64,000 bases of DNA from Chromatiaceae bacterium (lineage in GTDB: Bacteria; Pseudomonadota; Gammaproteobacteria; Chromatiales; Chromatiaceae): contig JAJDNF010000056.1 in assembly GCA_022340805.1 (NCBI GenBank), positions 18,778 through 82,777 of the forward strand, read 5' to 3'. Made by a program: the position numbers and the translations under genes. Positions 1-64,000 of this stretch are shown here, one piece after another; positions within the stretch are counted from its first letter, which is position 1, and the number at the start of each line of letters is the position of its first letter. The notes under the pieces were generated by a model. That model ran no database searches and was not told where the DNA came from. It worked only from the letters and a program-made list of their open reading frames with translations.

Positions 1-519
1 ATTTTCGATGGCGGGCCGGAGGCGCTCGCGCGCTTTGGCCGTTACCGGCTGATAGGCGACACGATGCGCGGCGAGGCGACGGTCCCGGCAGGCTCCGTGG
101 CGCAGCGGGTACACAGCGCCTTGCGCGATGAGCCGGTCGTGCTGGCGCCGCCGCGTCGTTCGGCGCCGCGCTGGCTGCGACCGGTTGCGGGACTGGCGGT
201 GGCCGCATCGGTGGCGGCCGCTGCGGTGGTGGTCGCCCCGCAGCTGCTGAATGGCTCGAACCAGGGAGCGGACGCTGTGCAGCTCGCGCCCACTACCCCG
301 CAGATCACGATGGCGCCACAACCGGTGGCAGCCGGCCCGGCCGCGATACGCACCACGCAGGTCGATTCAAGCTCGGATGCGGCGCACTGGCAGACGGCCA
401 CGCAGGACATGCAGGCGAGGCTCAATCGCTTGTTGATCGAGCACAACGAATTCGGTGGACATACCGGCATCAATGGTCCGGTTCCGCATATCGGGTTCGT
501 GAGTTATGGCGGCCGCTAG
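1..519 (+). CDS. rseA: Anti-sigma-E factor RseA/MucA (5' truncated by window edge)
   Basis: Frame 1 is open from base 1 and reads ..FGRYRLIGDTMRGEATVPAGSVAQRV.., the typical RseA N-terminal motif, followed by a TM segment (LAVAASVAAAAVVVAPQLL). Located directly upstream of rseB-rseC-degP. Confidence 0.85.
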   Translation: MFDGGPEALARFGRYRLIGDTMRGEATVPAGSVAQRVHSALRDEPVVLAPPRRSAPRWLRPVAGLAVAASVAAAAVVVAPQLLNGSNQGADAVQLAPTTPQITMAPQPVAAGPAAIRTTQVDSSSDAAHWQTATQDMQARLNRLLIEHNEFGGHTGINGPVPHIGFVSYGGR

Positions 520-1618
520 CGGGTACCCGGGGATGCAAAGCGCGCTGCACAGCAGCACCAGCATGCTTATCCATATGTTCGCCTGCACAAGGCTGAGGCC
601 GGCGCGTCCGACGTGTCCCGAGCCCACCGGGACCCTGCGGAACCTGTTCGGATCATGCAGCAGCCGCTGGCTGGTCGCTTGTGGCAGTCTGCTGCTGGTG
701 GGCGCGGCACGCGCGGTCGATGTCTCACCGCATGCACTGCTCGAGCGGATGAACGATGCCGTCCGTCAACTCGATTACGAGGGGCGCTTCGTCGTGCAGT
801 CCGGCAGCCAGATAGATGCCATGTATATCGTGCACCGTTTCGATGGCGGCGCGGAAAAGGAGCGGGTGGTGTCGCTAACCGGCAGTCCACGCGAGATCAT
901 CCGCAGCGACGAGGCGGTAGCCTGCGTTGCACCTGGAAAACGTTTGATCAATGTCGATCGCGGCGCGCATGCGCGATCCTTTTCGCCGCTGCGGGGGGTT
1001 AGCGCCGAACAGCTCGAGATGTCTTACCACGTTGAGTTGCTGGCGCCGGGCCGGGTGGCTGGACATGACGCCTACCAGATTCTGATCCAGCCACGCGATG
1101 ATCTCCGCTATGGTTATCGCCTGTTTGTCGACCAGGACACGGCACTGCCGCTGCGCTCGATGATGTTCGACGAGGCGCAGCAGATCGTATCGCAGATGAT
1201 GTTTGTCGACCTGAAGACCGGGTCATCGGTGACACCGATCGAACACGATATCTCGGCCATGCAGGTGGCGCGGGCCGGCAACCCTGCGCCGATGCCATCC
1301 GAGCGTGAACGTCTCGCCCCGCCGGCATGGACGTTCGCGGACCTGCCGCCCGGTTTTCAGTTGAATGTACACAGGCGCAGGCCGCTGGCCGAGGCCAACG
1401 GCGATCTGGAACATTTTATCTTCTCGGACGGACTGGCGAGCGTGTCTGTGTATATCGAGCCGCACGCCGGTGATGAGGCGCTGAACGGCGAGTCCTCGTT
1501 GGGAGCGGCCAAGGCGGTCGGGCGGATTCTCGGTGATCACGACGTGGTGGTGGTCGGCGAGGTCCCACTCAAGACGCTGTACTGGTTCGCCGAGCATGTC
1601 CGGGCGGCGTCTCGATGA
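506..1618 (+). CDS. rseB: Sigma-E factor regulatory protein RseB/MucB (exact start uncertain, probably internal to the ORF)
   Basis: 370-aa ORF; ..ALLERMNDAVRQLDYEGRFVVQSGSQIDAMYIVHRFDGG.. is MucB/RseB-like; between rseA and rseC. Confidence 0.85.
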   Translation: MAAASGYPGMQSALHSSTSMLIHMFACTRLRPARPTCPEPTGTLRNLFGSCSSRWLVACGSLLLVGAARAVDVSPHALLERMNDAVRQLDYEGRFVVQSGSQIDAMYIVHRFDGGAEKERVVSLTGSPREIIRSDEAVACVAPGKRLINVDRGAHARSFSPLRGVSAEQLEMSYHVELLAPGRVAGHDAYQILIQPRDDLRYGYRLFVDQDTALPLRSMMFDEAQQIVSQMMFVDLKTGSSVTPIEHDISAMQVARAGNPAPMPSERERLAPPAWTFADLPPGFQLNVHRRRPLAEANGDLEHFIFSDGLASVSVYIEPHAGDEALNGESSLGAAKAVGRILGDHDVVVVGEVPLKTLYWFAEHVRAASR

Positions 1619-2136
1619 TCGAAGAGCAGGCGCAGGTTGTCCGAGTCAGCGACGGTTTCGCCGAAATCGTCACGCTGCGCAGGGATGCGTGCGGGTCCTG
1701 TGCCGCCAAGGGCGGCTGCGGCACATCATTGCTCGCCGCGTGGTTTCCGCGACGCCAATTCTCGTTTCTGGTGAAGAACGACATCGCTGCGGTGGCTGGC
1801 GACGAGGTGATCGTCGGCCTCGACGAAGGCCAACTGCAGCGTGGCTCGCTGTTGCTGTACGCGGTGCCGCTGGCAGGACTGCTGCTCGGCGCGATCCTGG
1901 GTGAACGTGCCTTTGCAGGTCTTGGGCTGTCTTCGGAACTCGGGTCCGTTGTTCTTGGTCTATCAGGCCTGATCGTCGCCTTGATGCTCGTGCGCCGGAC
2001 TGCATCCAAGGCACTCATCGGTGGCGAGGCGGGTGTCAGGCTTCTGCGTCTGGCGCGTCGTCCGGTAGTCTTCTCGGCCAGCGGCATCCTGATGCCGCAG
2101 GCACAACAAACGCAAGGTTCAGGAAGTAGACAATGA
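1615..2136 (+). CDS. rseC: SoxR-reducing / sigma-E positive regulator RseC/MucC
   Basis: 173 aa; CGSCAAKGGCGTSLL cysteine motif and two TM segments; overlaps rseB stop. Confidence 0.85.
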   Translation: MIEEQAQVVRVSDGFAEIVTLRRDACGSCAAKGGCGTSLLAAWFPRRQFSFLVKNDIAAVAGDEVIVGLDEGQLQRGSLLLYAVPLAGLLLGAILGERAFAGLGLSSELGSVVLGLSGLIVALMLVRRTASKALIGGEAGVRLLRLARRPVVFSASGILMPQAQQTQGSGSRQ

Positions 2137-3566
2137 AGAAGATCATGAGGCATCAATTCCAGTTGCTGCTTGGGACCGCCCTGTTGGGCCTGGCGCTAAG
2201 CACAGCTACGTTCGCACGCGATCTCCCTGACTTCACGACACTGGCCGAGCAGAACAGCCCGGCGGTCGTGAACATCAGTACCGAGCAGAAGTCATTGTTG
2301 CAGAGAAAGATGCCCAAGGGGTTCTCAGCGCCAGACCTGCCGGAGGACAGCCCGCTGAATGATCTGTTCAAGCACTTTTTCGGTGAGGGTGGCGACGACC
2401 TTGGCGATCGCGACACCGAGTCACTTGGCTCCGGCTTCGTCGTATCCTCGGACGGCTATATTCTGACCAACTACCACGTGGTCGCGGATGCCGACGAGAT
2501 CCAGGTGCATTTCAGCGACCGACGGACCTACCAGGCGAAGGTGATCGGGTCCGACAGGGGCAGCGACGTGGCCCTGATCAAGATCGAGGCGACCGGCCTG
2601 CCGACCGTGAAGATCGGCAAGAGCAACGATCTGAAGGTAGGCGAATGGGTGCTGGCGATCGGCTCGCCGTTCGGCTTCGACCATACCGTCACGGCCGGCA
2701 TCGTCAGCGCCAAGGGGCGCAGTCTGCCGAGCGAGAACTATGTCCCCTTCATCCAGACCGATGTGGCCATCAACCCCGGCAATTCGGGTGGACCGCTGAT
2801 CAACCTCGACGGCGAGGTGGTCGGGATAAACTCGCAAATCTACAGTCGTACTGGCGGCTTCATGGGCCTATCGTTCGCGATCCCGATCGAACTTGCAATG
2901 AACGTGGCTGACCAGCTGCGCGAATTCGGGCGCGTCTCGCGCGGCTATCTCGGGGTGTTGATCCAGGACGTCGATCGCAACCTTGCCGAGTCTTTCGGCA
3001 TGGCGCAGCCGCATGGCGCGCTGGTGTCGCGCGTGATGCCGGATTCGCCGGCCGACAAGGCCGGGATCAAGGTCGGCGACATCATCCTCGCCTTCAACGG
3101 CAAGCGTCTGCTCAATTCGAGCCAGTTGCCGCCACTGGTCGGCACCACCCGGATCGACGACAAGGCGACCCTGCTGGTGCTGCGCGGTGGCCATGAGCGT
3201 GACATCCAGGTCTCGGTCGGGCAACTTCCCGACCAAGAGCAGGCGGCCGAGCCCGAACCGGCGAAGGCCGAACCGGACCAGATCGAGCAGATCGGCCTGG
3301 TGGTCATCGATATCGAGCCGCAGGTCCGCGAACAACTCGGCATGGAGGGCAGTGGTGGGGCCCTGGTCGGCAAGGTGTCGCCCGGTCCTGCGCAGGATGC
3401 GGGGCTGCGCCGCGGTGACATCGTGCTGATGTTCGATGGTGTGGACGTCAAGAGTGCCAAGCATCTGCGCGAGCTGATCGACAAGGCCGGGGACAAGCGC
3501 ACCGTCGCGGTCCTGGTCAGGCGCGGCGAGAGCCCGATGTTCCTGGCCTTGCGCCTCAACAGCTGA
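2133..3566 (+). CDS. degP: Periplasmic serine protease DegP/MucD (DegQ family), trypsin plus two PDZ domains
   Basis: 477 aa; GSGFVVSSDGYILTNYHVV, DVALIKIE, NPGNSGGPLINLDGEVVGIN catalytic motifs; signal peptide; sigma-E operon context. Confidence 0.93.
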   Translation: MKKIMRHQFQLLLGTALLGLALSTATFARDLPDFTTLAEQNSPAVVNISTEQKSLLQRKMPKGFSAPDLPEDSPLNDLFKHFFGEGGDDLGDRDTESLGSGFVVSSDGYILTNYHVVADADEIQVHFSDRRTYQAKVIGSDRGSDVALIKIEATGLPTVKIGKSNDLKVGEWVLAIGSPFGFDHTVTAGIVSAKGRSLPSENYVPFIQTDVAINPGNSGGPLINLDGEVVGINSQIYSRTGGFMGLSFAIPIELAMNVADQLREFGRVSRGYLGVLIQDVDRNLAESFGMAQPHGALVSRVMPDSPADKAGIKVGDIILAFNGKRLLNSSQLPPLVGTTRIDDKATLLVLRGGHERDIQVSVGQLPDQEQAAEPEPAKAEPDQIEQIGLVVIDIEPQVREQLGMEGSGGALVGKVSPGPAQDAGLRRGDIVLMFDGVDVKSAKHLRELIDKAGDKRTVAVLVRRGESPMFLALRLNS

Positions 3567-3569
3567 GCG

Positions 3570-3827
3570 TTGGCGACGCCGCCTCCCGTCTTCTACTTTC
3601 GGGACGGCTGCCACCTGTGCGAGGAACTGGCAGCCGTATTGTTTCGTGGCTGGCCGGAACAGGCTGCGGTCATGGAGTGGCGCGATGTCGATGCGCGCCC
3701 GGAGTGGCGCAGGATGCACGGTGCGTCTGTCCCGGTGCTGATGGCGGGCGACCAGGTCGTCTGTGCACTGCTGCCGGACTTGGCACGGATCGAGCAGTAT
3801 TTCGGACCCATGGCGAATCCGGTATAA
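3570..3827 (+). CDS. Glutaredoxin-like (DUF836/YruB-like) small protein, TTG start
   Basis: 85 aa with [17 protein letters not shown] redox motif; between degP and lepA. Confidence 0.7.
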
Positions 3828-3828
3828 T
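3823..3828 (+). promoter_or_regulatory. Candidate -10 element (TATAAT) of a lepA promoter
   Basis: Perfect TATAAT at 3823-3828, about 97 nt upstream of the lepA ATG; the -35 is weak by eye. Confidence 0.4.
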
Positions 3829-3860
3829 CCGCGCATCTTGCTGCGGGACGAACATCCAGA

Positions 3861-3892
3861 ACGGAACTTTCCGATGGAAAGTTCCGTTTTTT
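3861..3892 (+). terminator. Intrinsic terminator / possible attenuator in the lepA leader
   Basis: Perfect 12-bp inverted repeat ACGGAACTTTCC-GAT-GGAAAGTTCCGT followed by a T-run, ending about 33 nt before the lepA ATG. Confidence 0.75.
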
Positions 3893-3924
3893 CATCCGCT
3901 TGGCCTCATCCTGACCCCACGTGC

Positions 3925-5730
3925 ATGACCGACCAAAGTCATATCAGAAATTTCTCGATCATCGCCCACATTGACCACGGTAAATCGACGATCGCAGATC
4001 GATTCATCCAGGTCTGCGGGGGGCTGACCCAACGCGAGATGGCCGCGCAGGTCCTCGACTCGATGGATATCGAGCGTGAGCGTGGTATCACTATCAAGGC
4101 ACAGTCGGTCACGCTCCATTACCCGGCGCGCAACGGCGAGATCTACCAGCTCAACTTCATCGACACACCCGGACACGTGGATTTCTCCTACGAGGTGTCG
4201 CGTTCACTGGCGGCCTGCGAAGGGGCCCTGCTGGTCGTCGACGCCGCCCAGGGTGTCGAGGCACAGAGTGTGGCCAATTGCTACACCGCGATCGAACAGG
4301 GCCTGGAGGTCCTACCGGTATTGAACAAGATCGATCTGCCGTCGGCGGACCCCGATCGCGTGGTCACCGAGATCGAGGAGATCATCGGCATTGAGGCAAC
4401 CGAAGCGCTGCATGTCAGCGCCAAGACTGGACTCGGCATACCCGACCTGCTCGAGGCCCTGGTCGCACATGTCCCGCCGCCAAAGGGCGATCCGGCCGCG
4501 CCTTTGCAGGCCTTGATCATCGACTCCTGGTTTGATTCCTATGTCGGTGTGATCTCGCTGATCCGGGTGGTCAACGGCGCGATCCGGCCCAAGGACAAGA
4601 TGCGCGTGATGTCGACCGGGCGGGTGTACCAGGTCGAAAAGGTCGGCGTGTTCACGCCCAAGCGCCTCGACAAGGGCGAGCTCGGCACCGGCGAGGTCGG
4701 TTTCGTGATCGCGGGGATCAAGGAGGTCGACGGGGCCCCGGTTGGCGACACGCTGACCCTGGAAAACCGCCGCGCGGCCTCGGCATTGCCCGGTTTCCGC
4801 GAGGTCCGTCCGCGCGTGTTCGCCGGCCTTTACCCGATCAGCTCGGACGACTACGACGGGTTCCGCGACGCCCTGCAAAAGCTCAAACTCAACGATTCCG
4901 CGCTGCACTATGAGCCGGAGACCTCGCAGGCGCTGGGATTCGGTTTTCGTTGCGGCTTCCTCGGTATGCTGCACATGGAGATCGTGCAGGAGCGCCTCGA
5001 GCGTGAATACAACCTCGATCTGATCACCACCGCGCCCACGGTGGTCTACGAGATCGAGTTGAACGACGGCAGTGTGATCCTGATCGACAACCCGGCGACC
5101 CTGCCGGATCCGGGCAAGTTCCGCGAAGTGCGCGAACCGATCATCGAGGCCCATATCCTGGTTCCGCAGGACTACCTTGGCAATGTGATCAATCTGTGCA
5201 TCGAAAAGCGCGGCATGCAGAAGAACATGCAATACCTGGGCGGACAGGTGCAGCTGGTCTACGAATTACCGATGAACGAGGTCGTGCTGGATTTCTTCGA
5301 TCGCCTGAAATCGGTCAGCCGCGGCTATGCCTCTTTCGAATATGAATTCAAACGCTTCCAGCCGGCGCCGCTGGTCAAGCTGGATATTCTGATCAATGCC
5401 GAACGGGTCGACGCCCTGTCGCTGATCGTCCATCGTGACCACGCAGAGGCGCGCGGTCGCGAGCTCACTGAGCGCATGCGCGACATCATTCCGCGGCAGA
5501 TGTTCGAGGTCGCGATCCAGGCCGCGATCGGCAGCAAGGTGATTGCCCGCTCCACGGTCAAGGCGTTGCGCAAGAACGTGACCGCGAAGTGCTACGGCGG
5601 AGATGTCACGCGCAAACGTAAGCTCTTGGAAAAACAGAAGGCCGGCAAGAAGCGCATGAAGCAGGTCGGCCGCGTAGAGATCCCGCAAGAAGCATTCCTC
5701 GCGGTGCTGCAGGTGGGGAAGGACAACTGA
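3925..5730 (+). CDS. lepA: Elongation factor 4 (LepA)
   Basis: [29 protein letters not shown]..; full-length translational GTPase motifs ([18 protein letters not shown]). Confidence 0.97.
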
Positions 5731-5784
5731 CCGGGCCCCCATCGATCGCATGGGGAGCGCGTATCACTGAGTTTGGGAAGGAAG

Positions 5785-6627
5785 ATGCAGACGACCTTGA
5801 TTTTCGCCTTTTTTGCACTGCTCGTTTGGGTGGTGGTCGCGTTCGGCATCGAGCCGGCCCTGGCCCTTGCCACCTTGGTTACCGGCGTGGTCTGGCTGGC
5901 CTATCGCCTGGTGAAGGGCAAGTCGGACAAGCAGACGTTGCCGTCCAGCATCGAATATGCGCGCTCGTTCTTCCCCATCTTCCTGATCGTGTTGCTGCTG
6001 CGCGCATTTCTCGTCGAGCCGTTCCGCATACCCTCAGGTTCGATGATGCCGACGCTGCTGGTTGGGGATTTCATCCTGGTGAACAAGTTCGCCTATGGCA
6101 TCCGGCTGCCGGTGAGCAAGACCAAGGTGGTCGGGGTAGGGGAGCCGAAACGCGGGGATATCGTGGTGTTCCGCTGGCCGGTCAACCCGCGTCTGGACTA
6201 TATCAAGCGCGTGGTCGGCCTGCCCGGCGATCGTATTCATTACCAGAACAAGACCCTTTTCATAAACGGCAAGCCGGTGCCTATCGAGGCCGTCGGGCAG
6301 TATCAGCCGGAAGGCTCGGGGATGCGTGCACTCGGCTCGATCGAGGGTCGCGAGCAACTCGGCGACGTGCAGCATGCCGTGCTGGTCAACCCGCTGGCGC
6401 CGGACTTCAGTCCGTCATGCGGCTTTATGGGGCACCGCGAGGTCACTGTGCCCGAGGGCCACTATCTGATGATGGGAGACAACCGCGATGACAGCAACGA
6501 CGGCCGCTGTTGGGGCTTTGTCCCTGAGGAAAACCTGGTCGGCAAGGCATTTTTCGTCTGGCTGAGCTGGGATTGGCAGCGTTCGGGCTTCTTTGCGCCG
6601 AGTCGCATCGGCTCCATCGAGAACTGA
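5785..6627 (+). CDS. lepB: Signal peptidase I
   Basis: PFRIPSGSMMPTLLVGDFILVNKFAYG; KRVVGLPGDRI; MGDNRDDSNDGRCWGFVPEENLVGKA. Confidence 0.96.
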   Translation: MQTTLIFAFFALLVWVVVAFGIEPALALATLVTGVVWLAYRLVKGKSDKQTLPSSIEYARSFFPIFLIVLLLRAFLVEPFRIPSGSMMPTLLVGDFILVNKFAYGIRLPVSKTKVVGVGEPKRGDIVVFRWPVNPRLDYIKRVVGLPGDRIHYQNKTLFINGKPVPIEAVGQYQPEGSGMRALGSIEGREQLGDVQHAVLVNPLAPDFSPSCGFMGHREVTVPEGHYLMMGDNRDDSNDGRCWGFVPEENLVGKAFFVWLSWDWQRSGFFAPSRIGSIEN

Positions 6628-6700
6628 GTCGCGACAGAATTTTCAAGCCAGGCATTGAGTCTGCCGATACATCGGTTACCCTTATTGCAGGAATAGCCTT

Positions 6701-7080
6701 ATGACACCGAAGCTTATGGTCAAGAAACAGAGCGGCATGACCATGCTGTCCTGGCTCATCGTGCTTGCCATCGTAGTGTTTTTCATCCTGATCGGCATCA
6801 AGATGGTGCCGACCTACCTGGAAAACTACTCGATCAAGCAGGTGCTGAAGAACATGGAGAACGACCGCGACGTACGTGCCATGTCGGCCGGGGAGATGAA
6901 GAAATCCTTCCTCAAGCGCCTCAAGATCAACAGCGTCTACGAATTCGATCGCGACGCCATCAAGATCAAGAAAGAAAAGTCCGGCACCAGCTTTAAGGTG
7001 GACTACGAAATCCGCAAACCGGTCGCCGGTAATGTCTCGATCATTATGGTATTTTCGGAATCCGCCAACTTTCCTCCACC

Positions 7081-7084
<4 letters not shown>
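6701..7084 (+). CDS. DUF4845 family membrane protein
   Basis: 127 aa, single N-terminal TM, between lepB and rnc (conserved synteny). Confidence 0.75.
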
Positions 7085-7745
<661 letters not shown>

Positions 7746-7749
<4 letters not shown>

Positions 7750-8633
7750 GTTTTCGCAGCGGATATGCGGTCCTGGTGGGGCGACCCAATGTCGGCAAGT
7801 CGACACTGTTGAACCGGCTGCTCGGACAAAAACTGGCCATCACCTCGCATAAGCCGCAGACCACACGGCACCGTATCCTCGGCATCCGTTCGCAGGACGA
7901 CGGACAGATCGTGTTCGTGGACACACCGGGGATCCACGATCGCGGCGGCAAGGCGATGAACCAGTATCTCAACCGTACCGCCTACACTGCGCTACAGGAC
8001 GTCGACGTGGCGATTTTCGTGGTCCAGGCGATGGCCTGGATGCCGGAGGACGAACGCGTACTGAATGCCATCGAGCGCGCGGGTGTGCCGGCGATCGTCG
8101 CAGTGAACAAGGTCGACCTGATCTCGCCCAAGGAAAAACTGCTGCCGTTCATGCAGACCCTGGCGAGCCGCCACGCGTTCGTCGAGATGGTCCCGGTATC
8201 GGCGCGCGACGGCGAGAACGCCGAGGTGCTTGCACAAGCGGTCTTGAATCGCCTGCCCGAGGGTGAGCCGATCTTTCCGGATGATCAGCTCAGCGATCGT
8301 TCGGAACGTTTTTTCGCCGCCGAACTTCTGCGCGAGCAGTTGATCCGTCGCTACCACCGCGAGCTACCCTACTCGGTGACTGTCGAGATCGAGCGTTTTG
8401 AAGAGGTGGATGGTCGCTACGACATTGGGGCGGTGATCTGGGTCGAGCGCGAGAGCCAACGCGCGATTCTGCTGGGCAAGGGCGGCGAGGCAATGAAGCA
8501 GGCCGCGACCGCCGCGCGCAAGGCAATGAATGATTTCTTCCAGACCCGTGTGCATCTGGAGGTCTGGATCAAGGTCAAGAAAAGCTGGTCCAGTGACGAG
8601 GCCAGTCTGGTCTCGCTGGGTTACACGGATTGA
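7746..8633 (+). CDS. era: GTPase Era
   Basis: GYAVLVGRPNVGKSTLLNRLLGQKLAITSHKPQTTRHRILGI; KH domain. Confidence 0.97.
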
Positions 8634-8636
8634 ATA

Positions 8637-9323
8637 TTGGACGCGCAGAGCCTGCAGCCCGCCTATGTTCTGCATACGCGACGCTATGGTGACAGCAGCC
8701 TGATCGCCGACCTGTTTGTGCGCGAACAGGGCCGCGTGGCCTGTATCGCCAAGGGCGTGTTGCGGGCACGCAGAGCGGACACCCGGATCCAGCCTTTCCA
8801 ACCCCTGTTGGTCGATGTGCGCGGGCGCAGCGAGGTGCTGACCCTGGCGCGCGCCGAGCCGGCCGGTGCAGCACTGCAACTGCTTGGCCGCGGTCTGTAC
8901 TGCGGCCTCTATCTCAACGAGCTCCTGCTCAAGCTGACGCCCCGCCAGGATGCCTACCCGGCGCTGTTCGATGATTACGCGCTGGCGATCCAGGCAATGC
9001 AGGCGGGTGGACAGTTGGAGCCGGTACTGCGCCATTTCGAGGTCAGGCTGCTGGAACACCTGGGCCTGGGGCTGGTGCTCGAACACGATTACCGGGGACA
9101 GCCGGTCGTCGCCGAGCGCCGTTACATTTATGATGTCGGTGCCGGCCCTCAACAGTGTATCGGCGACGAGCCGACTGCGATCCACGGCCGTACACTGTTG
9201 GCGCTCAGGTCTGGAGAATTGGCCGACCGCGCATCACTGCGCGAGGCCAGGGAACTCATGCGCCGGGTCCTGCATCATCACCTCGATGGACGGCCGCTGC
9301 GCAGCCGCGAACTGTTTCGATGA
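8637..9323 (+). CDS. recO: DNA repair protein RecO (TTG start)
   Basis: LQPAYVLHTRRYGDSSLIADLFVREQGRVACIAKGVLRARR; follows era. Confidence 0.93.
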   Translation: MDAQSLQPAYVLHTRRYGDSSLIADLFVREQGRVACIAKGVLRARRADTRIQPFQPLLVDVRGRSEVLTLARAEPAGAALQLLGRGLYCGLYLNELLLKLTPRQDAYPALFDDYALAIQAMQAGGQLEPVLRHFEVRLLEHLGLGLVLEHDYRGQPVVAERRYIYDVGAGPQQCIGDEPTAIHGRTLLALRSGELADRASLREARELMRRVLHHHLDGRPLRSRELFR

Positions 9324-9368
9324 ATGCGGGCCCGCGCAACCAGAACAACCGCTACCCGACGACGAGAC

Positions 9369-10106
9369 ATGAGCAACTACGAAAGACTGCTGGGCATCAA
9401 CATCGACCACGTCGCGACGCTGCGCCAGGCGCGCGGGACACGTTATCCGGAGCCTATCCAGGCGGCCCTGGTGGCCGAGCAGGCTGGTGCCGATTCGATC
9501 ACACTGCACCTGCGCGAGGATCGGCGGCACATTCAGGACCGCGACGTCGAGATGCTGCGCGGTATCCTGCAGACGCGTATGAACCTGGAGATGGCCGCCA
9601 CCGCCGAGATGCTCGACATTGCGACGCGCATACGGCCGGCTGACTGTTGCCTGGTGCCGGAGAAGCGCGCCGAATTGACCACCGAAGGCGGCCTGGATGC
9701 CGCAGCCAGCATCCCCTACCTGAGGGACTACTGTGCCGCGCTGGCCGCTGCCGGTGTGCGCGTTTCGCTGTTCATCGATGCCGATCCGCGGCAACTCGAG
9801 GCGGCGGTCGAGATCGGGGCACCGGTGGTCGAGATCCACACCGGTCACTATGCCGACGCGCCCGAACCTTACGCTGCGCAGGCCGCGCTGGGACGGATTG
9901 CGAATGCAGTCAGTCAGGGTCTGCAGCTTGGCCTGCAGGTCAATGCCGGGCATGGCCTGGACTATCACAACGTGAGGGGCGTGGCGGCGATAGACGGGAT
10001 CCTCGAATTCAACATCGGTCACGCGATCGTCAGCCGGGCCTTGTTCGCCGGTCTGCACAACGCGGTCGCCGACATGAAGCGCCTGTTACAGCCGCCAGGG
10101 GCATGA
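9369..10106 (+). CDS. pdxJ: Pyridoxine 5'-phosphate synthase
   Basis: [29 protein letters not shown]..; [12 protein letters not shown]. Confidence 0.96.
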
Positions 10107-10179
10107 GCAGGGCGGGTCGGGAGCTTGCGCCCTGATGCCGACGAAGGCCGTTCCGTCAAGGCTGCCGGCAGGTCTGCGC

Positions 10180-12567
10180 TCAGTCCTCGATTTCGATCAC
10201 CCGCTGCGCCTCCAGTGCCACCCGGTCGACAAGTACGCTGATGGTCGGTTCATCCTCCAGCGTGACTGCCGGCTGCAGGTCGCCGAGCGCGTGGTATAGC
10301 GCAGGCACGCCGCACACCGCGGCCGCGCCATGCAGGCGGTGTGATAGTTGCCACAGTTCGGACCAGTCTTTCGCGGCCAGGTGGCTGCGCAGGGCCGCCA
10401 CCGTTGTGGGCAGTTCACCGCGCAGCTCTTCGAACAGCTTGGTCGCGATCCTGCTTGAACCGCCGGCTATGCGCAGCGCCTGGGCCTGGTCGCGCACCGG
10501 CCAATCGCTTTGCGTTGCGGGGGCCGACCTGGCGTTGATGTACTGCGCATGGGTGACACCCTCCTGAAGCTCGCTGATCGCACCTCGCAGGTCGTCTTCA
10601 TTGACCGGCTTGATCAGGTATCGCTGGATGCCGGCACGCGCGATCTCACGCTGATTGCGCTCGGCCGCATCGGCGGTGAGCGCGATGATCGGTACCTGGC
10701 GGTTGGGATTTAGGGCATGGATTCGGCTGGCGGCCTCGAGCCCGCTCATGCGCGGCATGTGTACGTCGAGGAACGCCATGTCGATTGGGTGCTCTCTGGC
10801 CAGCTCGACCGCCTCATCGCCGTCGGTCGCAGGCAAGACCTTGGCGCCCATATCGCTGAGTAGATGAATGATGAGCTGCAGGTTGATCGGATGGTCGTCC
10901 GCAGCGATGCACAGCTTGCCCTTGAGCAGCTGCGCATCGTCGACCTCTTGGCTTTCGGCTGGCATCACGGCAGCCTGCGAATCCGGCATACGGGCGACCT
11001 GTCCCGAACGCAGGCAGCCACGCAGACTCTCGCGCAGGTGACGGCGGTGTGGCGGTTTGCTCAGACAGTAGCTGGCGCCACTCTCCGCAAAGCGTGCCAG
11101 CAGTTCTTCGTCCGAACTGGATACCAGCGCGATCAATGGCACCTGATGCTCGGCAGTCAGTTGCCGGATCGTCACCAGGCACTGCTCGACGGCAACTTCA
11201 TCGTTGGGGCACCCGAGCGCAATCAATGCATAGCGTGATATATCGGCCTCACCAAGCTGGGAAAATCTGGCAAAGTCGTCGACCGCCAACCCCATATCGG
11301 TCAGCGCGTTGCGTAGCGAGATCCGCGACAGCTCGTGCGCGTCGATCAGCAGGCCGCGGCGATTGAGAGGTGGGCTATGGCGCACCGGCGGGGCGTCGGC
11401 ATCGAGGTCGAGTTTGAGCGTGACGCGGAACTCGGAGCCTTCGCCGGATCGGCTGGTCACGTTGATATTCCCGCCCATCGCCGCTGCCAGGGAGTGGCAG
11501 ATACTCAGGCCCAGGCCGGTTCCACCGAACAGCCGCTTGGTGGTCGCGCTGCCCTGGTCGAACGCCAGGAACAGCCGTTGTTGATCGCCAAGCGGGATGC
11601 CGATGCCGGTATCGCTGACCGCCAATGCGACAGTGACCTCGTGTTCACCCAGCTCTTCTAGCATCACGCGAACCACGATTTCGCCGCGTTCGGTGAATTT
11701 CACCGCATTGCCAATCAGATTGTTGAGAATCTGGATGATGCGTGTCTCGTCGCCGACAAGATGTTCCGGCACGTCGCTGTATACCATGGAGATCAGCTCC
11801 AGGTGTTTGGCATGCGACTGGGGCGCCCACAGTCCGATCGCACTCTCTACACATTCGCGCAGCCGGAACGGTTCATGCGTTAGGACCAGGCGGCCCGATT
11901 CCAGTTGGGAGAAATCCAGAATGTCATCGACGATGCGCAGCAAGGAATTGGCAGATTTCTGGATCGTGCTGAGGAAATCACGCTGCTTCTCGCTCAGCTC
12001 GGTATTTGCGAGCAGGCGGGTGAAGCCGATGACGCCATTCATCGGGGTACGGATCTCGTGGCTCATATTGGCGAGAAACTCGGATTTCGCGCGGCTCGCC
12101 TCGATAGCCCGGCGCCGCGCCATGTCCAGTTCCGCATTGCGGATCTCGATGACCTCCATGCTCTCCTGGACCTCGCGCGTCGCCTGGTCGATGCGCTCCT
12201 GGAGAAGCTCCTGCGAGGCCGACAGCTCGTGCGCCATGGCATTGAAGCCCGACTCGAGCTCACCCATCTCGCCCGGCGAGATGGTGGCAACCTGCACGTT
12301 CAACTCTCCGGTACGCACCCGGCGCATCGCGCGGTTGACGATCGTTATCGGGCGCAGCATGTGGCGCAGCCGGTCAGCGGCCACCACCAGGGTCAGGGCG
12401 AGCCCGACCAGCAGGACAGCGAGGCCGGCCGCTGCCAGCCCGGGTCGGCCGGCAACCAGCCACAGGTAGAGTCCGAATCCACCGAGTCCGAGCAGGGTCG
12501 GGGCGAGGGTGATGAAATAGGTCCGGTAGTAGGTGATGTCGGAGCGGTAGAATTTCGGCAACTTCAC
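10180..12567 (-). CDS. barA: BarA/GacS-type hybrid sensor histidine kinase (HAMP, HisKA, HATPase, two receivers, Hpt); likely GTG start
   Basis: [24 protein letters not shown]-box; [12 protein letters not shown]; receiver ..[13 protein letters not shown]..; C-terminal ..[13 protein letters not shown].. Hpt. [18 protein letters not shown].. is the likely N-terminus. Divergent from cysM. Confidence 0.88.
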
Positions 12568-12657
12568 CGGGTCATTCCTCGAATCCGGGCGCGAACGGCT
12601 CGACCAGCATGCAACCGATACTACCTCGTTTTGCCGGTGCGGTTTGAGTAAACTGGG

Positions 12658-13554
12658 ATGATGGAATACCCGACGATCGAATCCGCGATCGGCAATACGC
12701 CGCTGGTACGTCTGCAGCGCCTGCCCGGCGAGACGAGCAATACCCTGCTGGTCAAACTCGAGGGCAACAACCCGGCAGGATCGGTCAAGGACCGCCCGGC
12801 GCTGTCGATGATCCTGCGTGCCGAGCGGCGCGGCGACATCCGGCCGGGCGACACCCTGATTGAGGCGACCAGTGGCAACACCGGCATTGCCCTGGCAATG
12901 GCGGCGGCAATCCGTGGCTTCCGCATGGTGCTGGTCATGCCTGAGAACCTGAGTATCGAGCGGCGGGCCTCGATGCGCGCCTATGGTGCGGAGCTGATCC
13001 TGGTGACGCGCGAGCAGGGCATGGAGGGTGCGCGCGATCTGGCGCTGCAGATGCAGCGCGAGGGCAAAGGCAAGGTGCTGGATCAGTTCGCCAATCCGGA
13101 CAACCCGCGCGCCCACTACGAGACGACCGGCCCGGAGATCTGGCGCGACACGGCTGGCCAAATAACCCACTTCATCAGCGCGATGGGCACTACCGGCACG
13201 ATCATGGGTACCGGGCGCTACCTGCGCGAACAGCAGCCGCGTCCGCAGATCATTGGTGTCCAGCCCGCCGAGGGCGCCTCGATCCCGGGGATCCGCCGTT
13301 GGCCGCTCGAGTACATTCCGGACATCTTCGACGCGACCGTGGTTGACCGCGAGATGGATGTCACCCAGCACGAGGCCGAGGACATGACCCGTCGCCTGGC
13401 TGCCGAGGAGGGCATCTTCTGCGGTATCTCGTCGGGCGGAGCCGTAACGGCGGCACTGCGTCTGTCGCAGGAGGTCGCCAACGCGGTGATCGTCGCGATC
13501 ATCTGCGACCGTGGCGACCGCTATCTCTCCACTGGCGTCTTCCCGGACAAGTAG
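12658..13554 (+). CDS. cysM: Cysteine synthase B
   Basis: [53 protein letters not shown]. Confidence 0.93.
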
Positions 13555-13556
13555 TC

Positions 13557-14291
13557 ATGCGATTTACCGTCTTCGCCATCACCTCGGTCCCGGACACGGC
13601 CACCACCGGACGCGTATACGGGCTCGACGACCTGGATGACGAGGCGATCTGCAAGGTGCTGTTTCATCGGCGCAAGCAGCAGACCGGTTCGAGCGAGACG
13701 CTGCGCTGGGATCAGCGCGCGATTGCCGGAATCACGCTGATCCAGCACGCGCTCGACGATGTCCAGATGCAGACGCTGCATTTTGCCTCACACAGCGAAC
13801 AGGACATGTTGCAGGCCTACTACCGGGCCGTCATGCACAGCGGCTGCGCCGTGTCCTGGTGCAACGACCAAGGCACCTTGCCGCTGATCCGTTTCCGCGC
13901 CCTGATGCACGGCGTGAGCCACCCGGCCTACTGGCGGGCGCTGCAGGAGCGCGCGGACCTGCACCGCGATATCTGCGACTGGTTGTCGCCGGCGCCACAC
14001 GATCGCCCAGGCCTCGATGAGACCGCCCGCAAGCTCGGTTTCCCCGGGCTGCTGGGTCACAGTGAGGAGACCGCCCTGGACGACTGGCTGCAGGGACAGC
14101 ACGCCGGGGTGCAGGCCTTCGGCGAACTCTCCGCACTCAACGCCTATCTGCTGGCGCTGCGCGTGTTCGCGACGACCGGGGAGATGATCCGGCACGACAA
14201 TGCCCGCGTCATGGACCGGCTGCGCAGCATGCTGGACCAGCGCGACGGTATGCACCTGGCGGACTTCCTCGCTGCCTGGAGCGAGGCCTGA
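13557..14291 (+). CDS. Predicted 3'-5' exonuclease related to PolB exonuclease domain
   Basis: MRFTVFAITSVPDTATTGRVYGL..; position between cysM and rlmD matches this family in gammaproteobacteria. Confidence 0.7.
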   Translation: MRFTVFAITSVPDTATTGRVYGLDDLDDEAICKVLFHRRKQQTGSSETLRWDQRAIAGITLIQHALDDVQMQTLHFASHSEQDMLQAYYRAVMHSGCAVSWCNDQGTLPLIRFRALMHGVSHPAYWRALQERADLHRDICDWLSPAPHDRPGLDETARKLGFPGLLGHSEETALDDWLQGQHAGVQAFGELSALNAYLLALRVFATTGEMIRHDNARVMDRLRSMLDQRDGMHLADFLAAWSEA

Positions 14292-15623
14292 ATGGGCGGA
14301 CGACGCCGGCGCCAGCGCCCACCGGAGGGCGAGTTCCAGGCCGAGATCGGCGGCATGGCGCACGACGGTAGGGGTATCGCGCGGGTCGATGGCAAAGCGA
14401 CGTTCATCCACGGCGCACTGCCCGGCGAGACGGTCACCTTTCGCTACACGGAACGCCGCCGCAGTCACGACGTCGGCGAGACCGTGGCGGTGAACGGTGC
14501 CTCGCCGGATCGGGTGGAGCCGCGCTGTGCGCACTACGGTGTGTGCGGTGGCTGTGGCCTGCAGCACCTCGATCCAGTGGCCCAGATCCAGGCAAAGCAG
14601 GGCGTACTGATCGACAACTTCCGCCAGATCGGGCAGGTGCAGCCGGAGGCCATCCTGGCCCCGATCGTCAACGACGCACCCTGGGGCTACCGGCGCAAGG
14701 CCCGTCTCGGGGTCAAAGATGTGGCCCGCAAGGGCAAGGTGCTGGTCGGGTTTCGCGAGCGCGGCTCCGCCTTCGTCGCCGACGTCGAACGCTGCCACGT
14801 GCTGCATCCGCGGGTCGGTGAACTGTTGCCCGCGCTCAGCCGGCTGGTCGAGTCGTTGAGCATCAGCCGGCGCCTGCCGCAGATCGAGATGGCCATGGAC
14901 GACGAGCGCTGCGTGCTCATCCTGCGTGTTCTCGACCCGCTCAGCGCCGAGGACGAGCAGCGGCTGAATGCATTTCAGGCGGCCAACGATGTCGTGTTCT
15001 ACCTGCAGGCCGGTGGGCCCGAGACCGTGACCCCGCTGAGCATTGGTATCGACCTGCATTACCGATTGCCGGCCTATGACGTGACGCTGGGCTTTCTGCC
15101 CGGTGATTTCACTCAGGTCAATACCGACATCAACCGCAAGATGATCGACGGCGCGCTGCAGCTGCTCGATCTGCAGCCGGCCGACCGGGTGCTCGACCTG
15201 TTCTGCGGAATTGGCAATTTCACGCTGCCGATCGCGCGGCATGCCGCGCAGGTTGTTGGTGTGGAGGGCGATGCCGGGCTGGTCGCACGCGCCCGGGCCA
15301 ATGCAGGGCGCAACGCGATCGCCAACGCCGAGTTCTTCACCGCCGATCTGTACGCCGAACTGCAGGCGGAGCCCTGGACCAACCGCCGGTACGACAAGGC
15401 GCTTCTCGATCCGCCGCGCAGTGGCGCGCTACAGGTGCTGCCGCTGCTGGCGAAGCTGGGGGTCCGCAGGATCGTGTACGTGTCCTGTTATCCCGGCACC
15501 TTGGCACGCGACGCCGGCGAGCTGGTACACAGGTTCGGCTACCGACTGCGCAGCGCCGGGGTGATGGACATGTTTCCGCACACCTCGCACGTCGAATCCA
15601 TTGCGCTATTTGAACGGGACTGA
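14292..15623 (+). CDS. rlmD: 23S rRNA (uracil-1939-C5)-methyltransferase RlmD
   Basis: TRAM domain; CAHYGVCGGCGLQHL Fe-S motif; VLDLFCGIGNFTLPIAR; LDPPRSGA; VSCYPGTLARD. Confidence 0.95.
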   Translation: MGGRRRRQRPPEGEFQAEIGGMAHDGRGIARVDGKATFIHGALPGETVTFRYTERRRSHDVGETVAVNGASPDRVEPRCAHYGVCGGCGLQHLDPVAQIQAKQGVLIDNFRQIGQVQPEAILAPIVNDAPWGYRRKARLGVKDVARKGKVLVGFRERGSAFVADVERCHVLHPRVGELLPALSRLVESLSISRRLPQIEMAMDDERCVLILRVLDPLSAEDEQRLNAFQAANDVVFYLQAGGPETVTPLSIGIDLHYRLPAYDVTLGFLPGDFTQVNTDINRKMIDGALQLLDLQPADRVLDLFCGIGNFTLPIARHAAQVVGVEGDAGLVARARANAGRNAIANAEFFTADLYAELQAEPWTNRRYDKALLDPPRSGALQVLPLLAKLGVRRIVYVSCYPGTLARDAGELVHRFGYRLRSAGVMDMFPHTSHVESIALFERD

Positions 15624-15625
15624 AC

Positions 15626-16093
15626 ATGGGTATAGAGATCGAGAGAAAGTTCCTGTTGCGTTCCGATGCCTGGCGCACGCAGGTCAGCTACAGCGTGCGC
15701 CTGGTGCAGGGATACCTCGCGCGCGGCGAGCACTCCGCGATCCGGGTGCGGATCAAGGGTGATGGCGCCGAGTTGAACATCAAGCACACCCTGGATGGCA
15801 TCAATCGGCTGGAATACGAATACCAGATACCGGTCAGCGATGCCCGCGAGATCCTCGATCGGGTCGCATTGCGGCCGCTGATCGAAAAGACGCGCCACCA
15901 CGTGGTGCGCGGCGACCACCTGTGGGAGATCGACGAGTTCTATGGTGAGAATGCCGGGCTGGTACTCGCGGAGATCGAACTCGGCGACCCCGACGAACCG
16001 TTCGACAGGCCGGAGTGGCTCGGTGAAGAGGTCTCGCTCGACCCGCGTTATTACAACAGCAACCTGAGCAGGCTCCCCTACAGCAAATGGTGA
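15626..16093 (+). CDS. CYTH-domain protein (ygiF/triphosphatase-like)
   Basis: MGIEIERKFLL ExExK signature; NIKHTLDGINRLEYEYQIP. Confidence 0.9.
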   Translation: MGIEIERKFLLRSDAWRTQVSYSVRLVQGYLARGEHSAIRVRIKGDGAELNIKHTLDGINRLEYEYQIPVSDAREILDRVALRPLIEKTRHHVVRGDHLWEIDEFYGENAGLVLAEIELGDPDEPFDRPEWLGEEVSLDPRYYNSNLSRLPYSKW

Positions 16094-17565
16094 GGATGGC
16101 GGTCATCGGCCTGGGACTGCTGCTCACTGCCTGCGTCCCATCGCAGACTGACACCATCATCTTCGCGTTGGCCACCGCACCGGGTGTGCTGGATCCGCGC
16201 CTGGCCAGTGATGCCGCCTCCGAACGCGTCAATGCGCTGCTGTACGACCCGCTGGTAGTGCTTGACGAGCAAGGGATGCCGCGGCCGGGAATGGCCCGTT
16301 GGCAGCGCCTCGACGACCGCCATTATCGCGTAACGCTGTTGCCCGGGCGGGCGGCATTCTGGGACGGGCAGACGCCGGAGGCAGCCGATGTCGTTGCGAC
16401 CTACCGGACCTTGCTCGAGCCTGGCCTGGGCTCGCCGCATGCCAGTGCATTGGCGCACATCGAGCAGGTGCGTGAACTGGACACCACGCAGGTCGATTTT
16501 TTGCTGTCGCGCCCGGACCCTGAGTTCGCCAGCCGGCTCACCATCGGCATTGTGCCGGCGCACGCGCTGACAGATCGCAGGCTGGCGCGCGAGCCGCTCG
16601 GCAGCGGCCCGTTCGCGTTTGTGCGCTGGCGAGAGGATGGTGGGTTGCTGATGCGGCGGCGCGCCGACGGGCAGCAGGTCGCAATGGTCCCGGTCGCCGA
16701 CCCGACCATGCGCGCACTGAAGCTGCTGCGTGGCGAGGCACAGTTGCTGCAGAACGATCTGCCCAGCGAGCTGTATGGTTATCTCGCCAACCGACCGCAG
16801 CTGCAGCTGGCCGAACATGGCGGCACCACCTTTGCGTACATCGGCTTCAATATGCAGGACCCGGTGCTGGCCAGGTACGAGGTGCGTGCCGCGATTGCAC
16901 ATGCGATCGATCGCGAGTCGATCGTGCGCTACCTGTTCGGCGGTCGGGCAGAGCTTGCCGAATCGGTGCTGCGTCCACAGCACTGGGCGGGTGCCAGGGA
17001 CCTCGTGGCGTATGCCTACGACCCGGCGCGCGCGCGCGAGTACCTGCAGCGCGCCGGTTTCAGCGCAGAGCATCCGCTGGTGCTCAGCTTCAAAACCTCG
17101 ACCGATCCGTTCCGGCTGCGCATTGCGCACGTATTGCAGAGCCAGCTGGGCGAGGTCGGCATCCGGCTCAAGATCACCAGCTATGACTGGGGTACCTTCT
17201 TCGGCGACATCAAGGCCGGACGTTTCCAGATGTACAGCCTGGCTTGGGTCGGCGTGAACACCCCGGATATCCTGCGCTATGCCTTTCACAGCACATCGAC
17301 CCCGCCGGGCGGAGCCAATCGCGGTCGTTACCATTCGGCGTTGGTCGATGATCTGATAGAACGGGCCGAGACGGCCGACCCCAGGTCGGCGGCGGTGCTG
17401 TATGCGGCCGCGCAACGCCATCTGCACAGGGAACTGGTTTATGTGCCGCTGTGGTACGAGTCCAATGTCGTGGTCAGTCGCGGGCTGGATGGCTATGCCC
17501 CGGGTTTCGATGGAAACTATCTGGCGCTGAACCAGGTGAGGATGCGGCATGCAAGCCGACAGTGA
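16087..17565 (+). CDS. Peptide-type ABC transporter substrate-binding lipoprotein (SBP family 5)
   Basis: Lipobox LLLTAC; SBP_bac_5-like architecture (ALATAPGVLDPRLASDAASERVNALLYDPLV; RAAIAHAIDRESIVRYLFGG). Confidence 0.88.
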   Translation: MVRMAVIGLGLLLTACVPSQTDTIIFALATAPGVLDPRLASDAASERVNALLYDPLVVLDEQGMPRPGMARWQRLDDRHYRVTLLPGRAAFWDGQTPEAADVVATYRTLLEPGLGSPHASALAHIEQVRELDTTQVDFLLSRPDPEFASRLTIGIVPAHALTDRRLAREPLGSGPFAFVRWREDGGLLMRRRADGQQVAMVPVADPTMRALKLLRGEAQLLQNDLPSELYGYLANRPQLQLAEHGGTTFAYIGFNMQDPVLARYEVRAAIAHAIDRESIVRYLFGGRAELAESVLRPQHWAGARDLVAYAYDPARAREYLQRAGFSAEHPLVLSFKTSTDPFRLRIAHVLQSQLGEVGIRLKITSYDWGTFFGDIKAGRFQMYSLAWVGVNTPDILRYAFHSTSTPPGGANRGRYHSALVDDLIERAETADPRSAAVLYAAAQRHLHRELVYVPLWYESNVVVSRGLDGYAPGFDGNYLALNQVRMRHASRQ

Positions 17566-18064
17566 CCGCTGGCTATGGATAGAGATCGACCGGCAGCGCC
17601 TGTCGTTGCTCGACGGTCGGCAGTTACTCGCGCAGTGGCCGGTATCCACGGCCCTGAATGGTCCGGGCGAGCGCGTCGATTCCGGCTGCACGCCGCGCGG
17701 CGAACACCGCGTGCGCATCGGCATCGGTGACGGCAGTCCGCTGAACAGCGTCTTCGTCGGCCGCCGCGCGACCGGTGAGATCTACGACGAACAGCTGGCC
17801 GCGCGCCATCCGGGGCGCGACTGGATCCTGACCCGCATCATCTGGCTGACCGGCACGGAATCCGGCCGCAACCGCGGCGGGGACTGTGACACGCTGCGCC
17901 GTTACATCTACATTCACGGCTCCCCGGACGGCACGCCGATGGGGGTACCTGGCTCGCATGGCTGCATCCGCATGCGTAACGCCGATGTGGTCGAGCTGTT
18001 CGGGCAGATCAGCACGGGCATGCGGGTCCTGATCAGTGACGGTGGAACCCGGGCCGATGCGTAG
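17549..18064 (+). CDS. YkuD-family L,D-transpeptidase/L,D-carboxypeptidase without signal peptide
   Basis: YIHGSPDGTPMGVPGSHGCIRMRNADVVELF catalytic motif; N-terminus MQADSDRWLWIEIDRQRLSLLDG lacks a signal sequence. Confidence 0.88.
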   Translation: MQADSDRWLWIEIDRQRLSLLDGRQLLAQWPVSTALNGPGERVDSGCTPRGEHRVRIGIGDGSPLNSVFVGRRATGEIYDEQLAARHPGRDWILTRIIWLTGTESGRNRGGDCDTLRRYIYIHGSPDGTPMGVPGSHGCIRMRNADVVELFGQISTGMRVLISDGGTRADA

Positions 18065-18977
18065 CCTGGCCGAACAGATGCTGGATACGCTGATCGTGCT
18101 GTTCGGGGTCAGCACCCTGGTGTTTCTGCTGCTGGTACTGATACCGGGCGACCCGGTCGACGTGGTGCTCGGCGAGTCCGCCCAGGCCGCCGATCGCGAG
18201 GCCATGCGCGCCGCGCTCGGCCTGGACCGCCCACTGTTGGAGCGCTGGGCGCTGTTCTACGCGGACCTGGTGCGCGGCGACCTCGGCGACTCGCTGGTGC
18301 GTCGTCAGCCGGTAGCCGGGCTGATCGCACAGCGCCTGCCGGCCACCCTGCAGCTGGCTGCTGCGGCCTTCGTGCTGGTACTCCTGACCGCGGTGCCATT
18401 GGGTGTGATCGCCGCCTGGCAGCGCGGCCGCTGGCCGGATCACCTGGCACAGACCTTCGCGCTGATCGGGGTGTCGATCCCTAATTTCTGGCTCGGCCCC
18501 TTGTTGGTGCTGCTGTTCTCGATCGCACTTGCCTGGACGCCGGTAAGCGGAAACCTCGAGCCCGGCAGCCTCGTTCTGCCCACCGTCACGCTGGGGCTGT
18601 CGATGGCCGCGATCACCACGCGCATGGTGCGCAGCAGCCTGCTCGAGATCGAGGCTCAGCCATTCCTGCGCACCGCGCGCTGCAAGGGCCTGAGCGAGGC
18701 CGCGGTGATGCTGCGCCACGCGCTGCCGAACGCGATGCTGCCGGTGATCACCGTTCTGGGCCTGCAGCTCGGCGGGCTGCTGGCCGGGGCGGTGATCACC
18801 GAGGTGGTGTTCGCCTGGCCGGGGATAGGTTCACTGCTGGTCGATGCGATAGCACAGCGCGACTACCCGGTGGTGCAGGGCGTTGTGCTGTTCATCGCCT
18901 TGAGCTATGTCCTGGCCAACCGCGCGGCGGATCTCCTGGCGGCGCGTTTCGATCCGCGCATCCGTGGTGACCGCTGA
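18057..18977 (+). CDS. ABC transporter permease, DppB/OppB type
   Basis: MRSLAEQMLDTLIVLFGVSTLVFLLLVLIPGDPVDVVLGE; EAA motif region. Confidence 0.92.
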   Translation: MRSLAEQMLDTLIVLFGVSTLVFLLLVLIPGDPVDVVLGESAQAADREAMRAALGLDRPLLERWALFYADLVRGDLGDSLVRRQPVAGLIAQRLPATLQLAAAAFVLVLLTAVPLGVIAAWQRGRWPDHLAQTFALIGVSIPNFWLGPLLVLLFSIALAWTPVSGNLEPGSLVLPTVTLGLSMAAITTRMVRSSLLEIEAQPFLRTARCKGLSEAAVMLRHALPNAMLPVITVLGLQLGGLLAGAVITEVVFAWPGIGSLLVDAIAQRDYPVVQGVVLFIALSYVLANRAADLLAARFDPRIRGDR

Positions 18978-19771
18978 TGCGCATGTCCGTGTTGATCCTC
19001 GGCGCCTGGCTGCTGATGGCCCTGGCCGGCCAGTTGCCGTCACTCGATGCGTATCGGGTATCCATGCCGGAGATCTTCCTGGCGCCCTCGTGGACGCACT
19101 GGCTTGGCACCGACGAACTGGGCCGGCCGGTTCTCGACCGACTGCTTTCCGGTGCCAGCGTGTCGTTGCTGGTCGCGCTGACCACGGTGAGCCTGTCCGC
19201 TGTTGCAGGTATCGCGATCGGCCTGGTGGCGGGCTATTTCGGCGGCCTGACCGACCGGCTGATCAGTCGCGTGATCGAGGTGTTCCTGGCGTTTCCGGGC
19301 ATGCTGCTGGCGATCGCGATGGCGGCGATGATCGGGCCGGGCATCGACAACGTGATCATCGCGCTGGCCAGCATGGGGTGGGTCGGCTATGCGCGCCTGG
19401 TCAGGGTGCAGGTGCTGTCGCTGCGCCGGCGTGACCATGTGCTGGCCGCGCTGGCATTGGGCCGCAGCGACCTGGCGATCATGCGCCGGCATCTGCTGCC
19501 GCTGGTCATGGCCCCGGTATGGGTCGAGGCGAGCTTCGGGCTGGCCGCGGCGGTGGTGGCTGAGGCTGGCCTGTCATTTCTCGGCCTGGGGATCCAGCCA
19601 CCGGATGCCTCTTGGGGCGGTATGATTCGCGATGGGGTGCGCTATCTGCTGGTCGCGCCGCACCTGGTGCTGGCACCGGGGATCGTGTTGTGCATGGTGG
19701 TGCTGGCGGCCAACCGTTTCGGTGACGCGCTGCGCGACTGGTTCGATGTCACTTCACGTAGTACGCGGTGA
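18977..19771 (+). CDS. ABC transporter permease, DppC/OppC type
   Basis: LGTDELGRPVLDRLLSGASVSLLVAL..; LGLGIQPPDASWGGMIRDG. Confidence 0.92.
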   Translation: MRMSVLILGAWLLMALAGQLPSLDAYRVSMPEIFLAPSWTHWLGTDELGRPVLDRLLSGASVSLLVALTTVSLSAVAGIAIGLVAGYFGGLTDRLISRVIEVFLAFPGMLLAIAMAAMIGPGIDNVIIALASMGWVGYARLVRVQVLSLRRRDHVLAALALGRSDLAIMRRHLLPLVMAPVWVEASFGLAAAVVAEAGLSFLGLGIQPPDASWGGMIRDGVRYLLVAPHLVLAPGIVLCMVVLAANRFGDALRDWFDVTSRSTR

Positions 19772-20174
19772 AATAGAGGTCCTTCACGATAGGATCGCCG
19801 GTAAATTCCTCGAGCTGCCGTTGCACGGCCATGAGCGCGGCCCTGCGCAGGCCCTCCTTGCCGTCGCGGGTCTTCAGTTGATTGCCGTCCTGACCGGCAA
19901 TCAGCATTAAGATAGCGTGGCGCAGCGCCGGCGCATGCAGCTGGATCTTCGGCAGCTGCGAGGCGTGCTCGGTCATCAGCTGGATATCGCAGCGGATGTA
20001 CTTTGGACCGCCGCTCAGGTTGCTGACGATCGAGGGGTTGAGCGCGTAATAGCCGGTTTCGATCGCGGGCTTTTCGTCTTCGGCGGCCTGGGCATTGCCG
20101 AACGCCAGGCACAGTGCGGCGAGCAGGACCGCCGTCCTGCTGACGATGCGTGGTTTTAGAGATGAAGCTTTCAT
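19749..20174 (-). CDS. FliL-like secreted/periplasmic protein
   Basis: 141 aa with signal peptide; ALNPSIVSNLSGGPKYIRCDIQLMTEH..ALRHAILMLIAGQ resembles the FliL core; no flagellar genes nearby. Confidence 0.65.
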   Translation of the reverse strand: MKASSLKPRIVSRTAVLLAALCLAFGNAQAAEDEKPAIETGYYALNPSIVSNLSGGPKYIRCDIQLMTEHASQLPKIQLHAPALRHAILMLIAGQDGNQLKTRDGKEGLRRAALMAVQRQLEEFTGDPIVKDLYFTAYYVK

Positions 20175-20231
20175 GAAGCGCTTTGAACTTATGTCGAATT
20201 TGCAGATTCCTGGCCGGCGGGGTCGCCTCTG

Positions 20232-21286
20232 ATGCTGCACGGCCCGGTGATGATCGACCTGCTCGGGACCGAACTCACTGTCGAGGACCGTGAGCTGCTG
20301 CTGCACCCGGCGACCGGTGGGGTGATCCTGTTTGCACGCAATTTTGCGTCCCCGCAACAGCTGTATCGGCTGGTCCAGGCGATTCATAAACTGCGTTCAC
20401 CGCACCTGCTGATCGCTGTCGACCAGGAGGGCGGACGGGTGCAACGTTTCCGCGAGGGCTTCACCCGCCTGCCGGCGGCGGCGAGTATTGCGCTGCGCTG
20501 CGGAAACGATCCGCGCGTAGCCCGCCGTGCCGCCCGCGAACTGGGCTGGCTGATGGCGGCCGAGCTACGCAGCGTCGGGGTGGATTTCAGCTTTGCACCG
20601 GTGCTCGACCTCGATCGCGGCTTGAGCGGCGTGATCGGCGACCGGGCGTTCGCGGCCTCGCCGGATCTGGTCGGGCAGCTCGCCGGTGCCTGGATGCGTG
20701 GCGCTCGCGAGGCGGGCATGATTAGTGTCGGCAAGCATTTCCCCGGGCACGGTGGGGTCACGGCCGATTCGCATCTCGATCTGCCGGTGGATGCGCGCGC
20801 ACTGGAAGAGCTGATGCGCGACGACATGCAGCCGTTCGCGCGGCTGATCGACAATGGGCTGGAGGGCATCATGCCGGCCCATGTGATCTACTCGTCGTGC
20901 GACAGCCAGCCGGCCGGGTTCTCACGCTTCTGGCTGCATGATGTGCTGCGCGGTCGGCTCGGCTTCCAGGGCGTGATCTTCAGCGACGATCTGAGCATGG
21001 CTGCGGCCGAGTACGGCGGCTGTTACGCCGAACGGGCCCGCGCGGCACTGCAGGCAGGCTGCGATATGGTCCTGGTATGCAACAATCCGGCCGGGGCAGG
21101 CGAGGTCCTTGCGGAGCTGGAGGGGTATCACGATCCGGTTGCACAATCGCGCGCGGTGCGACTGCATGGACGACCGGCGCGACCGCTCGGACGCCTGCGC
21201 GAGGACCCGCGCTGGCAGCGCGCGGTGGAACTGGCCGGACAGCTCAGCGCCGAAACCAATCTGGCGCTCAATCTGGGTGAACCGTG

Positions 21287-21287
<1 letters not shown>
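20232..21287 (+). CDS. nagZ: Beta-N-acetylhexosaminidase NagZ
   Basis: GGVILFARNF; AVDQEGGRVQRFREGFTRLPAA; VGKHFPGHGGVTADSHLDLP. Confidence 0.95.
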
Positions 21288-23278
<1,991 letters not shown>

Positions 23279-23324
23279 GTCATAATTCAGCGTCTCGTGT
23301 GGGACCGTGTGTAAAGGGGAGATC

Positions 23325-23615
23325 ATGACAACGGCACAGCAAAGTACATCGGGCAGCGGCTGGTTTTCCAAACTGGTGGTCGTTCTTCTGCTCGGCCTCG
23401 CGATCGGACTGTACCTGCAGATCGTAATGGTCGACGGAAACCGCCAGGCCAACGAACCGGCGCCCCAGGCCAGCGAACCGGCGCCCCAGGCCAGCGTGCG
23501 GGTCGTTGAGAGCAACGCCACCGAGGCCGTAGCGGCCAAGCCGGGATTGCAGGATCTGCCTCAGGCCCAGATGGACCTTATCAAGCGCGTGTTCGCTCCC
23601 GAAACGCTGAACTGA
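23325..23615 (+). CDS. Small single-TM hypothetical protein with a PAPQAS repeat linker
   Basis: MTTAQQSTSGSGWFSKLVVVLLLGLAIGLYLQIVMVDGNRQ..; start chosen at the second ATG. Confidence 0.6.
   Translation: MTTAQQSTSGSGWFSKLVVVLLLGLAIGLYLQIVMVDGNRQANEPAPQASEPAPQASVRVVESNATEAVAAKPGLQDLPQAQMDLIKRVFAPETLN
23454..23495 (+). repeat. 21-bp perfect tandem duplication (x2) GAACCGGCGCCCCAGGCCAGC
   Basis: Two adjacent identical 21-mers, in frame, encoding EPAPQAS EPAPQAS. Confidence 0.9.
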
Positions 23616-23872
23616 GCAGGCGCGGGTCGAGCGACGTGCGCCCGAACCGTTTCAAGGCATGGCGCTGCTGCGTTGCGATCTGGGCGGCGCGGGCAATGCC
23701 GCCCGGCACCACCTTTCGCGCGCCGCAGTCCTGATCCCAACGCTGGGCGTGGTCGCGCTCAGCAGCACCGCGTATTGCACCGTATCTGCCGTTATCCCGT
23801 GCAGCGCGACTTGCGCCGGACGCACCCTACGTGAGTTGCAGGACATCCGGTCCGTATAGGCCTCGACAATAA

Positions 23873-25402
23873 GTGCCAAACCAAGCGAAGCGCTACACGA
23901 AGATCCTCGGTGCCGGGTCACTCCTGGCCCTCGCGGTCATCGCGCTTTGGGTCTACCTGCGGCCCTCCTTCGGGCCGGGTACGCATCTGGCGCCGCCACC
24001 GCCGGCACGCGGGCAGGCATCACCAGCCCGGCCAACGGCATCGCTGTCCAGTGTGTTTCTGCCGCTGCATATCCCGATCGCGGCCCTGCGTGAGCGGCTG
24101 GAGCGCGAGGTCCCGCTCACCTTCCATGGCGAGGAGCGCGATCCGGTGCGCGATGCCGCCGTGGCCGACGATGCTCTCGCCTGGAACGCACGGCGAGGCC
24201 CGATACAGGTCGTCGCAGCACAGACGGACCGGCTGGTGCTGAAGGCGGACGTGATCGGTGAGGCACGCATCCGGGGTGTGGTCCGTCCAGCCTCGGGCAC
24301 ACTCGGCAAGCTGTTGGGCGCGATGGCGGGCAGCATCGCCGAGGTCCCGTTCAGTGCGCGCGCGGACGCGCTGGCGACGCTGACCGTCACGATCAGGCCG
24401 CGTCTGATGGCCGACTGGCGGGTGCAGCCAAATGCCACCGCCAAGCTCGATGTGCAGCGCGCCGAGGTGCCGGTGGCGGGTATCACCAGGGTTGATGTGC
24501 GACCACTGGTAAAAAAGGCCCTTGACCGGAAGCTGCGCGAGCAGCTGGACCTGCTCGAGCAGCGTGTCGCGCACGACGATCGCCTGCAACGGATGGCCAC
24601 GCAGGCCTGGACGCAGATGCATCGTGTCGAGCAGTTGAGCAAGGACCCGGTGACCTGGCTGGTAGTCCGGCCTGTGCGAATCGCGGCTACACCGGTCGAG
24701 ATTGGCAAACAGGCAATTCGTTTGGGCCTGGAGGTGCAGGCCGAGACGCAGCTTGTCGTGGCTGCGAACGCACCCGTCCAGTCGGTTCGACCGATGCCGG
24801 CGCTGACTGTTGCGGCCAGCAAGCCGGGCAGGTTGCGGCTCCAGGCAATGGGTATCGCCTCCTGGGATCGGCTAAACGCGGCGTTGGCGGAGCGCCTGGA
24901 AGGGCGTCGTCTGCAGGGCAGCGACGGAACCGAGGTGCAGGTGCGCAGTGCCGAGCTGTCCCCCTGGGGCGACGGCATCCTGCTGAGTCTCGATATCGAT
25001 GCCGAGCACGGCCGCTGGTACCAGGCCAGCGGTCGACTGTATCTGACCGCGCGCCCGCGCCTGGACGTTCAGGCGCAGCAGCTGTATCTCGATGATCTCG
25101 ATTTCGCACTGGAGACCCGGGATGCCCTCGCCACGCTGGCTCACTGGCTGCTCGAGCCGAGTATCGTCGAGGCCCTGCGCCAGAGCGCCTCGATCGATCT
25201 GTCGCCGTATGTCGAACGCGCCAGGGGTGCCGCGTCGGCCGCGCTGCACCAGTTCGTGGCACAGGCCCCCGACGGCCTCCAGCTGAGTGCGGATCTGCGC
25301 GAGATGCGCGTCGTCGGCGTCACGGTCGCGGCCGAGAATCTGCAGATCGCCGTCGATGCCACGGCCGATCTGGCAGCTACCGTCACGCAGCTGAATTTTT
25401 GA
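23873..25402 (+). CDS. DUF4403-family protein
   Basis: 509 aa; N-terminal TM anchor; LHIPIAALRERLEREVPLTFHGEERD.. pattern; GTG start. Confidence 0.7.
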   Translation: MPNQAKRYTKILGAGSLLALAVIALWVYLRPSFGPGTHLAPPPPARGQASPARPTASLSSVFLPLHIPIAALRERLEREVPLTFHGEERDPVRDAAVADDALAWNARRGPIQVVAAQTDRLVLKADVIGEARIRGVVRPASGTLGKLLGAMAGSIAEVPFSARADALATLTVTIRPRLMADWRVQPNATAKLDVQRAEVPVAGITRVDVRPLVKKALDRKLREQLDLLEQRVAHDDRLQRMATQAWTQMHRVEQLSKDPVTWLVVRPVRIAATPVEIGKQAIRLGLEVQAETQLVVAANAPVQSVRPMPALTVAASKPGRLRLQAMGIASWDRLNAALAERLEGRRLQGSDGTEVQVRSAELSPWGDGILLSLDIDAEHGRWYQASGRLYLTARPRLDVQAQQLYLDDLDFALETRDALATLAHWLLEPSIVEALRQSASIDLSPYVERARGAASAALHQFVAQAPDGLQLSADLREMRVVGVTVAAENLQIAVDATADLAATVTQLNF

Positions 25403-25592
25403 GCGCCGTTGGCTGTGGCAAGGCAAAGGCTAGACGGGACTTCGCAAGCGCTGCCGATTTGCGCATACTCACCCATCCATGTTTCTGAGCCGGAATTCAA
25501 CGACAGTGTCCCGGGCGCCTGATCAAGCTGGATGGGTGTTGTAAGGTGCGATCCGGGCCGGCCGGTAAAGATAACGCAAGGACCAGTAGCGT

Positions 25593-26894
25593 TTGACATC
25601 GATCGCTAAATTTTCCCTGGCATTGATTGGCGCGCTGATCCTGACGGTGGCAGGCGGCTGTGCCACGGTGGATGCGCCGGCGGATCGCACGGTCGTCGAT
25701 TTCAAGGGGCGAGCGGTCTCGCAGCGTGACGGCAATGTACGGGTCTCGACCAGTGTGCTCTCGGCGGAGGAGAGCCGTGAGCTGTACGGTTTTCCGTTGG
25801 CGGAGAACGGTATCCAGCCGGTCTGGATCGAGGTTGAGAATGGCGACGAGCTTGCCTATTGGCTGTTGTCGCTGGGCCTTGATCCGAATTTTTTTCCGGC
25901 CTCTGAGGTCGCCGACCTGTATGCCCGGGACGGCCCGGGGGCAGCCGAGATCGAACAACGATTTCGGCAGCTCGCCTGGCGTAATCCCGTTCCGCCCGGT
26001 GCCACGGTCTCCGGTGTGGTCCTCACCAACCTCGACGAAGGGGTGAAGCTGGTCCAGCTCGATCTGGTGGCTGACGGTCGTATGAAGACCTTTGCATTGT
26101 TCAACTTTATCCCGGGATTCCGCGCCGACTTTGCGTCGAAAGAGACCCGGCTGGCCGATCTTTATCCGGCCGACGCAATCATCGATTACGCCACGGACGA
26201 CAAGCTGCGAACCGCTCTTGAGCAGTTGCCCTGCTGCGTGACGAACAAAAGCGGCAGCCGCGACGGCGACCCGCTCAACCTGGTGATCATCGGCAGTGTT
26301 CAGGACGCCTTCCCGGCATTGGTGCGACGCGGCTGGCGCCCTACCGAGCAGACATGGTTCGGCTCGGTAACCAAGATGATGAGTTCGGCGCTGTTCGGTG
26401 AGCGCTACCGTTACGCACCGGTGAGCCCGCTTTACCTGTATGGACGACCGCAGGACCTGGCCATGCAAAAGGCGCGTGACAATATCCATCAGCGCAACCA
26501 TCTCCGCTTGTGGCGCGCGCCGATGCTGTATCGAGGAAAACAGGTGTGGGTAGGGCAGATCAGCCGCGACATCGGCAGCCGCCTGACGATCCACTCGCCC
26601 TATCTGACCACGCACAAGATCGACCCGGACGTGGACGAGGCGCGCAGCGCGCTGACCGAGGACATGGCCTATTCGCAGAACCTGTCCGCGATCGGCCTGG
26701 TCGGTGGCGTCGGCGCGGCGCCCAAGTCCGCCCCACGCGGAAACCTGACCACCGATCCGTACTACACGGACGGGTTGCGCGTGGTGCTGATATTCGATGT
26801 CCGGCCGACATCTCTGGCCGACATCGATGTTCTCCCCTGGGAGGGGCGACAGGGCGGCTTCGTTGAACAGTCGGTCAAACGGACGGCGCAATGA
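25593..26894 (+). CDS. LssY_C-domain-like lipoprotein, paralogue 1 (TTG start)
   Basis: Lipobox VAGGC; LSAEESRELYGFPLAENGIQPVWIEVEN; ..TTHKIDPDVDEARSALTEDMAYSQNL.. LssY_C-like. Confidence 0.7.
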   Translation: MTSIAKFSLALIGALILTVAGGCATVDAPADRTVVDFKGRAVSQRDGNVRVSTSVLSAEESRELYGFPLAENGIQPVWIEVENGDELAYWLLSLGLDPNFFPASEVADLYARDGPGAAEIEQRFRQLAWRNPVPPGATVSGVVLTNLDEGVKLVQLDLVADGRMKTFALFNFIPGFRADFASKETRLADLYPADAIIDYATDDKLRTALEQLPCCVTNKSGSRDGDPLNLVIIGSVQDAFPALVRRGWRPTEQTWFGSVTKMMSSALFGERYRYAPVSPLYLYGRPQDLAMQKARDNIHQRNHLRLWRAPMLYRGKQVWVGQISRDIGSRLTIHSPYLTTHKIDPDVDEARSALTEDMAYSQNLSAIGLVGGVGAAPKSAPRGNLTTDPYYTDGLRVVLIFDVRPTSLADIDVLPWEGRQGGFVEQSVKRTAQ

Positions 26895-28168
26895 AGGCAA
26901 CGATCAACTTGGCCAAAGGGTATATGCAGAGACCTCGGCCAGGGATATCGGCTGCGCTGCTGCTCGCGGCCGCGCTGCTGGCATCCGCTTTGACTGGCTG
27001 CGCGACCTGGCATGCCCCGGACAAGTTCGACGACAGGCAGCTGCGTGTGCGCGCGGAAAGCGCCACGGTGCGCGATGTGAAGTTGAGCGCTGCGGTGCTC
27101 AGTGCCGAGGAAAGCCGGCGAATCTTCGGCGCCGACGTCAATGGTGCCGGCATACAGCCGGTCTGGGTCGAGGTGGAAAATTCCACGTCCCACACCCTCT
27201 GGCTGCTGCGCGCTGGCACCGATCCGGATTATTTTTCCCCGCTCGAGGTGGCGTGGTCTTTTCATACGCCGCTCGCAGGCGAGCGTAATGCGGCACTGGA
27301 TGCGCATTTCGATGAACTCGCGTTGCAAAACCCGATACCACCGCGGACAACCCGAGCCGGCGTTATCTTCGCCACGCCGCACCATCAGACGAGACTGCTC
27401 AATGTCGACCTGCTCGGACAACGCCGGCTGATTCCGTTCACGCTTTTCCTGCCCGTCCCTGACGAAGACGAACCGGAGGATGGCAAGGTGGTTCAGATCA
27501 TGGCGCGGCACGCCCGGTCGCAGGGGCCGGACTACCGGGACCTTGAGGCGCTGCGTGCGGCGCTGCAGGATGCGCCATGTTGTGCGGGCAGCGCGGACAA
27601 CGGCCCGGGCGGCGATCCGGTCAACGTCGTGCTGGTGGGAGAGATCGCAGACCTGGCGGCCGCGCTGGTGCGGCGCGGTTTTCGCGCCCAGATGAGCGAA
27701 TCCGACCGTGAGCAACAGCTGTTTGGCCGCGCGCCGGACGTCGTCGTGCGCAAGGTGAGCCAGGGCGGTGCGCCTGCGTTCTGGCTGCGAGTCTGGCTGG
27801 CGCCGTTCCGGTACCACGGGCAGGCGGTGTTGCTGGGCCAGGCAGCTCGACCGGTGGGGGGGCGCTTCGCGGCGACCGCGCCCGAGGCACGCGAACTGCA
27901 TCCCGATGTGGACGAGGCCAGGAACCTGTTTATCCAGGACATGATGTATTCGGGGGGATTGGCCAGTTTGGGTTTCGTCACCGGCGTCGGCGCTCGACAG
28001 GCCGACCAGTCGGCGGGCGTGGGCTATTTCACGGATGGATTGCGCGCGGTGATGTTTCTGGTGACGCGTCCACTGACCTTGTCCGACCTCCAGCTTCTGG
28101 ACTGGGTCCCTCTTCTGCGGGACCGAACCGCCGATGCAGTAAAGGAGAACCGGCATGCCAAACCCTGA
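26891..28168 (+). CDS. LssY_C-domain-like lipoprotein, paralogue 2
   Basis: Lipobox LTGC; LSAEESRRIFGADVNGAGIQPVWVEVEN; ..LHPDVDEARNLFIQDMMYSGGL..; ATGA overlap with paralogue 1. Confidence 0.7.
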   Translation: MKATINLAKGYMQRPRPGISAALLLAAALLASALTGCATWHAPDKFDDRQLRVRAESATVRDVKLSAAVLSAEESRRIFGADVNGAGIQPVWVEVENSTSHTLWLLRAGTDPDYFSPLEVAWSFHTPLAGERNAALDAHFDELALQNPIPPRTTRAGVIFATPHHQTRLLNVDLLGQRRLIPFTLFLPVPDEDEPEDGKVVQIMARHARSQGPDYRDLEALRAALQDAPCCAGSADNGPGGDPVNVVLVGEIADLAAALVRRGFRAQMSESDREQQLFGRAPDVVVRKVSQGGAPAFWLRVWLAPFRYHGQAVLLGQAARPVGGRFAATAPEARELHPDVDEARNLFIQDMMYSGGLASLGFVTGVGARQADQSAGVGYFTDGLRAVMFLVTRPLTLSDLQLLDWVPLLRDRTADAVKENRHAKP

Positions 28169-29282
28169 TCGCCAATGGGTGACGCGTCCGGCCCTTAGGC
28201 GCGGGCATGCCCTATTTGGCACGCTTGTGGTTGTTGCGGGACTGCTGGTCGGTGGTTGCTCTTCGAGGCCGTTGATCACGTATTCGGCCGAAACGCCGCC
28301 GCTGGCCCTGGTGCCTGCATCACAGGCCGGGGTACAGGACAAGCGCGGCCGTTTCCGCGAGATCTTCTGTGCTGTCCTTGAAACCCGGGGCGCTTCGCTG
28401 CCCGACTACCGGCCCTGCGACGAGGCGCTGACCCGGGTCGGTGCAGAGCCGCCCGGTACCGGCGAAAGGGTCGACCTGGGGCAATCCACCCGCCACCTTG
28501 TTGCCGTGTTCGTCCCCGGGATCGGCTGGGACTGTTTCTCGGATTGGCTGGCGCCTGATGGTAGCGTGGCTGAGCACCTGCGCCATTTTGGCTATGACCA
28601 GGTAACACTGCAGGTGGACGGGCTGTCCAGCAGCGCCAATAACGCCCGCCAGATCCGTGATGCGATCCTGCAGATGGACCTGCCCGAAGACGACGCGCGT
28701 CTGGTGCTCATCGGCTACTCGAAAGGGGCGCCCGATATCCTCGAGGCCGTGGTGTCCTACCCGGAGATCCGGGCGCGGGTGGCGGCGGTGGTCAGTACGG
28801 CTGGTGCGATCGGCGGTTCCGCGCTGGCCAATGACGCGACGCAGTCGCAGCTTGGTCTGCTCAGGCACTGGCCAGGGGCCCAGTGTTCGCTCGGTGACGA
28901 GCGTGGGCTGGACAGCCTGCGCCCGGCGACGCGCAAGGCCTGGCTCGCGGACAATACCCTGCCCGACGATTTCCCGTACTACTCGCTGGTGACCTTCCCG
29001 CAGCCCGAGCGTATCTCCGCTGTGCTCAGATTGAGCTACAACAAGTTGGCCCAGTTGGATGCACGCAACGACGGCCAGCTGTTGTTCTATGACCAGGTGA
29101 TCCCGCGCAGCACCCTGGTCGCTTACGTCAATGCCGATCATTGGGCACTGGCCGTGCCGATTGGTCGCACCCATGCTTTTTTGCGCAGCACCTTCGTGAA
29201 TCACAATGACTTCCCGCGCGAGGCCATGTTGGAGGCGCTGCTGCGCTTCGTGGAGTCGGATCTGGCCGCACGCGCGAAGTGA
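28155..29282 (+). CDS. Alpha/beta-hydrolase lipoprotein
   Basis: Lipobox VGGC; nucleophile elbow LVLIGYSKGAPDI; candidate catalytic His in NADHWALAVP; start overlaps upstream gene. Confidence 0.7.
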   Translation: MPNPDRQWVTRPALRRGHALFGTLVVVAGLLVGGCSSRPLITYSAETPPLALVPASQAGVQDKRGRFREIFCAVLETRGASLPDYRPCDEALTRVGAEPPGTGERVDLGQSTRHLVAVFVPGIGWDCFSDWLAPDGSVAEHLRHFGYDQVTLQVDGLSSSANNARQIRDAILQMDLPEDDARLVLIGYSKGAPDILEAVVSYPEIRARVAAVVSTAGAIGGSALANDATQSQLGLLRHWPGAQCSLGDERGLDSLRPATRKAWLADNTLPDDFPYYSLVTFPQPERISAVLRLSYNKLAQLDARNDGQLLFYDQVIPRSTLVAYVNADHWALAVPIGRTHAFLRSTFVNHNDFPREAMLEALLRFVESDLAARAK

Positions 29283-29304
29283 TCCAGTCAGCCAGGCGCA
29301 GGAC

Positions 29305-32300
29305 TCAGCGCGCGATCCACTTTGCCAGCGTGCTGTAAAGGATCTTCGGGTCGACCGGTTTGGCGAGGAAATCGTTCATGCCCGCGTCGAGGCAGCGTCG
29401 CCGGTCCTCGTCGAACGCATTCGCGGTCATTGCAATGATCGGTGTCCGCGCATGCCGCGGCAGTGCGCGGATGCGCCGGGTGGCCTCGATACCGTCCATG
29501 CGCGGCATCTGCATGTCCATCAGGATGGCCGCGTAGTCGTTTGCGGCCGCCAGTTCGACCGCCATCAGGCCATCGCCTGCCTCATCGGTATCCTGCGCAG
29601 CCTGTTCGAGAAACATCACCGCGATCTCGCGGCTGACCGGTTCGTCCTCGACCACCAGGAAGCGCCGTCGCGGATACTCGTGCACCAGCGTCTGCTCGGC
29701 GTCGCCCACCGCCGCGACATCCGCGGGCGCGTTGCCGTCACCCTTGGCCAGCCGCGCGGTGAACCAGAAGGTGCTGCCTTCGCCGGGCGTGCTGACTGCG
29801 CCGGCGTCGCCGCCCATCATCCGGGCGAGCTTCCTGGTGATCGCGAGGCCGAGCCCGGTACCACCGTATCTGCGCGTCGTGGTGTTGTCGGCCTGTTCGA
29901 ACGCGCTGAACAGCCTGTCTATGTCGGCCGGGGCTATGCCGGTCCCGGTGTCCTGCACCTCGAAGCGCAGCATGGCGTAGTCGGGCGTCTCCCGGGCGCA
30001 GACGACACGCAGCGTGATGGTGCCGCGATCGGTGAACTTGACGGCGTTGGCGGCATAGTTGAGCAGGGCCTGCTGCAATCGGCTCGAATCGCCCAGCAAG
30101 GGTCCCGGCAAGGGGTGAGCCTCAACGACCAGCTTGATCTGCTTGGCCTGGGCACGCTCGCGCAGCATCGTCGCGACATTGTTGGTCAGGGTGTCCAGCT
30201 TGACCTGGCGGTGCTCCAGGTCGAACTTGGCGGCCTCGATTTTCGACAGGTCGAGGATTGCGTTGATCACCTCGAGAAGATGCTCGCCGGCGCCCTCGAG
30301 CTTGTCCAGCTGCTCCGACTGCCTGGGCGTAACGCCGGATCGGCGGACCAGATGGGCCATACCGACGATCGCGTTCAGCGGGGTGCGGATCTCGTGCGAC
30401 ATGTTGGCCAGGAAGGCGCTCTTCGCCACATTGGCGGCCTCTGCCTCCTCCTTCGCCGCAGCCAGTTGCTCGGTGCGCTCGACGACCAGCTCCTCGAGGT
30501 GATCGCGGTAGCGCCTGAGTTCCTCTTCGACGCGCTTGCGATCGGTGATGTCCACGGAGATGCCGCACAGCGCGTAGATCCTGCCGTCCTCGTCGCGCAG
30601 TGGCAGCTTGGTCGAGAGATAGGTCGCGGTCACCCCGGTCTTGGGGATCGTGTTGGTCTCTTCCGCACGCAGCGTCTCACCCTCGTCAAGGACACGACGG
30701 TCATTCTTGCGGATGCTGTCGGCGGTCGAAGGATCGAAAAACTTCTCGTCATTAAAGCCAACGATATCGCTGAGGTCCGCCACCTGCAGGAGCTCGCAAA
30801 CGGCCTGGTTCGCGAACAGGTAGCGGCCATCCTGATCCTTCAGGTAGATGTACGCGTCCAGGTTGTCGACGATCATGCGCAGCTTTGCGTCGCTGCGTGC
30901 GACCTCTCCCTGGGCACGCAATACATCGGTGATGTCCTGGGCGATGACCAGCACCTGATCTCGGCCTTGTGCATCGCGCAACGGTTTCTTGATCGAATGG
31001 AAGTGGCGCATCTCACCCGTGGTCGAATCGCGTCGATCCTCGAACACGGTCTCGGTTCGGCCACTGCCAATCACCCCGGCCAGGTCCTCGCGCAACGCGC
31101 GCCCAGTCTCCTGCGATACGCCGAATTCGGCCTCATTCCTGCCAATCATTGCATCCGGTGTCGCGTTGTACAGCAGGCCCGCCGCCCGGTTGCACAGCAG
31201 GAAGTTGGCTGCGTCATCCATGAGCATCAATACATCGGGCATTTCGTCGATGACCGTGCGCAGCAGGCCCTCGCTGCGGCGCAGCGCCGCTTCGGCATCG
31301 CGGCGGTCGGATATGTCGCGCGACAGAAAGATGAAGTGCGCGGCCTGTCCCGCGTCATCGTTCTTGACGGAACCCGAGAGTTCAAACCAGCGCTGGCCGA
31401 TGGGCAGTTCCAACATGAATTGCCTGCCTGCCGAGTGACCTGTCTGAATCGTCTCATTCAGGGCTGCGATGCACACCGCCGCCGCGTCGGGTGGGAGGAT
31501 TTCGGCGATGGTCCGGCCCAGGAAGGCCTCTGGCGGGGCCAAGAGCAAATCCCGCCTGGGTGAGTGAAAATCGACGAAGCGGCCATCTGCGTCCAATTCA
31601 AACAACAGGTCCGGGATTGCCGCCAGGGTCGCCTGCAGCTTGTTTTTCAACGCGAAGATCTCTTGCTCGCGCTGTTTGCGCGCAGTGACGTCGATGTCCA
31701 TACGCACGAAGATAGGCTCATCGGCGGAGTGGCCAGGCACCGCAAAGATAGTCGATTCGACCCAGCGTGGTTCGCCGCCGCGATTGCGGGTCGGATATTC
31801 GGCCGAACCGATCTGCTCCTGGCCTGCAGTGGACCGCTGCAGCAGCGCGGTGAACTCGACGGTCTCCTCTGGGGTGAGCATCAACTGATCGAGCGTCTTG
31901 CCCATTGCCTGCGCGGCAGACCAGCCGTAAAGCCGCTCCGAGGCGGTGTTCCAGTAGCTCACCCGGGCCCTGCGGTCATACCATTGCACCGCGACGTTGG
32001 GCATATTCTCGAGCGTCGCCGAGAGCTGGCGCCTGGCTGACTCGCTGCGTTCCTGGGCCAGCGCAGCGATGCGCAGGGCACGCCCGAACGCCACCAGGGC
32101 GCCCAACAGCGACAGCGCGATAAACGCGAAAGTCAGGCGCCAGGTCCAGATGTCGTCTGAGCCGATCTGCCAGCCACCGTTTGGTACCGCCGCCATCTGC
32201 CAGGATCCGACCGGGAGATTGATATCGGCCAACACCGGATCGTCCGCGAACAGATCCGGGGGACCGAAGAAGATCTCGCCATCGCGCCCCGTCGCATCCC

Positions 32301-32928
32301 TGCCGCGGATCGCTATTGCAACCGGCAACGACGGGTCCAGCAGACCGCTGTTGCGCAACAGATCTGCCTGATCGATCGCCGCGCTGACCAGCCCCCAGAA
32401 TTGCTCCACGCCGTTGTCGTCGGGTACGTAAACCGGCATTCGCGCGATCAGTGCGGTGCCGCCCTGGCGTAGCACCAACGGGCCGGCCAGCACGATCTGG
32501 CGGGTTTGTCTGGCGCGTTCGGCCGCCTCGTACTGGGCAGGTGTGTTGCGGTAGTCGAGCCCGATCGCTCCCTCGTTGCCCTGCACCGGGTACACCAGCC
32601 GAATCACCATGTCAGGCGCCGCGGCGATGTTGCGAAGTTGGGTCCGCCCCGAGAACAGCGGGCGCGCTGCGCGGGCAAACTGCTCCTGGCCGATCGCCGG
32701 GTCGAGGTTAATGACGCTGATCAGGCCCTTTACCAATTGCAGGTCACCGTTGAGATTGCTCTCGAGACGGTCGCGTAGCACGGTGAGTCGATTCTGTACG
32801 CCGGCACGGGCCTGCGCCATCTGGCGAAGATCGTGGGCCTTTTCCATGTATACGGCGGCAAACCCCAGCGCCGCGGCCATCAGCACCGTGACCAGGTTGA
32901 CGAAAGTCACCTTGCGCGTCATCGGCAA
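29305..32928 (-). CDS. Hybrid sensor histidine kinase: N-terminal CHASE-like sensor, multiple PAS/PAC, HisKA, HATPase, C-terminal receiver
   Basis: 1207 aa; [61 protein letters not shown]; several PAS repeats. Confidence 0.9.
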
Positions 32929-33144
32929 ACACCGTGCGTGTTGAACAGATCTCGGATCATTGATAAAGAGGGGGCAGGAGTAGGAACCGTAGGGCGCAAG
33001 GATAGCCCAGCCAAGCCATGGGCGGCGACGCGCCTGAATTTTTGTCCGGGAAGTATGCGCTGCTGTCCCGGCGTCGATCCGTCACGGGTCGCCGGGGTCC
33101 TCTGCACAGTGCGTGATGGTCGGAAGGAAAAGAAGGGTCCAAAG

Positions 33145-33690
33145 GTGAACGAAGAGATGTCCGGCAAATGGGTCGATGTACCAGGGCTGCGCCTGGCTGA
33201 GCGTCGGGCGGCGTGGATTGCGCTCGCCGGAACGGCGTTCGCGATCGAGGCAGCGGCGCTTTGGTTCCAGCACGGCATGGGCCTCGACCCCTGCGTGATG
33301 TGTATCTACGAGCGGTTGGCTATTATCGGTTTGGTCGCGGCCGGGCTGATCGGGGCGGTTCGACCCGCGCTGGCGATCGTGCGCTGGGTCGGCTATCTGG
33401 TCTGGGGGATCAGCGCCGCATGGGGCTTGCGTCTCGCGCTCGAGCATATCGGGATACAGACGGACAAGTCCGCCGCACTCGCCTGCAGCTTTTCGCCGGA
33501 TTTTCCGGCCTGGCTGCGGCTCGACGAGTGGCTGCCGGCGATGTTCCTGCCGACCGGCTTCTGCGACGACATCCAGTGGAGCTGGTTGTCGCTGACGATG
33601 GTCGAGTGGGTGGCGGTGGTGTTCACGCTGTATCTGCTGGTGCTCGCCGTTATTGTGTATCTCGAGCTGCGCGGTTCGCGGAGCCTCTGA
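33145..33690 (+). CDS. dsbB: Disulfide bond formation protein B (DsbB)
   Basis: LDPCVMCIYERLAIIG; second Cys pair ACSF...GFCDDIQW; four TM segments; GTG start (or ATG at 33157). Confidence 0.88.
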   Translation: MNEEMSGKWVDVPGLRLAERRAAWIALAGTAFAIEAAALWFQHGMGLDPCVMCIYERLAIIGLVAAGLIGAVRPALAIVRWVGYLVWGISAAWGLRLALEHIGIQTDKSAALACSFSPDFPAWLRLDEWLPAMFLPTGFCDDIQWSWLSLTMVEWVAVVFTLYLLVLAVIVYLELRGSRSL

Positions 33691-33736
33691 TTGAGGCGCG
33701 GCCTCGCCGACGGTACGGATCTGGACTTTTGCGGAG

Positions 33737-34261
33737 TTGATGAACATGCATGCAGCAAAATCGCACGGGGCTGCCTGGCTGGCCTCTTTGGTCATGACCC
33801 TGGCGTGCTGGTCGGGTATCGCGACCGCGGATGCACCGGATGGCTGGAACTTTCACCCGTTCGACGAGGCGCTGAAGATCGCACGGCAGGAGCAGAAGCG
33901 GGTCTTCCTGTATTTCGGGCGACACGGTTGCCCGTCATGTGAGCAGACCAACCGCGAGAGTTTCACCGATCCGCGGGTGATCGAACGCTACAGCGCCAAC
34001 TATGTGCTCGCGTATGTCGATTCGGAAAGCGGCAAGCGCATGCGCCTGCCGAGCGGTGAACGCATCACCGAGATGGAACTCGGTGTGCGGCTGAAGGTGT
34101 TTGGCACACCGTTTTTCTACTTCATGGAATCTGACGGCAAACCGATTCTGCGTGCACCCGGCTTTCAGACCGCCGACGAGTTCCTGGTGTTCGATGAGTT
34201 TGTGCACAGCGGTCGCTACCGGGAACAGAGCTTTGCCGAGTTCAAGGCGGCGAACTCGTGA
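33737..34261 (+). CDS. Exported thioredoxin-fold protein (SoxW-like)
   Basis: Signal peptide; KRVFLYFGRHGCPSCEQTNRESFTDPRVIERYSANYV; VFGTPFFYFME cis-Pro region. Confidence 0.82.
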   Translation: MMNMHAAKSHGAAWLASLVMTLACWSGIATADAPDGWNFHPFDEALKIARQEQKRVFLYFGRHGCPSCEQTNRESFTDPRVIERYSANYVLAYVDSESGKRMRLPSGERITEMELGVRLKVFGTPFFYFMESDGKPILRAPGFQTADEFLVFDEFVHSGRYREQSFAEFKAANS

Positions 34262-35496
34262 AGCGCCTGCCACTGTTGCTGTGCCTGCTGCCGGCCTGGG
34301 CGTGTGCGGCACCCTGGAGCTTCGGTACGCCGGTCCTGGTCGCCGGCGCATCCGACAGCACGCACTTCCACCATCTCGACGGTTCTGGCCGTCAGCACGT
34401 GGCGGCCTCTGCCAGCGAGGTGGCGCTGGTCTGGGAGGACGATCGTACCGGTTCGCCGCAGATCTATCTGGCCGTAGCGCCGCGCGAGGCGGCCAGCTTT
34501 GCACCCGATGTGCGCCTGAGCGACGGCGAAGAGGCCTACGAACCGGCCCTCGCGGCGCTGGACGGCAACCGCTGGCTGGCGGCCTGGGAGCAGGATGGAG
34601 CGGTGGTCGCACGGGTCATCGATGCGCAGGGACTGGGCCCCATCCAGGCGCTGGCGGGCAAATCCAGTCGACAGGTGACCCTGGTCAGCGACCGGGCGGG
34701 GCGGGTCGCCGCATTGTGGACGCGCGAACACGACGGTGGCCAGCTGCTCGAGGCGGCCGAACTCAAGGCCGATGGACGCGCGGTGGCCCTGGCGGGCGCG
34801 GCGGTTACCGTCGCGCCTGTAGTCGAGCACCCTTACCAGGGCTATCCGGCCGGTGCCTGGGGCAGGCAGGGTCGCCTGCTGGTCGCCTGGGAAGATCGGC
34901 GCGCGGGACACACGCGGCTGTTTCACACCTGGCGCGATCCCGGCCAGGGTTTTGCCGCCGAGCGCCAGCTGAACGAGCACAATGCGCCGCATGGCGAGGT
35001 GCCAGCCGGTGTGGTGGGGCTGGGCAGTGGCGTGATGCGGGTGGTGCTGGCCGCTGATGGGGCCGGCAACGTCCGTGCCGCCTGGCTGGACAAGCGCAAT
35101 CCGGCCTCGGGCTATGCCGTCTGGGGGGCGCTCAGCCAGGATGGCGGACGCAGTTTCGGACCCAATCAGATGGTGCAGGACGAGCTCGGCGCCGCAGTGC
35201 CGCAATGGCACGCCGCGCTGGCCGGTGGCGTCCCAGGCTTCGTCGCCGCCTGGGACGATACCCGCGAGGGCTGGGGCGATGGCTCCGAACCCGGTGATGT
35301 GGTGTTGTCATGGAACTTCGGCTCGGCATGGAGCCCGGACCTGGTGGTCCCCGGGGCGTCCGGCGAGGGTTACCAGGGCAGCCCGGCGGTCGCGCTCGAC
35401 CCGCAGGGCGACCTGCATCTGCTCTGGATCGAGGGCGACGATCTGTCGTCGCCGACGCGTCTGCGCTACCTGCACGGCGCATTTGACCCGGACTGA
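34258..35496 (+). CDS. Exported beta-propeller (sialidase/BNR-like) protein
   Basis: Signal peptide; repeated Asp-box-like strands (VALVWEDDRTGSPQIYLAV; LLVAWEDRRAGHTRLFHTWRDPG; AAWLDKRNPASGYAVWGALSQDGGRSFG). Confidence 0.7.
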   Translation: MKRLPLLLCLLPAWACAAPWSFGTPVLVAGASDSTHFHHLDGSGRQHVAASASEVALVWEDDRTGSPQIYLAVAPREAASFAPDVRLSDGEEAYEPALAALDGNRWLAAWEQDGAVVARVIDAQGLGPIQALAGKSSRQVTLVSDRAGRVAALWTREHDGGQLLEAAELKADGRAVALAGAAVTVAPVVEHPYQGYPAGAWGRQGRLLVAWEDRRAGHTRLFHTWRDPGQGFAAERQLNEHNAPHGEVPAGVVGLGSGVMRVVLAADGAGNVRAAWLDKRNPASGYAVWGALSQDGGRSFGPNQMVQDELGAAVPQWHAALAGGVPGFVAAWDDTREGWGDGSEPGDVVLSWNFGSAWSPDLVVPGASGEGYQGSPAVALDPQGDLHLLWIEGDDLSSPTRLRYLHGAFDPD

Positions 35497-35730
35497 TCCA
35501 CACACACGCGCCACGTTGGTTCTCCGGACGGCCGCTGAGGTCAGCTGCCAGGCCTGCCACGCGCGTGTCACTGCAGCGGTCTGCTGTCTGAAACTTTTAC
35601 ACCTGGTGCGGTGCAAACCGCTGATCGGTGCGTCAAGCGGGTGGTTTTCCGAGCAATTTTCAGTGACGGCATAAACATTGCTTGCAATGATGATGAGGTT
35701 GATACGTCATCGTGGGGGGAGGCCACCGTC

Positions 35731-36234
35731 ATGAAGCATCAGCACACAGCTCAGGATGCGGCCGTGCCCAGAGCGGTCTTCACCGACTCAGCAGCTGACA
35801 TGCCGCATTCGGCACCGACGCCTATCCGCAACCGCGACACCGAGCAGCAACATACCTATTTTCGCTGCGAGCGTTTCTTTACCGTCGGTCACCAGTGGTA
35901 CGCGACCATTCGCGAGGGCCGGGACATCGGACCCTTCGGCAGTCGGCGCCAGGCCGAACTCGCCGTGGCCAGGTACGTCGCGAGCCATTTGGTGGATTCC
36001 CCGGCCGGGATCACCGAACTCGATCGGCTCGGCATTGGCGAGTACACGCACTTCGTTGTTTTGGTCCAGGAGATCGCCGCCTGTCTGGAACAACGCAGGT
36101 TGCGCAGCGAGAACAGCTCCTACGTGTGGGCCAAGCAAAGGCTCGATCGCCTCAAACGCCATCCCGACGAGGAGAGCCATCCGCAAGTCCGGTCACGCGT
36201 ACTGGAGTATCTGCTCACCGAAATGGACTCCTGA
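35731..36234 (+). CDS. DUF6316-like small protein
   Basis: YFRCERFFTVGHQWYATIREGRDIGPFGSRRQAELAVARYV; GGGGGAGG ribosome-binding site upstream of the ATG. Confidence 0.6.
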   Translation: MKHQHTAQDAAVPRAVFTDSAADMPHSAPTPIRNRDTEQQHTYFRCERFFTVGHQWYATIREGRDIGPFGSRRQAELAVARYVASHLVDSPAGITELDRLGIGEYTHFVVLVQEIAACLEQRRLRSENSSYVWAKQRLDRLKRHPDEESHPQVRSRVLEYLLTEMDS

Positions 36235-36407
36235 GCCGCTAGCCAGCGCACTGTCCGGCACGCACGCCCGGGCTACCGGGCAGGTGCGTTGCGCGCGTGG
36301 TCCTGGTACGTATTTTCCGGTTCGGTGCATGCAAAGTCGTGATCCGCAGTACCACTCTGCCCTCTGGACCTTTAAGGTATGCGCCGACCATCAGAGGAGC
36401 ACAGCAC

Positions 36408-36797
36408 ATGAGTTACTACATCGAAACGACGCTCGATCTTCCCTTCGAAGAGGCGATCGGCAGGGTCAAGGCGGCCCTGAAAGAGGAGGGATTCGGCGTA
36501 CTGACCGAGATCGACGTCCAGGCGACCCTGAAGAACAAGCTCGACGTCGATTTTCGCCGCTATCAGATCCTCGGCGCCTGCAATCCGCAGTTCGCCTACA
36601 AGGCGCTCCAGTCCGAACGCATGGTCGGCGTCATGCTGCCCTGCAATGTGATTGTGCAGGATGCGGAAGGGGGTGGCTCGCAGGTTGCCGCCATCGATCC
36701 GATCGCCTCGATGCAGGCAATCGCCAATCCGCAACTGGCCGAGATCGCCGACGTGATTCGCGCCAAGCTGGGCCGTGTCATCGAGGGCCTGCGATAG
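36408..36797 (+). CDS. DUF302 family protein
   Basis: MSYYIETTLDLPFEEAIGRVKAALKEEGFGVLTEIDVQATLKNKL.. is characteristic of DUF302. Confidence 0.9.
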   Translation: MSYYIETTLDLPFEEAIGRVKAALKEEGFGVLTEIDVQATLKNKLDVDFRRYQILGACNPQFAYKALQSERMVGVMLPCNVIVQDAEGGGSQVAAIDPIASMQAIANPQLAEIADVIRAKLGRVIEGLR

Positions 36798-36920
36798 TCT
36801 CCGCGGGCATTGCGGCCCCGGCTGCTTGTTTGGCAACGCAGCGGCAGCCATCCCGGCCAACCACCCGCGAGCCGGGGACAGGCTGGGGCGGTGCGCGGCC
36901 CGGCCAAGTGGTAGCCCCGG

Positions 36921-37313
36921 TCAGCTGTCGCGCTTGAGCAGGGCCTGCAGCGCCTCGAAGGGCTTGTGCGAGGCCTGCTTGGCGCTCTTTTGCGTGTCTG
37001 GCTTGCCGCCGGCCGCGATGTGCTCCTCGTAGCGCTGGTGCTCATTGTCGTGGCAATACAGGCACAACAGCTCCCAGTTGCTGCCATCCGGCGGGTTGTG
37101 GTCGTGATTGTGATCGCGGTGATGGACGGTGAGTTCACGCACGTTCTCGCGCGTGAAGCTGCGCGCGCAGCGTCCGCAGACCCAGGGGTACAGCTTGAGC
37201 GCCTGCTCGCGGTATCCCTGTTCGCGTTCCTCCCGGGCGCGCCGGGCATCGGCAACGATCTTGTCCAGGCGTGCCGCGCCGCCAGGTTGGTCCGGTGAAG
37301 CGGGTTTAGACAT
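36921..37313 (-). CDS. HNH nuclease family protein (YajD-like)
   Basis: CGRCARSFTRENVRELTVHHRDHNHDHNPPDGSNWELLCLYCHDNEH. Confidence 0.88.
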   Translation of the reverse strand: MSKPASPDQPGGAARLDKIVADARRAREEREQGYREQALKLYPWVCGRCARSFTRENVRELTVHHRDHNHDHNPPDGSNWELLCLYCHDNEHQRYEEHIAAGGKPDTQKSAKQASHKPFEALQALLKRDS

Positions 37314-37470
37314 CGCAGTTGTCTCGCGTTGGATGATTTGCTGAGCCTGATTCTAGCGCGAGCCGGGCCAACAGTGGTCGGCGCTGTGCGCCCCGGCCCC
37401 GGACACTCGCCGGCACCAGGTCTGCGTGCAAAGACTGCGGCAGCGACGGGTCCCCGGTACAATCCCGCCC

Positions 37471-39597
37471 ATGCCATCCGCCTCCGCTACGGCCGATACA
37501 ATCCACCAGACCCTGCAAAAGGTCTTCGGTTACACCAGTTTTCGCCCGCGCCAGCAGGACATCATCGAGGATCTGATCGCGGGCGGCGACGCGTTCGTGC
37601 TGATGCCGACCGGCGGCGGCAAGTCGCTGTGCTACCAGGTCCCGGCGCTGCACCGTCACGGCGTCGGGATCGTCGTGTCGCCATTGATCTCGCTGATGAA
37701 AGACCAGGTCGATGCGCTGCTCGGCAATGGCGTGGCCGCGGCCTATTACAACTCGAGTCTCGGCGCGGACGCTGCACGTCAGGTGCTGGCACGGCTGCAC
37801 GATCGCGCGCTGGATCTGCTGTATATCAGTCCGGAACGCCTGATCTCCGGCGGCTTCCTCGACCGCCTGGCGGATGTCGACATCGCGCTGTTCGCGATCG
37901 ACGAGGCGCACTGCGTCTCGCAGTGGGGACACGATTTCCGCCCGGAGTACGCCGCGCTCGGCAGCCTGCGCGAGCACTTCCCGGACGTGCCGCTGGTCGC
38001 GCTGACCGCCACGGCCGACGTGCAGACCCGGGATGATATCGTGCGGGTGCTGGGTCTGGGCAATGCCCGGCGCCACGTCAGCGGTTTCGACCGCCCGAAT
38101 ATCCGCTATACGGTGCTGGAAAAGCACAAGCCGTTCGAACAGTTACAGCGCTTTCTGCACGGCCGCACCGGCCAGGCCGGTATCGTCTACGCACTGTCGC
38201 GCAGGAAGGTCGAGGAGGTCGCCGACAAGCTGCGCGCCCAGGGTATCCGCGCCGGTGCCTATCACGCGGGACTGCCGGGCGAGCGGCGCGAGCGGGTGCA
38301 GGAGCAGTTCCTGAGGGACGAGTTGCAGGTGGTGGTCGCAACCGTGGCCTTCGGCATGGGCATAGACAAGCCAAACGTGCGTTTCGTGGTTCACTACGAC
38401 CTGCCCAAGCATATCGAGGGCTATTACCAGGAAACCGGGCGGGCAGGGCGTGACGGCCTGCCGTCCGAGGCGCTGCTGCTATACGGTGCACAGGACGTCG
38501 TGACCGCCCGCCGACTGATCGACAGCAATCAGAATCCGCAACAGCAGCGCATCGAAATCCACAAGCTCAATGCGATGGTCGCACTGGCCGAGGCGGTCAC
38601 ATGTCGCCGCCGGGTACTGCTCGGCTACTTCGGCGAGCCGCTGCAAGAGGATTGCGGCAATTGCGACGTATGCACCGACCCGCCGGAGCGATTCGACGCC
38701 ACCGTAGACGCACAGAAGGCGCTGTCCTGTGTGTACCGCGTCGAGCAGCGTTTCGGCATCAGGCATGTCATCGACGTACTGCGCGGTGCCGACACCGACC
38801 GCATCCGCACACTGCGCCACACCGGGCTGTCGACCTACGGCATTGGTAGCGATAAGAGCGAACAGGAATGGACCTCCATCTTCCGTCAGCTGATTCACCA
38901 CGGATACCTCGAACAAGACATCGCCAACTACTCGGTGCTGAAGCTCACCCCGCGCGCGCGCCCACTGCTGCGTGGTGAGGTCCGCCTCGAGTTGGCCAAG
39001 CCGCGGATCAAGGAAACCGCGGGCAAATCCAGGCGTCCGAGGATCGACACACAGGGCCCTTACGACGAAGCGCTGTTCGACGAACTGCGCCATCTGCGCA
39101 AGCAACTGGCCGACGCCGAGGGCAAGCCACCGTATATCGTGTTCGGCGACGCGACGCTGGTGCAGATGGCACGCGACAAGCCGCTCACGGAACAGGACCT
39201 GCTGGCGATCAGTGGCATCGGTCAGCACAAGCTGGAAAAATATGGCGCGGACTTTCTCAATGCGATTGCCGAGTATTGCATGGCCAATGGCGAGCAGGGC
39301 ACCGAGCTTCCTGCCGCGCTGCGTGATACCTGGCTTGCCTGCCAGCAGGGTCTCGACCTCGACGCGATCGCCAGCCAGCGCGGCCAGACATTGACCGAGA
39401 CCGCCGAACAGCTGATCAAGCTGATCGACGCTGGCCAGCCGGTGTCCGCGCAGAGGCTGATCGCCAGAAAGAAATACGAAATGATCGAGTCGGTCCTGGA
39501 AGACTTCGGCTGCGCGGCCGACTGGCAGACCCTGCGCGACGCGCTGCCGCCGCTGGTGGCCGATCACGAGATTCGCCTGGTCCAGGCGGGGTGGTGA
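37471..39597 (+). CDS. recQ: ATP-dependent DNA helicase RecQ
   Basis: [47 protein letters not shown]-terminal HRDC. Confidence 0.95.
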
Positions 39598-40376
39598 GCG
39601 GATTGCCAGCGTTGCCGCTGCTCGGACCGGATGAGCCACCCGCGTTCGAGATGGTCAACGCCGGGGGTCGCAGCAGTGTCGTGCTGGTCTGCGATCACGC
39701 CTCCAACCGTGTACCTCGGCGGCTCGGCAGCCTTGGCCTCGACGCCGTTCAATTCGCCGACCATATCGCCTGGGATCCCGGTGCTGCGCTTGTGGCGCGC
39801 GGCCTTTCGGCCATGCTCGATGCACCTCTGGTCCTGAGCGGCTATTCGCGCCTGGTGATCGACTGCAATCGACCGTTGCTCAGCGCACAATCCATTGTCG
39901 AACAGAGCGCCGGCGTGATGGTCCCGGGCAATCGTGACTTGCCCTCCGGGGAGAGAGAACGGCGCGTCGACGCGCTGTTCCGGCCCTATCACGCTGCCAT
40001 CGAACGCCTGCTCGACGGGCGCGCCGGGCGACCCACGCTGCTGCTCAGCGTGCACAGCTTCACGCCGGTCTTCAACGCGATCCCAAGGCCATGGCAGATT
40101 GGCATCTCCGGCTGGGGTGACAGGCGACTCGCCAGGCTTATGCTCGAGAAACTGCAGTGCACCGGCGATCTCAGCGTCGGGGATGATGAGCCTTACCCGA
40201 TCACTGACGACATCGACTACACCATCCCGGCGCATAGCCAAGGCCGGTCATTGCACAGTGTCATGATCGAGATCCGCCAGGATGAAATCCCAACCGATGC
40301 CCGCGCTGCCGCGTGGGCATCTCGGCTGGGCAGCGTGTATCGACAGATCGAGGCCGCGCTGGGCGAGCAAAACTGA
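39591..40376 (+). CDS. N-formylglutamate amidohydrolase family protein
   Basis: [48 protein letters not shown] start. Confidence 0.85.
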
Positions 40377-40535
40377 CGAGATGCAGGGCTTGCCGATCTG
40401 TAAGATATGGGCTGCGGACGGGGCACCACTCGGCGGCCAGCGTCGCGGGTTGCCAGGACCAGGCGACCAATAGGATGGCTCCGGGTATTCGATTACATTT
40501 CCGGGTCGTGGAACAACGCAATAAGGGAACAAGAC

Positions 40536-41987
40536 ATGCCAAAGGCAGACATCGGCCTGATAGGTTTGGCGGTGATGGGGCAAAACCTCGTCCTGAATAT
40601 GGCGGACAACGGCTATCGTGTCGCGGTCTTCAATCGCACCACGAGCAAGGTGGATGAGTTCCTCGAGGGACCGGCGAAGGGCACGACGATCATTGGCACC
40701 CACAGTCTCGAGGCATTGGTGGAGGCGCTTGCGGTGCCGCGCAAGGTCATGTTGATGGTAAAGGCCGGTGAGGTGGTGGATCGCTTCATCGACATGCTGG
40801 TTCCGCTGCTCGAACCGGGTGACGTGATCATCGATGGAGGCAACTCCCATTATCCGGATACCAGTCGGCGGGTCGCCTATCTGCGTGACAAAGGGCTGCG
40901 CTTCATCGGCACCGGGATATCCGGCGGAGAGGAGGGTGCGCGCCACGGGCCTTCCATCATGCCGGGCGGGGATCCGCAGGCATGGCCTTTGGTGAAGGAT
41001 ATCTTCCAGTCCATTGCGGCCAAGGTAGATGGCGAGCCCTGCTGCCAGTGGGTCGGCCAGGATGGGGCCGGGCACTTCGTCAAGATGGTGCACAACGGCA
41101 TCGAGTACGGCGACATGCAACTGATCTGCGAGGCCTATGCGCTGATGGAGTCGGCACTCGAAATGAGTCACGACCAGATGCACGACATCTTTGCTGACTG
41201 GAACAGCGGCGTACTGGATTCCTACCTGATCGAGATCACCGCCGATATCCTGGCGAAGAGGGACGAGGACGGCGCACCGCTGGTGACCAAGATCCTGGAC
41301 ACCGCCGGCCAGAAGGGAACCGGCAAGTGGACCGGTATCAGCGCGCTGGACCTGGGCGTGCCATTGACCCTGATCGGCGAGGCGGTGTTTGCCAGGGTGC
41401 TGTCATCGCTAAAGGACGAGCGCACCCGCGCATCGCGCAGGCTCGGCCCTCGTCCGAAACGGACCGTGCCGGGCGACAGGCAGGACTTGGTTCGCGCGCT
41501 GCACGATGCCTTGTACGCCTCCAAGATCATTTCCTATGCGCAGGGTTTCATGCTGATGCGCGAGGCCGCCAGAGTACAGGGATGGGATCTCAATTATGGC
41601 GAGATCGCGCTGATGTGGCGGGGCGGTTGCATCATACGCAGCAAGTTCCTCGGCAACATCAAGGCGGCATTCGATAGCAACCCGCAGCTGGACAATCTCG
41701 TGCTGGACGATTTTTTCACCACCGCGCTGAAGGATGCCGAGCCAGGCTGGCGTAAGGCGGTCGTGCTGGCGGTCGAGCAGGGGATTGCAACGCCGGCCTT
41801 TGCCTCGGCCCTTGCCTACTTCGATGGTTATCGCAGCGAACGCCTGCCGGCCAATCTGCTGCAGGCGCAGAGGGATTATTTCGGCGCCCACAGCTATGAG
41901 CGCGTGGACAAGCCGCGTGGGGAGTTCTTCCATACGGACTGGACCGGCCACGGCGGCAAGGTGGCATCGACGACTTACGAGGTGTGA
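40536..41987 (+). CDS. gnd: 6-phosphogluconate dehydrogenase, decarboxylating
   Basis: IGLIGLAVMGQNLVLNMADNGYRVAVFNRT; GTGISGGEEGARHGPSIMPGG. Confidence 0.96.
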   Translation: MPKADIGLIGLAVMGQNLVLNMADNGYRVAVFNRTTSKVDEFLEGPAKGTTIIGTHSLEALVEALAVPRKVMLMVKAGEVVDRFIDMLVPLLEPGDVIIDGGNSHYPDTSRRVAYLRDKGLRFIGTGISGGEEGARHGPSIMPGGDPQAWPLVKDIFQSIAAKVDGEPCCQWVGQDGAGHFVKMVHNGIEYGDMQLICEAYALMESALEMSHDQMHDIFADWNSGVLDSYLIEITADILAKRDEDGAPLVTKILDTAGQKGTGKWTGISALDLGVPLTLIGEAVFARVLSSLKDERTRASRRLGPRPKRTVPGDRQDLVRALHDALYASKIISYAQGFMLMREAARVQGWDLNYGEIALMWRGGCIIRSKFLGNIKAAFDSNPQLDNLVLDDFFTTALKDAEPGWRKAVVLAVEQGIATPAFASALAYFDGYRSERLPANLLQAQRDYFGAHSYERVDKPRGEFFHTDWTGHGGKVASTTYEV

Positions 41988-41989
41988 AC

Positions 41990-43480
41990 ATGAACACGCC
42001 AGTCGAGGCATGTACCTTCGTGATCTTTGGTTCCACCGGCAACCTGTCACGCATCAAATTGATGCCCGCCCTCTATCACCTGGAGGCGGCCGGTAAATTG
42101 CCTGAGAACTGCCGCATCCTGGCGACCGGGCGGCGGCCATGGGATCGGGAGCGCTGGCTGCATGAGGCCCGCGGGATGCTGCATGAAGGCATAGTCACCG
42201 GGGTCGATCCCGAGGTGCTCGAACGTTTCGAGCAGCACCTCGATTACTTCCAGGGTGATATATCCGATCCGCAGATGTATGACCAATTGGCTGAACACAT
42301 CGAACATCAGCCGGACTATTCTGCGAATGTGGCCTTCTACCTGTCGATACGTCCGGCAGAGTTTGGCGTGGTCACCGAAAACCTCAGCCGAACAGGTTTG
42401 CTCAAGGAAGAGAGCGGCTGGCGTCGTGTGGTGATCGAGAAGCCCTTTGGCTATGACCTCGAAAGCGCCCAGGCATTGCAGATCCGCCTGTCACGTCATC
42501 TCGACGAGGCCCAGATCTACCGGATCGACCACTACCTGGGGAAGGAGACGGTGCGCAACGTATTGGTGTTCCGCTTCGCCAATGTCATGCTTGAGCCGCT
42601 GTGGAATCGCAACTACATCGATCACGTGCAGATCACCCACTCCGAGCAGCTTGGGGTTGGCAGTCGCGCGCCCTACTACGACGGGGCGGGTGCATTGCGC
42701 GACATGATCCAGAGCCATCTGCTGCAATTGCTGACCCTGGTCGCGATGGAGCCGCCGGTGTCGATGGAGTCGGAATCGCTGCGCGATGAAAAGGTCAAGG
42801 TGCTGAAATCGGTTCGGCCGATTCCACCGAGTGCGGTGCATTCGCAGGCCTTCCGCGCCCAGTACAGTGCCGGGAAAATGGGTGGCAAAAAGGTGAAGGG
42901 CTATCTGGAAGAGGATGGCGTGCCTGCCGACAGCACCACCGAAACCTATGCCGCGCTGAAACTCCACATCGACAATTGGCGATGGCGCGGCGTGCCGTTC
43001 TACCTGCGCACCGGGAAGCGCATGGCCGAGAGCGTCTCCAGCATCATGATCCGCTTTCGACAGCCACCCACGCAGTTTTTCAAGGATACCCATATACAGC
43101 AGATGGAGCGCAACTGGCTGGTGCTCGGCATCCAGCCCTGCGAATGCCTGCGCATCCAGCTTACGGCGAAGGAGCCGGGATTGGAGATGGAGACCCATCA
43201 GGTCAGCCTGGATGCGGGTTTCCGTACCCAGAGCGACGTCTATGCCGATGCCTACGAGGGCCTGCTGCTGGATGTGATGGAAGGCGACCGCTCGCTGTTT
43301 CTGCGCTATGACGAAGTGGAATATGCCTGGCGCATTGTCGATCCGATCTTGCGGGTCTGGTCGGTGGAACGCGACTTCATCACCTCCTATCCAGCCGGTA
43401 GCTGGGGGCCGGAGGAAAGTCGGCGGCTGTTCGAAAAGGATATCGATCGCTGGCGCCACAAGCTTGATGTGGATGAATAA
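41990..43480 (+). CDS. zwf: Glucose-6-phosphate 1-dehydrogenase
   Basis: FVIFGSTGNLSRIKLMPALYHLEAAG; YRIDHYLGKETVRNVLVFRFAN. Confidence 0.96.
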   Translation: MNTPVEACTFVIFGSTGNLSRIKLMPALYHLEAAGKLPENCRILATGRRPWDRERWLHEARGMLHEGIVTGVDPEVLERFEQHLDYFQGDISDPQMYDQLAEHIEHQPDYSANVAFYLSIRPAEFGVVTENLSRTGLLKEESGWRRVVIEKPFGYDLESAQALQIRLSRHLDEAQIYRIDHYLGKETVRNVLVFRFANVMLEPLWNRNYIDHVQITHSEQLGVGSRAPYYDGAGALRDMIQSHLLQLLTLVAMEPPVSMESESLRDEKVKVLKSVRPIPPSAVHSQAFRAQYSAGKMGGKKVKGYLEEDGVPADSTTETYAALKLHIDNWRWRGVPFYLRTGKRMAESVSSIMIRFRQPPTQFFKDTHIQQMERNWLVLGIQPCECLRIQLTAKEPGLEMETHQVSLDAGFRTQSDVYADAYEGLLLDVMEGDRSLFLRYDEVEYAWRIVDPILRVWSVERDFITSYPAGSWGPEESRRLFEKDIDRWRHKLDVDE

Positions 43481-43741
43481 GCATCAGGCTTTGGGCGTGG
43501 CGATTAATGCAGGTTGACGCCCGGGTCGCGGACCTCGTCGCGGCTGACCATATCATCAGCAGTCCGCCGACTCCGATCAGCGGTTAGCGCATTATGCGCA
43601 CCTCGATCGTGCCAGGTACGCCAGACTGTCAGAGCGACATGCGCGGTTCATGCGCAACGCCGGCTTGAAGGGCCAGCGACGAAGCCATCCGCTCAAGGGT
43701 GATTTCCCACAAACGGTTGACCGTCGGCAGACCCGGTAAAA

Positions 43742-44701
43742 TCAGGCGCACTTGTGACAGGCGTATTGTTCCAGTTTGAGCGTATCCCGGGTGAAACTGC
43801 GGATGCCCTCGGCGAGCTTCTCCGTGGCCATCGCGTCTTCGTTCATCTGCCAGCGGAAATTTGACTCGTCGACCGCCAGGGCAGGGATGTTCATCGTGCG
43901 CGCCTGTCCTGGATCGAGCTTCCTTGCGACCTCGCCCCCGGCCTCGCGCAATTCCTGCATCAGCGCGGGTGCGATGGTCAGGTAGTCGCAACCGGCCAAC
44001 TCGAGGATCTCGCTGCTGTTGCGAAAACTCGCCCCCATGACCACGGTTGGGTAGCCGTGACGCTTGTAATAGTTGTAGATGCGGGTGACAGACTTCACGC
44101 CCGGATCCTCGGCTGGGGCATAGCCCTGTACGCCCTCGGCCTTCCTGTACCAGTCCATGATGCGTCCGACAAACGGCGAAATCAGGGTCACGCCGGCCTC
44201 GGCGCTCGCCACAGCCTGGGCGATGCTGAACATCAGCGTGAGATTGCAGTGATACCCACGACGCTCCAGTTGCTCGGCGGCGCGGATGCCCTCCCAGGTC
44301 GAGGCGATCTTGATCAGCACCCGGTCCGGACCTATACCCGCCTGCCCATACAGATCGATCAGGCGCTCAGCGTGGGCGATCGTGGCCTCGGTGTCGAAGG
44401 AATTGCGCGCGTCGACCTCGGAAGACACCCGCCCCGGTATGATCTTCAGGATCTCGACCCCGAAATTGACCGCCAGCTTGTCCATCATGTCGCGCGACAT
44501 CTGCTCGATGGCATTGCTGCGCGAGCGGGCATATGCGATCGCGTCGTCCAGCAGCCCGGCATATTGGACCTGCTGAGCCGCCTTGAGCAGCAGAGAGGGA
44601 TTGGTGGTGGCGTCGGTGGGCGTGTACTGGGCGATGGCGTCGATGTCGCCGGTGTCGGCGACGACCGTGGTCATGCCCTTGAGCTGGTCGAGTTTGTTCA
44701 T
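43742..44701 (-). CDS. tal: Transaldolase
   Basis: [62 protein letters not shown]. Confidence 0.96.
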
Positions 44702-44735
44702 GGCTGCTCTGGCCTGATGGCCGTTGTCGGTTTGA

Positions 44736-45182
44736 TCAGTTGTCGCGCATGATCTGGTCGTCGTACTGCACCTCGAAGTACAACTTGTGTTTGGCCTCTT
44801 CCTGGGCCAGGCCGAGGAACATGGTCTTCAGCTCCGGGTCGTCGATGGCCCTGGCCATGTCGCTGTACAGCCGGTAGGCGGCCTTTTCACGCTTCATCGC
44901 GACGATCAGCGCGTCCTGCAGGCTGATGTCCTCGGCGGGCTCCACATCGACCAGGTAGTCGGCGATCTTCAGGTCCTGCACGTGCTGGTCGGCATTGAGC
45001 AGCCTGTCGCCCAGCTTGACCGATTTGAGCTTGCCCTTGTGGCGCATCTCCTCCTTGCTGAAGCCCAACAGCATCTCCTTCATCCAGGCGCTGTTGGCGC
45101 GCTCGGCGAGATTGCTGTAGAAATCGGCCGCCTGCTGCTCTCGCTCGATGGCGAAGTCGAGGATCTCGTCTACGGTGTGCAT
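44736..45182 (-). CDS. Ferritin-like/rubrerythrin-type diiron protein (no rubredoxin domain)
   Basis: Two E...EExxH half-sites: [16 protein letters not shown] and [17 protein letters not shown]. Confidence 0.85.
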
Positions 45183-45275
45183 TTTTGTCCTCCGTCGCAC
45201 AGACCTGAACTGCAACGTTGCGTTTTCGTCCGGATACAGCCTCCGGCGTGGCGATCCGGCTGATGACAGATCCCG

Positions 45276-47060
45276 TCACCCATCGAGGGTGCCGGTGAGG
45301 AAGCGGTGGATGCCGCGCGCCGCGTGGTGGCCATCCTCGATGGCGCTGATCGCGTCGGCCCGACTGTTGGCGATGTCGCCGCCTACGAACAGCTTGGGCA
45401 GGCCGGTCTGCTGGTATTCGCCGGGGACGAACTTGTTCCACTTGAACTCGATCCGGTCGCGGTACTCGGCGGGGATGAAGTCGAGCTGGCCACCCTGGCC
45501 GATGGCCGCGATGATGCAGTCGTAGGTCTCCTCGTGCATGCGGTCCTCCTGCAGCACGGGTCGCGGCCGGCCGCCCTTGTCGTCGGCGATCATCTCGGCC
45601 TCGCCCCAGACGATCGTCACCTGGCTGGTCGAGGCCGCATTCTTGATCTCGACCGGAATCGCCTGCTGCACCAGCTTACAGCCCTCGGCCTGGGATTCGT
45701 GGATCTCCTCCGGGTCGGCAGGCATGTCCTCGATGCGGCGCCGGTACAGCACCGTGACATCTGCACCCAGCCGGCGCGATACGCGAGCTGCATCCATCGC
45801 GACGTTGCCGCCGCCAATAACCGCAACCTTGCTGCCCACGCCAGGGTCGCGGCCGCTGGCCACGTCGTCGAGGACCTGCAGGCCGGACAGCACGCGTGGG
45901 TGTTCCTCGCCCTGAATGCGCAGCGCGGATGGCTGGTTCAGGCCCACGGCGAGGAACAGCGCGTCGTAGTCCTCGATCAGCTGCCTGAATGGGACGTCGC
46001 GGCCGATATGGGTGTTGAACTTCACCTCCACACCGAGTGAACGGATGTATTCCAGGTCCTTGTCAAGCTGGTCGTCCGGCAAGCGGTAGGAAGGCACGCC
46101 GTAGCGCAGCATGCCGCCGGCACGCGCCTGGGACTCGTACACGGTGACGGCGTAGCCCTGGCGGCGCAGGTAGTAGGCCGCACTCATGCCACCGGGACCG
46201 GCACCGATCACGCCGACCTTCCTGCCATTTTCCACGACCTCGTCGCCGAGGATCTCGCGGTACCTTTCGGCAGGGACGCGGTCGACGATGGCGCGCTTGA
46301 GCCAGCGGATCGCGATCGGGTCGCCCTGGTAGCCCATCACGCAGACGGTCTCGCAGCGGTGCGTGCAGATGCGTCCACAGGTAGAAGAGAAGGGGTTGGT
46401 CTCGTACAGCAGGCGCAGGCCGGCCTCGTAGTCGCGCTGACGCACCGCGCGGATATAGTCGGGGATCGCCATGTGCGCCGGACAGGTGGCCACGCAGATG
46501 CCGCATTCGACGCAGCGGTCGGCCTCGAGCACGGCCTGTTCCTCGGTGTAGCCCTTCATGACCTCGTCGAAGCCCGCGACGCTCTCCTCCGCACCCAGCG
46601 CCTGCATGTCGATGCGCTCGTGCACCAGCAGGTGATAGTCGTCATCGCGCCTGTAGCCGAGGCTGTTCTGGTTCCACGGCATCGCATCGGTACCGGCGGT
46701 GAAGTGGAAGGCATCCGGATCCTCGGTTATCCAGGCGTAGTGATTGCTCATACGCAGCGACCGGGTGGTGCAGATGTCCACGCACAGCGCGCACCAGCAG
46801 CAGCGGCCGTAGTCGAAGCGCGGGCGCAGGCCGCTGTCACCGGAGCGCTGCTCCAAGCCCTCGACCGGCACCATGTCAATCGCGTGATTCTGACAGATCG
46901 TCTCGCAGGTGCCGCAGCCGATGCAGTCCTCGCTGTTCATGTGGAAGCCGCGGTAGCGCGGCGCGCCCGGGCGATCCTCGATCGGGCGCTTCTGGGTGTA
47001 GGGTTTCTCGAACGCCCGCTGCCAGACATAGAAGGGCGAGATCAGGTCTTTCAGACTCAT
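45276..47060 (-). CDS. NuoI-like 2[4Fe-4S] ferredoxin fused to GltD/NfnB-type NAD(P)H flavoprotein
   Basis: CIGCGTCETIC and CCWCALCVDIC near N-terminus; GltD-type CVECGICVATCP..CGRICTHRCETVC; FAD motif VGVIGAGPGGMSAAYYLRRQGYAVTVYE; NAD(P) motif VAVIGGGNVAMDAARVSRRLGADVTVLYRRR. Confidence 0.9.
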   Translation of the reverse strand: MSLKDLISPFYVWQRAFEKPYTQKRPIEDRPGAPRYRGFHMNSEDCIGCGTCETICQNHAIDMVPVEGLEQRSGDSGLRPRFDYGRCCWCALCVDICTTRSLRMSNHYAWITEDPDAFHFTAGTDAMPWNQNSLGYRRDDDYHLLVHERIDMQALGAEESVAGFDEVMKGYTEEQAVLEADRCVECGICVATCPAHMAIPDYIRAVRQRDYEAGLRLLYETNPFSSTCGRICTHRCETVCVMGYQGDPIAIRWLKRAIVDRVPAERYREILGDEVVENGRKVGVIGAGPGGMSAAYYLRRQGYAVTVYESQARAGGMLRYGVPSYRLPDDQLDKDLEYIRSLGVEVKFNTHIGRDVPFRQLIEDYDALFLAVGLNQPSALRIQGEEHPRVLSGLQVLDDVASGRDPGVGSKVAVIGGGNVAMDAARVSRRLGADVTVLYRRRIEDMPADPEEIHESQAEGCKLVQQAIPVEIKNAASTSQVTIVWGEAEMIADDKGGRPRPVLQEDRMHEETYDCIIAAIGQGGQLDFIPAEYRDRIEFKWNKFVPGEYQQTGLPKLFVGGDIANSRADAISAIEDGHHAARGIHRFLTGTLDG

Positions 47061-47064
47061 GGTG

Positions 47065-48207
47065 CTACCTCTCGATCTCCGGCGGATAGGTGTGCAGGGA
47101 CACCATCAGACCGGCGATGTCGGCAATGTTGGTCCCCACGGCGAGCTTTTCCATCAATGCGATCGCGTGGGTGTAACTGGGGCCGCGCACGTGCACCCGG
47201 CGCACATATTCGCTGCCGTCCGTGACCAGGTAATAGCCGTATTCGCCGCGCGTGCACTCGGCCTTGGCGTAGGTCTCGCCGGCCGGCACCTGCCAGTGCA
47301 GCACGTTCGGCATCCTGGCCTGGAAGGGGCCGTCCTTGGGCATGCGGTCCAGGCACTGGCGCAGCATGCGGATCCCCTGGTGCATCTCCTGATAGCGCAC
47401 CCATGCGCGTGCGTAGGTATCGGACTCGGTGGCGGTGATCAGGTCGAATTCGAGCTGGTCGTAGACCAGGTAGGGGGCATCCTTGCGCAGGTCGCGGGCG
47501 AAGCCGGCGGCGCGCTGGTTTGGGCCGGTGATGCCGTAGGGGTCGACCATCTCCCGCGGGATATGGCCCAGGCCCTTGGTGCGCGCCTTGAACACGACGT
47601 TGTTGAACAGCACCTTTTCCACATCGCGCAGCAGCTTCTCCACGCGGTTCAGCACCTCGTGGCAGCGACCCTCGAAGCCTTCCGGCAGGCGCCCGCGCAC
47701 GCCGCCCGGGACTATGTACATATGGTATACGCGCGCCCCGGTCATCTCCTCGAACAGGTCGAGGATGTAGTCACGGTGGGTCACGGTCCACTGGTAGACG
47801 GTACTCTGGCCAAATGCCGCACCAATGCCGCCCAGCCACATCAGATAACTCGCCAGGCGCATCAGCTCCAGGTTCAGGGTGCGGATCCACTCGGCGCGTT
47901 CGGGTGACTGGATCCCGGCCAGCTCCTCCACCACTGCGGCATACAGGTACTCGTTGAAGGTGGGCTCGGGCACCGCGATGCGGCAGACGATCGGGAAGTT
48001 CTGGATGAAGGTGCGCCGCTCCATCAGCTTCTCGAAGCCGCGGTGCAGGTAACCGACATGGGTCTTGCAATCCACCACCTCGTCGCCGCAGGTGGTCAGT
48101 TCCAGAGACATGTTGCCGGTGATGCCCGGGTGCTGCGGTCCCTGCCAGAGCTTGAGGTACTTGCCGGAGCTCAGATCTACCGGGGGATTGGGTTCGAACA
48201 CGATCAC
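47065..48207 (-). CDS. NuoD-like / group-4-hydrogenase-related large subunit without NiFe ligands
   Basis: LWQGPQHPGITGNMSLELTTCGDEVVDCKTHVGYLHRGFEKLMERRTF..; no RxCGxC and no C-terminal DPCxxC. Confidence 0.88.
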   Translation of the reverse strand: MIVFEPNPPVDLSSGKYLKLWQGPQHPGITGNMSLELTTCGDEVVDCKTHVGYLHRGFEKLMERRTFIQNFPIVCRIAVPEPTFNEYLYAAVVEELAGIQSPERAEWIRTLNLELMRLASYLMWLGGIGAAFGQSTVYQWTVTHRDYILDLFEEMTGARVYHMYIVPGGVRGRLPEGFEGRCHEVLNRVEKLLRDVEKVLFNNVVFKARTKGLGHIPREMVDPYGITGPNQRAAGFARDLRKDAPYLVYDQLEFDLITATESDTYARAWVRYQEMHQGIRMLRQCLDRMPKDGPFQARMPNVLHWQVPAGETYAKAECTRGEYGYYLVTDGSEYVRRVHVRGPSYTHAIALMEKLAVGTNIADIAGLMVSLHTYPPEIER

Positions 48208-48767
48208 TGCCCCCCGGACGACGGCTCGTCCGTGTGCGTGGGATAGAGCAGGCCCTTCATGTGCTCACGCGGATCTTCGGTACCGCGCCCTTCGCGACTG
48301 TAGAAGCGCTCAAGACTGAACGCGGCGGTGTCGAATTCCTTGCGCATGGGTGGAATCTGGTCCCAGCCCTCCAGGCAGAAGTCCTCGTCCAGGCGCGGGC
48401 TGCCGGGGAAGCGGATGCCGTACATCTCGCGCAGTTCGCGCTGGTAGGTGGCGGCCTGGGCCCACAGCCCGTGGATAGACTGCATCTCGGCATTGTCACG
48501 CTCGAGGTCGACGTGCATACCCAGGCTGTGCCTGGCATCGTAATTGTGCAGCATGTATGTGAGCGTGAAGATGCCTTTCTCGATCCAGTCGATGTTCGTC
48601 AGGAACGCCAGGTGGGTGTAGCCGGCATCGTCGCGCAGCTCGCGCAGCAGCCGCACCGCCTGTTCCTTGGGCACCTTGAAGAAGGTCAGATCGGCCTTCT
48701 GCTCGTGGATCTCGCTGATCGCAAAGTTCTTACCGAATCGCTGCAGCAGCTCGATTGGGTTAGCCAT
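48204..48767 (-). CDS. NuoC-like 30-kDa subunit
   Basis: ATYQRELREMYGIRFPGSPRLDEDFCLEGW matches the NuoC signature region. Confidence 0.85.
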   Translation of the reverse strand: MANPIELLQRFGKNFAISEIHEQKADLTFFKVPKEQAVRLLRELRDDAGYTHLAFLTNIDWIEKGIFTLTYMLHNYDARHSLGMHVDLERDNAEMQSIHGLWAQAATYQRELREMYGIRFPGSPRLDEDFCLEGWDQIPPMRKEFDTAAFSLERFYSREGRGTEDPREHMKGLLYPTHTDEPSSGGQ

Positions 48768-48772
48768 GGTCG

Positions 48773-49405
48773 TCACCAGTTGTAGTCCGGCATATTCCAG
48801 TCCTTGATCACGCGTTTCTGATTGGCCTTGTACCAATCGAAGTTTTCCACGTAGCGGTTGGCGCCGTCCGCGCGCCCCTCCATGATCTTCTTCTTCAGCT
48901 CCAGCACGCCGGCCATCAGCACCTCCGGGCGCGGCATGCAGCCGGTGATGTACAGGTCCACCGGCAGGTATTCGTCGAATTTGTTGACCGTGTTGTAGCT
49001 GTCCCAGTACATGCCACCGTTGATCGGGCAGATGCCCAGACAGACCACGAACTTGGGACCCTGCATCTGTTCGTAGGAGCGGATGATGCGCTTGAGCGTC
49101 TTGACCGAGGCGTAACCGCCGATGATGAACACCGAGGACTGGCGTGGGGTGGGGCGCATCTGCACACCCATCCGGTAGGCGTCAAAGCGTGCAGTCATCA
49201 GCGGGTTCAGCTCCACTGCGCCGCAGCCGGTACCGAACGCCAGCAGCCACAGCGAATTGGCGCGCACCCAGTTGACGAATTTCTCCACCACCGCGACCGG
49301 GTAGGGCTCGTAGGGCACCGGCCTGGCGTCCGAGAACAGATCCCGGTCCTCGGCGCTCAAGCCCTCGTTGAGCAACGGGCCGAGGGCGTATTTTTGCGTA
49401 TCCAT
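48773..49405 (-). CDS. NuoB-like (PSST) subunit with altered cysteine pattern
   Basis: NSLWLLAFGTGCGAVELNPLMTARFDAYRMGVQMRPTPRQSSVFIIGG; KFVVCLGICPINGGMYW; PVDLYITGCMPRPE. Confidence 0.88.
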   Translation of the reverse strand: MDTQKYALGPLLNEGLSAEDRDLFSDARPVPYEPYPVAVVEKFVNWVRANSLWLLAFGTGCGAVELNPLMTARFDAYRMGVQMRPTPRQSSVFIIGGYASVKTLKRIIRSYEQMQGPKFVVCLGICPINGGMYWDSYNTVNKFDEYLPVDLYITGCMPRPEVLMAGVLELKKKIMEGRADGANRYVENFDWYKANQKRVIKDWNMPDYNW

Positions 49406-49426
49406 GGAGACTCCTCCTTGCCGTGT

Positions 49427-50350
49427 TCAGGGCAACAGGACGGCCTGGGTATAGCCGATGGCAGCGATCCCGATCAGGGTCGGGTAACGCAGGAAGAAGC
49501 GGATGGACTGGTCCACGCGGAAGCGCGGAAAGGCCGCGCCCACCACTACTGCCACCATGTATATGGCCCAGGTTTTGATCACAAGTTCCACCAGGTTGGT
49601 GGCGCCGCCGAAGAACAGGTCCATGAACAGGATCAGCTTGGCACCGGCGAACACGGCGCGGTTCATGGTCATCATCGCCAGATAGGAGCTGTGATATTCG
49701 GTCGGCGGGCCTATCGGAATCTCATTGGGCGCCATGGTGACGTCAAACGGCGAATAGCCGGTCATGCCCAGGAAGGCGATCATTGCCGCGATCACAGCCA
49801 GCGGATTGGTGAACAGGGTCCAGTTCAGGATGCCGCCCTGCTGGGCGGCGACGATGTCGTTGATCGACAGGCTGCCGTATTGCACCACGATGGCGATGAT
49901 CGCCAGCGCGAAGGGCACTTCGTAGGCGGTCATCTGGCCGAGGCCGCGGGCCACGCCAATGGCACTGAAGGGATGGCCGCTCTCGCCAGCGCCGATGGCC
50001 ATGCCGAGCTGGCCGAAGAACATGAAATACATCGCCAGAAGCAGATCACCGGCCGAATTGAAATTGCTGAACATCTCGCTGCCATACAGCACGGGCACGA
50101 AGGCCAGCGTGCCGATGCCGCCGGCCAGCCGAAATACCGGGCCGAGGTAGAACATCGCGCCATGACTGACCGCGGTGCGCTTGCCCAGGTTCTTCAGCAG
50201 GTCGATGAAGGGCTGATAGACCGGGATGCCGATGCGCCCCTGCACCTTGGCCAGGGTGCGCGCGACGATGCCCGACAACAGCATGCCGTACAGCCCGACG
50301 ATCGTCAGGTTGATCAGAAAGTAGCCGATCCGAACGGGCCAGTCTTGCAT
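49427..50350 (-). CDS. NuoH-like membrane subunit
   Basis: GRIGIPVYQPFIDLLKNLGKRTAVSHG; PFDVTMAPNEIPIGPPTEYHSSYLAMM. Confidence 0.9.
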   Translation of the reverse strand: MQDWPVRIGYFLINLTIVGLYGMLLSGIVARTLAKVQGRIGIPVYQPFIDLLKNLGKRTAVSHGAMFYLGPVFRLAGGIGTLAFVPVLYGSEMFSNFNSAGDLLLAMYFMFFGQLGMAIGAGESGHPFSAIGVARGLGQMTAYEVPFALAIIAIVVQYGSLSINDIVAAQQGGILNWTLFTNPLAVIAAMIAFLGMTGYSPFDVTMAPNEIPIGPPTEYHSSYLAMMTMNRAVFAGAKLILFMDLFFGGATNLVELVIKTWAIYMVAVVVGAAFPRFRVDQSIRFFLRYPTLIGIAAIGYTQAVLLP

Positions 50351-53300
50351 CAGGAAGGGCCTCCGACCGCAAAATACAGCGTCACGACATACAGCAGGAT
50401 GTACAGCGCATAGGTCTGGCCATTGCCGGTGTAGAAAATCCTCAGACCGGTCCCCATCGAATGGCTCCACTCCGCGACGCCGTTCCAGAAGGCGGTGGCC
50501 CGGGGGAGCACCAGGAAACCCAGCGCACGGTCGTAGAAGCTATAGAAATCGTAGGCGTAGTGGGTCGTCTCAGGGCTTTCCGGACGCTCCGCGGCAAACA
50601 CGATGTTGAACTGCTTGACCCGTTGCACCCGCATGAAACGCGACAGGACGAGCAGCATCAGCAGCGGCACCATGAATACCGCGCCCACCACGTTGATGAC
50701 CAGGAAGCCGTCCCAGTAGCCCAGGCCGCTCTGCATCAGGGAGCCGTGCATGACCAGGGTCTGCGGCAGGTGGCTCGCCATGATCGCGGCGATCGGATTG
50801 ACCAGCCAGTTCGGCTGGACCGACAAGGCCAGGATAACGAACACCAGCAGCAGCTGAGGGATCAGCAGCGCCAGAGGCGCGTCGCGCAGATCCTTGTGGA
50901 TGCGTTTGCGCTGGCCGAGAAAGACCGTGTGGATCATGCGGAAAAGGTACAGGAACGCCACCGCGCTGGCGAAGAAGGCCAGTCCGGTCTGCCAGTACCA
51001 GCCCTTCTCGAGCAGCGCATTGAGCATCAGCCACTTGCCGCCGAACCCGGTCAGCGGCGGTACGCCGGAAAGCGCGATGATGGCGATGAGCATCCCGAAA
51101 AAGCTGACCGGCATGTTGTGGATCAGGCCGCCCATTTTGTACATCTCACGCTGGCCAACGCGCAGGATGATGCCGGCCGCAACCAGGAACAACAGGCCCT
51201 TGAACAACAGGTGATTGACCGCCAGGTAGCCGGCCGCGACCCAGCCCAGATGGCTGCCGGTGGCCAGCGCGGCGACCATGTAGCCGACCTGCCCCATGCT
51301 CGAATAGGCGAGCATTTTCTTCAGGTCCTCCTGGAATATCGCCATCAGGGCGCCGAAGAAGGCGGTCAGCAGACCGATCCAGCTGAGCAGGTACATGACC
51401 ACATCGCTGCCGCCACCCTTGAGACCCAGACTGATCACGCTCAGGAACAGGCCGAAGACGGCGGCCTTGCCGAGTACCGCAGCAAGCATGGCGGAAAAGT
51501 CGTCATCGGCCTCGGCGTAGGCGCCGGGCAGCCACACGTGCACACCCAGCGCGCCGGCCTTGGTCAGGAAACCCAGCAGCAGCAGGCCGAGCACCGCGGC
51601 GGCGCCGTCTTTGACATTGGCCAGGTCCGCCAGCGCGATGGATTGGGTCTCGGCATAGGCAAGGCCGAAGCCGGCCAGCAGCAGGAAGGCCGCGGCCAGT
51701 GAGAAGATCAGGTAAGCGAGCGTGTACGGCGCGGCGTCGCGGCCCATGCACAGCAGCAGGTAGGAACTGACGGTCAGGAACTCCCAGGCCAGAAAGAACT
51801 CAAGGCTGGTGTCGGCCTGCAGCAGGCCGCCAAAGGACAGCAGCAGCATGGTCAGCAGCGCATAGTAGCCACGCCGGGTATCGCCCCGATACAGGCCGGC
51901 AGCGGTCATCAGCAGGCCGCCACCAAGCAGCATCAGGCCGAACAGACCGGTCAGCCCTTCCAGGACAGGCACGACCCGATAGGCATAGTAGGCGACGATG
52001 GCCAGCGTGATCAGGCCCTTGGGGCGAGTGGGCAGGCCATCGATTGAAACCAGCGCGATGCCGGCATAAGCGGGCAGCAGCACCCACAGGGTATCGAGCC
52101 CCAGGCTGTCGGCGGCATAGTGGCCGGCGGCCAGCAGGCCCAGGACCGCCAACACGATCGGCAACAGCTGCGCCACGGCGGGCGCGGGCGTTAGCTGCAC
52201 GCCTGGCGACATCGCCCGACCGAACCAGCGGAACAGGTAGACCGCCTCCAGCAGCGAGCCGACCAGGATCAATGCCACCCAGGAGACCATGCCACCGGCC
52301 GAGAGCTGCATGACCAGCTCCCACTTGGCCCAGAAGCCGGGGAAGGGCGGCAGGCCGGCCAGCGCGGCGAGCAGCAGGCCGAGAATGGCCAGCAGCAGCG
52401 GGTTGGCACGCAGCCCGCGCCAGTCCTCAACCGCGTTACGCTGCAGCGCGCCGGACAGCCAGAACAGCCCGGCCTTGGCCAACAGGTGATTCAGGAACAG
52501 GCCGCCGATCACCAGCGGCATCGCGTCTTCGCGATGCAACTGGGTCAGCAGCACCATGGCCAGGGCCAGCAGGCTCACCTGAGCAATCGATGAATAGCCG
52601 AGCAGGCGGCGAACCTTGTTCTGCTTCAGACCGATGATGTTGGAGGCCAGGAAGGTGGTGCCGGCGACGACCACCAGGGCCGGCAGAAACGGCTCGATCA
52701 GTGGCAGGATCTTGTACAGCGCAAACAGGGCGCCGGCCGATACCCCGACCGAGACCATCGCTGCAATGCCGGTGGGCGCGCTCTCGTACACGTCCAGGCC
52801 CCAGCCGTTGGCTGGATAGGGCTTCAGTTCGATGACCACACCGGCGACCAGCAGGCTCATCGCAACCATGCCCAGCGGGCCCTGGACCTGGGCGATCTGC
52901 TCACGCATGCCGTCAATGTTGAGGGTGCCGGTCAGGTAATAGAACAACATCACGCCCAGCAGGAAGAAGGTCGAGGCCAGCGAAGTGGCGATGATGTACT
53001 TGAAGCCGGCCGTGAGCGTCGCGGCGTTGCGTTCCAGGCTCAGCAGGCCGTATGTGGCGATCGCCGTAATCTCGATGAAGATGAACAGGTTGAACAGGTC
53101 GCGGGTCATGATCATGCCGTCCACGCCCATGCTCAGGATCAGGAACACCGACATCGCCGCGGCCCGACCGCGCAGCAGTCCACCGAGATACCAGGCACCC
53201 AGCAGCGACGCCAGATTGACCCCGGCAACGAAGAACGCCTCTTCCAGTCCCAGGCGCAGGTTGATGGAAAAGGGCGGCGCTATGCCGGCGGTCTGGATCT

Positions 53301-53487
53301 GCTGCGCAGCCGCGCCGTTGACCAGCCAGAGCAGCCACAGCAGGGGCAGAACGGCCTGATAGATGATGGTCAGGTTGAACAGTCCGCGGCTCAGCGCCGG
53401 ACTGCTGCGCTCGATCAGCGGCAGCAGGAAGCCGACGCCGAGCGCGACGATGATCAGATTCAGGGGATTGCCGAGGGCCTCTACCAT
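50350..53487 (-). CDS. Fused double Mrp/Nuo-type proton antiporter (two antiporter modules in one polypeptide)
   Basis: 1045 aa continuous frame. Module 1: LFNLFIFIEITAIATYGLLSLERN, ELKPYPANGWGLDVYESAPTGIAAM. Module 2: FFLAWEFLTVSSYLLLCMGRD, FLTKAGALGVHVWLPGAYAEADDDFSAMLAAVLGKAAVFGLF. Confidence 0.9.
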   Translation of the reverse strand: MVEALGNPLNLIIVALGVGFLLPLIERSSPALSRGLFNLTIIYQAVLPLLWLLWLVNGAAAQQIQTAGIAPPFSINLRLGLEEAFFVAGVNLASLLGAWYLGGLLRGRAAAMSVFLILSMGVDGMIMTRDLFNLFIFIEITAIATYGLLSLERNAATLTAGFKYIIATSLASTFFLLGVMLFYYLTGTLNIDGMREQIAQVQGPLGMVAMSLLVAGVVIELKPYPANGWGLDVYESAPTGIAAMVSVGVSAGALFALYKILPLIEPFLPALVVVAGTTFLASNIIGLKQNKVRRLLGYSSIAQVSLLALAMVLLTQLHREDAMPLVIGGLFLNHLLAKAGLFWLSGALQRNAVEDWRGLRANPLLLAILGLLLAALAGLPPFPGFWAKWELVMQLSAGGMVSWVALILVGSLLEAVYLFRWFGRAMSPGVQLTPAPAVAQLLPIVLAVLGLLAAGHYAADSLGLDTLWVLLPAYAGIALVSIDGLPTRPKGLITLAIVAYYAYRVVPVLEGLTGLFGLMLLGGGLLMTAAGLYRGDTRRGYYALLTMLLLSFGGLLQADTSLEFFLAWEFLTVSSYLLLCMGRDAAPYTLAYLIFSLAAAFLLLAGFGLAYAETQSIALADLANVKDGAAAVLGLLLLGFLTKAGALGVHVWLPGAYAEADDDFSAMLAAVLGKAAVFGLFLSVISLGLKGGGSDVVMYLLSWIGLLTAFFGALMAIFQEDLKKMLAYSSMGQVGYMVAALATGSHLGWVAAGYLAVNHLLFKGLLFLVAAGIILRVGQREMYKMGGLIHNMPVSFFGMLIAIIALSGVPPLTGFGGKWLMLNALLEKGWYWQTGLAFFASAVAFLYLFRMIHTVFLGQRKRIHKDLRDAPLALLIPQLLLVFVILALSVQPNWLVNPIAAIMASHLPQTLVMHGSLMQSGLGYWDGFLVINVVGAVFMVPLLMLLVLSRFMRVQRVKQFNIVFAAERPESPETTHYAYDFYSFYDRALGFLVLPRATAFWNGVAEWSHSMGTGLRIFYTGNGQTYALYILLYVVTLYFAVGGPS

Positions 53488-53852
53488 TTCGAGTCCGTGC
53501 AGTCATCAATCGACAGGGTCTTCTTGTGGGTGTGGATCTGCACGGCATAGGCCAGCATGACGGCGGTAATGCCCAGGCCGATCACGATCGCAGTGAGTAC
53601 CAGCGCGGAGGGCACCGGGTCGACCACGGCAGTCAGCGCGGTGGCCCGGTCCACGGCGGCATCGATTATTGGTGCAGTACCGCCACGGATATAGCCGAGC
53701 GAGACCATGATCATGTGGATGCCGGTATCGATCAGCGAGAAGCCGATGACCATGCGGATGATGTTCTTGCGCACCAGCATGCCCCACAGGCCGATCAGCA
53801 GCAGCCCGAAACCCGTGCCCAGGGTGATGGTCGACAATGGCAGTTCGATCAT
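53481..53852 (-). CDS. MrpC/MnhC (NuoK-like) subunit
   Basis: LLLIGLWGMLVRKNIIRMVIGFSLIDTGIHMIMVSLGY; DPVPSALVLTAIVIGLGITAVMLAYAVQ. Confidence 0.88.
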   Translation of the reverse strand: MIELPLSTITLGTGFGLLLIGLWGMLVRKNIIRMVIGFSLIDTGIHMIMVSLGYIRGGTAPIIDAAVDRATALTAVVDPVPSALVLTAIVIGLGITAVMLAYAVQIHTHKKTLSIDDCTDSKW

Positions 53853-54541
53853 GAGGCCTCACCTTTGAAGCGTTCGAGAACCGCGCTCAGCTCGGCGCCC
53901 ACCTTCAGGCCGATGAAGGTATAGATGACCGGGATGGCACCGGCACTGAACAGCCTGCCGTAGTCGCCTAGCGGCAGGACGCGGTTGTCCAGGAACCCGC
54001 CGGCCAGGACCAGGCCAAGTACCCCCACCAGGACATAGCCGAAACCGGACAGGGATTCGGTGATGATCAGCAGCGCGTGGCGCAACTTGGATCGCGGCAG
54101 GGCCAGGAACAGCAGCAGCGTGGCGGAGGCGATAACCGCACCGCCCTGGAAACCGCCACCGGGGCTCAGATGGCCGTTGACGAAGATGTACGCCCCAAAC
54201 AGCAGCACGATCGGAAACAGGTATTGCACGGCGGTTTCGACGATCTCGCTGGCCGGCGTCGGCGGTTCCGCCTTTTGATCCAGCCCCCCCATGGTGAGCA
54301 GCAGGCCGACCGCCACCGCGGACAGAAACAGCACCGTGACTTCACCCAGGGTGTCCAGGCCTCGATAGGTCACCACCACCGCAGTAACCAGGTTGGGGGC
54401 ACCTACCTCGTCGGGACCCTGTGCCACGTAGTGCGTGGCGATCGGCGTCAGTGCGGTCCTTTCGGTGTAGTTGGCCGCGACCTCCCAGAACATCATCGCC
54501 AGAAGGAACAGGGCCAGTACGATCAGCAGACGCTTCGCCAT
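53849..54541 (-). CDS. MbhE/F-like, MnhB-domain subunit
   Basis: VTAVVVTYRGLDTLGEVTVLFLSAVAVGLLL; NGHLSPGGGFQGGAVIASATLLLFLAL. Confidence 0.88.
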   Translation of the reverse strand: MAKRLLIVLALFLLAMMFWEVAANYTERTALTPIATHYVAQGPDEVGAPNLVTAVVVTYRGLDTLGEVTVLFLSAVAVGLLLTMGGLDQKAEPPTPASEIVETAVQYLFPIVLLFGAYIFVNGHLSPGGGFQGGAVIASATLLLFLALPRSKLRHALLIITESLSGFGYVLVGVLGLVLAGGFLDNRVLPLGDYGRLFSAGAIPVIYTFIGLKVGAELSAVLERFKGEAS

Positions 54542-54552
54542 GTCAGTGAGCC

Positions 54553-54888
54553 CTATGCGTCGCCAGCGCGGTTCTCCGCCTCTTCCAGGCGGTCGATGAC
54601 GGTCTTGTCGCTGCGCGGTATGCGCCTGGCGTGCGAGGCGCGCGCCAGCGCATGCGATGAGACCGGGTTGGTCAACAGCACGAAAAACACCAGCAGCAAC
54701 AGTTTGCCGGTCCAGGCCGGGTGATAAACACATAGGCCGAGCAATACCAGAATGGTGCCAAGCGTGGATGCCTTGGTCCCGGTTTGAATGCGGTTGTAAC
54801 TGTCAGGCATGCGCAGCACGCCGAGACCGGCCGCAAACAGGAACACCGAACCGGCCAGGATCACCAGACTGCCGATCAGTTCAGTCAT
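54553..54888 (-). CDS. MrpG/MnhG subunit (alternative upstream starts at 54897 or 54927)
   Basis: GVLRMPDSYNRIQTGTKASTLGTILVLLGL; LLTNPVSSHALARASHARR. Confidence 0.85.
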   Translation of the reverse strand: MTELIGSLVILAGSVFLFAAGLGVLRMPDSYNRIQTGTKASTLGTILVLLGLCVYHPAWTGKLLLLVFFVLLTNPVSSHALARASHARRIPRSDKTVIDRLEEAENRAGDA

Positions 54889-55141
54889 CCTTTTCATGCT
54901 CCTGGCGTCGGGTGCGATTGATCGCATAAAGAAAGATCGCGGTCGAAAGGCCGCTGCCGATCGAGGCCTCGGTCATGGCCACGTCCGGGGCGGACAGGAT
55001 CACGTAGGTGACCGCGGCGAACAGGCTGGTGAGTCCCGCGGCGATCACCGCGCTGACCACGTTGCCCATGCTGACCGCGGCGACGGCGCCGAACAGAATC
55101 CCGGCACAGATCAATAGCGTGAGCAGGGTCATGGGGTCCAT
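54881..55141 (-). CDS. MbhD-like (DUF4040) subunit
   Basis: GNVVSAVIAAGLTSLFAAVTYVILSAPDVAMTEASIGSGLSTAIFLYAI. Confidence 0.82.
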   Translation of the reverse strand: MDPMTLLTLLICAGILFGAVAAVSMGNVVSAVIAAGLTSLFAAVTYVILSAPDVAMTEASIGSGLSTAIFLYAINRTRRQEHEKDD

Positions 55142-55401
55142 CAGAGTCCCTTTTCCAGGTAGCGGGCGACGGCCAGGACGCCGAGGAAACTCAACAGACC
55201 GTAGACGATGGCAACGTCCACGTAGATGAAGCGCCCCGAGATGTGAGCGAGCAGTACGATAATCGACAGGGACACGACGGTAAGCAGATCCACCGCAATG
55301 ACACGGTCGGTTTCGGTCTCACCCTTGACCAGCCGGATCACCCCGAACAGGATGGCGAAACCAATCAGCACCATTGCCAGATTCAGGATCTGCTCAGCCA
55401 T
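55141..55401 (-). CDS. MrpF/MnhF subunit
   Basis: GETETDRVIAVDLLTVVSLSIIVLLAHISGRFIYVDVAIVYGLLSFLGVLAVARYLEKG. Confidence 0.85.
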   Translation of the reverse strand: MAEQILNLAMVLIGFAILFGVIRLVKGETETDRVIAVDLLTVVSLSIIVLLAHISGRFIYVDVAIVYGLLSFLGVLAVARYLEKGL

Positions 55402-55894
55402 AGATCACACTCAGGTGCTTTTCGAAACGCGCGGCAATGGCCCGGGTGGCGCCTTGTGGATCGTCGCTCTGAACATCGATCCAGTGCACGAACAGCGAGT
55501 CGCCGTCGATGTCCACCACCAGGGTGCCCGGCGTGAGCGTAATCGAGTTGGCCAACACCATGCGCCCGGTGCGCGATTTCAGTTTGGTCTTGATCTCGAC
55601 GATGCCCGGATGGATGTCGATGCGCGGCGAAAACACCAGACGCGCCACGTTCAGATTGGCGCGCAGCAGTTCCGCGGAGAACACCAACAGGTACAGGACG
55701 TAATGGACAAGTACCTGTGGTGACAGCCTTACCTCGGCGTAGGCGCTGCTAAAGCCGGCCAGACCCAGGCTCAGCAGGGTCGCGAGCAACACCCCAGTTA
55801 GCACCACCTGACTGTCCAGTGAGGCGTTGGCCAGCAGCCAGATGGCCAGTAGGGTCACCCAGAGATTGATCACCACCCTTGCCTTGCTTACCAC
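55394..55894 (-). CDS. MrpE/MnhE subunit
   Basis: SPRIDIHPGIVEIKTKLKSRTGRMVLANSITLTPGTLVVDIDGDSLFVHWIDV. Confidence 0.88.
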   Translation of the reverse strand: MVSKARVVINLWVTLLAIWLLANASLDSQVVLTGVLLATLLSLGLAGFSSAYAEVRLSPQVLVHYVLYLLVFSAELLRANLNVARLVFSPRIDIHPGIVEIKTKLKSRTGRMVLANSITLTPGTLVVDIDGDSLFVHWIDVQSDDPQGATRAIAARFEKHLSVIYG

Positions 55895-56228
55895 CGGTGA
55901 ATCCCCGAAGCGTTGCTATTCAATGGCCGCTAGCTCAACCGGCGACGCCAGATTCGGCATGCCAGCTGCGACGGCATCGGCGTCACCCACTATCCGTATC
56001 CGCGTCGCGACCATGTCTGAGACCACCGATTTTCCCGGCAGCATACACCGTTGATGATCGGTATCAAGGGGCGCTTCCCGGCCGCAAAATAATGGGGGCA
56101 TTGATCCATGCTATGGGACGACACGCCAATCTGTCGCATTATGTGGGTTCGCTGTTATTGTGCCGCCTATCGGGCATTTCTAGAAGGATCCTCTCGCTTG
56201 GATCTGGCCCTTTGTTAAGAGGGACGCA

Positions 56229-56690
56229 ATGATGACGGCAAGTCTGGTCATGGATCCTCATCCGTCGGTATTGCACGCCGGTGACACGGTGGGGCAGGCG
56301 GTAAAATTGATCATGGAGCACCGCTATCGCAACCTTCCGGTCGTCGACGAACAAGGCCGCTACCTGGGCGTGTTCGGCATCAATACCCTGCTGCGCATGG
56401 TGCTGCCACCGGCAGTGGTCGTGGAGAAAGGTCTGACCACCGCACCATTCGTCACCGACGGGCTGCATGATCTGTACCTCCGCCTGGCTGCGGTGGAAGA
56501 CAGACCGATCCTCGAGTTCATCAACGAGGATGCCGCGGTCGTAACCTCCGATACGCCGCTGGTGGAAAGCCTGCTGGTCCTGTATCGCACCCGGACCAGC
56601 GTGCCTGTCGTGGAAGGCGAGGAACGCCGACTGGTGGGGATGATTTCGTACTGGGACGTAGGCTCGCATATCCTCGAGCAGGGACACTGA
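56229..56690 (+). CDS. Tandem CBS-domain protein
   Basis: VMDPHPSVLHAGDTVGQAVKLIMEHRYRNLPVVDEQGRYLGVFG; second CBS ..LLVLYRTRTSVPVVEGEERRLVGMISYWD. Confidence 0.88.
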   Translation: MMTASLVMDPHPSVLHAGDTVGQAVKLIMEHRYRNLPVVDEQGRYLGVFGINTLLRMVLPPAVVVEKGLTTAPFVTDGLHDLYLRLAAVEDRPILEFINEDAAVVTSDTPLVESLLVLYRTRTSVPVVEGEERRLVGMISYWDVGSHILEQGH

Positions 56691-56691
56691 G

Positions 56692-58029
56692 ATGCACTCA
56701 GAAGACGCAGTACCCATGGTCTTCGGTTGGGATGCGATGTGGTTTGCCGGCATACTTTTTGTCGTCACCTATGTGCTCATCATGAGCGAAAAGATCAATC
56801 GCGCGATCGTTGCGACCAGCGCCGCCGCACTGATGGTGTTGGCCGGGGTGATCAGCGAGCAGAGGGCCATCGATGGCGTGGATTTCAATACCATCGGCCT
56901 GCTCACCGGCATGATGGCGATCGTCGCCATTACCCGCCGATCCGGCGTGTTTCAGTATCTCGCCGTATGGGCAACGAAGAAGGTCAACGCCCAGCCCTGG
57001 GGCATCCTGGTGATGCTTGCGCTGGTCACGGCGTTCTTGTCGGCGCTGCTGGACAATGTAACCACGGTACTGCTCATCGCCCCGGTCACGCTGCTGATCA
57101 CCGAGGCGCTGGGTGTAAAGGCCTACCCATACCTGTTCGCCGAAATCTTCGCCTCGAACATCGGTGGGGCGGCCACGCTGATCGGCGACCCGCCCAACAT
57201 CATGATCGGCTCCGCCGTGGGCCTGAGTTTCAACGATTTCGTGATTCACATGCTCCCCGCTGCGTCACTGGTCATGGTGGTCAGCATGCTGCCAATCTAC
57301 TGGGTATGGGGGAGGCATCTGCAGGCCAGCGAAGAGAACCGCCGCCGCGTCATGAACTACAGGGAACGCGATGCAATCACCGACCGTGTCCTGCTGATCA
57401 AATCCCTGAGCGTGCTGGCGCTGGTGATCCTGGGTTTCGCGATGGCCCATACGATCGGCAAGCAGCCTTCGACCATTGCCCTTGCAGGCGCGGCCCTGCT
57501 GCTGTTGCTGGACAACCTGGGCAGAAAACCCGCCAAACAGACCGAATCCGTGCACGCCACGTTCTCAGAGGTCGAATGGGTCACGATCTTCTTTTTCATC
57601 GGCCTGTTCGTCGTGGTCCATGGCCTGGAGAGTACCGGCCTGCTCACTCTGGTGGCTGGGGAAATCCTGACCTTGACCGGCGGCGATCTCACTGTCACCG
57701 CAATGGCTATCCTGTGGGGGTCGGCGATCGCCTCGGCGGTGGTGGACAATATCCCGTTCGTGGCCACCACCATCCCGCTGATCAAATCGATGGCCCCGAC
57801 CTTCGGCGGTGCGGAACATCTCATGCCGCTGTGGTGGTCCCTGGCGCTGGGCGCCTGCCTGGGCGGCAATGGCTCCCTGGTCGGCGCCAGCGCGAATCTG
57901 ATCGTCGCCGGCTTTGCCGAACGCTCCCGGCAACCCATCGGTTTTATCAGCTTCACACTGGCCGCGTTTCCGCTGATGATCCTCGGCATTGGAGTCGCAA
58001 GTGTGTACGTCTATCTGCGCTACCTATGA
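56692..58029 (+). CDS. ArsB/NhaD-type ion permease
   Basis: FLSALLDNVTTVLLIAPVTLLITEALG; ASNIGGAATLIGDPPNIMIGSAVGLSFNDF; about 12 TM segments. Confidence 0.88.
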   Translation: MHSEDAVPMVFGWDAMWFAGILFVVTYVLIMSEKINRAIVATSAAALMVLAGVISEQRAIDGVDFNTIGLLTGMMAIVAITRRSGVFQYLAVWATKKVNAQPWGILVMLALVTAFLSALLDNVTTVLLIAPVTLLITEALGVKAYPYLFAEIFASNIGGAATLIGDPPNIMIGSAVGLSFNDFVIHMLPAASLVMVVSMLPIYWVWGRHLQASEENRRRVMNYRERDAITDRVLLIKSLSVLALVILGFAMAHTIGKQPSTIALAGAALLLLLDNLGRKPAKQTESVHATFSEVEWVTIFFFIGLFVVVHGLESTGLLTLVAGEILTLTGGDLTVTAMAILWGSAIASAVVDNIPFVATTIPLIKSMAPTFGGAEHLMPLWWSLALGACLGGNGSLVGASANLIVAGFAERSRQPIGFISFTLAAFPLMILGIGVASVYVYLRYL

Positions 58030-58125
58030 ACCGGCAGGCGTGTTGCACTGTATGCCGGCATGGCTGACGGGATGTCAACCGGACCCGGTACTCCACGCCA
58101 CATATAGGGGCGCAAGCCAAGTGCC

Positions 58126-58635
58126 ATGATCATCCACTGCTCAAGAAAGCTGGCCGCCAGGTTGCCCGGCGTATCTGGGCAACCGCTGCACGAGACCAGT
58201 GCCCTGGGCAGTTGGCACGGACACCTGTTCACCATCGACCGTCGTCAGTGCGTAATGTTTTGCCACGATCTGAGTCGCTATTGCCTGTTTATTCCCGGCA
58301 TACGCAAGGAACATTTCGCGGAATTAGGCGGCAAATGGTTCCGCCAGCTTTTTCTCGCCACCCTGGAGAGCATCGGGTGCGCGGCAAATCAGATCAGAAG
58401 AGCGGAGCTCATCATGGGTCCCGTACGTTTCGACACGACCACCGATCGCTCGGTGCAGGGCTCGATCAATGTCGCACGACGTGATCTCGAGGCCTGGGCG
58501 ATGCACGTATCCAACGTGATGGACACGGACCCGATCGCCGTCTCCTGCCGCCTGAACGAGCGTCCCAGCAGCGCACGTGGTGAGCTGCTCTGGCCGGAGA
58601 GGTTGATGCGCGAGACCGTGCAGGGTTTGAGTTGA
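58126..58635 (+). CDS. DUF6933-like protein
   Basis: MIIHCSRKLAARLPG.. ; LFTIDRRQCVMFCHDLSRYCLFIPGIRKEHFAELGGKWF. Confidence 0.6.
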   Translation: MIIHCSRKLAARLPGVSGQPLHETSALGSWHGHLFTIDRRQCVMFCHDLSRYCLFIPGIRKEHFAELGGKWFRQLFLATLESIGCAANQIRRAELIMGPVRFDTTTDRSVQGSINVARRDLEAWAMHVSNVMDTDPIAVSCRLNERPSSARGELLWPERLMRETVQGLS

Positions 58636-58789
58636 AAGTCGGGCGCCTCGCTGGAATCGCGTGCTGCGGTCATCCCGCGGGAGGGAGCCGGGTGCGCGAG
58701 TCTGCAGGTCGTCAAGAAACGATGTTGGACAAGCGAGATCCAATCGCTAAACATATCGTCGTCTCCGATATCGACAGGCCCTCAGCTGC

Positions 58790-59644
58790 ATGGACATCGA
58801 TCAGGCCCGGACCTTTCTTGCCATTGCCGCGCATGGCAGTTTCCTCGAGGCGTCCAAACGGCTGCACGTAACCCAGTCGACCGTCAGCGCGCGGATACAC
58901 AACCTCGAGACCGAGCTGGGCACCAGGCTATTCGTCCGAAACCGGGCCGGCGCCAGCCTCACGCCGCCGGGGCAGCGCTTCCTCCAGCACGCCAAGTCAC
59001 TGGTGCTGACCATTGAGCAGGCGCGTCACGACCTGGGACTGCCCAGTCGCTACCGCGCGACCATCCGGATCGGTGGCCGCATCGCGCTATGGGAGGAGTT
59101 TCTGCCGAGGTGGGTGGGATGGATGCGACGCACGGCACCCGATGTCTCGATTCGCAGTGAGATCGGCTTCGAGGAGGACCTGATGCGGCGCCTGATCGAG
59201 GGAACCCTCGATATCGGACTGATGTACACACCGAGTCACGCGCCGGGCCTGGTCGTCGAACACCTGTTCGACGAGACCCTGGTCATGGTCAGTTCGCGCC
59301 CGGATACCAGGTGGCCCGGCGATGACTATATCTATGTCGACTGGGGGCCGGGGTTCTATGCCCGGCATCGGGAGAACTATCCGGACCTCGACCGGCCGCC
59401 ACAGGTGGCCAACATCGGCTGGCTGGGCGTGCAGCTGATCCTGGCGAACGGCGGCTCTTGCTTTCTGCCGCAGCGCATGGCGCGGGCGCTGATTCAGGAC
59501 GGGCGCCTGTTTCAGATCGGCGAGGCGCCCGAGTTTCCGCTCCCGGCATATATGGTGTTCCCGCGCAGGGCAGGCAACGATGTGCTGCAGCAGGCGGTCG
59601 AGGGATTGCGCGGCCTGGGGTTGAGCGAACAGGAAAAGTCCTGA
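58790..59644 (+). CDS. LysR-family transcriptional regulator
   Basis: MDIDQARTFLAIAAHGSFLEASKRLHVTQSTVSARIHNLETELGTRLFVRN. Confidence 0.93.
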   Translation: MDIDQARTFLAIAAHGSFLEASKRLHVTQSTVSARIHNLETELGTRLFVRNRAGASLTPPGQRFLQHAKSLVLTIEQARHDLGLPSRYRATIRIGGRIALWEEFLPRWVGWMRRTAPDVSIRSEIGFEEDLMRRLIEGTLDIGLMYTPSHAPGLVVEHLFDETLVMVSSRPDTRWPGDDYIYVDWGPGFYARHRENYPDLDRPPQVANIGWLGVQLILANGGSCFLPQRMARALIQDGRLFQIGEAPEFPLPAYMVFPRRAGNDVLQQAVEGLRGLGLSEQEKS

Positions 59645-59658
59645 AAAGTCTGCGCGGA

Positions 59659-60213
59659 TCAGGGGCGCGGGAATACAGCCCCAACGCTGCCGGCTGCACG
59701 CGGCGGGCCCGACGGCGGCCGCGGATAGGGACGGTAGGCCGGGTGCTCCGGCTCCCATAAGGTCCAGGGACGCCCGGGCTTGTCGGGCCGAGGCGGCCGA
59801 TGGGTGGGTGGTCGCGGGTAGATCGGCCGTCGGTAGGCATATACCGGTGGCGAGGCAGGCGCCGCCTGCGCGGCCGCGCGCGCTTCCAGCTCGCGCCGGC
59901 GTAGCTCGTATTCGCGATCTCTCTGCTGCTTTTCCTGGCGTTCGCGGGTCAATCGCAGGCGTGACTCTTCGAGGCGTTTCGCCTGATTTAGAATGGAGTA
60001 TGGATCGTCCGCGGCCGGCAGATCGGGCGCGGCGTAGCTCGGCGCGTGGAATTGTTCGGTCGGGCCCACATCGCCAGGCGGTGGGTGATCGCTGATATGC
60101 GGCTGTCCCTGGTCGTCTGTCCAGCGATACAGCATATCGGCGCTGGCGACAGGGATGTTCGCAAGCGCCAGTGTCAGCGCAAACAGGCGCAGATTTCCGA
60201 AGCCGCGCAGCAT
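59659..60213 (-). CDS. DUF4124-domain exported protein with Pro-rich C-terminus
   Basis: Signal peptide; DMLYRWTDDQGQPHISDHPP DUF4124 motif. Confidence 0.8.
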   Translation of the reverse strand: MLRGFGNLRLFALTLALANIPVASADMLYRWTDDQGQPHISDHPPPGDVGPTEQFHAPSYAAPDLPAADDPYSILNQAKRLEESRLRLTRERQEKQQRDREYELRRRELEARAAAQAAPASPPVYAYRRPIYPRPPTHRPPRPDKPGRPWTLWEPEHPAYRPYPRPPSGPPRAAGSVGAVFPRP

Positions 60214-60438
60214 TTGTCGTGCCTCCCGTATCCAGGTTGGATGGCAAGGTTGACTGTCAGGCGCACAAATCCAGTGTAGTGCGTCCTTCCGTTTGACACA
60301 GCTTGTCGGCGACCCTTAGCGGCGCATGCTCCCGCGACCTGCATAGGTGCAAGCCCTGATAAGCCGTTTGGCGGCAACATGCTGCGCTATTGCACCCTGC
60401 CATCACGCAGTGACCGACACGCGGCCCGACAGCATCGC

Positions 60439-61626
60439 TTATTCGAAAAGCTTGGCGTATTGGGCATAGCCCTGGGTCGCGAGATCCTCCTTCGGAACGA
60501 AGCGCAGTGCGGCCGAATTGATACAGTAACGCTGCCCGGTCGGCGCCGGACCGTCGTCGAATACGTGTCCCAGGTGCGAGTCGGCGAAACGGCTGCGTAC
60601 CTCGGTGCGCGGCAGCAACAGCTTGAAGTCCTTGTGTTCGGCGATGAAGCTGCTGTCCAGCGGCCTGGTGAAGCTCGGCCAGCCGGTACCGGAATCGTAT
60701 TTGTCCCTGGACGAGAACAGCGGTTCGCCGCTGACCACGTCGACATAAATGCCTTCGTGTTTGTTTTCCCAGTAGGCGTTGTCGAACGGTGGTTCGGTTC
60801 CTTCCTGCTGGGTGACCCGGTACTGCAGCGGCGTGAGCTTCTCGCGCAGAACCTGCTCCGTGGGCTTGCTGAATTGGCCGGGGACCGCGGCCGAGTACTT
60901 GGCGTAATCCACGTGGATCTGGTCACCCCAGGTGCGCTCGAGGTAGCGGTCGCGTCCAGAATTGTAGCGGTAGAATTTGTAGCGCAGCGGGTTCTTCGCG
61001 TAGTAGTCCTGATGGTAGTCTTCTGCCCGGTAGAAGGTGCCCACCGGGATGACCTGCGTGACCACCGGCCGGTCGTATCGCCCGCTCGCGGACAGCTTGG
61101 CAAGCGAGTCTTCGGCCATGCGACGCTGCTTGTCATCATGGTAGAAGATTGCGCTGCTGTATTGCTGACCACGGTCGACGAACTGGCCGCTGCCGTCCGT
61201 GGGGTCGATTATCCGCCAGAATACCTGCAGCAGGCCCTCATAGCTGATCACCGCGGGGTTGAAGCGCACCAGCACACTCTCGAAGTGGCCCGTTCCGCCG
61301 TTCGCCACCTGTTCGTAGCTCGGGTTCGGCAGGTCGCCGCCGGTATAGCCCGAGATGGCCTCCACGACACCGGGCACCTGCTCGAAGTCCGCCTCGACGC
61401 ACCAGAAGCAGCCCCCGGCAAAAGTCGCCAGCTGGGTGTGACCGTCGTCCGCCAGCGCGGACATCGCCGGTGTCGCCGGGGCCCGCGGTGTTGAAGCGCC
61501 CGGCGGCCAAAACACCCACGCGACGGCGACCAGTGCCGCCAATGCGAGACCCATCATGATCGGCTTGTTCACCACCAACCTCCCAAACTGTTTCCATCCA
61601 GACTGATTAGACCGGATGAGGAGCAA
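60439..61626 (-). CDS. msrAB: Fused peptide-methionine sulfoxide reductase MsrA-MsrB with N-terminal TM anchor (true start may be 61557)
   Basis: [31 protein letters not shown] (MsrA); [12 protein letters not shown] and [14 protein letters not shown] (MsrB). Confidence 0.93.
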
Positions 61627-61782
61627 TATTCATGCACGCCTTGCGTAAGGTATGAGGCCGAGGGTAGCGGACCGGCGGTCCAAGCGGTATGACACCTGTC
61701 AATGCACCTGGCCGGCGGCCTCGCGTTCAATAGAGGCCGGCGCCGCAAGCCCGAAGACCCATACCACGGAGGCAGAGTAGCC

Positions 61783-62124
61783 ATGCGCATCGGAGTAACC
61801 AGCCAGAACTTTCGTACCGTCACCGGCCACGCCGGCAAGACGCGGCGGTTTCTGATCTACGAGGTACAGGCGGACGGAGGCTTGCTGGAGGTCGACCGCC
61901 TGGACCTCCCCAAGGCGATGTCGTTGCACGAATTCCGCGGCGACGACCACCCCTTGTTTACCCTCGACGCGGTCATCACCGCCAGCTGCGGCGAGGGCTT
62001 CGTGCGCCGCCTGGGCCAACGGGGCGTCAAGGTCGTTGCCACCGCGGAGGCCGATCCGGTCAAGGCCGCCGAGGCCTTCGCGGCAGGCAGGCCATTGGCG
62101 CCACCACTGCCGCACGATCACTAG
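61783..62124 (+). CDS. NifX/NifB-type dinitrogenase iron-molybdenum cofactor-binding domain protein
   Basis: MRIGVTSQNFRTVTGHAGKTRRFLIYEV..; VITASCGEGFVRRLGQRGVKVVATAEADPVKAAEAFAAG; GGAGG ribosome-binding site. Confidence 0.8.
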   Translation: MRIGVTSQNFRTVTGHAGKTRRFLIYEVQADGGLLEVDRLDLPKAMSLHEFRGDDHPLFTLDAVITASCGEGFVRRLGQRGVKVVATAEADPVKAAEAFAAGRPLAPPLPHDH

Positions 62125-62144
62125 CGGCCCAGGCCCACACCTGC

Positions 62145-63137
62145 CTAGGGCGTAGCCGACGGGCGGCCGCAGCCGGTACAGAAATGCTGCTCCGAACTCA
62201 GCGGTCTGCCACAGCCAAGGCAGAACTGCTGCCGCGGTTTGGCACCGTGCCGCCCGATCTCCTCGATCAGCTTGTCGACCCCGGCATGAAAGAAGGGCTC
62301 GGGTGGAATGAACATCGCATTCAGATAGGCGAGCCGGGCGATCGATTCGGGTAACTGGGCGGCCTGCGGCATGGCCGCATCGTCGACCAGCACCGGGATC
62401 ACCGGTATCCCTTTGCTGAGCGCCGACTCGATCTCGAGACGCACATAGTCATCGGCCAGGCCGAGTCGGACCTCTCCATCCCGGTTGCGGATGTCCACCC
62501 AATGTGGACCGATGATCGCGATCAGCAGATTGGCCCCGTCGATGGTCTCGCGGATCTTGTCACGAAAATCCATGCCCACCGGGATCGAATCGACGTCACG
62601 GAAGACCCTCTGTTTGCCGAAATGCGCAGTGAGGCGGTCACAGATCCTGCCAGTGATCGCTCGACTGTCTTCACGACGATACGACACAAACAGCGTCTGG
62701 TCGGCGTGTTTCGGTCGCCGTGCGGTGCTGCTGCGCGGGTCGGCGGCGTCGACCTCCGCAGTTCGTTCGGCACCTGCGACAGCGCGTTCGCCGCCCACCA
62801 GGTTGACGAACAGATAGTCGCCCGGCGACGACAGGGCCTTGAGCGACTGGCCCATGCCCTTGAGCGAGAATGATTCGCCCAGGGTCTTGGGCGCCACGTC
62901 GCCACATACTAACGTCAGCGTCTCACCCGGGTGCAGGTCGACGGCCAGCGGCTTGCTCTTGTACAAATCGATGGCGATACGCACGGTATGCGATCCACTC
63001 GGCAGGGCATACTTTTTCGTCTCGCCCGATCTGATCTTGTCGACCGTCTTGTCGTCGATCAGTAGCGCGAAACCGCGTAGCGCGTTGGAGACTGAACGTT
63101 CGCGGCTGATCGAAAGGTACCCATTGCCGCCCGACAT
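62145..63137 (-). CDS. TIR-domain protein with N-terminal PEGA-like domain and C-terminal zinc ribbon
   Basis: TLFVSYRREDSRAITGRICDRLTAHFGKQRVFRDVDSIPVGMDFRDKI; ADDYVRLEIESALSKGIPVIPVLVDDAAMP (TIR); QQFCLGCGRPLSSEQHFCTGCGRP (zinc ribbon). Confidence 0.85.
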   Translation of the reverse strand: MSGGNGYLSISRERSVSNALRGFALLIDDKTVDKIRSGETKKYALPSGSHTVRIAIDLYKSKPLAVDLHPGETLTLVCGDVAPKTLGESFSLKGMGQSLKALSSPGDYLFVNLVGGERAVAGAERTAEVDAADPRSSTARRPKHADQTLFVSYRREDSRAITGRICDRLTAHFGKQRVFRDVDSIPVGMDFRDKIRETIDGANLLIAIIGPHWVDIRNRDGEVRLGLADDYVRLEIESALSKGIPVIPVLVDDAAMPQAAQLPESIARLAYLNAMFIPPEPFFHAGVDKLIEEIGRHGAKPRQQFCLGCGRPLSSEQHFCTGCGRPSATP

Positions 63138-63139
63138 GA

Positions 63140-63475
63140 TCAGACCTCGCCACCACCGATGGCCATGTACAACACCAGGATACCGATAGCAACGTACAAC
63201 CAAAGCCGCCCAACGCTCTTCTTGGACTCGCTCTCACCCTTGACCAGGTAGTAGATACCCATGCCGATGCCGATAAACGGAATGAGCAGGCTCGCGGCCA
63301 TTACCCCGTATTTGAGCCCGTCCGAGACCGTCTCCTCGGGTCCGCTCAGATCGAGCACCTTCATTGGCGGTTCCGGCGGTTCCGGCGGCTTCGTCACGAC
63401 TTGTAGCGATGCACCACAGCTGCCGCAAAATCGGGCATCATCCGGATTCTCTGTTCCACACGCTGGACAAAACAT
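63140..63475 (-). CDS. N-terminal zinc-ribbon protein with two C-terminal TM segments
   Basis: MFCPACGTENPDDARFCGSCGASLQ; YGVMAASLLIPFIGIGMGIYYLVKG; LWLYVAIGILVLYMAIGG. Ends 2 nt before the TIR start. Confidence 0.85.
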   Translation of the reverse strand: MFCPACGTENPDDARFCGSCGASLQVVTKPPEPPEPPMKVLDLSGPEETVSDGLKYGVMAASLLIPFIGIGMGIYYLVKGESESKKSVGRLWLYVAIGILVLYMAIGGGEV

Positions 63476-63906
63476 CTCGAGCCTCCCGCCGCTTGCCTCT
63501 GCTATTTTCTATGATCTTAAAGATTAGGCGACATGGGGTGGACGGGCGGGAAAAATTCACCGTCCACTGTATGCCGGGGTTGTGGCCGCACCTGGCACCG
63601 GCGTCTTCGCCCTAAGCTGCATCTTGCACCGGTCGATCATGGGCAAACAGTGAAATCCGATGTAGCGACTGCCAATCATCGTTTTTCCGGGATTTTCTGG
63701 CGGACATGGTCTGTGGCCGGCGGAGGATCTATCCGCGCCCTCGCTTGCCCAGGCACGCCTGCACTTGCGGTGACGCTGCACATCCCTGCGCCTTGCCCCC
63801 ACCGGGCTTGCGCGACAAACCGCTCCGCGCGATTCGTTCGCTCCATAGCGGCTTTCAGGCGCACCTGTCCGGCGCGATCATCTCGGATACTGGTGCAACA
63901 TGCATG

Positions 63907-63999
63907 CTAGGCGTCCGCCGCGGTTTTGGCGACCGCCGCGTGGTAGTTCAGCGCCCAACGGGTCTTGGTCTGCTGCTCCAGATCCTGCTCGGCCCCGAC
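63907..63999 (-). CDS. C-terminal fragment of a minus-strand protein running off the window edge
   Basis: Reverse strand reads ..VGAEQDLEQQTKTRWALNYHAAVAKTAADA-stop; open to the window edge. Confidence 0.35.
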   Translation of the reverse strand, partial: VGAEQDLEQQTKTRWALNYHAAVAKTAADA

Positions 64000-64000
64000 C

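Follow-up and report, generated by a model that had tools for sequence, protein, structure and literature searches.

A NuoI-type ferredoxin fused to an NfnB/GltD-like flavoprotein in a predicted MBS-type complex of a Chromatiaceae bacterium

Introduction

Which complex does a NuoI-like ferredoxin serve when it is fused to a GltD/NfnB-type flavoprotein, and between which partners would it carry electrons? The question is raised by a 64,000-nucleotide stretch of DNA from a Chromatiaceae bacterium (the window), in which an uninterrupted open reading frame (ORF) of 594 amino acids on the minus strand (45276-47060; the plus strand of this interval is not the gene) adjoins genes for NuoBCD-like proteins. 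A preliminary description of the locus had taken the product as a soluble-type NAD(P)H oxidoreductase hard-wired to the NuoBCD arm, where canonical complex I uses NuoEFG. We propose, with a probability of roughly one half, that the product of the locus is an MBS-type NADP(H):sulfane-sulfur oxidoreductase which sits in the membrane and translocates ions, and in which the ferredoxin-docking subunit MbsN is covalently joined to an NfnB/GltD-type flavoprotein. Our literature search, subscription journals being outside its coverage, found no description of such a fusion as part of MBS-like complexes in sulfur oxidisers, and no measured activity or function was found for any fusion-bearing complex.

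Domain structure of the fusion protein

That ferredoxin and flavoprotein form one chain is borne out by the uninterrupted frame, by domain searches and by recurrence across assemblies. An open frame of 594 codons has a chance probability of about 1e-7 at the local composition, and the GC3 of the gene is 88%. A chance ORF or an assembly error joining two ORFs, which had been named as a possible source of the fusion, is out, since the intact fusion occurs in dozens of independent assemblies and its motif cysteines are invariant among the full-length relatives compared. Pfam and NCBIfam place a NuoI-type 4Fe-4S dicluster domain at the N-terminus (two dicluster matches in Pfam), followed by the Fer4_20 double-cluster domain (residues 163-263) and the FAD/NAD(P) domains (Pyr_redox_2, residues 281-577), and the double-cluster domain together with FAD and NAD(P) folds is what characterizes the GltD/NfnB superfamily. 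The motifs quoted in the preliminary description were all found at their expected places: CIGCGTCETIC at residues 46-56, CCWCALCVDIC at 87-97, CVECGICVATCP at 183-194, CGRICTHRCETVC at 228-240, the FAD motif GAGPGG at 286-291 and the NAD(P) motif GGGNVAMDAARVSRRLGADVTVLYRRR at 416-442, with YRR at 439-441.

The two-module architecture is already catalogued, without a functional name. The NCBIfam model NF010590/PRK13984 ('putative oxidoreductase') matches the window protein over its full length (residues 2-589 on model positions 7-607), with a score of 680 bits that lies below the curated cut-off of 946. Among 14 control genomes, Thermotoga maritima alone gave a match over the full length; its fusion has the same architecture and passes the cut-off. 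In the passages searched of a report on the T. maritima MBX, ferredoxin is assumed as the donor and the fusion is not mentioned (PMC9431562). The flavin domain of the window protein is far from those of the other Pseudomonadota members of NF010590/PRK13984.

The earlier prediction of four Fe-S clusters agrees with the conservation of the motif cysteines, since all 17, nine in the NuoI part and eight in the GltD part, are invariant among 31 full-length relatives. The pattern fits clusters N6a and N6b of NuoI plus the distal and proximal clusters of NfnB. By alignment with NfnB and StnC, Cys183, 186, 189 and 240 are assigned as probable ligands of the distal cluster, and Cys193, 232 and 236 together with Lys255 as those of the proximal one; for the two NuoI clusters we propose eight of the nine cysteines within residues 46-97. 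Lys255, the predicted fourth ligand of the FAD-proximal cluster, is invariant in the fusion relatives compared. It resembles StnC, where K170 is the corresponding ligand (PMC10482914), whereas NfnB has a Glu at this cluster. An AlphaFold model with a mean pLDDT of 76, poor at residues 1-39 and 106-138, finds its best fold match in NADP(H)-bound NfnI-L (TM 0.84 by target), a support that extends to the NfnB-like part but not to the placing of the ferredoxin part.

NfnB/NfnL, StnC and GltD share with the window fusion the Fer4_20 double-cluster domain, the FAD and NAD(P) Rossmann domains and the YRR motif. The first cluster motif of the window fusion (CxxCxxC) is, however, two residues shorter than in Pfu NfnI-L, and no gene for the partners of these proteins (NfnA, StnAB or GltB) was found in the window cluster. 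Electron bifurcation is disfavoured because NfnA and StnAB are lacking in the cluster and the Lys at the proximal cluster is StnC-like; the flavin of StnC is non-bifurcating (PMC10482914). A related Fe-S flavoprotein of sulfur metabolism is DsrL, whose forms DsrL-1 and DsrL-2 show the same split into NAD(H) and NADP(H) types by YRR (PMC7596348). While DsrL is a partner of DsrAB with a C-terminal ferredoxin of its own, the ferredoxin of the window fusion is NuoI-like, N-terminal and part of a predicted membrane ion pump.

Gene cluster and relation to MBS

MBS is known from a hyperthermophilic archaeon, where it reduces sulfur with electrons from ferredoxin, and it has been proposed as a link in the evolution of complex I. 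The gene cluster of the window appears, from its subunits and site residues, to encode a complex of this MBS (MBX) type and not a variant of complex I. Upstream of the fusion gene, and like it on the minus strand, lie the genes for NuoD/MbsL-like (47065-48207), NuoC/MbsK-like (48204-48836) and NuoB/MbsJ-like (48773-49405) subunits and for a NuoH/MbsM-like membrane anchor (49427-50470), whose true start is probably some 40 codons inside the ORF. They are preceded by a gene for two antiporter-like subunits in one chain of 1045 aa (an MbsH-MbsH' fusion, 50350-53487), an MrpC/NuoK-like (MbsG-like) subunit (53481-53852) and an MbsE-like protein with MbhE and MnhB domains (53849-54733; homology from residue 65 of the listed ORF). 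An MrpG-like (54553-54927) and an MbhD-domain subunit (54881-55141), an MrpF-like (55141-55401) and an MrpE-like subunit (55394-55894) complete the set, all on the same strand. With a NuoBCDHI-like arm, two antiporter-like subunits and the Mrp EFG/MbhD/MnhB/MrpC components, the MBS/MBX subunit set is present in 12 genes, H and H' being fused.

The Pyrococcus furiosus MBS (formerly MBX; PDB 6u8y; PMC7684303) matches in subunit set, in its Mrp-type module and in having two antiporter-like subunits, although there MbsH and MbsH' are not one chain. In a search of the PDB, 6u8y was the best solved-structure match of NuoB (210 bits versus 124 for complex I), NuoD (317 versus 228) and NuoH (160 versus 67 for MBH and 63 for complex I), and the best among the NuoI-type matches of the NuoI part (71 versus 46 for complex I); it also came first for the MnhB-type (E) subunit (172 bits) and for both halves of the 1045-aa chain. 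Of the proposal in the preliminary description, the linkage of the fusion to NuoBCD-like genes is upheld across genomes, but the idea of a complex I with NuoEFG replaced is not, as the set is of the MBS (MBX) type. No NuoEFG dehydrogenase module was found in the window cluster. A separate canonical complex I is encoded on contig C32 of the same genome, next to the only NuoF-type match of the genome.

In complex I the N2 cluster sits on adjacent cysteines, whereas in MBS three cysteines hold the proximal cluster, whose free iron does the sulfur chemistry, and the equivalents of Nqo4 H38 and Y87 are absent (PMC7684303). The window NuoB has the predicted three-Cys site (GTGCGAVE, LGICPING, TGCMPRPE) and not the CC pair of complex I, and the single-Cys pattern GCG replaces CC in 30 of the 31 MBS-like NuoB sequences aligned. 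The exception is L083, where NuoB (7378-7977) reads TGCC with the adjacent Cys of complex I present, while NuoD still lacks the quinone residues. The H38/Y87 equivalents are missing from the window NuoD and from every MBS-like row that covers this region of the alignment, yet the genome's own canonical complex I (L063) keeps CC, H and Y. The window NuoD also lacks the NiFe cysteines, and a group 4 NiFe hydrogenase is rejected on this ground. P. furiosus MBS likewise combines a three-Cys site with the absence of quinone and NiFe sites; its non-catalytic cysteines, C25 of MbsJ and C85/C385 of MbsL, have no counterpart in the window version. Since the MbsN part does not stand alone, as the ferredoxin-fed MbsN of MBS does, but is fused to an NAD(P)H flavoprotein, the complex is best called MBS-type with a variant donor module, and not MBS itself: ferredoxin is the donor of MBS, NADPH the one predicted here.

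Distribution and link to sulfur oxidisers

The fusion was found in 16 of the 369 gammaproteobacterial genomes sampled and in five genomes outside the Gammaproteobacteria (sample of 399 Pseudomonadota). In many assemblies it stands beside NuoBCDH-like and Mrp genes, as in the window. Gene order, compared in four named genome contigs and related genomes of which some contigs end early, is conserved as MrpE, F, G, MbhD, MnhB, MrpC, antiporter-like subunits, NuoH, B, C, D and fusion, with a ferritin-like gene next in most cases; in L082 and in L037, the second copy, a contig edge is near and only part of the set is visible. Two lineages can be distinguished. In type A (the window, L027-L032, L071, L081, L083-L087 and others) the antiporter-like subunits form one chain of about 1045 aa, while in type B they are mostly separate genes. 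The window genome holds a second copy, of type B, on contig C13.

All 16 fusion-bearing gammaproteobacterial genomes carry dsrA, compared to 118 of the 369 overall (hypergeometric 6e-9, uncorrected for kinship; 14 family codes). The five fusion genomes elsewhere in the Pseudomonadota carry it without exception. Among eight additional relatives of the same family, dsrA was present in five; two of the dsrA-negative ones are only 80-83% complete, and the 98% complete G010, with the fusion but no dsrA match, looks like a true exception to the co-occurrence. RuBisCO occurs in 12 of the 16 fusion genomes versus 88 of 102 dsrA-bearing genomes without the fusion, and a link to autotrophy as such is rejected because there is no enrichment beyond what dsrA explains. 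The hosts look like sulfur oxidisers, since the genome's own DsrL-like protein (G000:C97; L064, L006) has no YRR and carries a long insertion in the NAD(P) site. Such a long insertion without YRR is found in the NAD(H)-preferring DsrL-1A of sulfur oxidisers (PMC7596348).

Cofactor types and exchange of the flavin domain

A preference for NADPH had been predicted from the Arg pair at the end of the NAD(P) motif, and published work on related proteins strengthens this prediction. The YRR position binds the 2'-phosphate in the structure of NfnB, and kinetics tie YRR to the NADP(H)-specific DsrL-2 as opposed to the NAD(H)-using DsrL-1 (PMC7596348). In the window protein YRR sits where beta-2 of the NAD(P) fold ends, as in the NADP(H)-specific subgroup. 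It is present in the nine sequences of the window clade (including L027, L029, L030, L041, L081 and L083), whereas in the other 37 fusions, the genome's second copy among them, the motif ends in ALED or a similar sequence and carries an insertion of six residues. We therefore predict the window clade to be of the NADP(H) type and the ALED-type fusions to be of the NAD(H) type; what would be new is the occurrence of two cofactor types, NADPH and NADH, of one complex.

The window fusion and that of L031 are 63% identical in the NuoI part and 64% in Fer4_20 but only 35% in the flavin domain, no higher than to unrelated flavoproteins of the same genome (33-35%). In the tree of the N-terminal clusters and in that of NuoB plus NuoD, the window clade and type A fall together, separate from type B, each time at 100/100; the former nests the window clade inside type A and the latter places it as sister. 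In the flavin-domain tree, type A and type B domains intermix and the window clade is set apart from them. A constraint of this tree to the type A grouping was rejected by the AU test (p = 0.00025, an indicative value since the type A group was corrected after the N-terminal tree to include L084 and L085). We read this as probable exchange of the nicotinamide module between lineages: either the window clade gained an NADPH module, or an NADH module passed from the unfused type to its sister lineage. No donor of the window-type flavin domain was found in the flavin-domain tree, where background rows sit on long branches.

Proposed function

The subunit set, the site residues, the YRR motif, the gene linkage and the co-occurrence with dsrA can be read from the sequences; from there we infer electron order, substrate, coupling ion and direction. 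Electrons would pass from NADPH via FAD to the Lys/Cys-ligated [4Fe-4S] cluster and the distal [4Fe-4S] cluster of the GltD part, then through the two NuoI clusters to the site-differentiated three-Cys [4Fe-4S] cluster in NuoB, where the S-S bond of polysulfide or of an organic polysulfane would be cleaved. NuoH and the paired pumps of the MbsH-MbsH' chain may transmit the energy to the Na+/H+ module of Mrp type. For the NADPH-type version we think the likelier direction is that NADPH drives the reduction of stored or poly-sulfur, for instance in anoxic conditions, where the NADPH could come from the oxidative pentose phosphate pathway. The driving force from NADPH to sulfur is much below that of the ferredoxin-to-sulfur reaction of MBS, therefore pumping would be marginal, which counts against this explanation. 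The reaction of MBS amounts to 41 kJ per 2e- (PMC7684303).

Since the hosts look like sulfur oxidisers, the reverse direction fits too, although we regard it as unlikely. Here the ion gradient would drive electrons from sulfide or persulfide via the three-Cys cluster to NADP+, or to NAD+ in the ALED-type, in a short reverse electron transport supplying reductant for biosynthesis. The presence of dsrA and mostly also RuBisCO (12/16) in the hosts is in line with this, and NAD(P)+ reduction would be cheap, S/HS- and NAD(P)+ being close in potential. Yet RuBisCO is not enriched among the fusion genomes once dsrA is taken into account, and to our knowledge MBS is known only as a reductase. For the related DsrL of sulfur oxidisers, NAD(P)+ was proposed as the acceptor, but NADPH is normally kept reduced, so that an NADP-type module favours NADPH oxidation (PMC7596348).

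Still less probable is an enzyme with MBS site chemistry whose substrate is a protein or low-molecular-weight sulfane, such as DsrC trisulfide or glutathione/CoA persulfide, instead of inorganic polysulfide. The tight co-occurrence with dsrA and the altered cluster-side MbsL residues, with both MbsL cysteines gone in the window, would suit such a substrate, and MBS itself reduces the organic trisulfide DMTS (PMC7684303). However, MBS has a hydrophobic chamber, and none of the genes in the window cluster was recognised as coding for DsrC. An alternative complex I, that is, an NADPH:quinone oxidoreductase with the fusion in place of NuoEFG, is very improbable, because despite the homology of NuoBCDHI to complex I and the CC in NuoB of L083, the tandem-Cys motif and both quinone headgroup residues kept in the genome's own complex I are missing, and MBS is the closer solved relative for each subunit tested.

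If the locus encodes the MBS-type NADP(H):sulfane-sulfur oxidoreductase that we prefer, sulfur oxidisers may be able to pass electrons straight from NAD(P)H to sulfur or back, with an ion gradient built up or consumed in the process. Through an NAD(P)H-wired MBS, found widely in sulfur bacteria with dsr genes, sulfur, NAD(P)H and an ion gradient would be connected by a further path that needs no quinone. The use of stored sulfur by sulfur oxidisers when oxygen is absent, or their gain of NADPH from sulfide, would become directly testable. The same core complex with NADPH- or NADH-type flavin modules would also be a natural experiment on cofactor choice. Going further, we tentatively consider, although the odds are clearly against it, that these complexes form an undescribed class of ion-pumping NAD(P)H:sulfane-sulfur oxidoreductases with interchangeable nicotinamide modules in sulfur-oxidising Pseudomonadota, with NADPH-type and NADH-type versions in one bacterium. 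If this were true, one version could reduce sulfur and the other NAD+ within a single bacterium, linking sulfur, both nicotinamide pools and an ion gradient without quinone.

Neighbouring genes and rearrangements

Directly after the fusion gene lies a ferritin-like/rubrerythrin-like gene on the minus strand (44736-45215), which is kept in most loci of both lineages (26-91% identity); its product perhaps protects against oxygen or peroxide. The genes gnd, zwf and tal adjoin the cluster at 40407-44701. A zwf-gnd pair also occurs beside the cluster in L027 and tal-zwf-gnd in L028/L041, but neither in L030 nor in L083. This neighbourhood would suit NADPH supply, but it is local, confined to close relatives. 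Upstream of the cluster (56229-58029) a CBS-domain protein and an NhaD-like transporter are encoded, and their homologues (55% and 64%) adjoin the cluster of L031 as well.

One locus carries a window-type flavin domain with a single in-frame TGA (L092, G810:C1:137593-138531), possibly due to decay, a boundary effect or a sequencing error. In L028 (4886-8286; the same stretch in L041) a tandem partial duplication lies inside the cluster. A NuoH (87%) and a truncated NuoB (94%) close to those of the window come first; after them stand a second antiporter C-terminus, another NuoH (59%) and another NuoB (74%). This second NuoB shares its site motif, GFGTGCGAIEMR, with the ALED-type relatives, which looks like the outcome of recombination between two clusters.

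Follow-up and report, generated by a model that had tools for sequence, protein, structure and literature searches.

A NuoD-like protein of a Chromatiaceae bacterium assigned to an MBS/MBX-type complex with a fused NAD(P)H module

Results

An MbsL-type subunit within an MBS-like operon

The NuoD-like protein encoded in the stretch of DNA analyzed here (64,000 nucleotides from a Chromatiaceae bacterium, hereafter the window) is, judged by its sequence, the MbsL counterpart in a bacterial complex of the MBS/MBX type, and belongs neither to complex I nor to a hydrogenase. It matches the Complex1_49kDa profile at 1.4e-70 in a Pfam profile search, and family models label it 'NADH-quinone oxidoreductase subunit D'. 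Its gene lies in an operon running from 55894 to 44736, listed here in gene order and followed by the adjoining genes.

55394..55894, minus strand: MnhE/MbsA-like subunit, first gene of the operon, seen in the operons of relatives
55141..55401, minus strand: MnhF/MbsB-like subunit, seen in the operons of relatives
54881..55141, minus strand: MbhD/MbsD-like subunit, conserved in the same operon of relatives
54553..54927, minus strand: MnhG/MbsC-like subunit, conserved in the same operon of relatives
53849..54541, minus strand: MbhE+MnhB fusion, like MbsE; start inferred, open reading frame (ORF) running to 54733
53481..53852, minus strand: MnhC/MbsG-like subunit, by domain match
50350..53487, minus strand: MbsH-MbsH' fusion of 1045 aa with two antiporter-type pump domains, the N-half without the TM8 Lys
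49427..50350, minus strand: NuoH/MbsM-like membrane anchor; start inferred, ORF running to 50470
48773..49405, minus strand: NuoB/MbsJ-like subunit with C61, C126 and C156, Gly58 at MbsJ Cys25 and Gly62 at the second tandem Cys of complex I
48204..48767, minus strand: NuoC/MbsK-like subunit; start inferred from relatives, longest ORF to 48836
48207..47065, minus strand: NuoD/MbsL-like subunit; intact ORF of 380 codons with a GTG start, C-terminus SLHTYPPEIER
45276..47060, minus strand: NuoI/MbsN-like 2x[4Fe-4S] domain joined to an FAD and NAD(P)H domain of the GltD/NfnB type, whose YRRR motif is NADPH-like
44736..45182, minus strand: rubrerythrin/ferritin-like protein, an operon neighbor in many relatives; start inferred, ORF to 45215
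43742..44701, minus strand: transaldolase-like ORF, next downstream and named by reading its sequence; probably context, outside the complex
40407..43480, plus strand: 6-phosphogluconate dehydrogenase-like and glucose-6-phosphate dehydrogenase-like ORFs (NADPH-forming pentose phosphate), named by reading their sequences

Counting fused domains, this is the full set of MBS subunits in an MBS-like order, as set against Table 2 of PMC8415708. The membrane arm is Mrp-type and has both pump subunits, H and H' (fused); M, J, K, L and N are present as well.

Residues at the quinone and NiFe sites were assigned by alignment with E. coli K-12 NuoCD, with HycE (annotated genome) and with the host genome's own complex I NuoD. 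Thr30 stands at the position of Nqo4 His38 and Val79 at that of Tyr87, with Ala78 preceding the latter. The initial annotation had proposed precisely these substitutions from a hand alignment, without naming a strand; its residue placements hold, but it misquoted E. coli, since K-12 carries PYTDRIEYLGG, with Glu before the Tyr, and not PYTDRIDYLGG, with Asp. It had also reported both NiFe ligand pairs (RxCGxC and DPCxxC) to be absent, and indeed none of the four cysteines has a counterpart in the window protein, the HycE motifs RVCGIC and DPCYSC corresponding to CRIAV and SLHTYPPEIER. Nor does the protein contain, anywhere along its length, the CxxC of group 4 [NiFe] hydrogenases (MBH, Hyc), which disposes of a hidden hydrogenase. 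The complex carries Thr and Val in place of the His38/Tyr87 pair, and C61-Gly62 in place of the NuoB tandem cysteines, so that it does not qualify as complex I. A damaged or pseudogenized complex I was likewise rejected, because the operon, conserved among relatives, shows no damage and the genome encodes a normal NuoD of complex I at another place. At the level of sequence, the earlier impression of a pocket that looks neither quinone-reducing nor hydrogen-evolving is thus supported.

Among MbsL-like proteins, with the window protein counted in, all 84 have Thr at the His38 site and Val at the Tyr87 site, a uniformity that rules out chance or sequencing error as the source of Thr30 and Val79. 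In none of the 84 is the His/Tyr pair restored by other residues; such a restoration is what the initial annotation had named as contradicting its view.

The best PDB match of the MbsL-like protein is to chain L of the P. furiosus MBS (6u8y_L), which scores 316 bits where complex I reaches 228 and MBH 129, and the NuoB/MbsJ-like protein follows suit (6u8y_J, 210 versus 124 bits). In a tree from a quick search with long outgroup branches, P. furiosus MBS and two bacterial families split from complex I with an SH-aLRT of 99. The published MBS itself is without the quinone His/Tyr pair and the key Glu of MBH, and has two of the four NiFe cysteines left (C85 and C385), both dispensable for activity (PMC7684303); its chemistry, the reduction of sulfane sulfur, takes place at the proximal [4Fe-4S] cluster, for which the NuoB-like subunit provides three Cys ligands (PMC7684303). 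The absence of quinone and NiFe residues is therefore the normal, family-defining state in the window protein, since the MBS/MBX family shows the same. It follows also that the pocket need not be devoid of chemistry, because that of the published MBS/MBX reduces sulfane sulfur at the proximal cluster.

AlphaFold predicts the common NuoD fold for the window protein (pTM 0.85, mean pLDDT 84.7), the loops that would carry the pocket residues, 26-31 and 371-380, falling below a pLDDT of 50. Among the matches listed by Foldseek, 6u8y_L has the top TM-scores (0.89/0.90, 40% identity), with complex I chains nearly equal (~0.87), so that the fold is of no use for family assignment.

The proximal cluster and leftover cysteines across the family

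Hundreds of matches came from scanning a single genome for each species, and of these we kept 80 that are 54-77% identical to the window MbsL. Cultured bacteria with a clade-1 complex, the clade of the window, include Thiothrix caldifontis, Tropicimonas isoalkanivorans and Celeribacter. The 80 are spread over Pseudomonadota, Spirochaetota, Cloacimonadota, Bacteroidota, Chlorobiota, Calditrichota, Neomarinimicrobiota, Acidobacteriota, Fermentibacterota and others. All 74 NuoB-like proteins possess the three proximal-cluster cysteines (C61, C126 and C156 of the window), which predicts a proximal [4Fe-4S] cluster with three Cys ligands in the window NuoB. The site of MbsJ Cys25 is Gly or Ala in all 74 (Gly58 in the window) and never Cys. 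The two remaining NiFe-type positions are variable: the C85 site of MbsL-like proteins (n = 84) is Cys in 60, Ala in 22 and Ser in 2, and the C385 site (n = 83) is Tyr in 57 and Cys in 26. The fourth cysteine, present but unused in MBS, is thus lost family-wide, and the two dispensable cysteines drift. A single NuoB among the 74, that of locus L023 (11347-11979), has a tandem Cys (GTGCC) beside C61, as in complex I.

The fused antiporter-type pump

An H-H' fusion is found in every clade-1 locus with a complete gene, whereas H and H' are separate in the sister clade 2. The C-half of the window fusion has MbsH' as its best match and retains the five key residues of that subunit (Glu569, Lys643, Lys674, His759 and Lys818); across 57 fusion sequences, Lys674 is replaced by Asn in two and Lys818 by Arg in 15. 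The N-half matches MbsH and retains Glu139, Glu220 and Lys388, but at positions 245-252 none of the 57 sequences has an equivalent of the lysine found centrally in TM8 of MbsH. Within residues 217-262 of this half, an ELKP(F/Y)PANGW-type motif provides Lys222, which never varies, and 54/55 have Lys259 at a later point of TM8. Should this half no longer pump, a lower number of ions per turnover would fit the small drop in potential from NADPH to sulfur.

An NAD(P)H module in two specificities

The nearest solved relatives of the GltD-type domain are 8oh5_C, 9bov_A and NfnI alpha. Throughout 72 fused subunits, the cluster cysteines and the glycines of the FAD and NAD(P) motifs are invariant. The end of the second dinucleotide strand (window residues 439-442) reads Arg-Arg in 35 sequences, the window with its Arg440 and Arg441 included, and Glu in 40, a clean split for which three changes on the clade-1 tree could suffice; the ten clade-2 proteins all have Glu at this nucleotide-specificity position. 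In folds of this type, Arg-Arg usually goes with NADPH and Glu with NADH. The window domain would thus be NADPH-like and its Glu-type relatives NADH-like, and the fusion suggests NADPH as a donor in place of, or alongside, ferredoxin. The CPQEEQCE segment of Nfn becomes CTHRCE in the window and C(T/S)xxCE in relatives, so that the NfnL-type carboxylate stretch, whose carboxylate we take to be a cluster ligand, is missing.

One complex of each type is encoded in the same genome, the NADPH-like one in the window and an NADH-like, clade-2 one on contig C13. This second MBX-type locus (L019, genome G000, contig C13, 136-3735) comprises an MbsL 49% identical to that of the window, a NuoI-GltD fusion with the Glu motif and a rubrerythrin-like gene; the contig ends before any membrane genes.

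Neighboring genes and co-occurrence with sulfur metabolism

Genes resembling zwf, gnd and tal adjoin the window operon, and two related gammaproteobacterial loci (L042 and L053) are flanked by gnd on the upstream side and by a phosphoglucomutase-like gene on the downstream side. The gene immediately after the operon is rubrerythrin/ferritin-like in 24/64 relatives with enough flanking sequence, and in most clade-2 loci; oxygen protection for an exposed cluster is one possible role. A dihydroorotate-dehydrogenase-like flavoprotein takes its place as next gene in the Bacteroidota/Chlorobiota loci L076, L089, L093, L097, L101, L104, L105, L106, L109 and L112. No dedicated sulfur gene recurs in the flanks of the relatives, where the recurrent genes, named by reading their sequences, are rubrerythrin/ferritin-like, dihydroorotate-dehydrogenase-like (Bacteroidota), CBS-domain and CRP-like.

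The host carries a dsr operon, dsrABEFHCMKLJ, that by reading its sequences is of the oxidative type, with dsrEFH. Sampling of 274 genomes of the class revealed MBX of either clade in 13, each from a different family; a match in genome G211 (39% identity) was left out of this count as complex I. All 13 MBX-bearing genomes have dsrA, compared with 81 of the 261 others (Fisher p = 5e-7, kinship uncorrected beyond the 13 families), and clade 2 accounts for 10 of the 14 MBX loci behind the association. Genes of the glycogen phosphorylase family also occur in each of the 13 and discriminate little. The Mrp-Mbx genes of the Riftia symbiont Endoriftia are co-expressed with the reductive TCA cycle, and the MBX of T. 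maritima is S0-induced. Together with the dsrA association, these data point indirectly to zero-valent sulfur as a possible substrate.

Discussion

A proposed route from NADPH to sulfane sulfur

The reading that we favor, and hold to be moderately probable, is that the complex passes electrons from NADPH through an open-site [4Fe-4S] cluster to sulfane sulfur, coupled to ion transport in the manner of MBS/MBX; for this we infer the substrate, direction, coupling and ion. Electrons from NADPH would enter at the FAD domain of GltD type, which forms one chain with the MbsN/NuoI-like subunit, and run over the [4Fe-4S] clusters of that subunit to the proximal [4Fe-4S] cluster of NuoB. Since this cluster has only three Cys ligands, one of its irons would be left open, in a chamber equivalent to the quinone site of complex I, and there could reductively cleave sulfane sulfur, in the form of polysulfide or persulfide. 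The three-loop and antiporter machinery would in turn couple sulfur reduction to the transport of H+ and then Na+. In a sulfur-oxidizing host, a likely use would be to dump NADPH, for example from glycogen via the adjoining pentose phosphate genes, onto stored sulfur at low oxygen. The complex may also operate in reverse.

Several observations speak against this route. NADPH to polysulfide spans some 0.1 V and yields little energy, and archaeal MBS uses ferredoxin; coupling to two pumps would therefore be tight. Many relatives, among them Bacteroidales and Roseobacteraceae, belong to organisms for which contact with sulfur is not known here, the dsrA association draws mostly on clade-2 loci, and the NuoB of L023 resembles complex I in its tandem Cys.

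It is conceivable, albeit unlikely in our estimation, that the complex runs the other way, with an ion gradient driving electrons from sulfide or persulfide via the open cluster to NADP+, thereby furnishing a sulfur-oxidizing autotroph with NADPH more cheaply than reverse complex I. The dsr-type host, the occurrence of dsrA in all MBX-bearing genomes sampled in the class and the expression pattern in Endoriftia are all in keeping with such a flow. Nevertheless, the complex is often encoded in Spirochaetota, Cloacimonadota and Bacteroidales, best known as fermenters, where a reductive electron sink fits better, and the zwf and gnd genes that adjoin the operon produce NADPH rather than need it. 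It is tempting to extend this idea, as a rather improbable proposition, to a widespread branch of the complex I superfamily that works as a gradient-driven (or reversible) sulfide/persulfide:NAD(P)+ oxidoreductase, with an NADPH-type and NADH-type pair in one sulfur oxidizer. If true, sulfur oxidizers would make NADPH straight from sulfide, bypassing quinone.

The GltD domain is closest to 8oh5_C, 9bov_A and NfnI alpha, P. furiosus Mbx was named a ferredoxin:NADP+ oxidoreductase in an earlier proposal, and the 2x[4Fe-4S] domain could meet ferredoxin. The complex might accordingly be an ion-pumping or electron-bifurcating NAD(P)H:ferredoxin oxidoreductase in which GltD exchanges electrons among NADPH, ferredoxin and the membrane arm, the pocket being a relic of coupling. 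We consider this quite unlikely: strict conservation of the three-Cys pattern and of the residues lining the chamber is not what a relic would show, and CTHRCE has replaced the Nfn CPQEEQCE. A complex I paralogue that reduces quinone at a site rebuilt from other residues, such as Tyr374 and His372, seems highly improbable. These two C-terminal residues do travel together, His372 being present in 52/52 tabulated Tyr374 sequences, and by homology lie near the pocket at the position of the C-terminal NiFe ligand. However, Cys replaces the Tyr in 26/83 relatives, these sequences carrying A, Q, T or H at the His372 site, mostly one of the first three; the original His/Tyr sites are invariantly Thr and Val, the tree sets the proteins apart from complex I, and the host already has a normal complex I NuoD. 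Reduction of sulfane sulfur with electrons from NADPH remains our preferred reading.

Significance

That the quinone and NiFe residues are missing is already known and is explained by the MBS family. What is new against the open-access literature searched is the combination of a fused NAD(P)H module that comes in two specificities, a double pump made as one chain and the family-wide loss of the fourth cysteine; no prior description of the GltD-fused family was found there. The MBS mechanism, in which a three-Cys [4Fe-4S] cluster performs catalysis without help from side chains, has so far been based on one archaeal enzyme that has the fourth Cys and two NiFe-type cysteines nearby. In this P. 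furiosus enzyme, [3Fe-4S] formation has been followed by EPR upon treatment with ferricyanide. The bacterial family amounts to an independent natural test that favors this mechanism, because across many bacterial phyla none of the 74 has the fourth Cys, and the other two are variable. Furthermore, the fused module, in its NADPH-like and NADH-like forms, suggests that pyridine nucleotides and zero-valent sulfur are linked by an ion pump. Labelling such proteins as complex I subunits can mislead efforts to reconstruct the metabolism of sulfur bacteria and uncultured phyla.

Comparison with known systems

The window complex shares with complex I (NuoA-N) homologues of NuoB, C, D, H and I and the same NuoD fold (TM ~0.87). 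It differs in having Mrp subunits, in an operon without NuoE/F/G, and in lacking the quinone His/Tyr pair and the NuoB tandem Cys.

With the P. furiosus MBS (6U8Y; formerly MBX), one of the closest known systems, it has in common the subunit set, a similar gene order, an MbhE/MnhB-type fusion, the three-Cys proximal cluster and the missing quinone His/Tyr; L, J and H' find their best sequence matches there, and H a close one. The archaeal enzyme, however, is ferredoxin-fed, is without an NAD(P)H module and has separate H and H', and it retains MbsJ C25 and MbsL C85/C385, all of which the window complex has lost. The T. maritima MBX (a 13-gene cluster), compared by description only, is a bacterial MBS homologue tied to sulfur and is described as ferredoxin-fed.

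Clade-2 MBX (L019 and L025-L033) has the same arrangement of Mrp-NuoHBCD and a NuoI-GltD fusion, with a rubrerythrin neighbor. In contrast to the window complex, its MbsL is 47-50% identical, H and H' are separate, C25/C85/C385 are kept and the GltD domain has the NADH-like Glu. In clade 2, the quinone-His position (His38 site) is occupied by Glu in each of the ten MbsL proteins, and this Glu may align with the key Glu of MBH. The Endoriftia Mrp-Mbx possibly belongs to the same clade.
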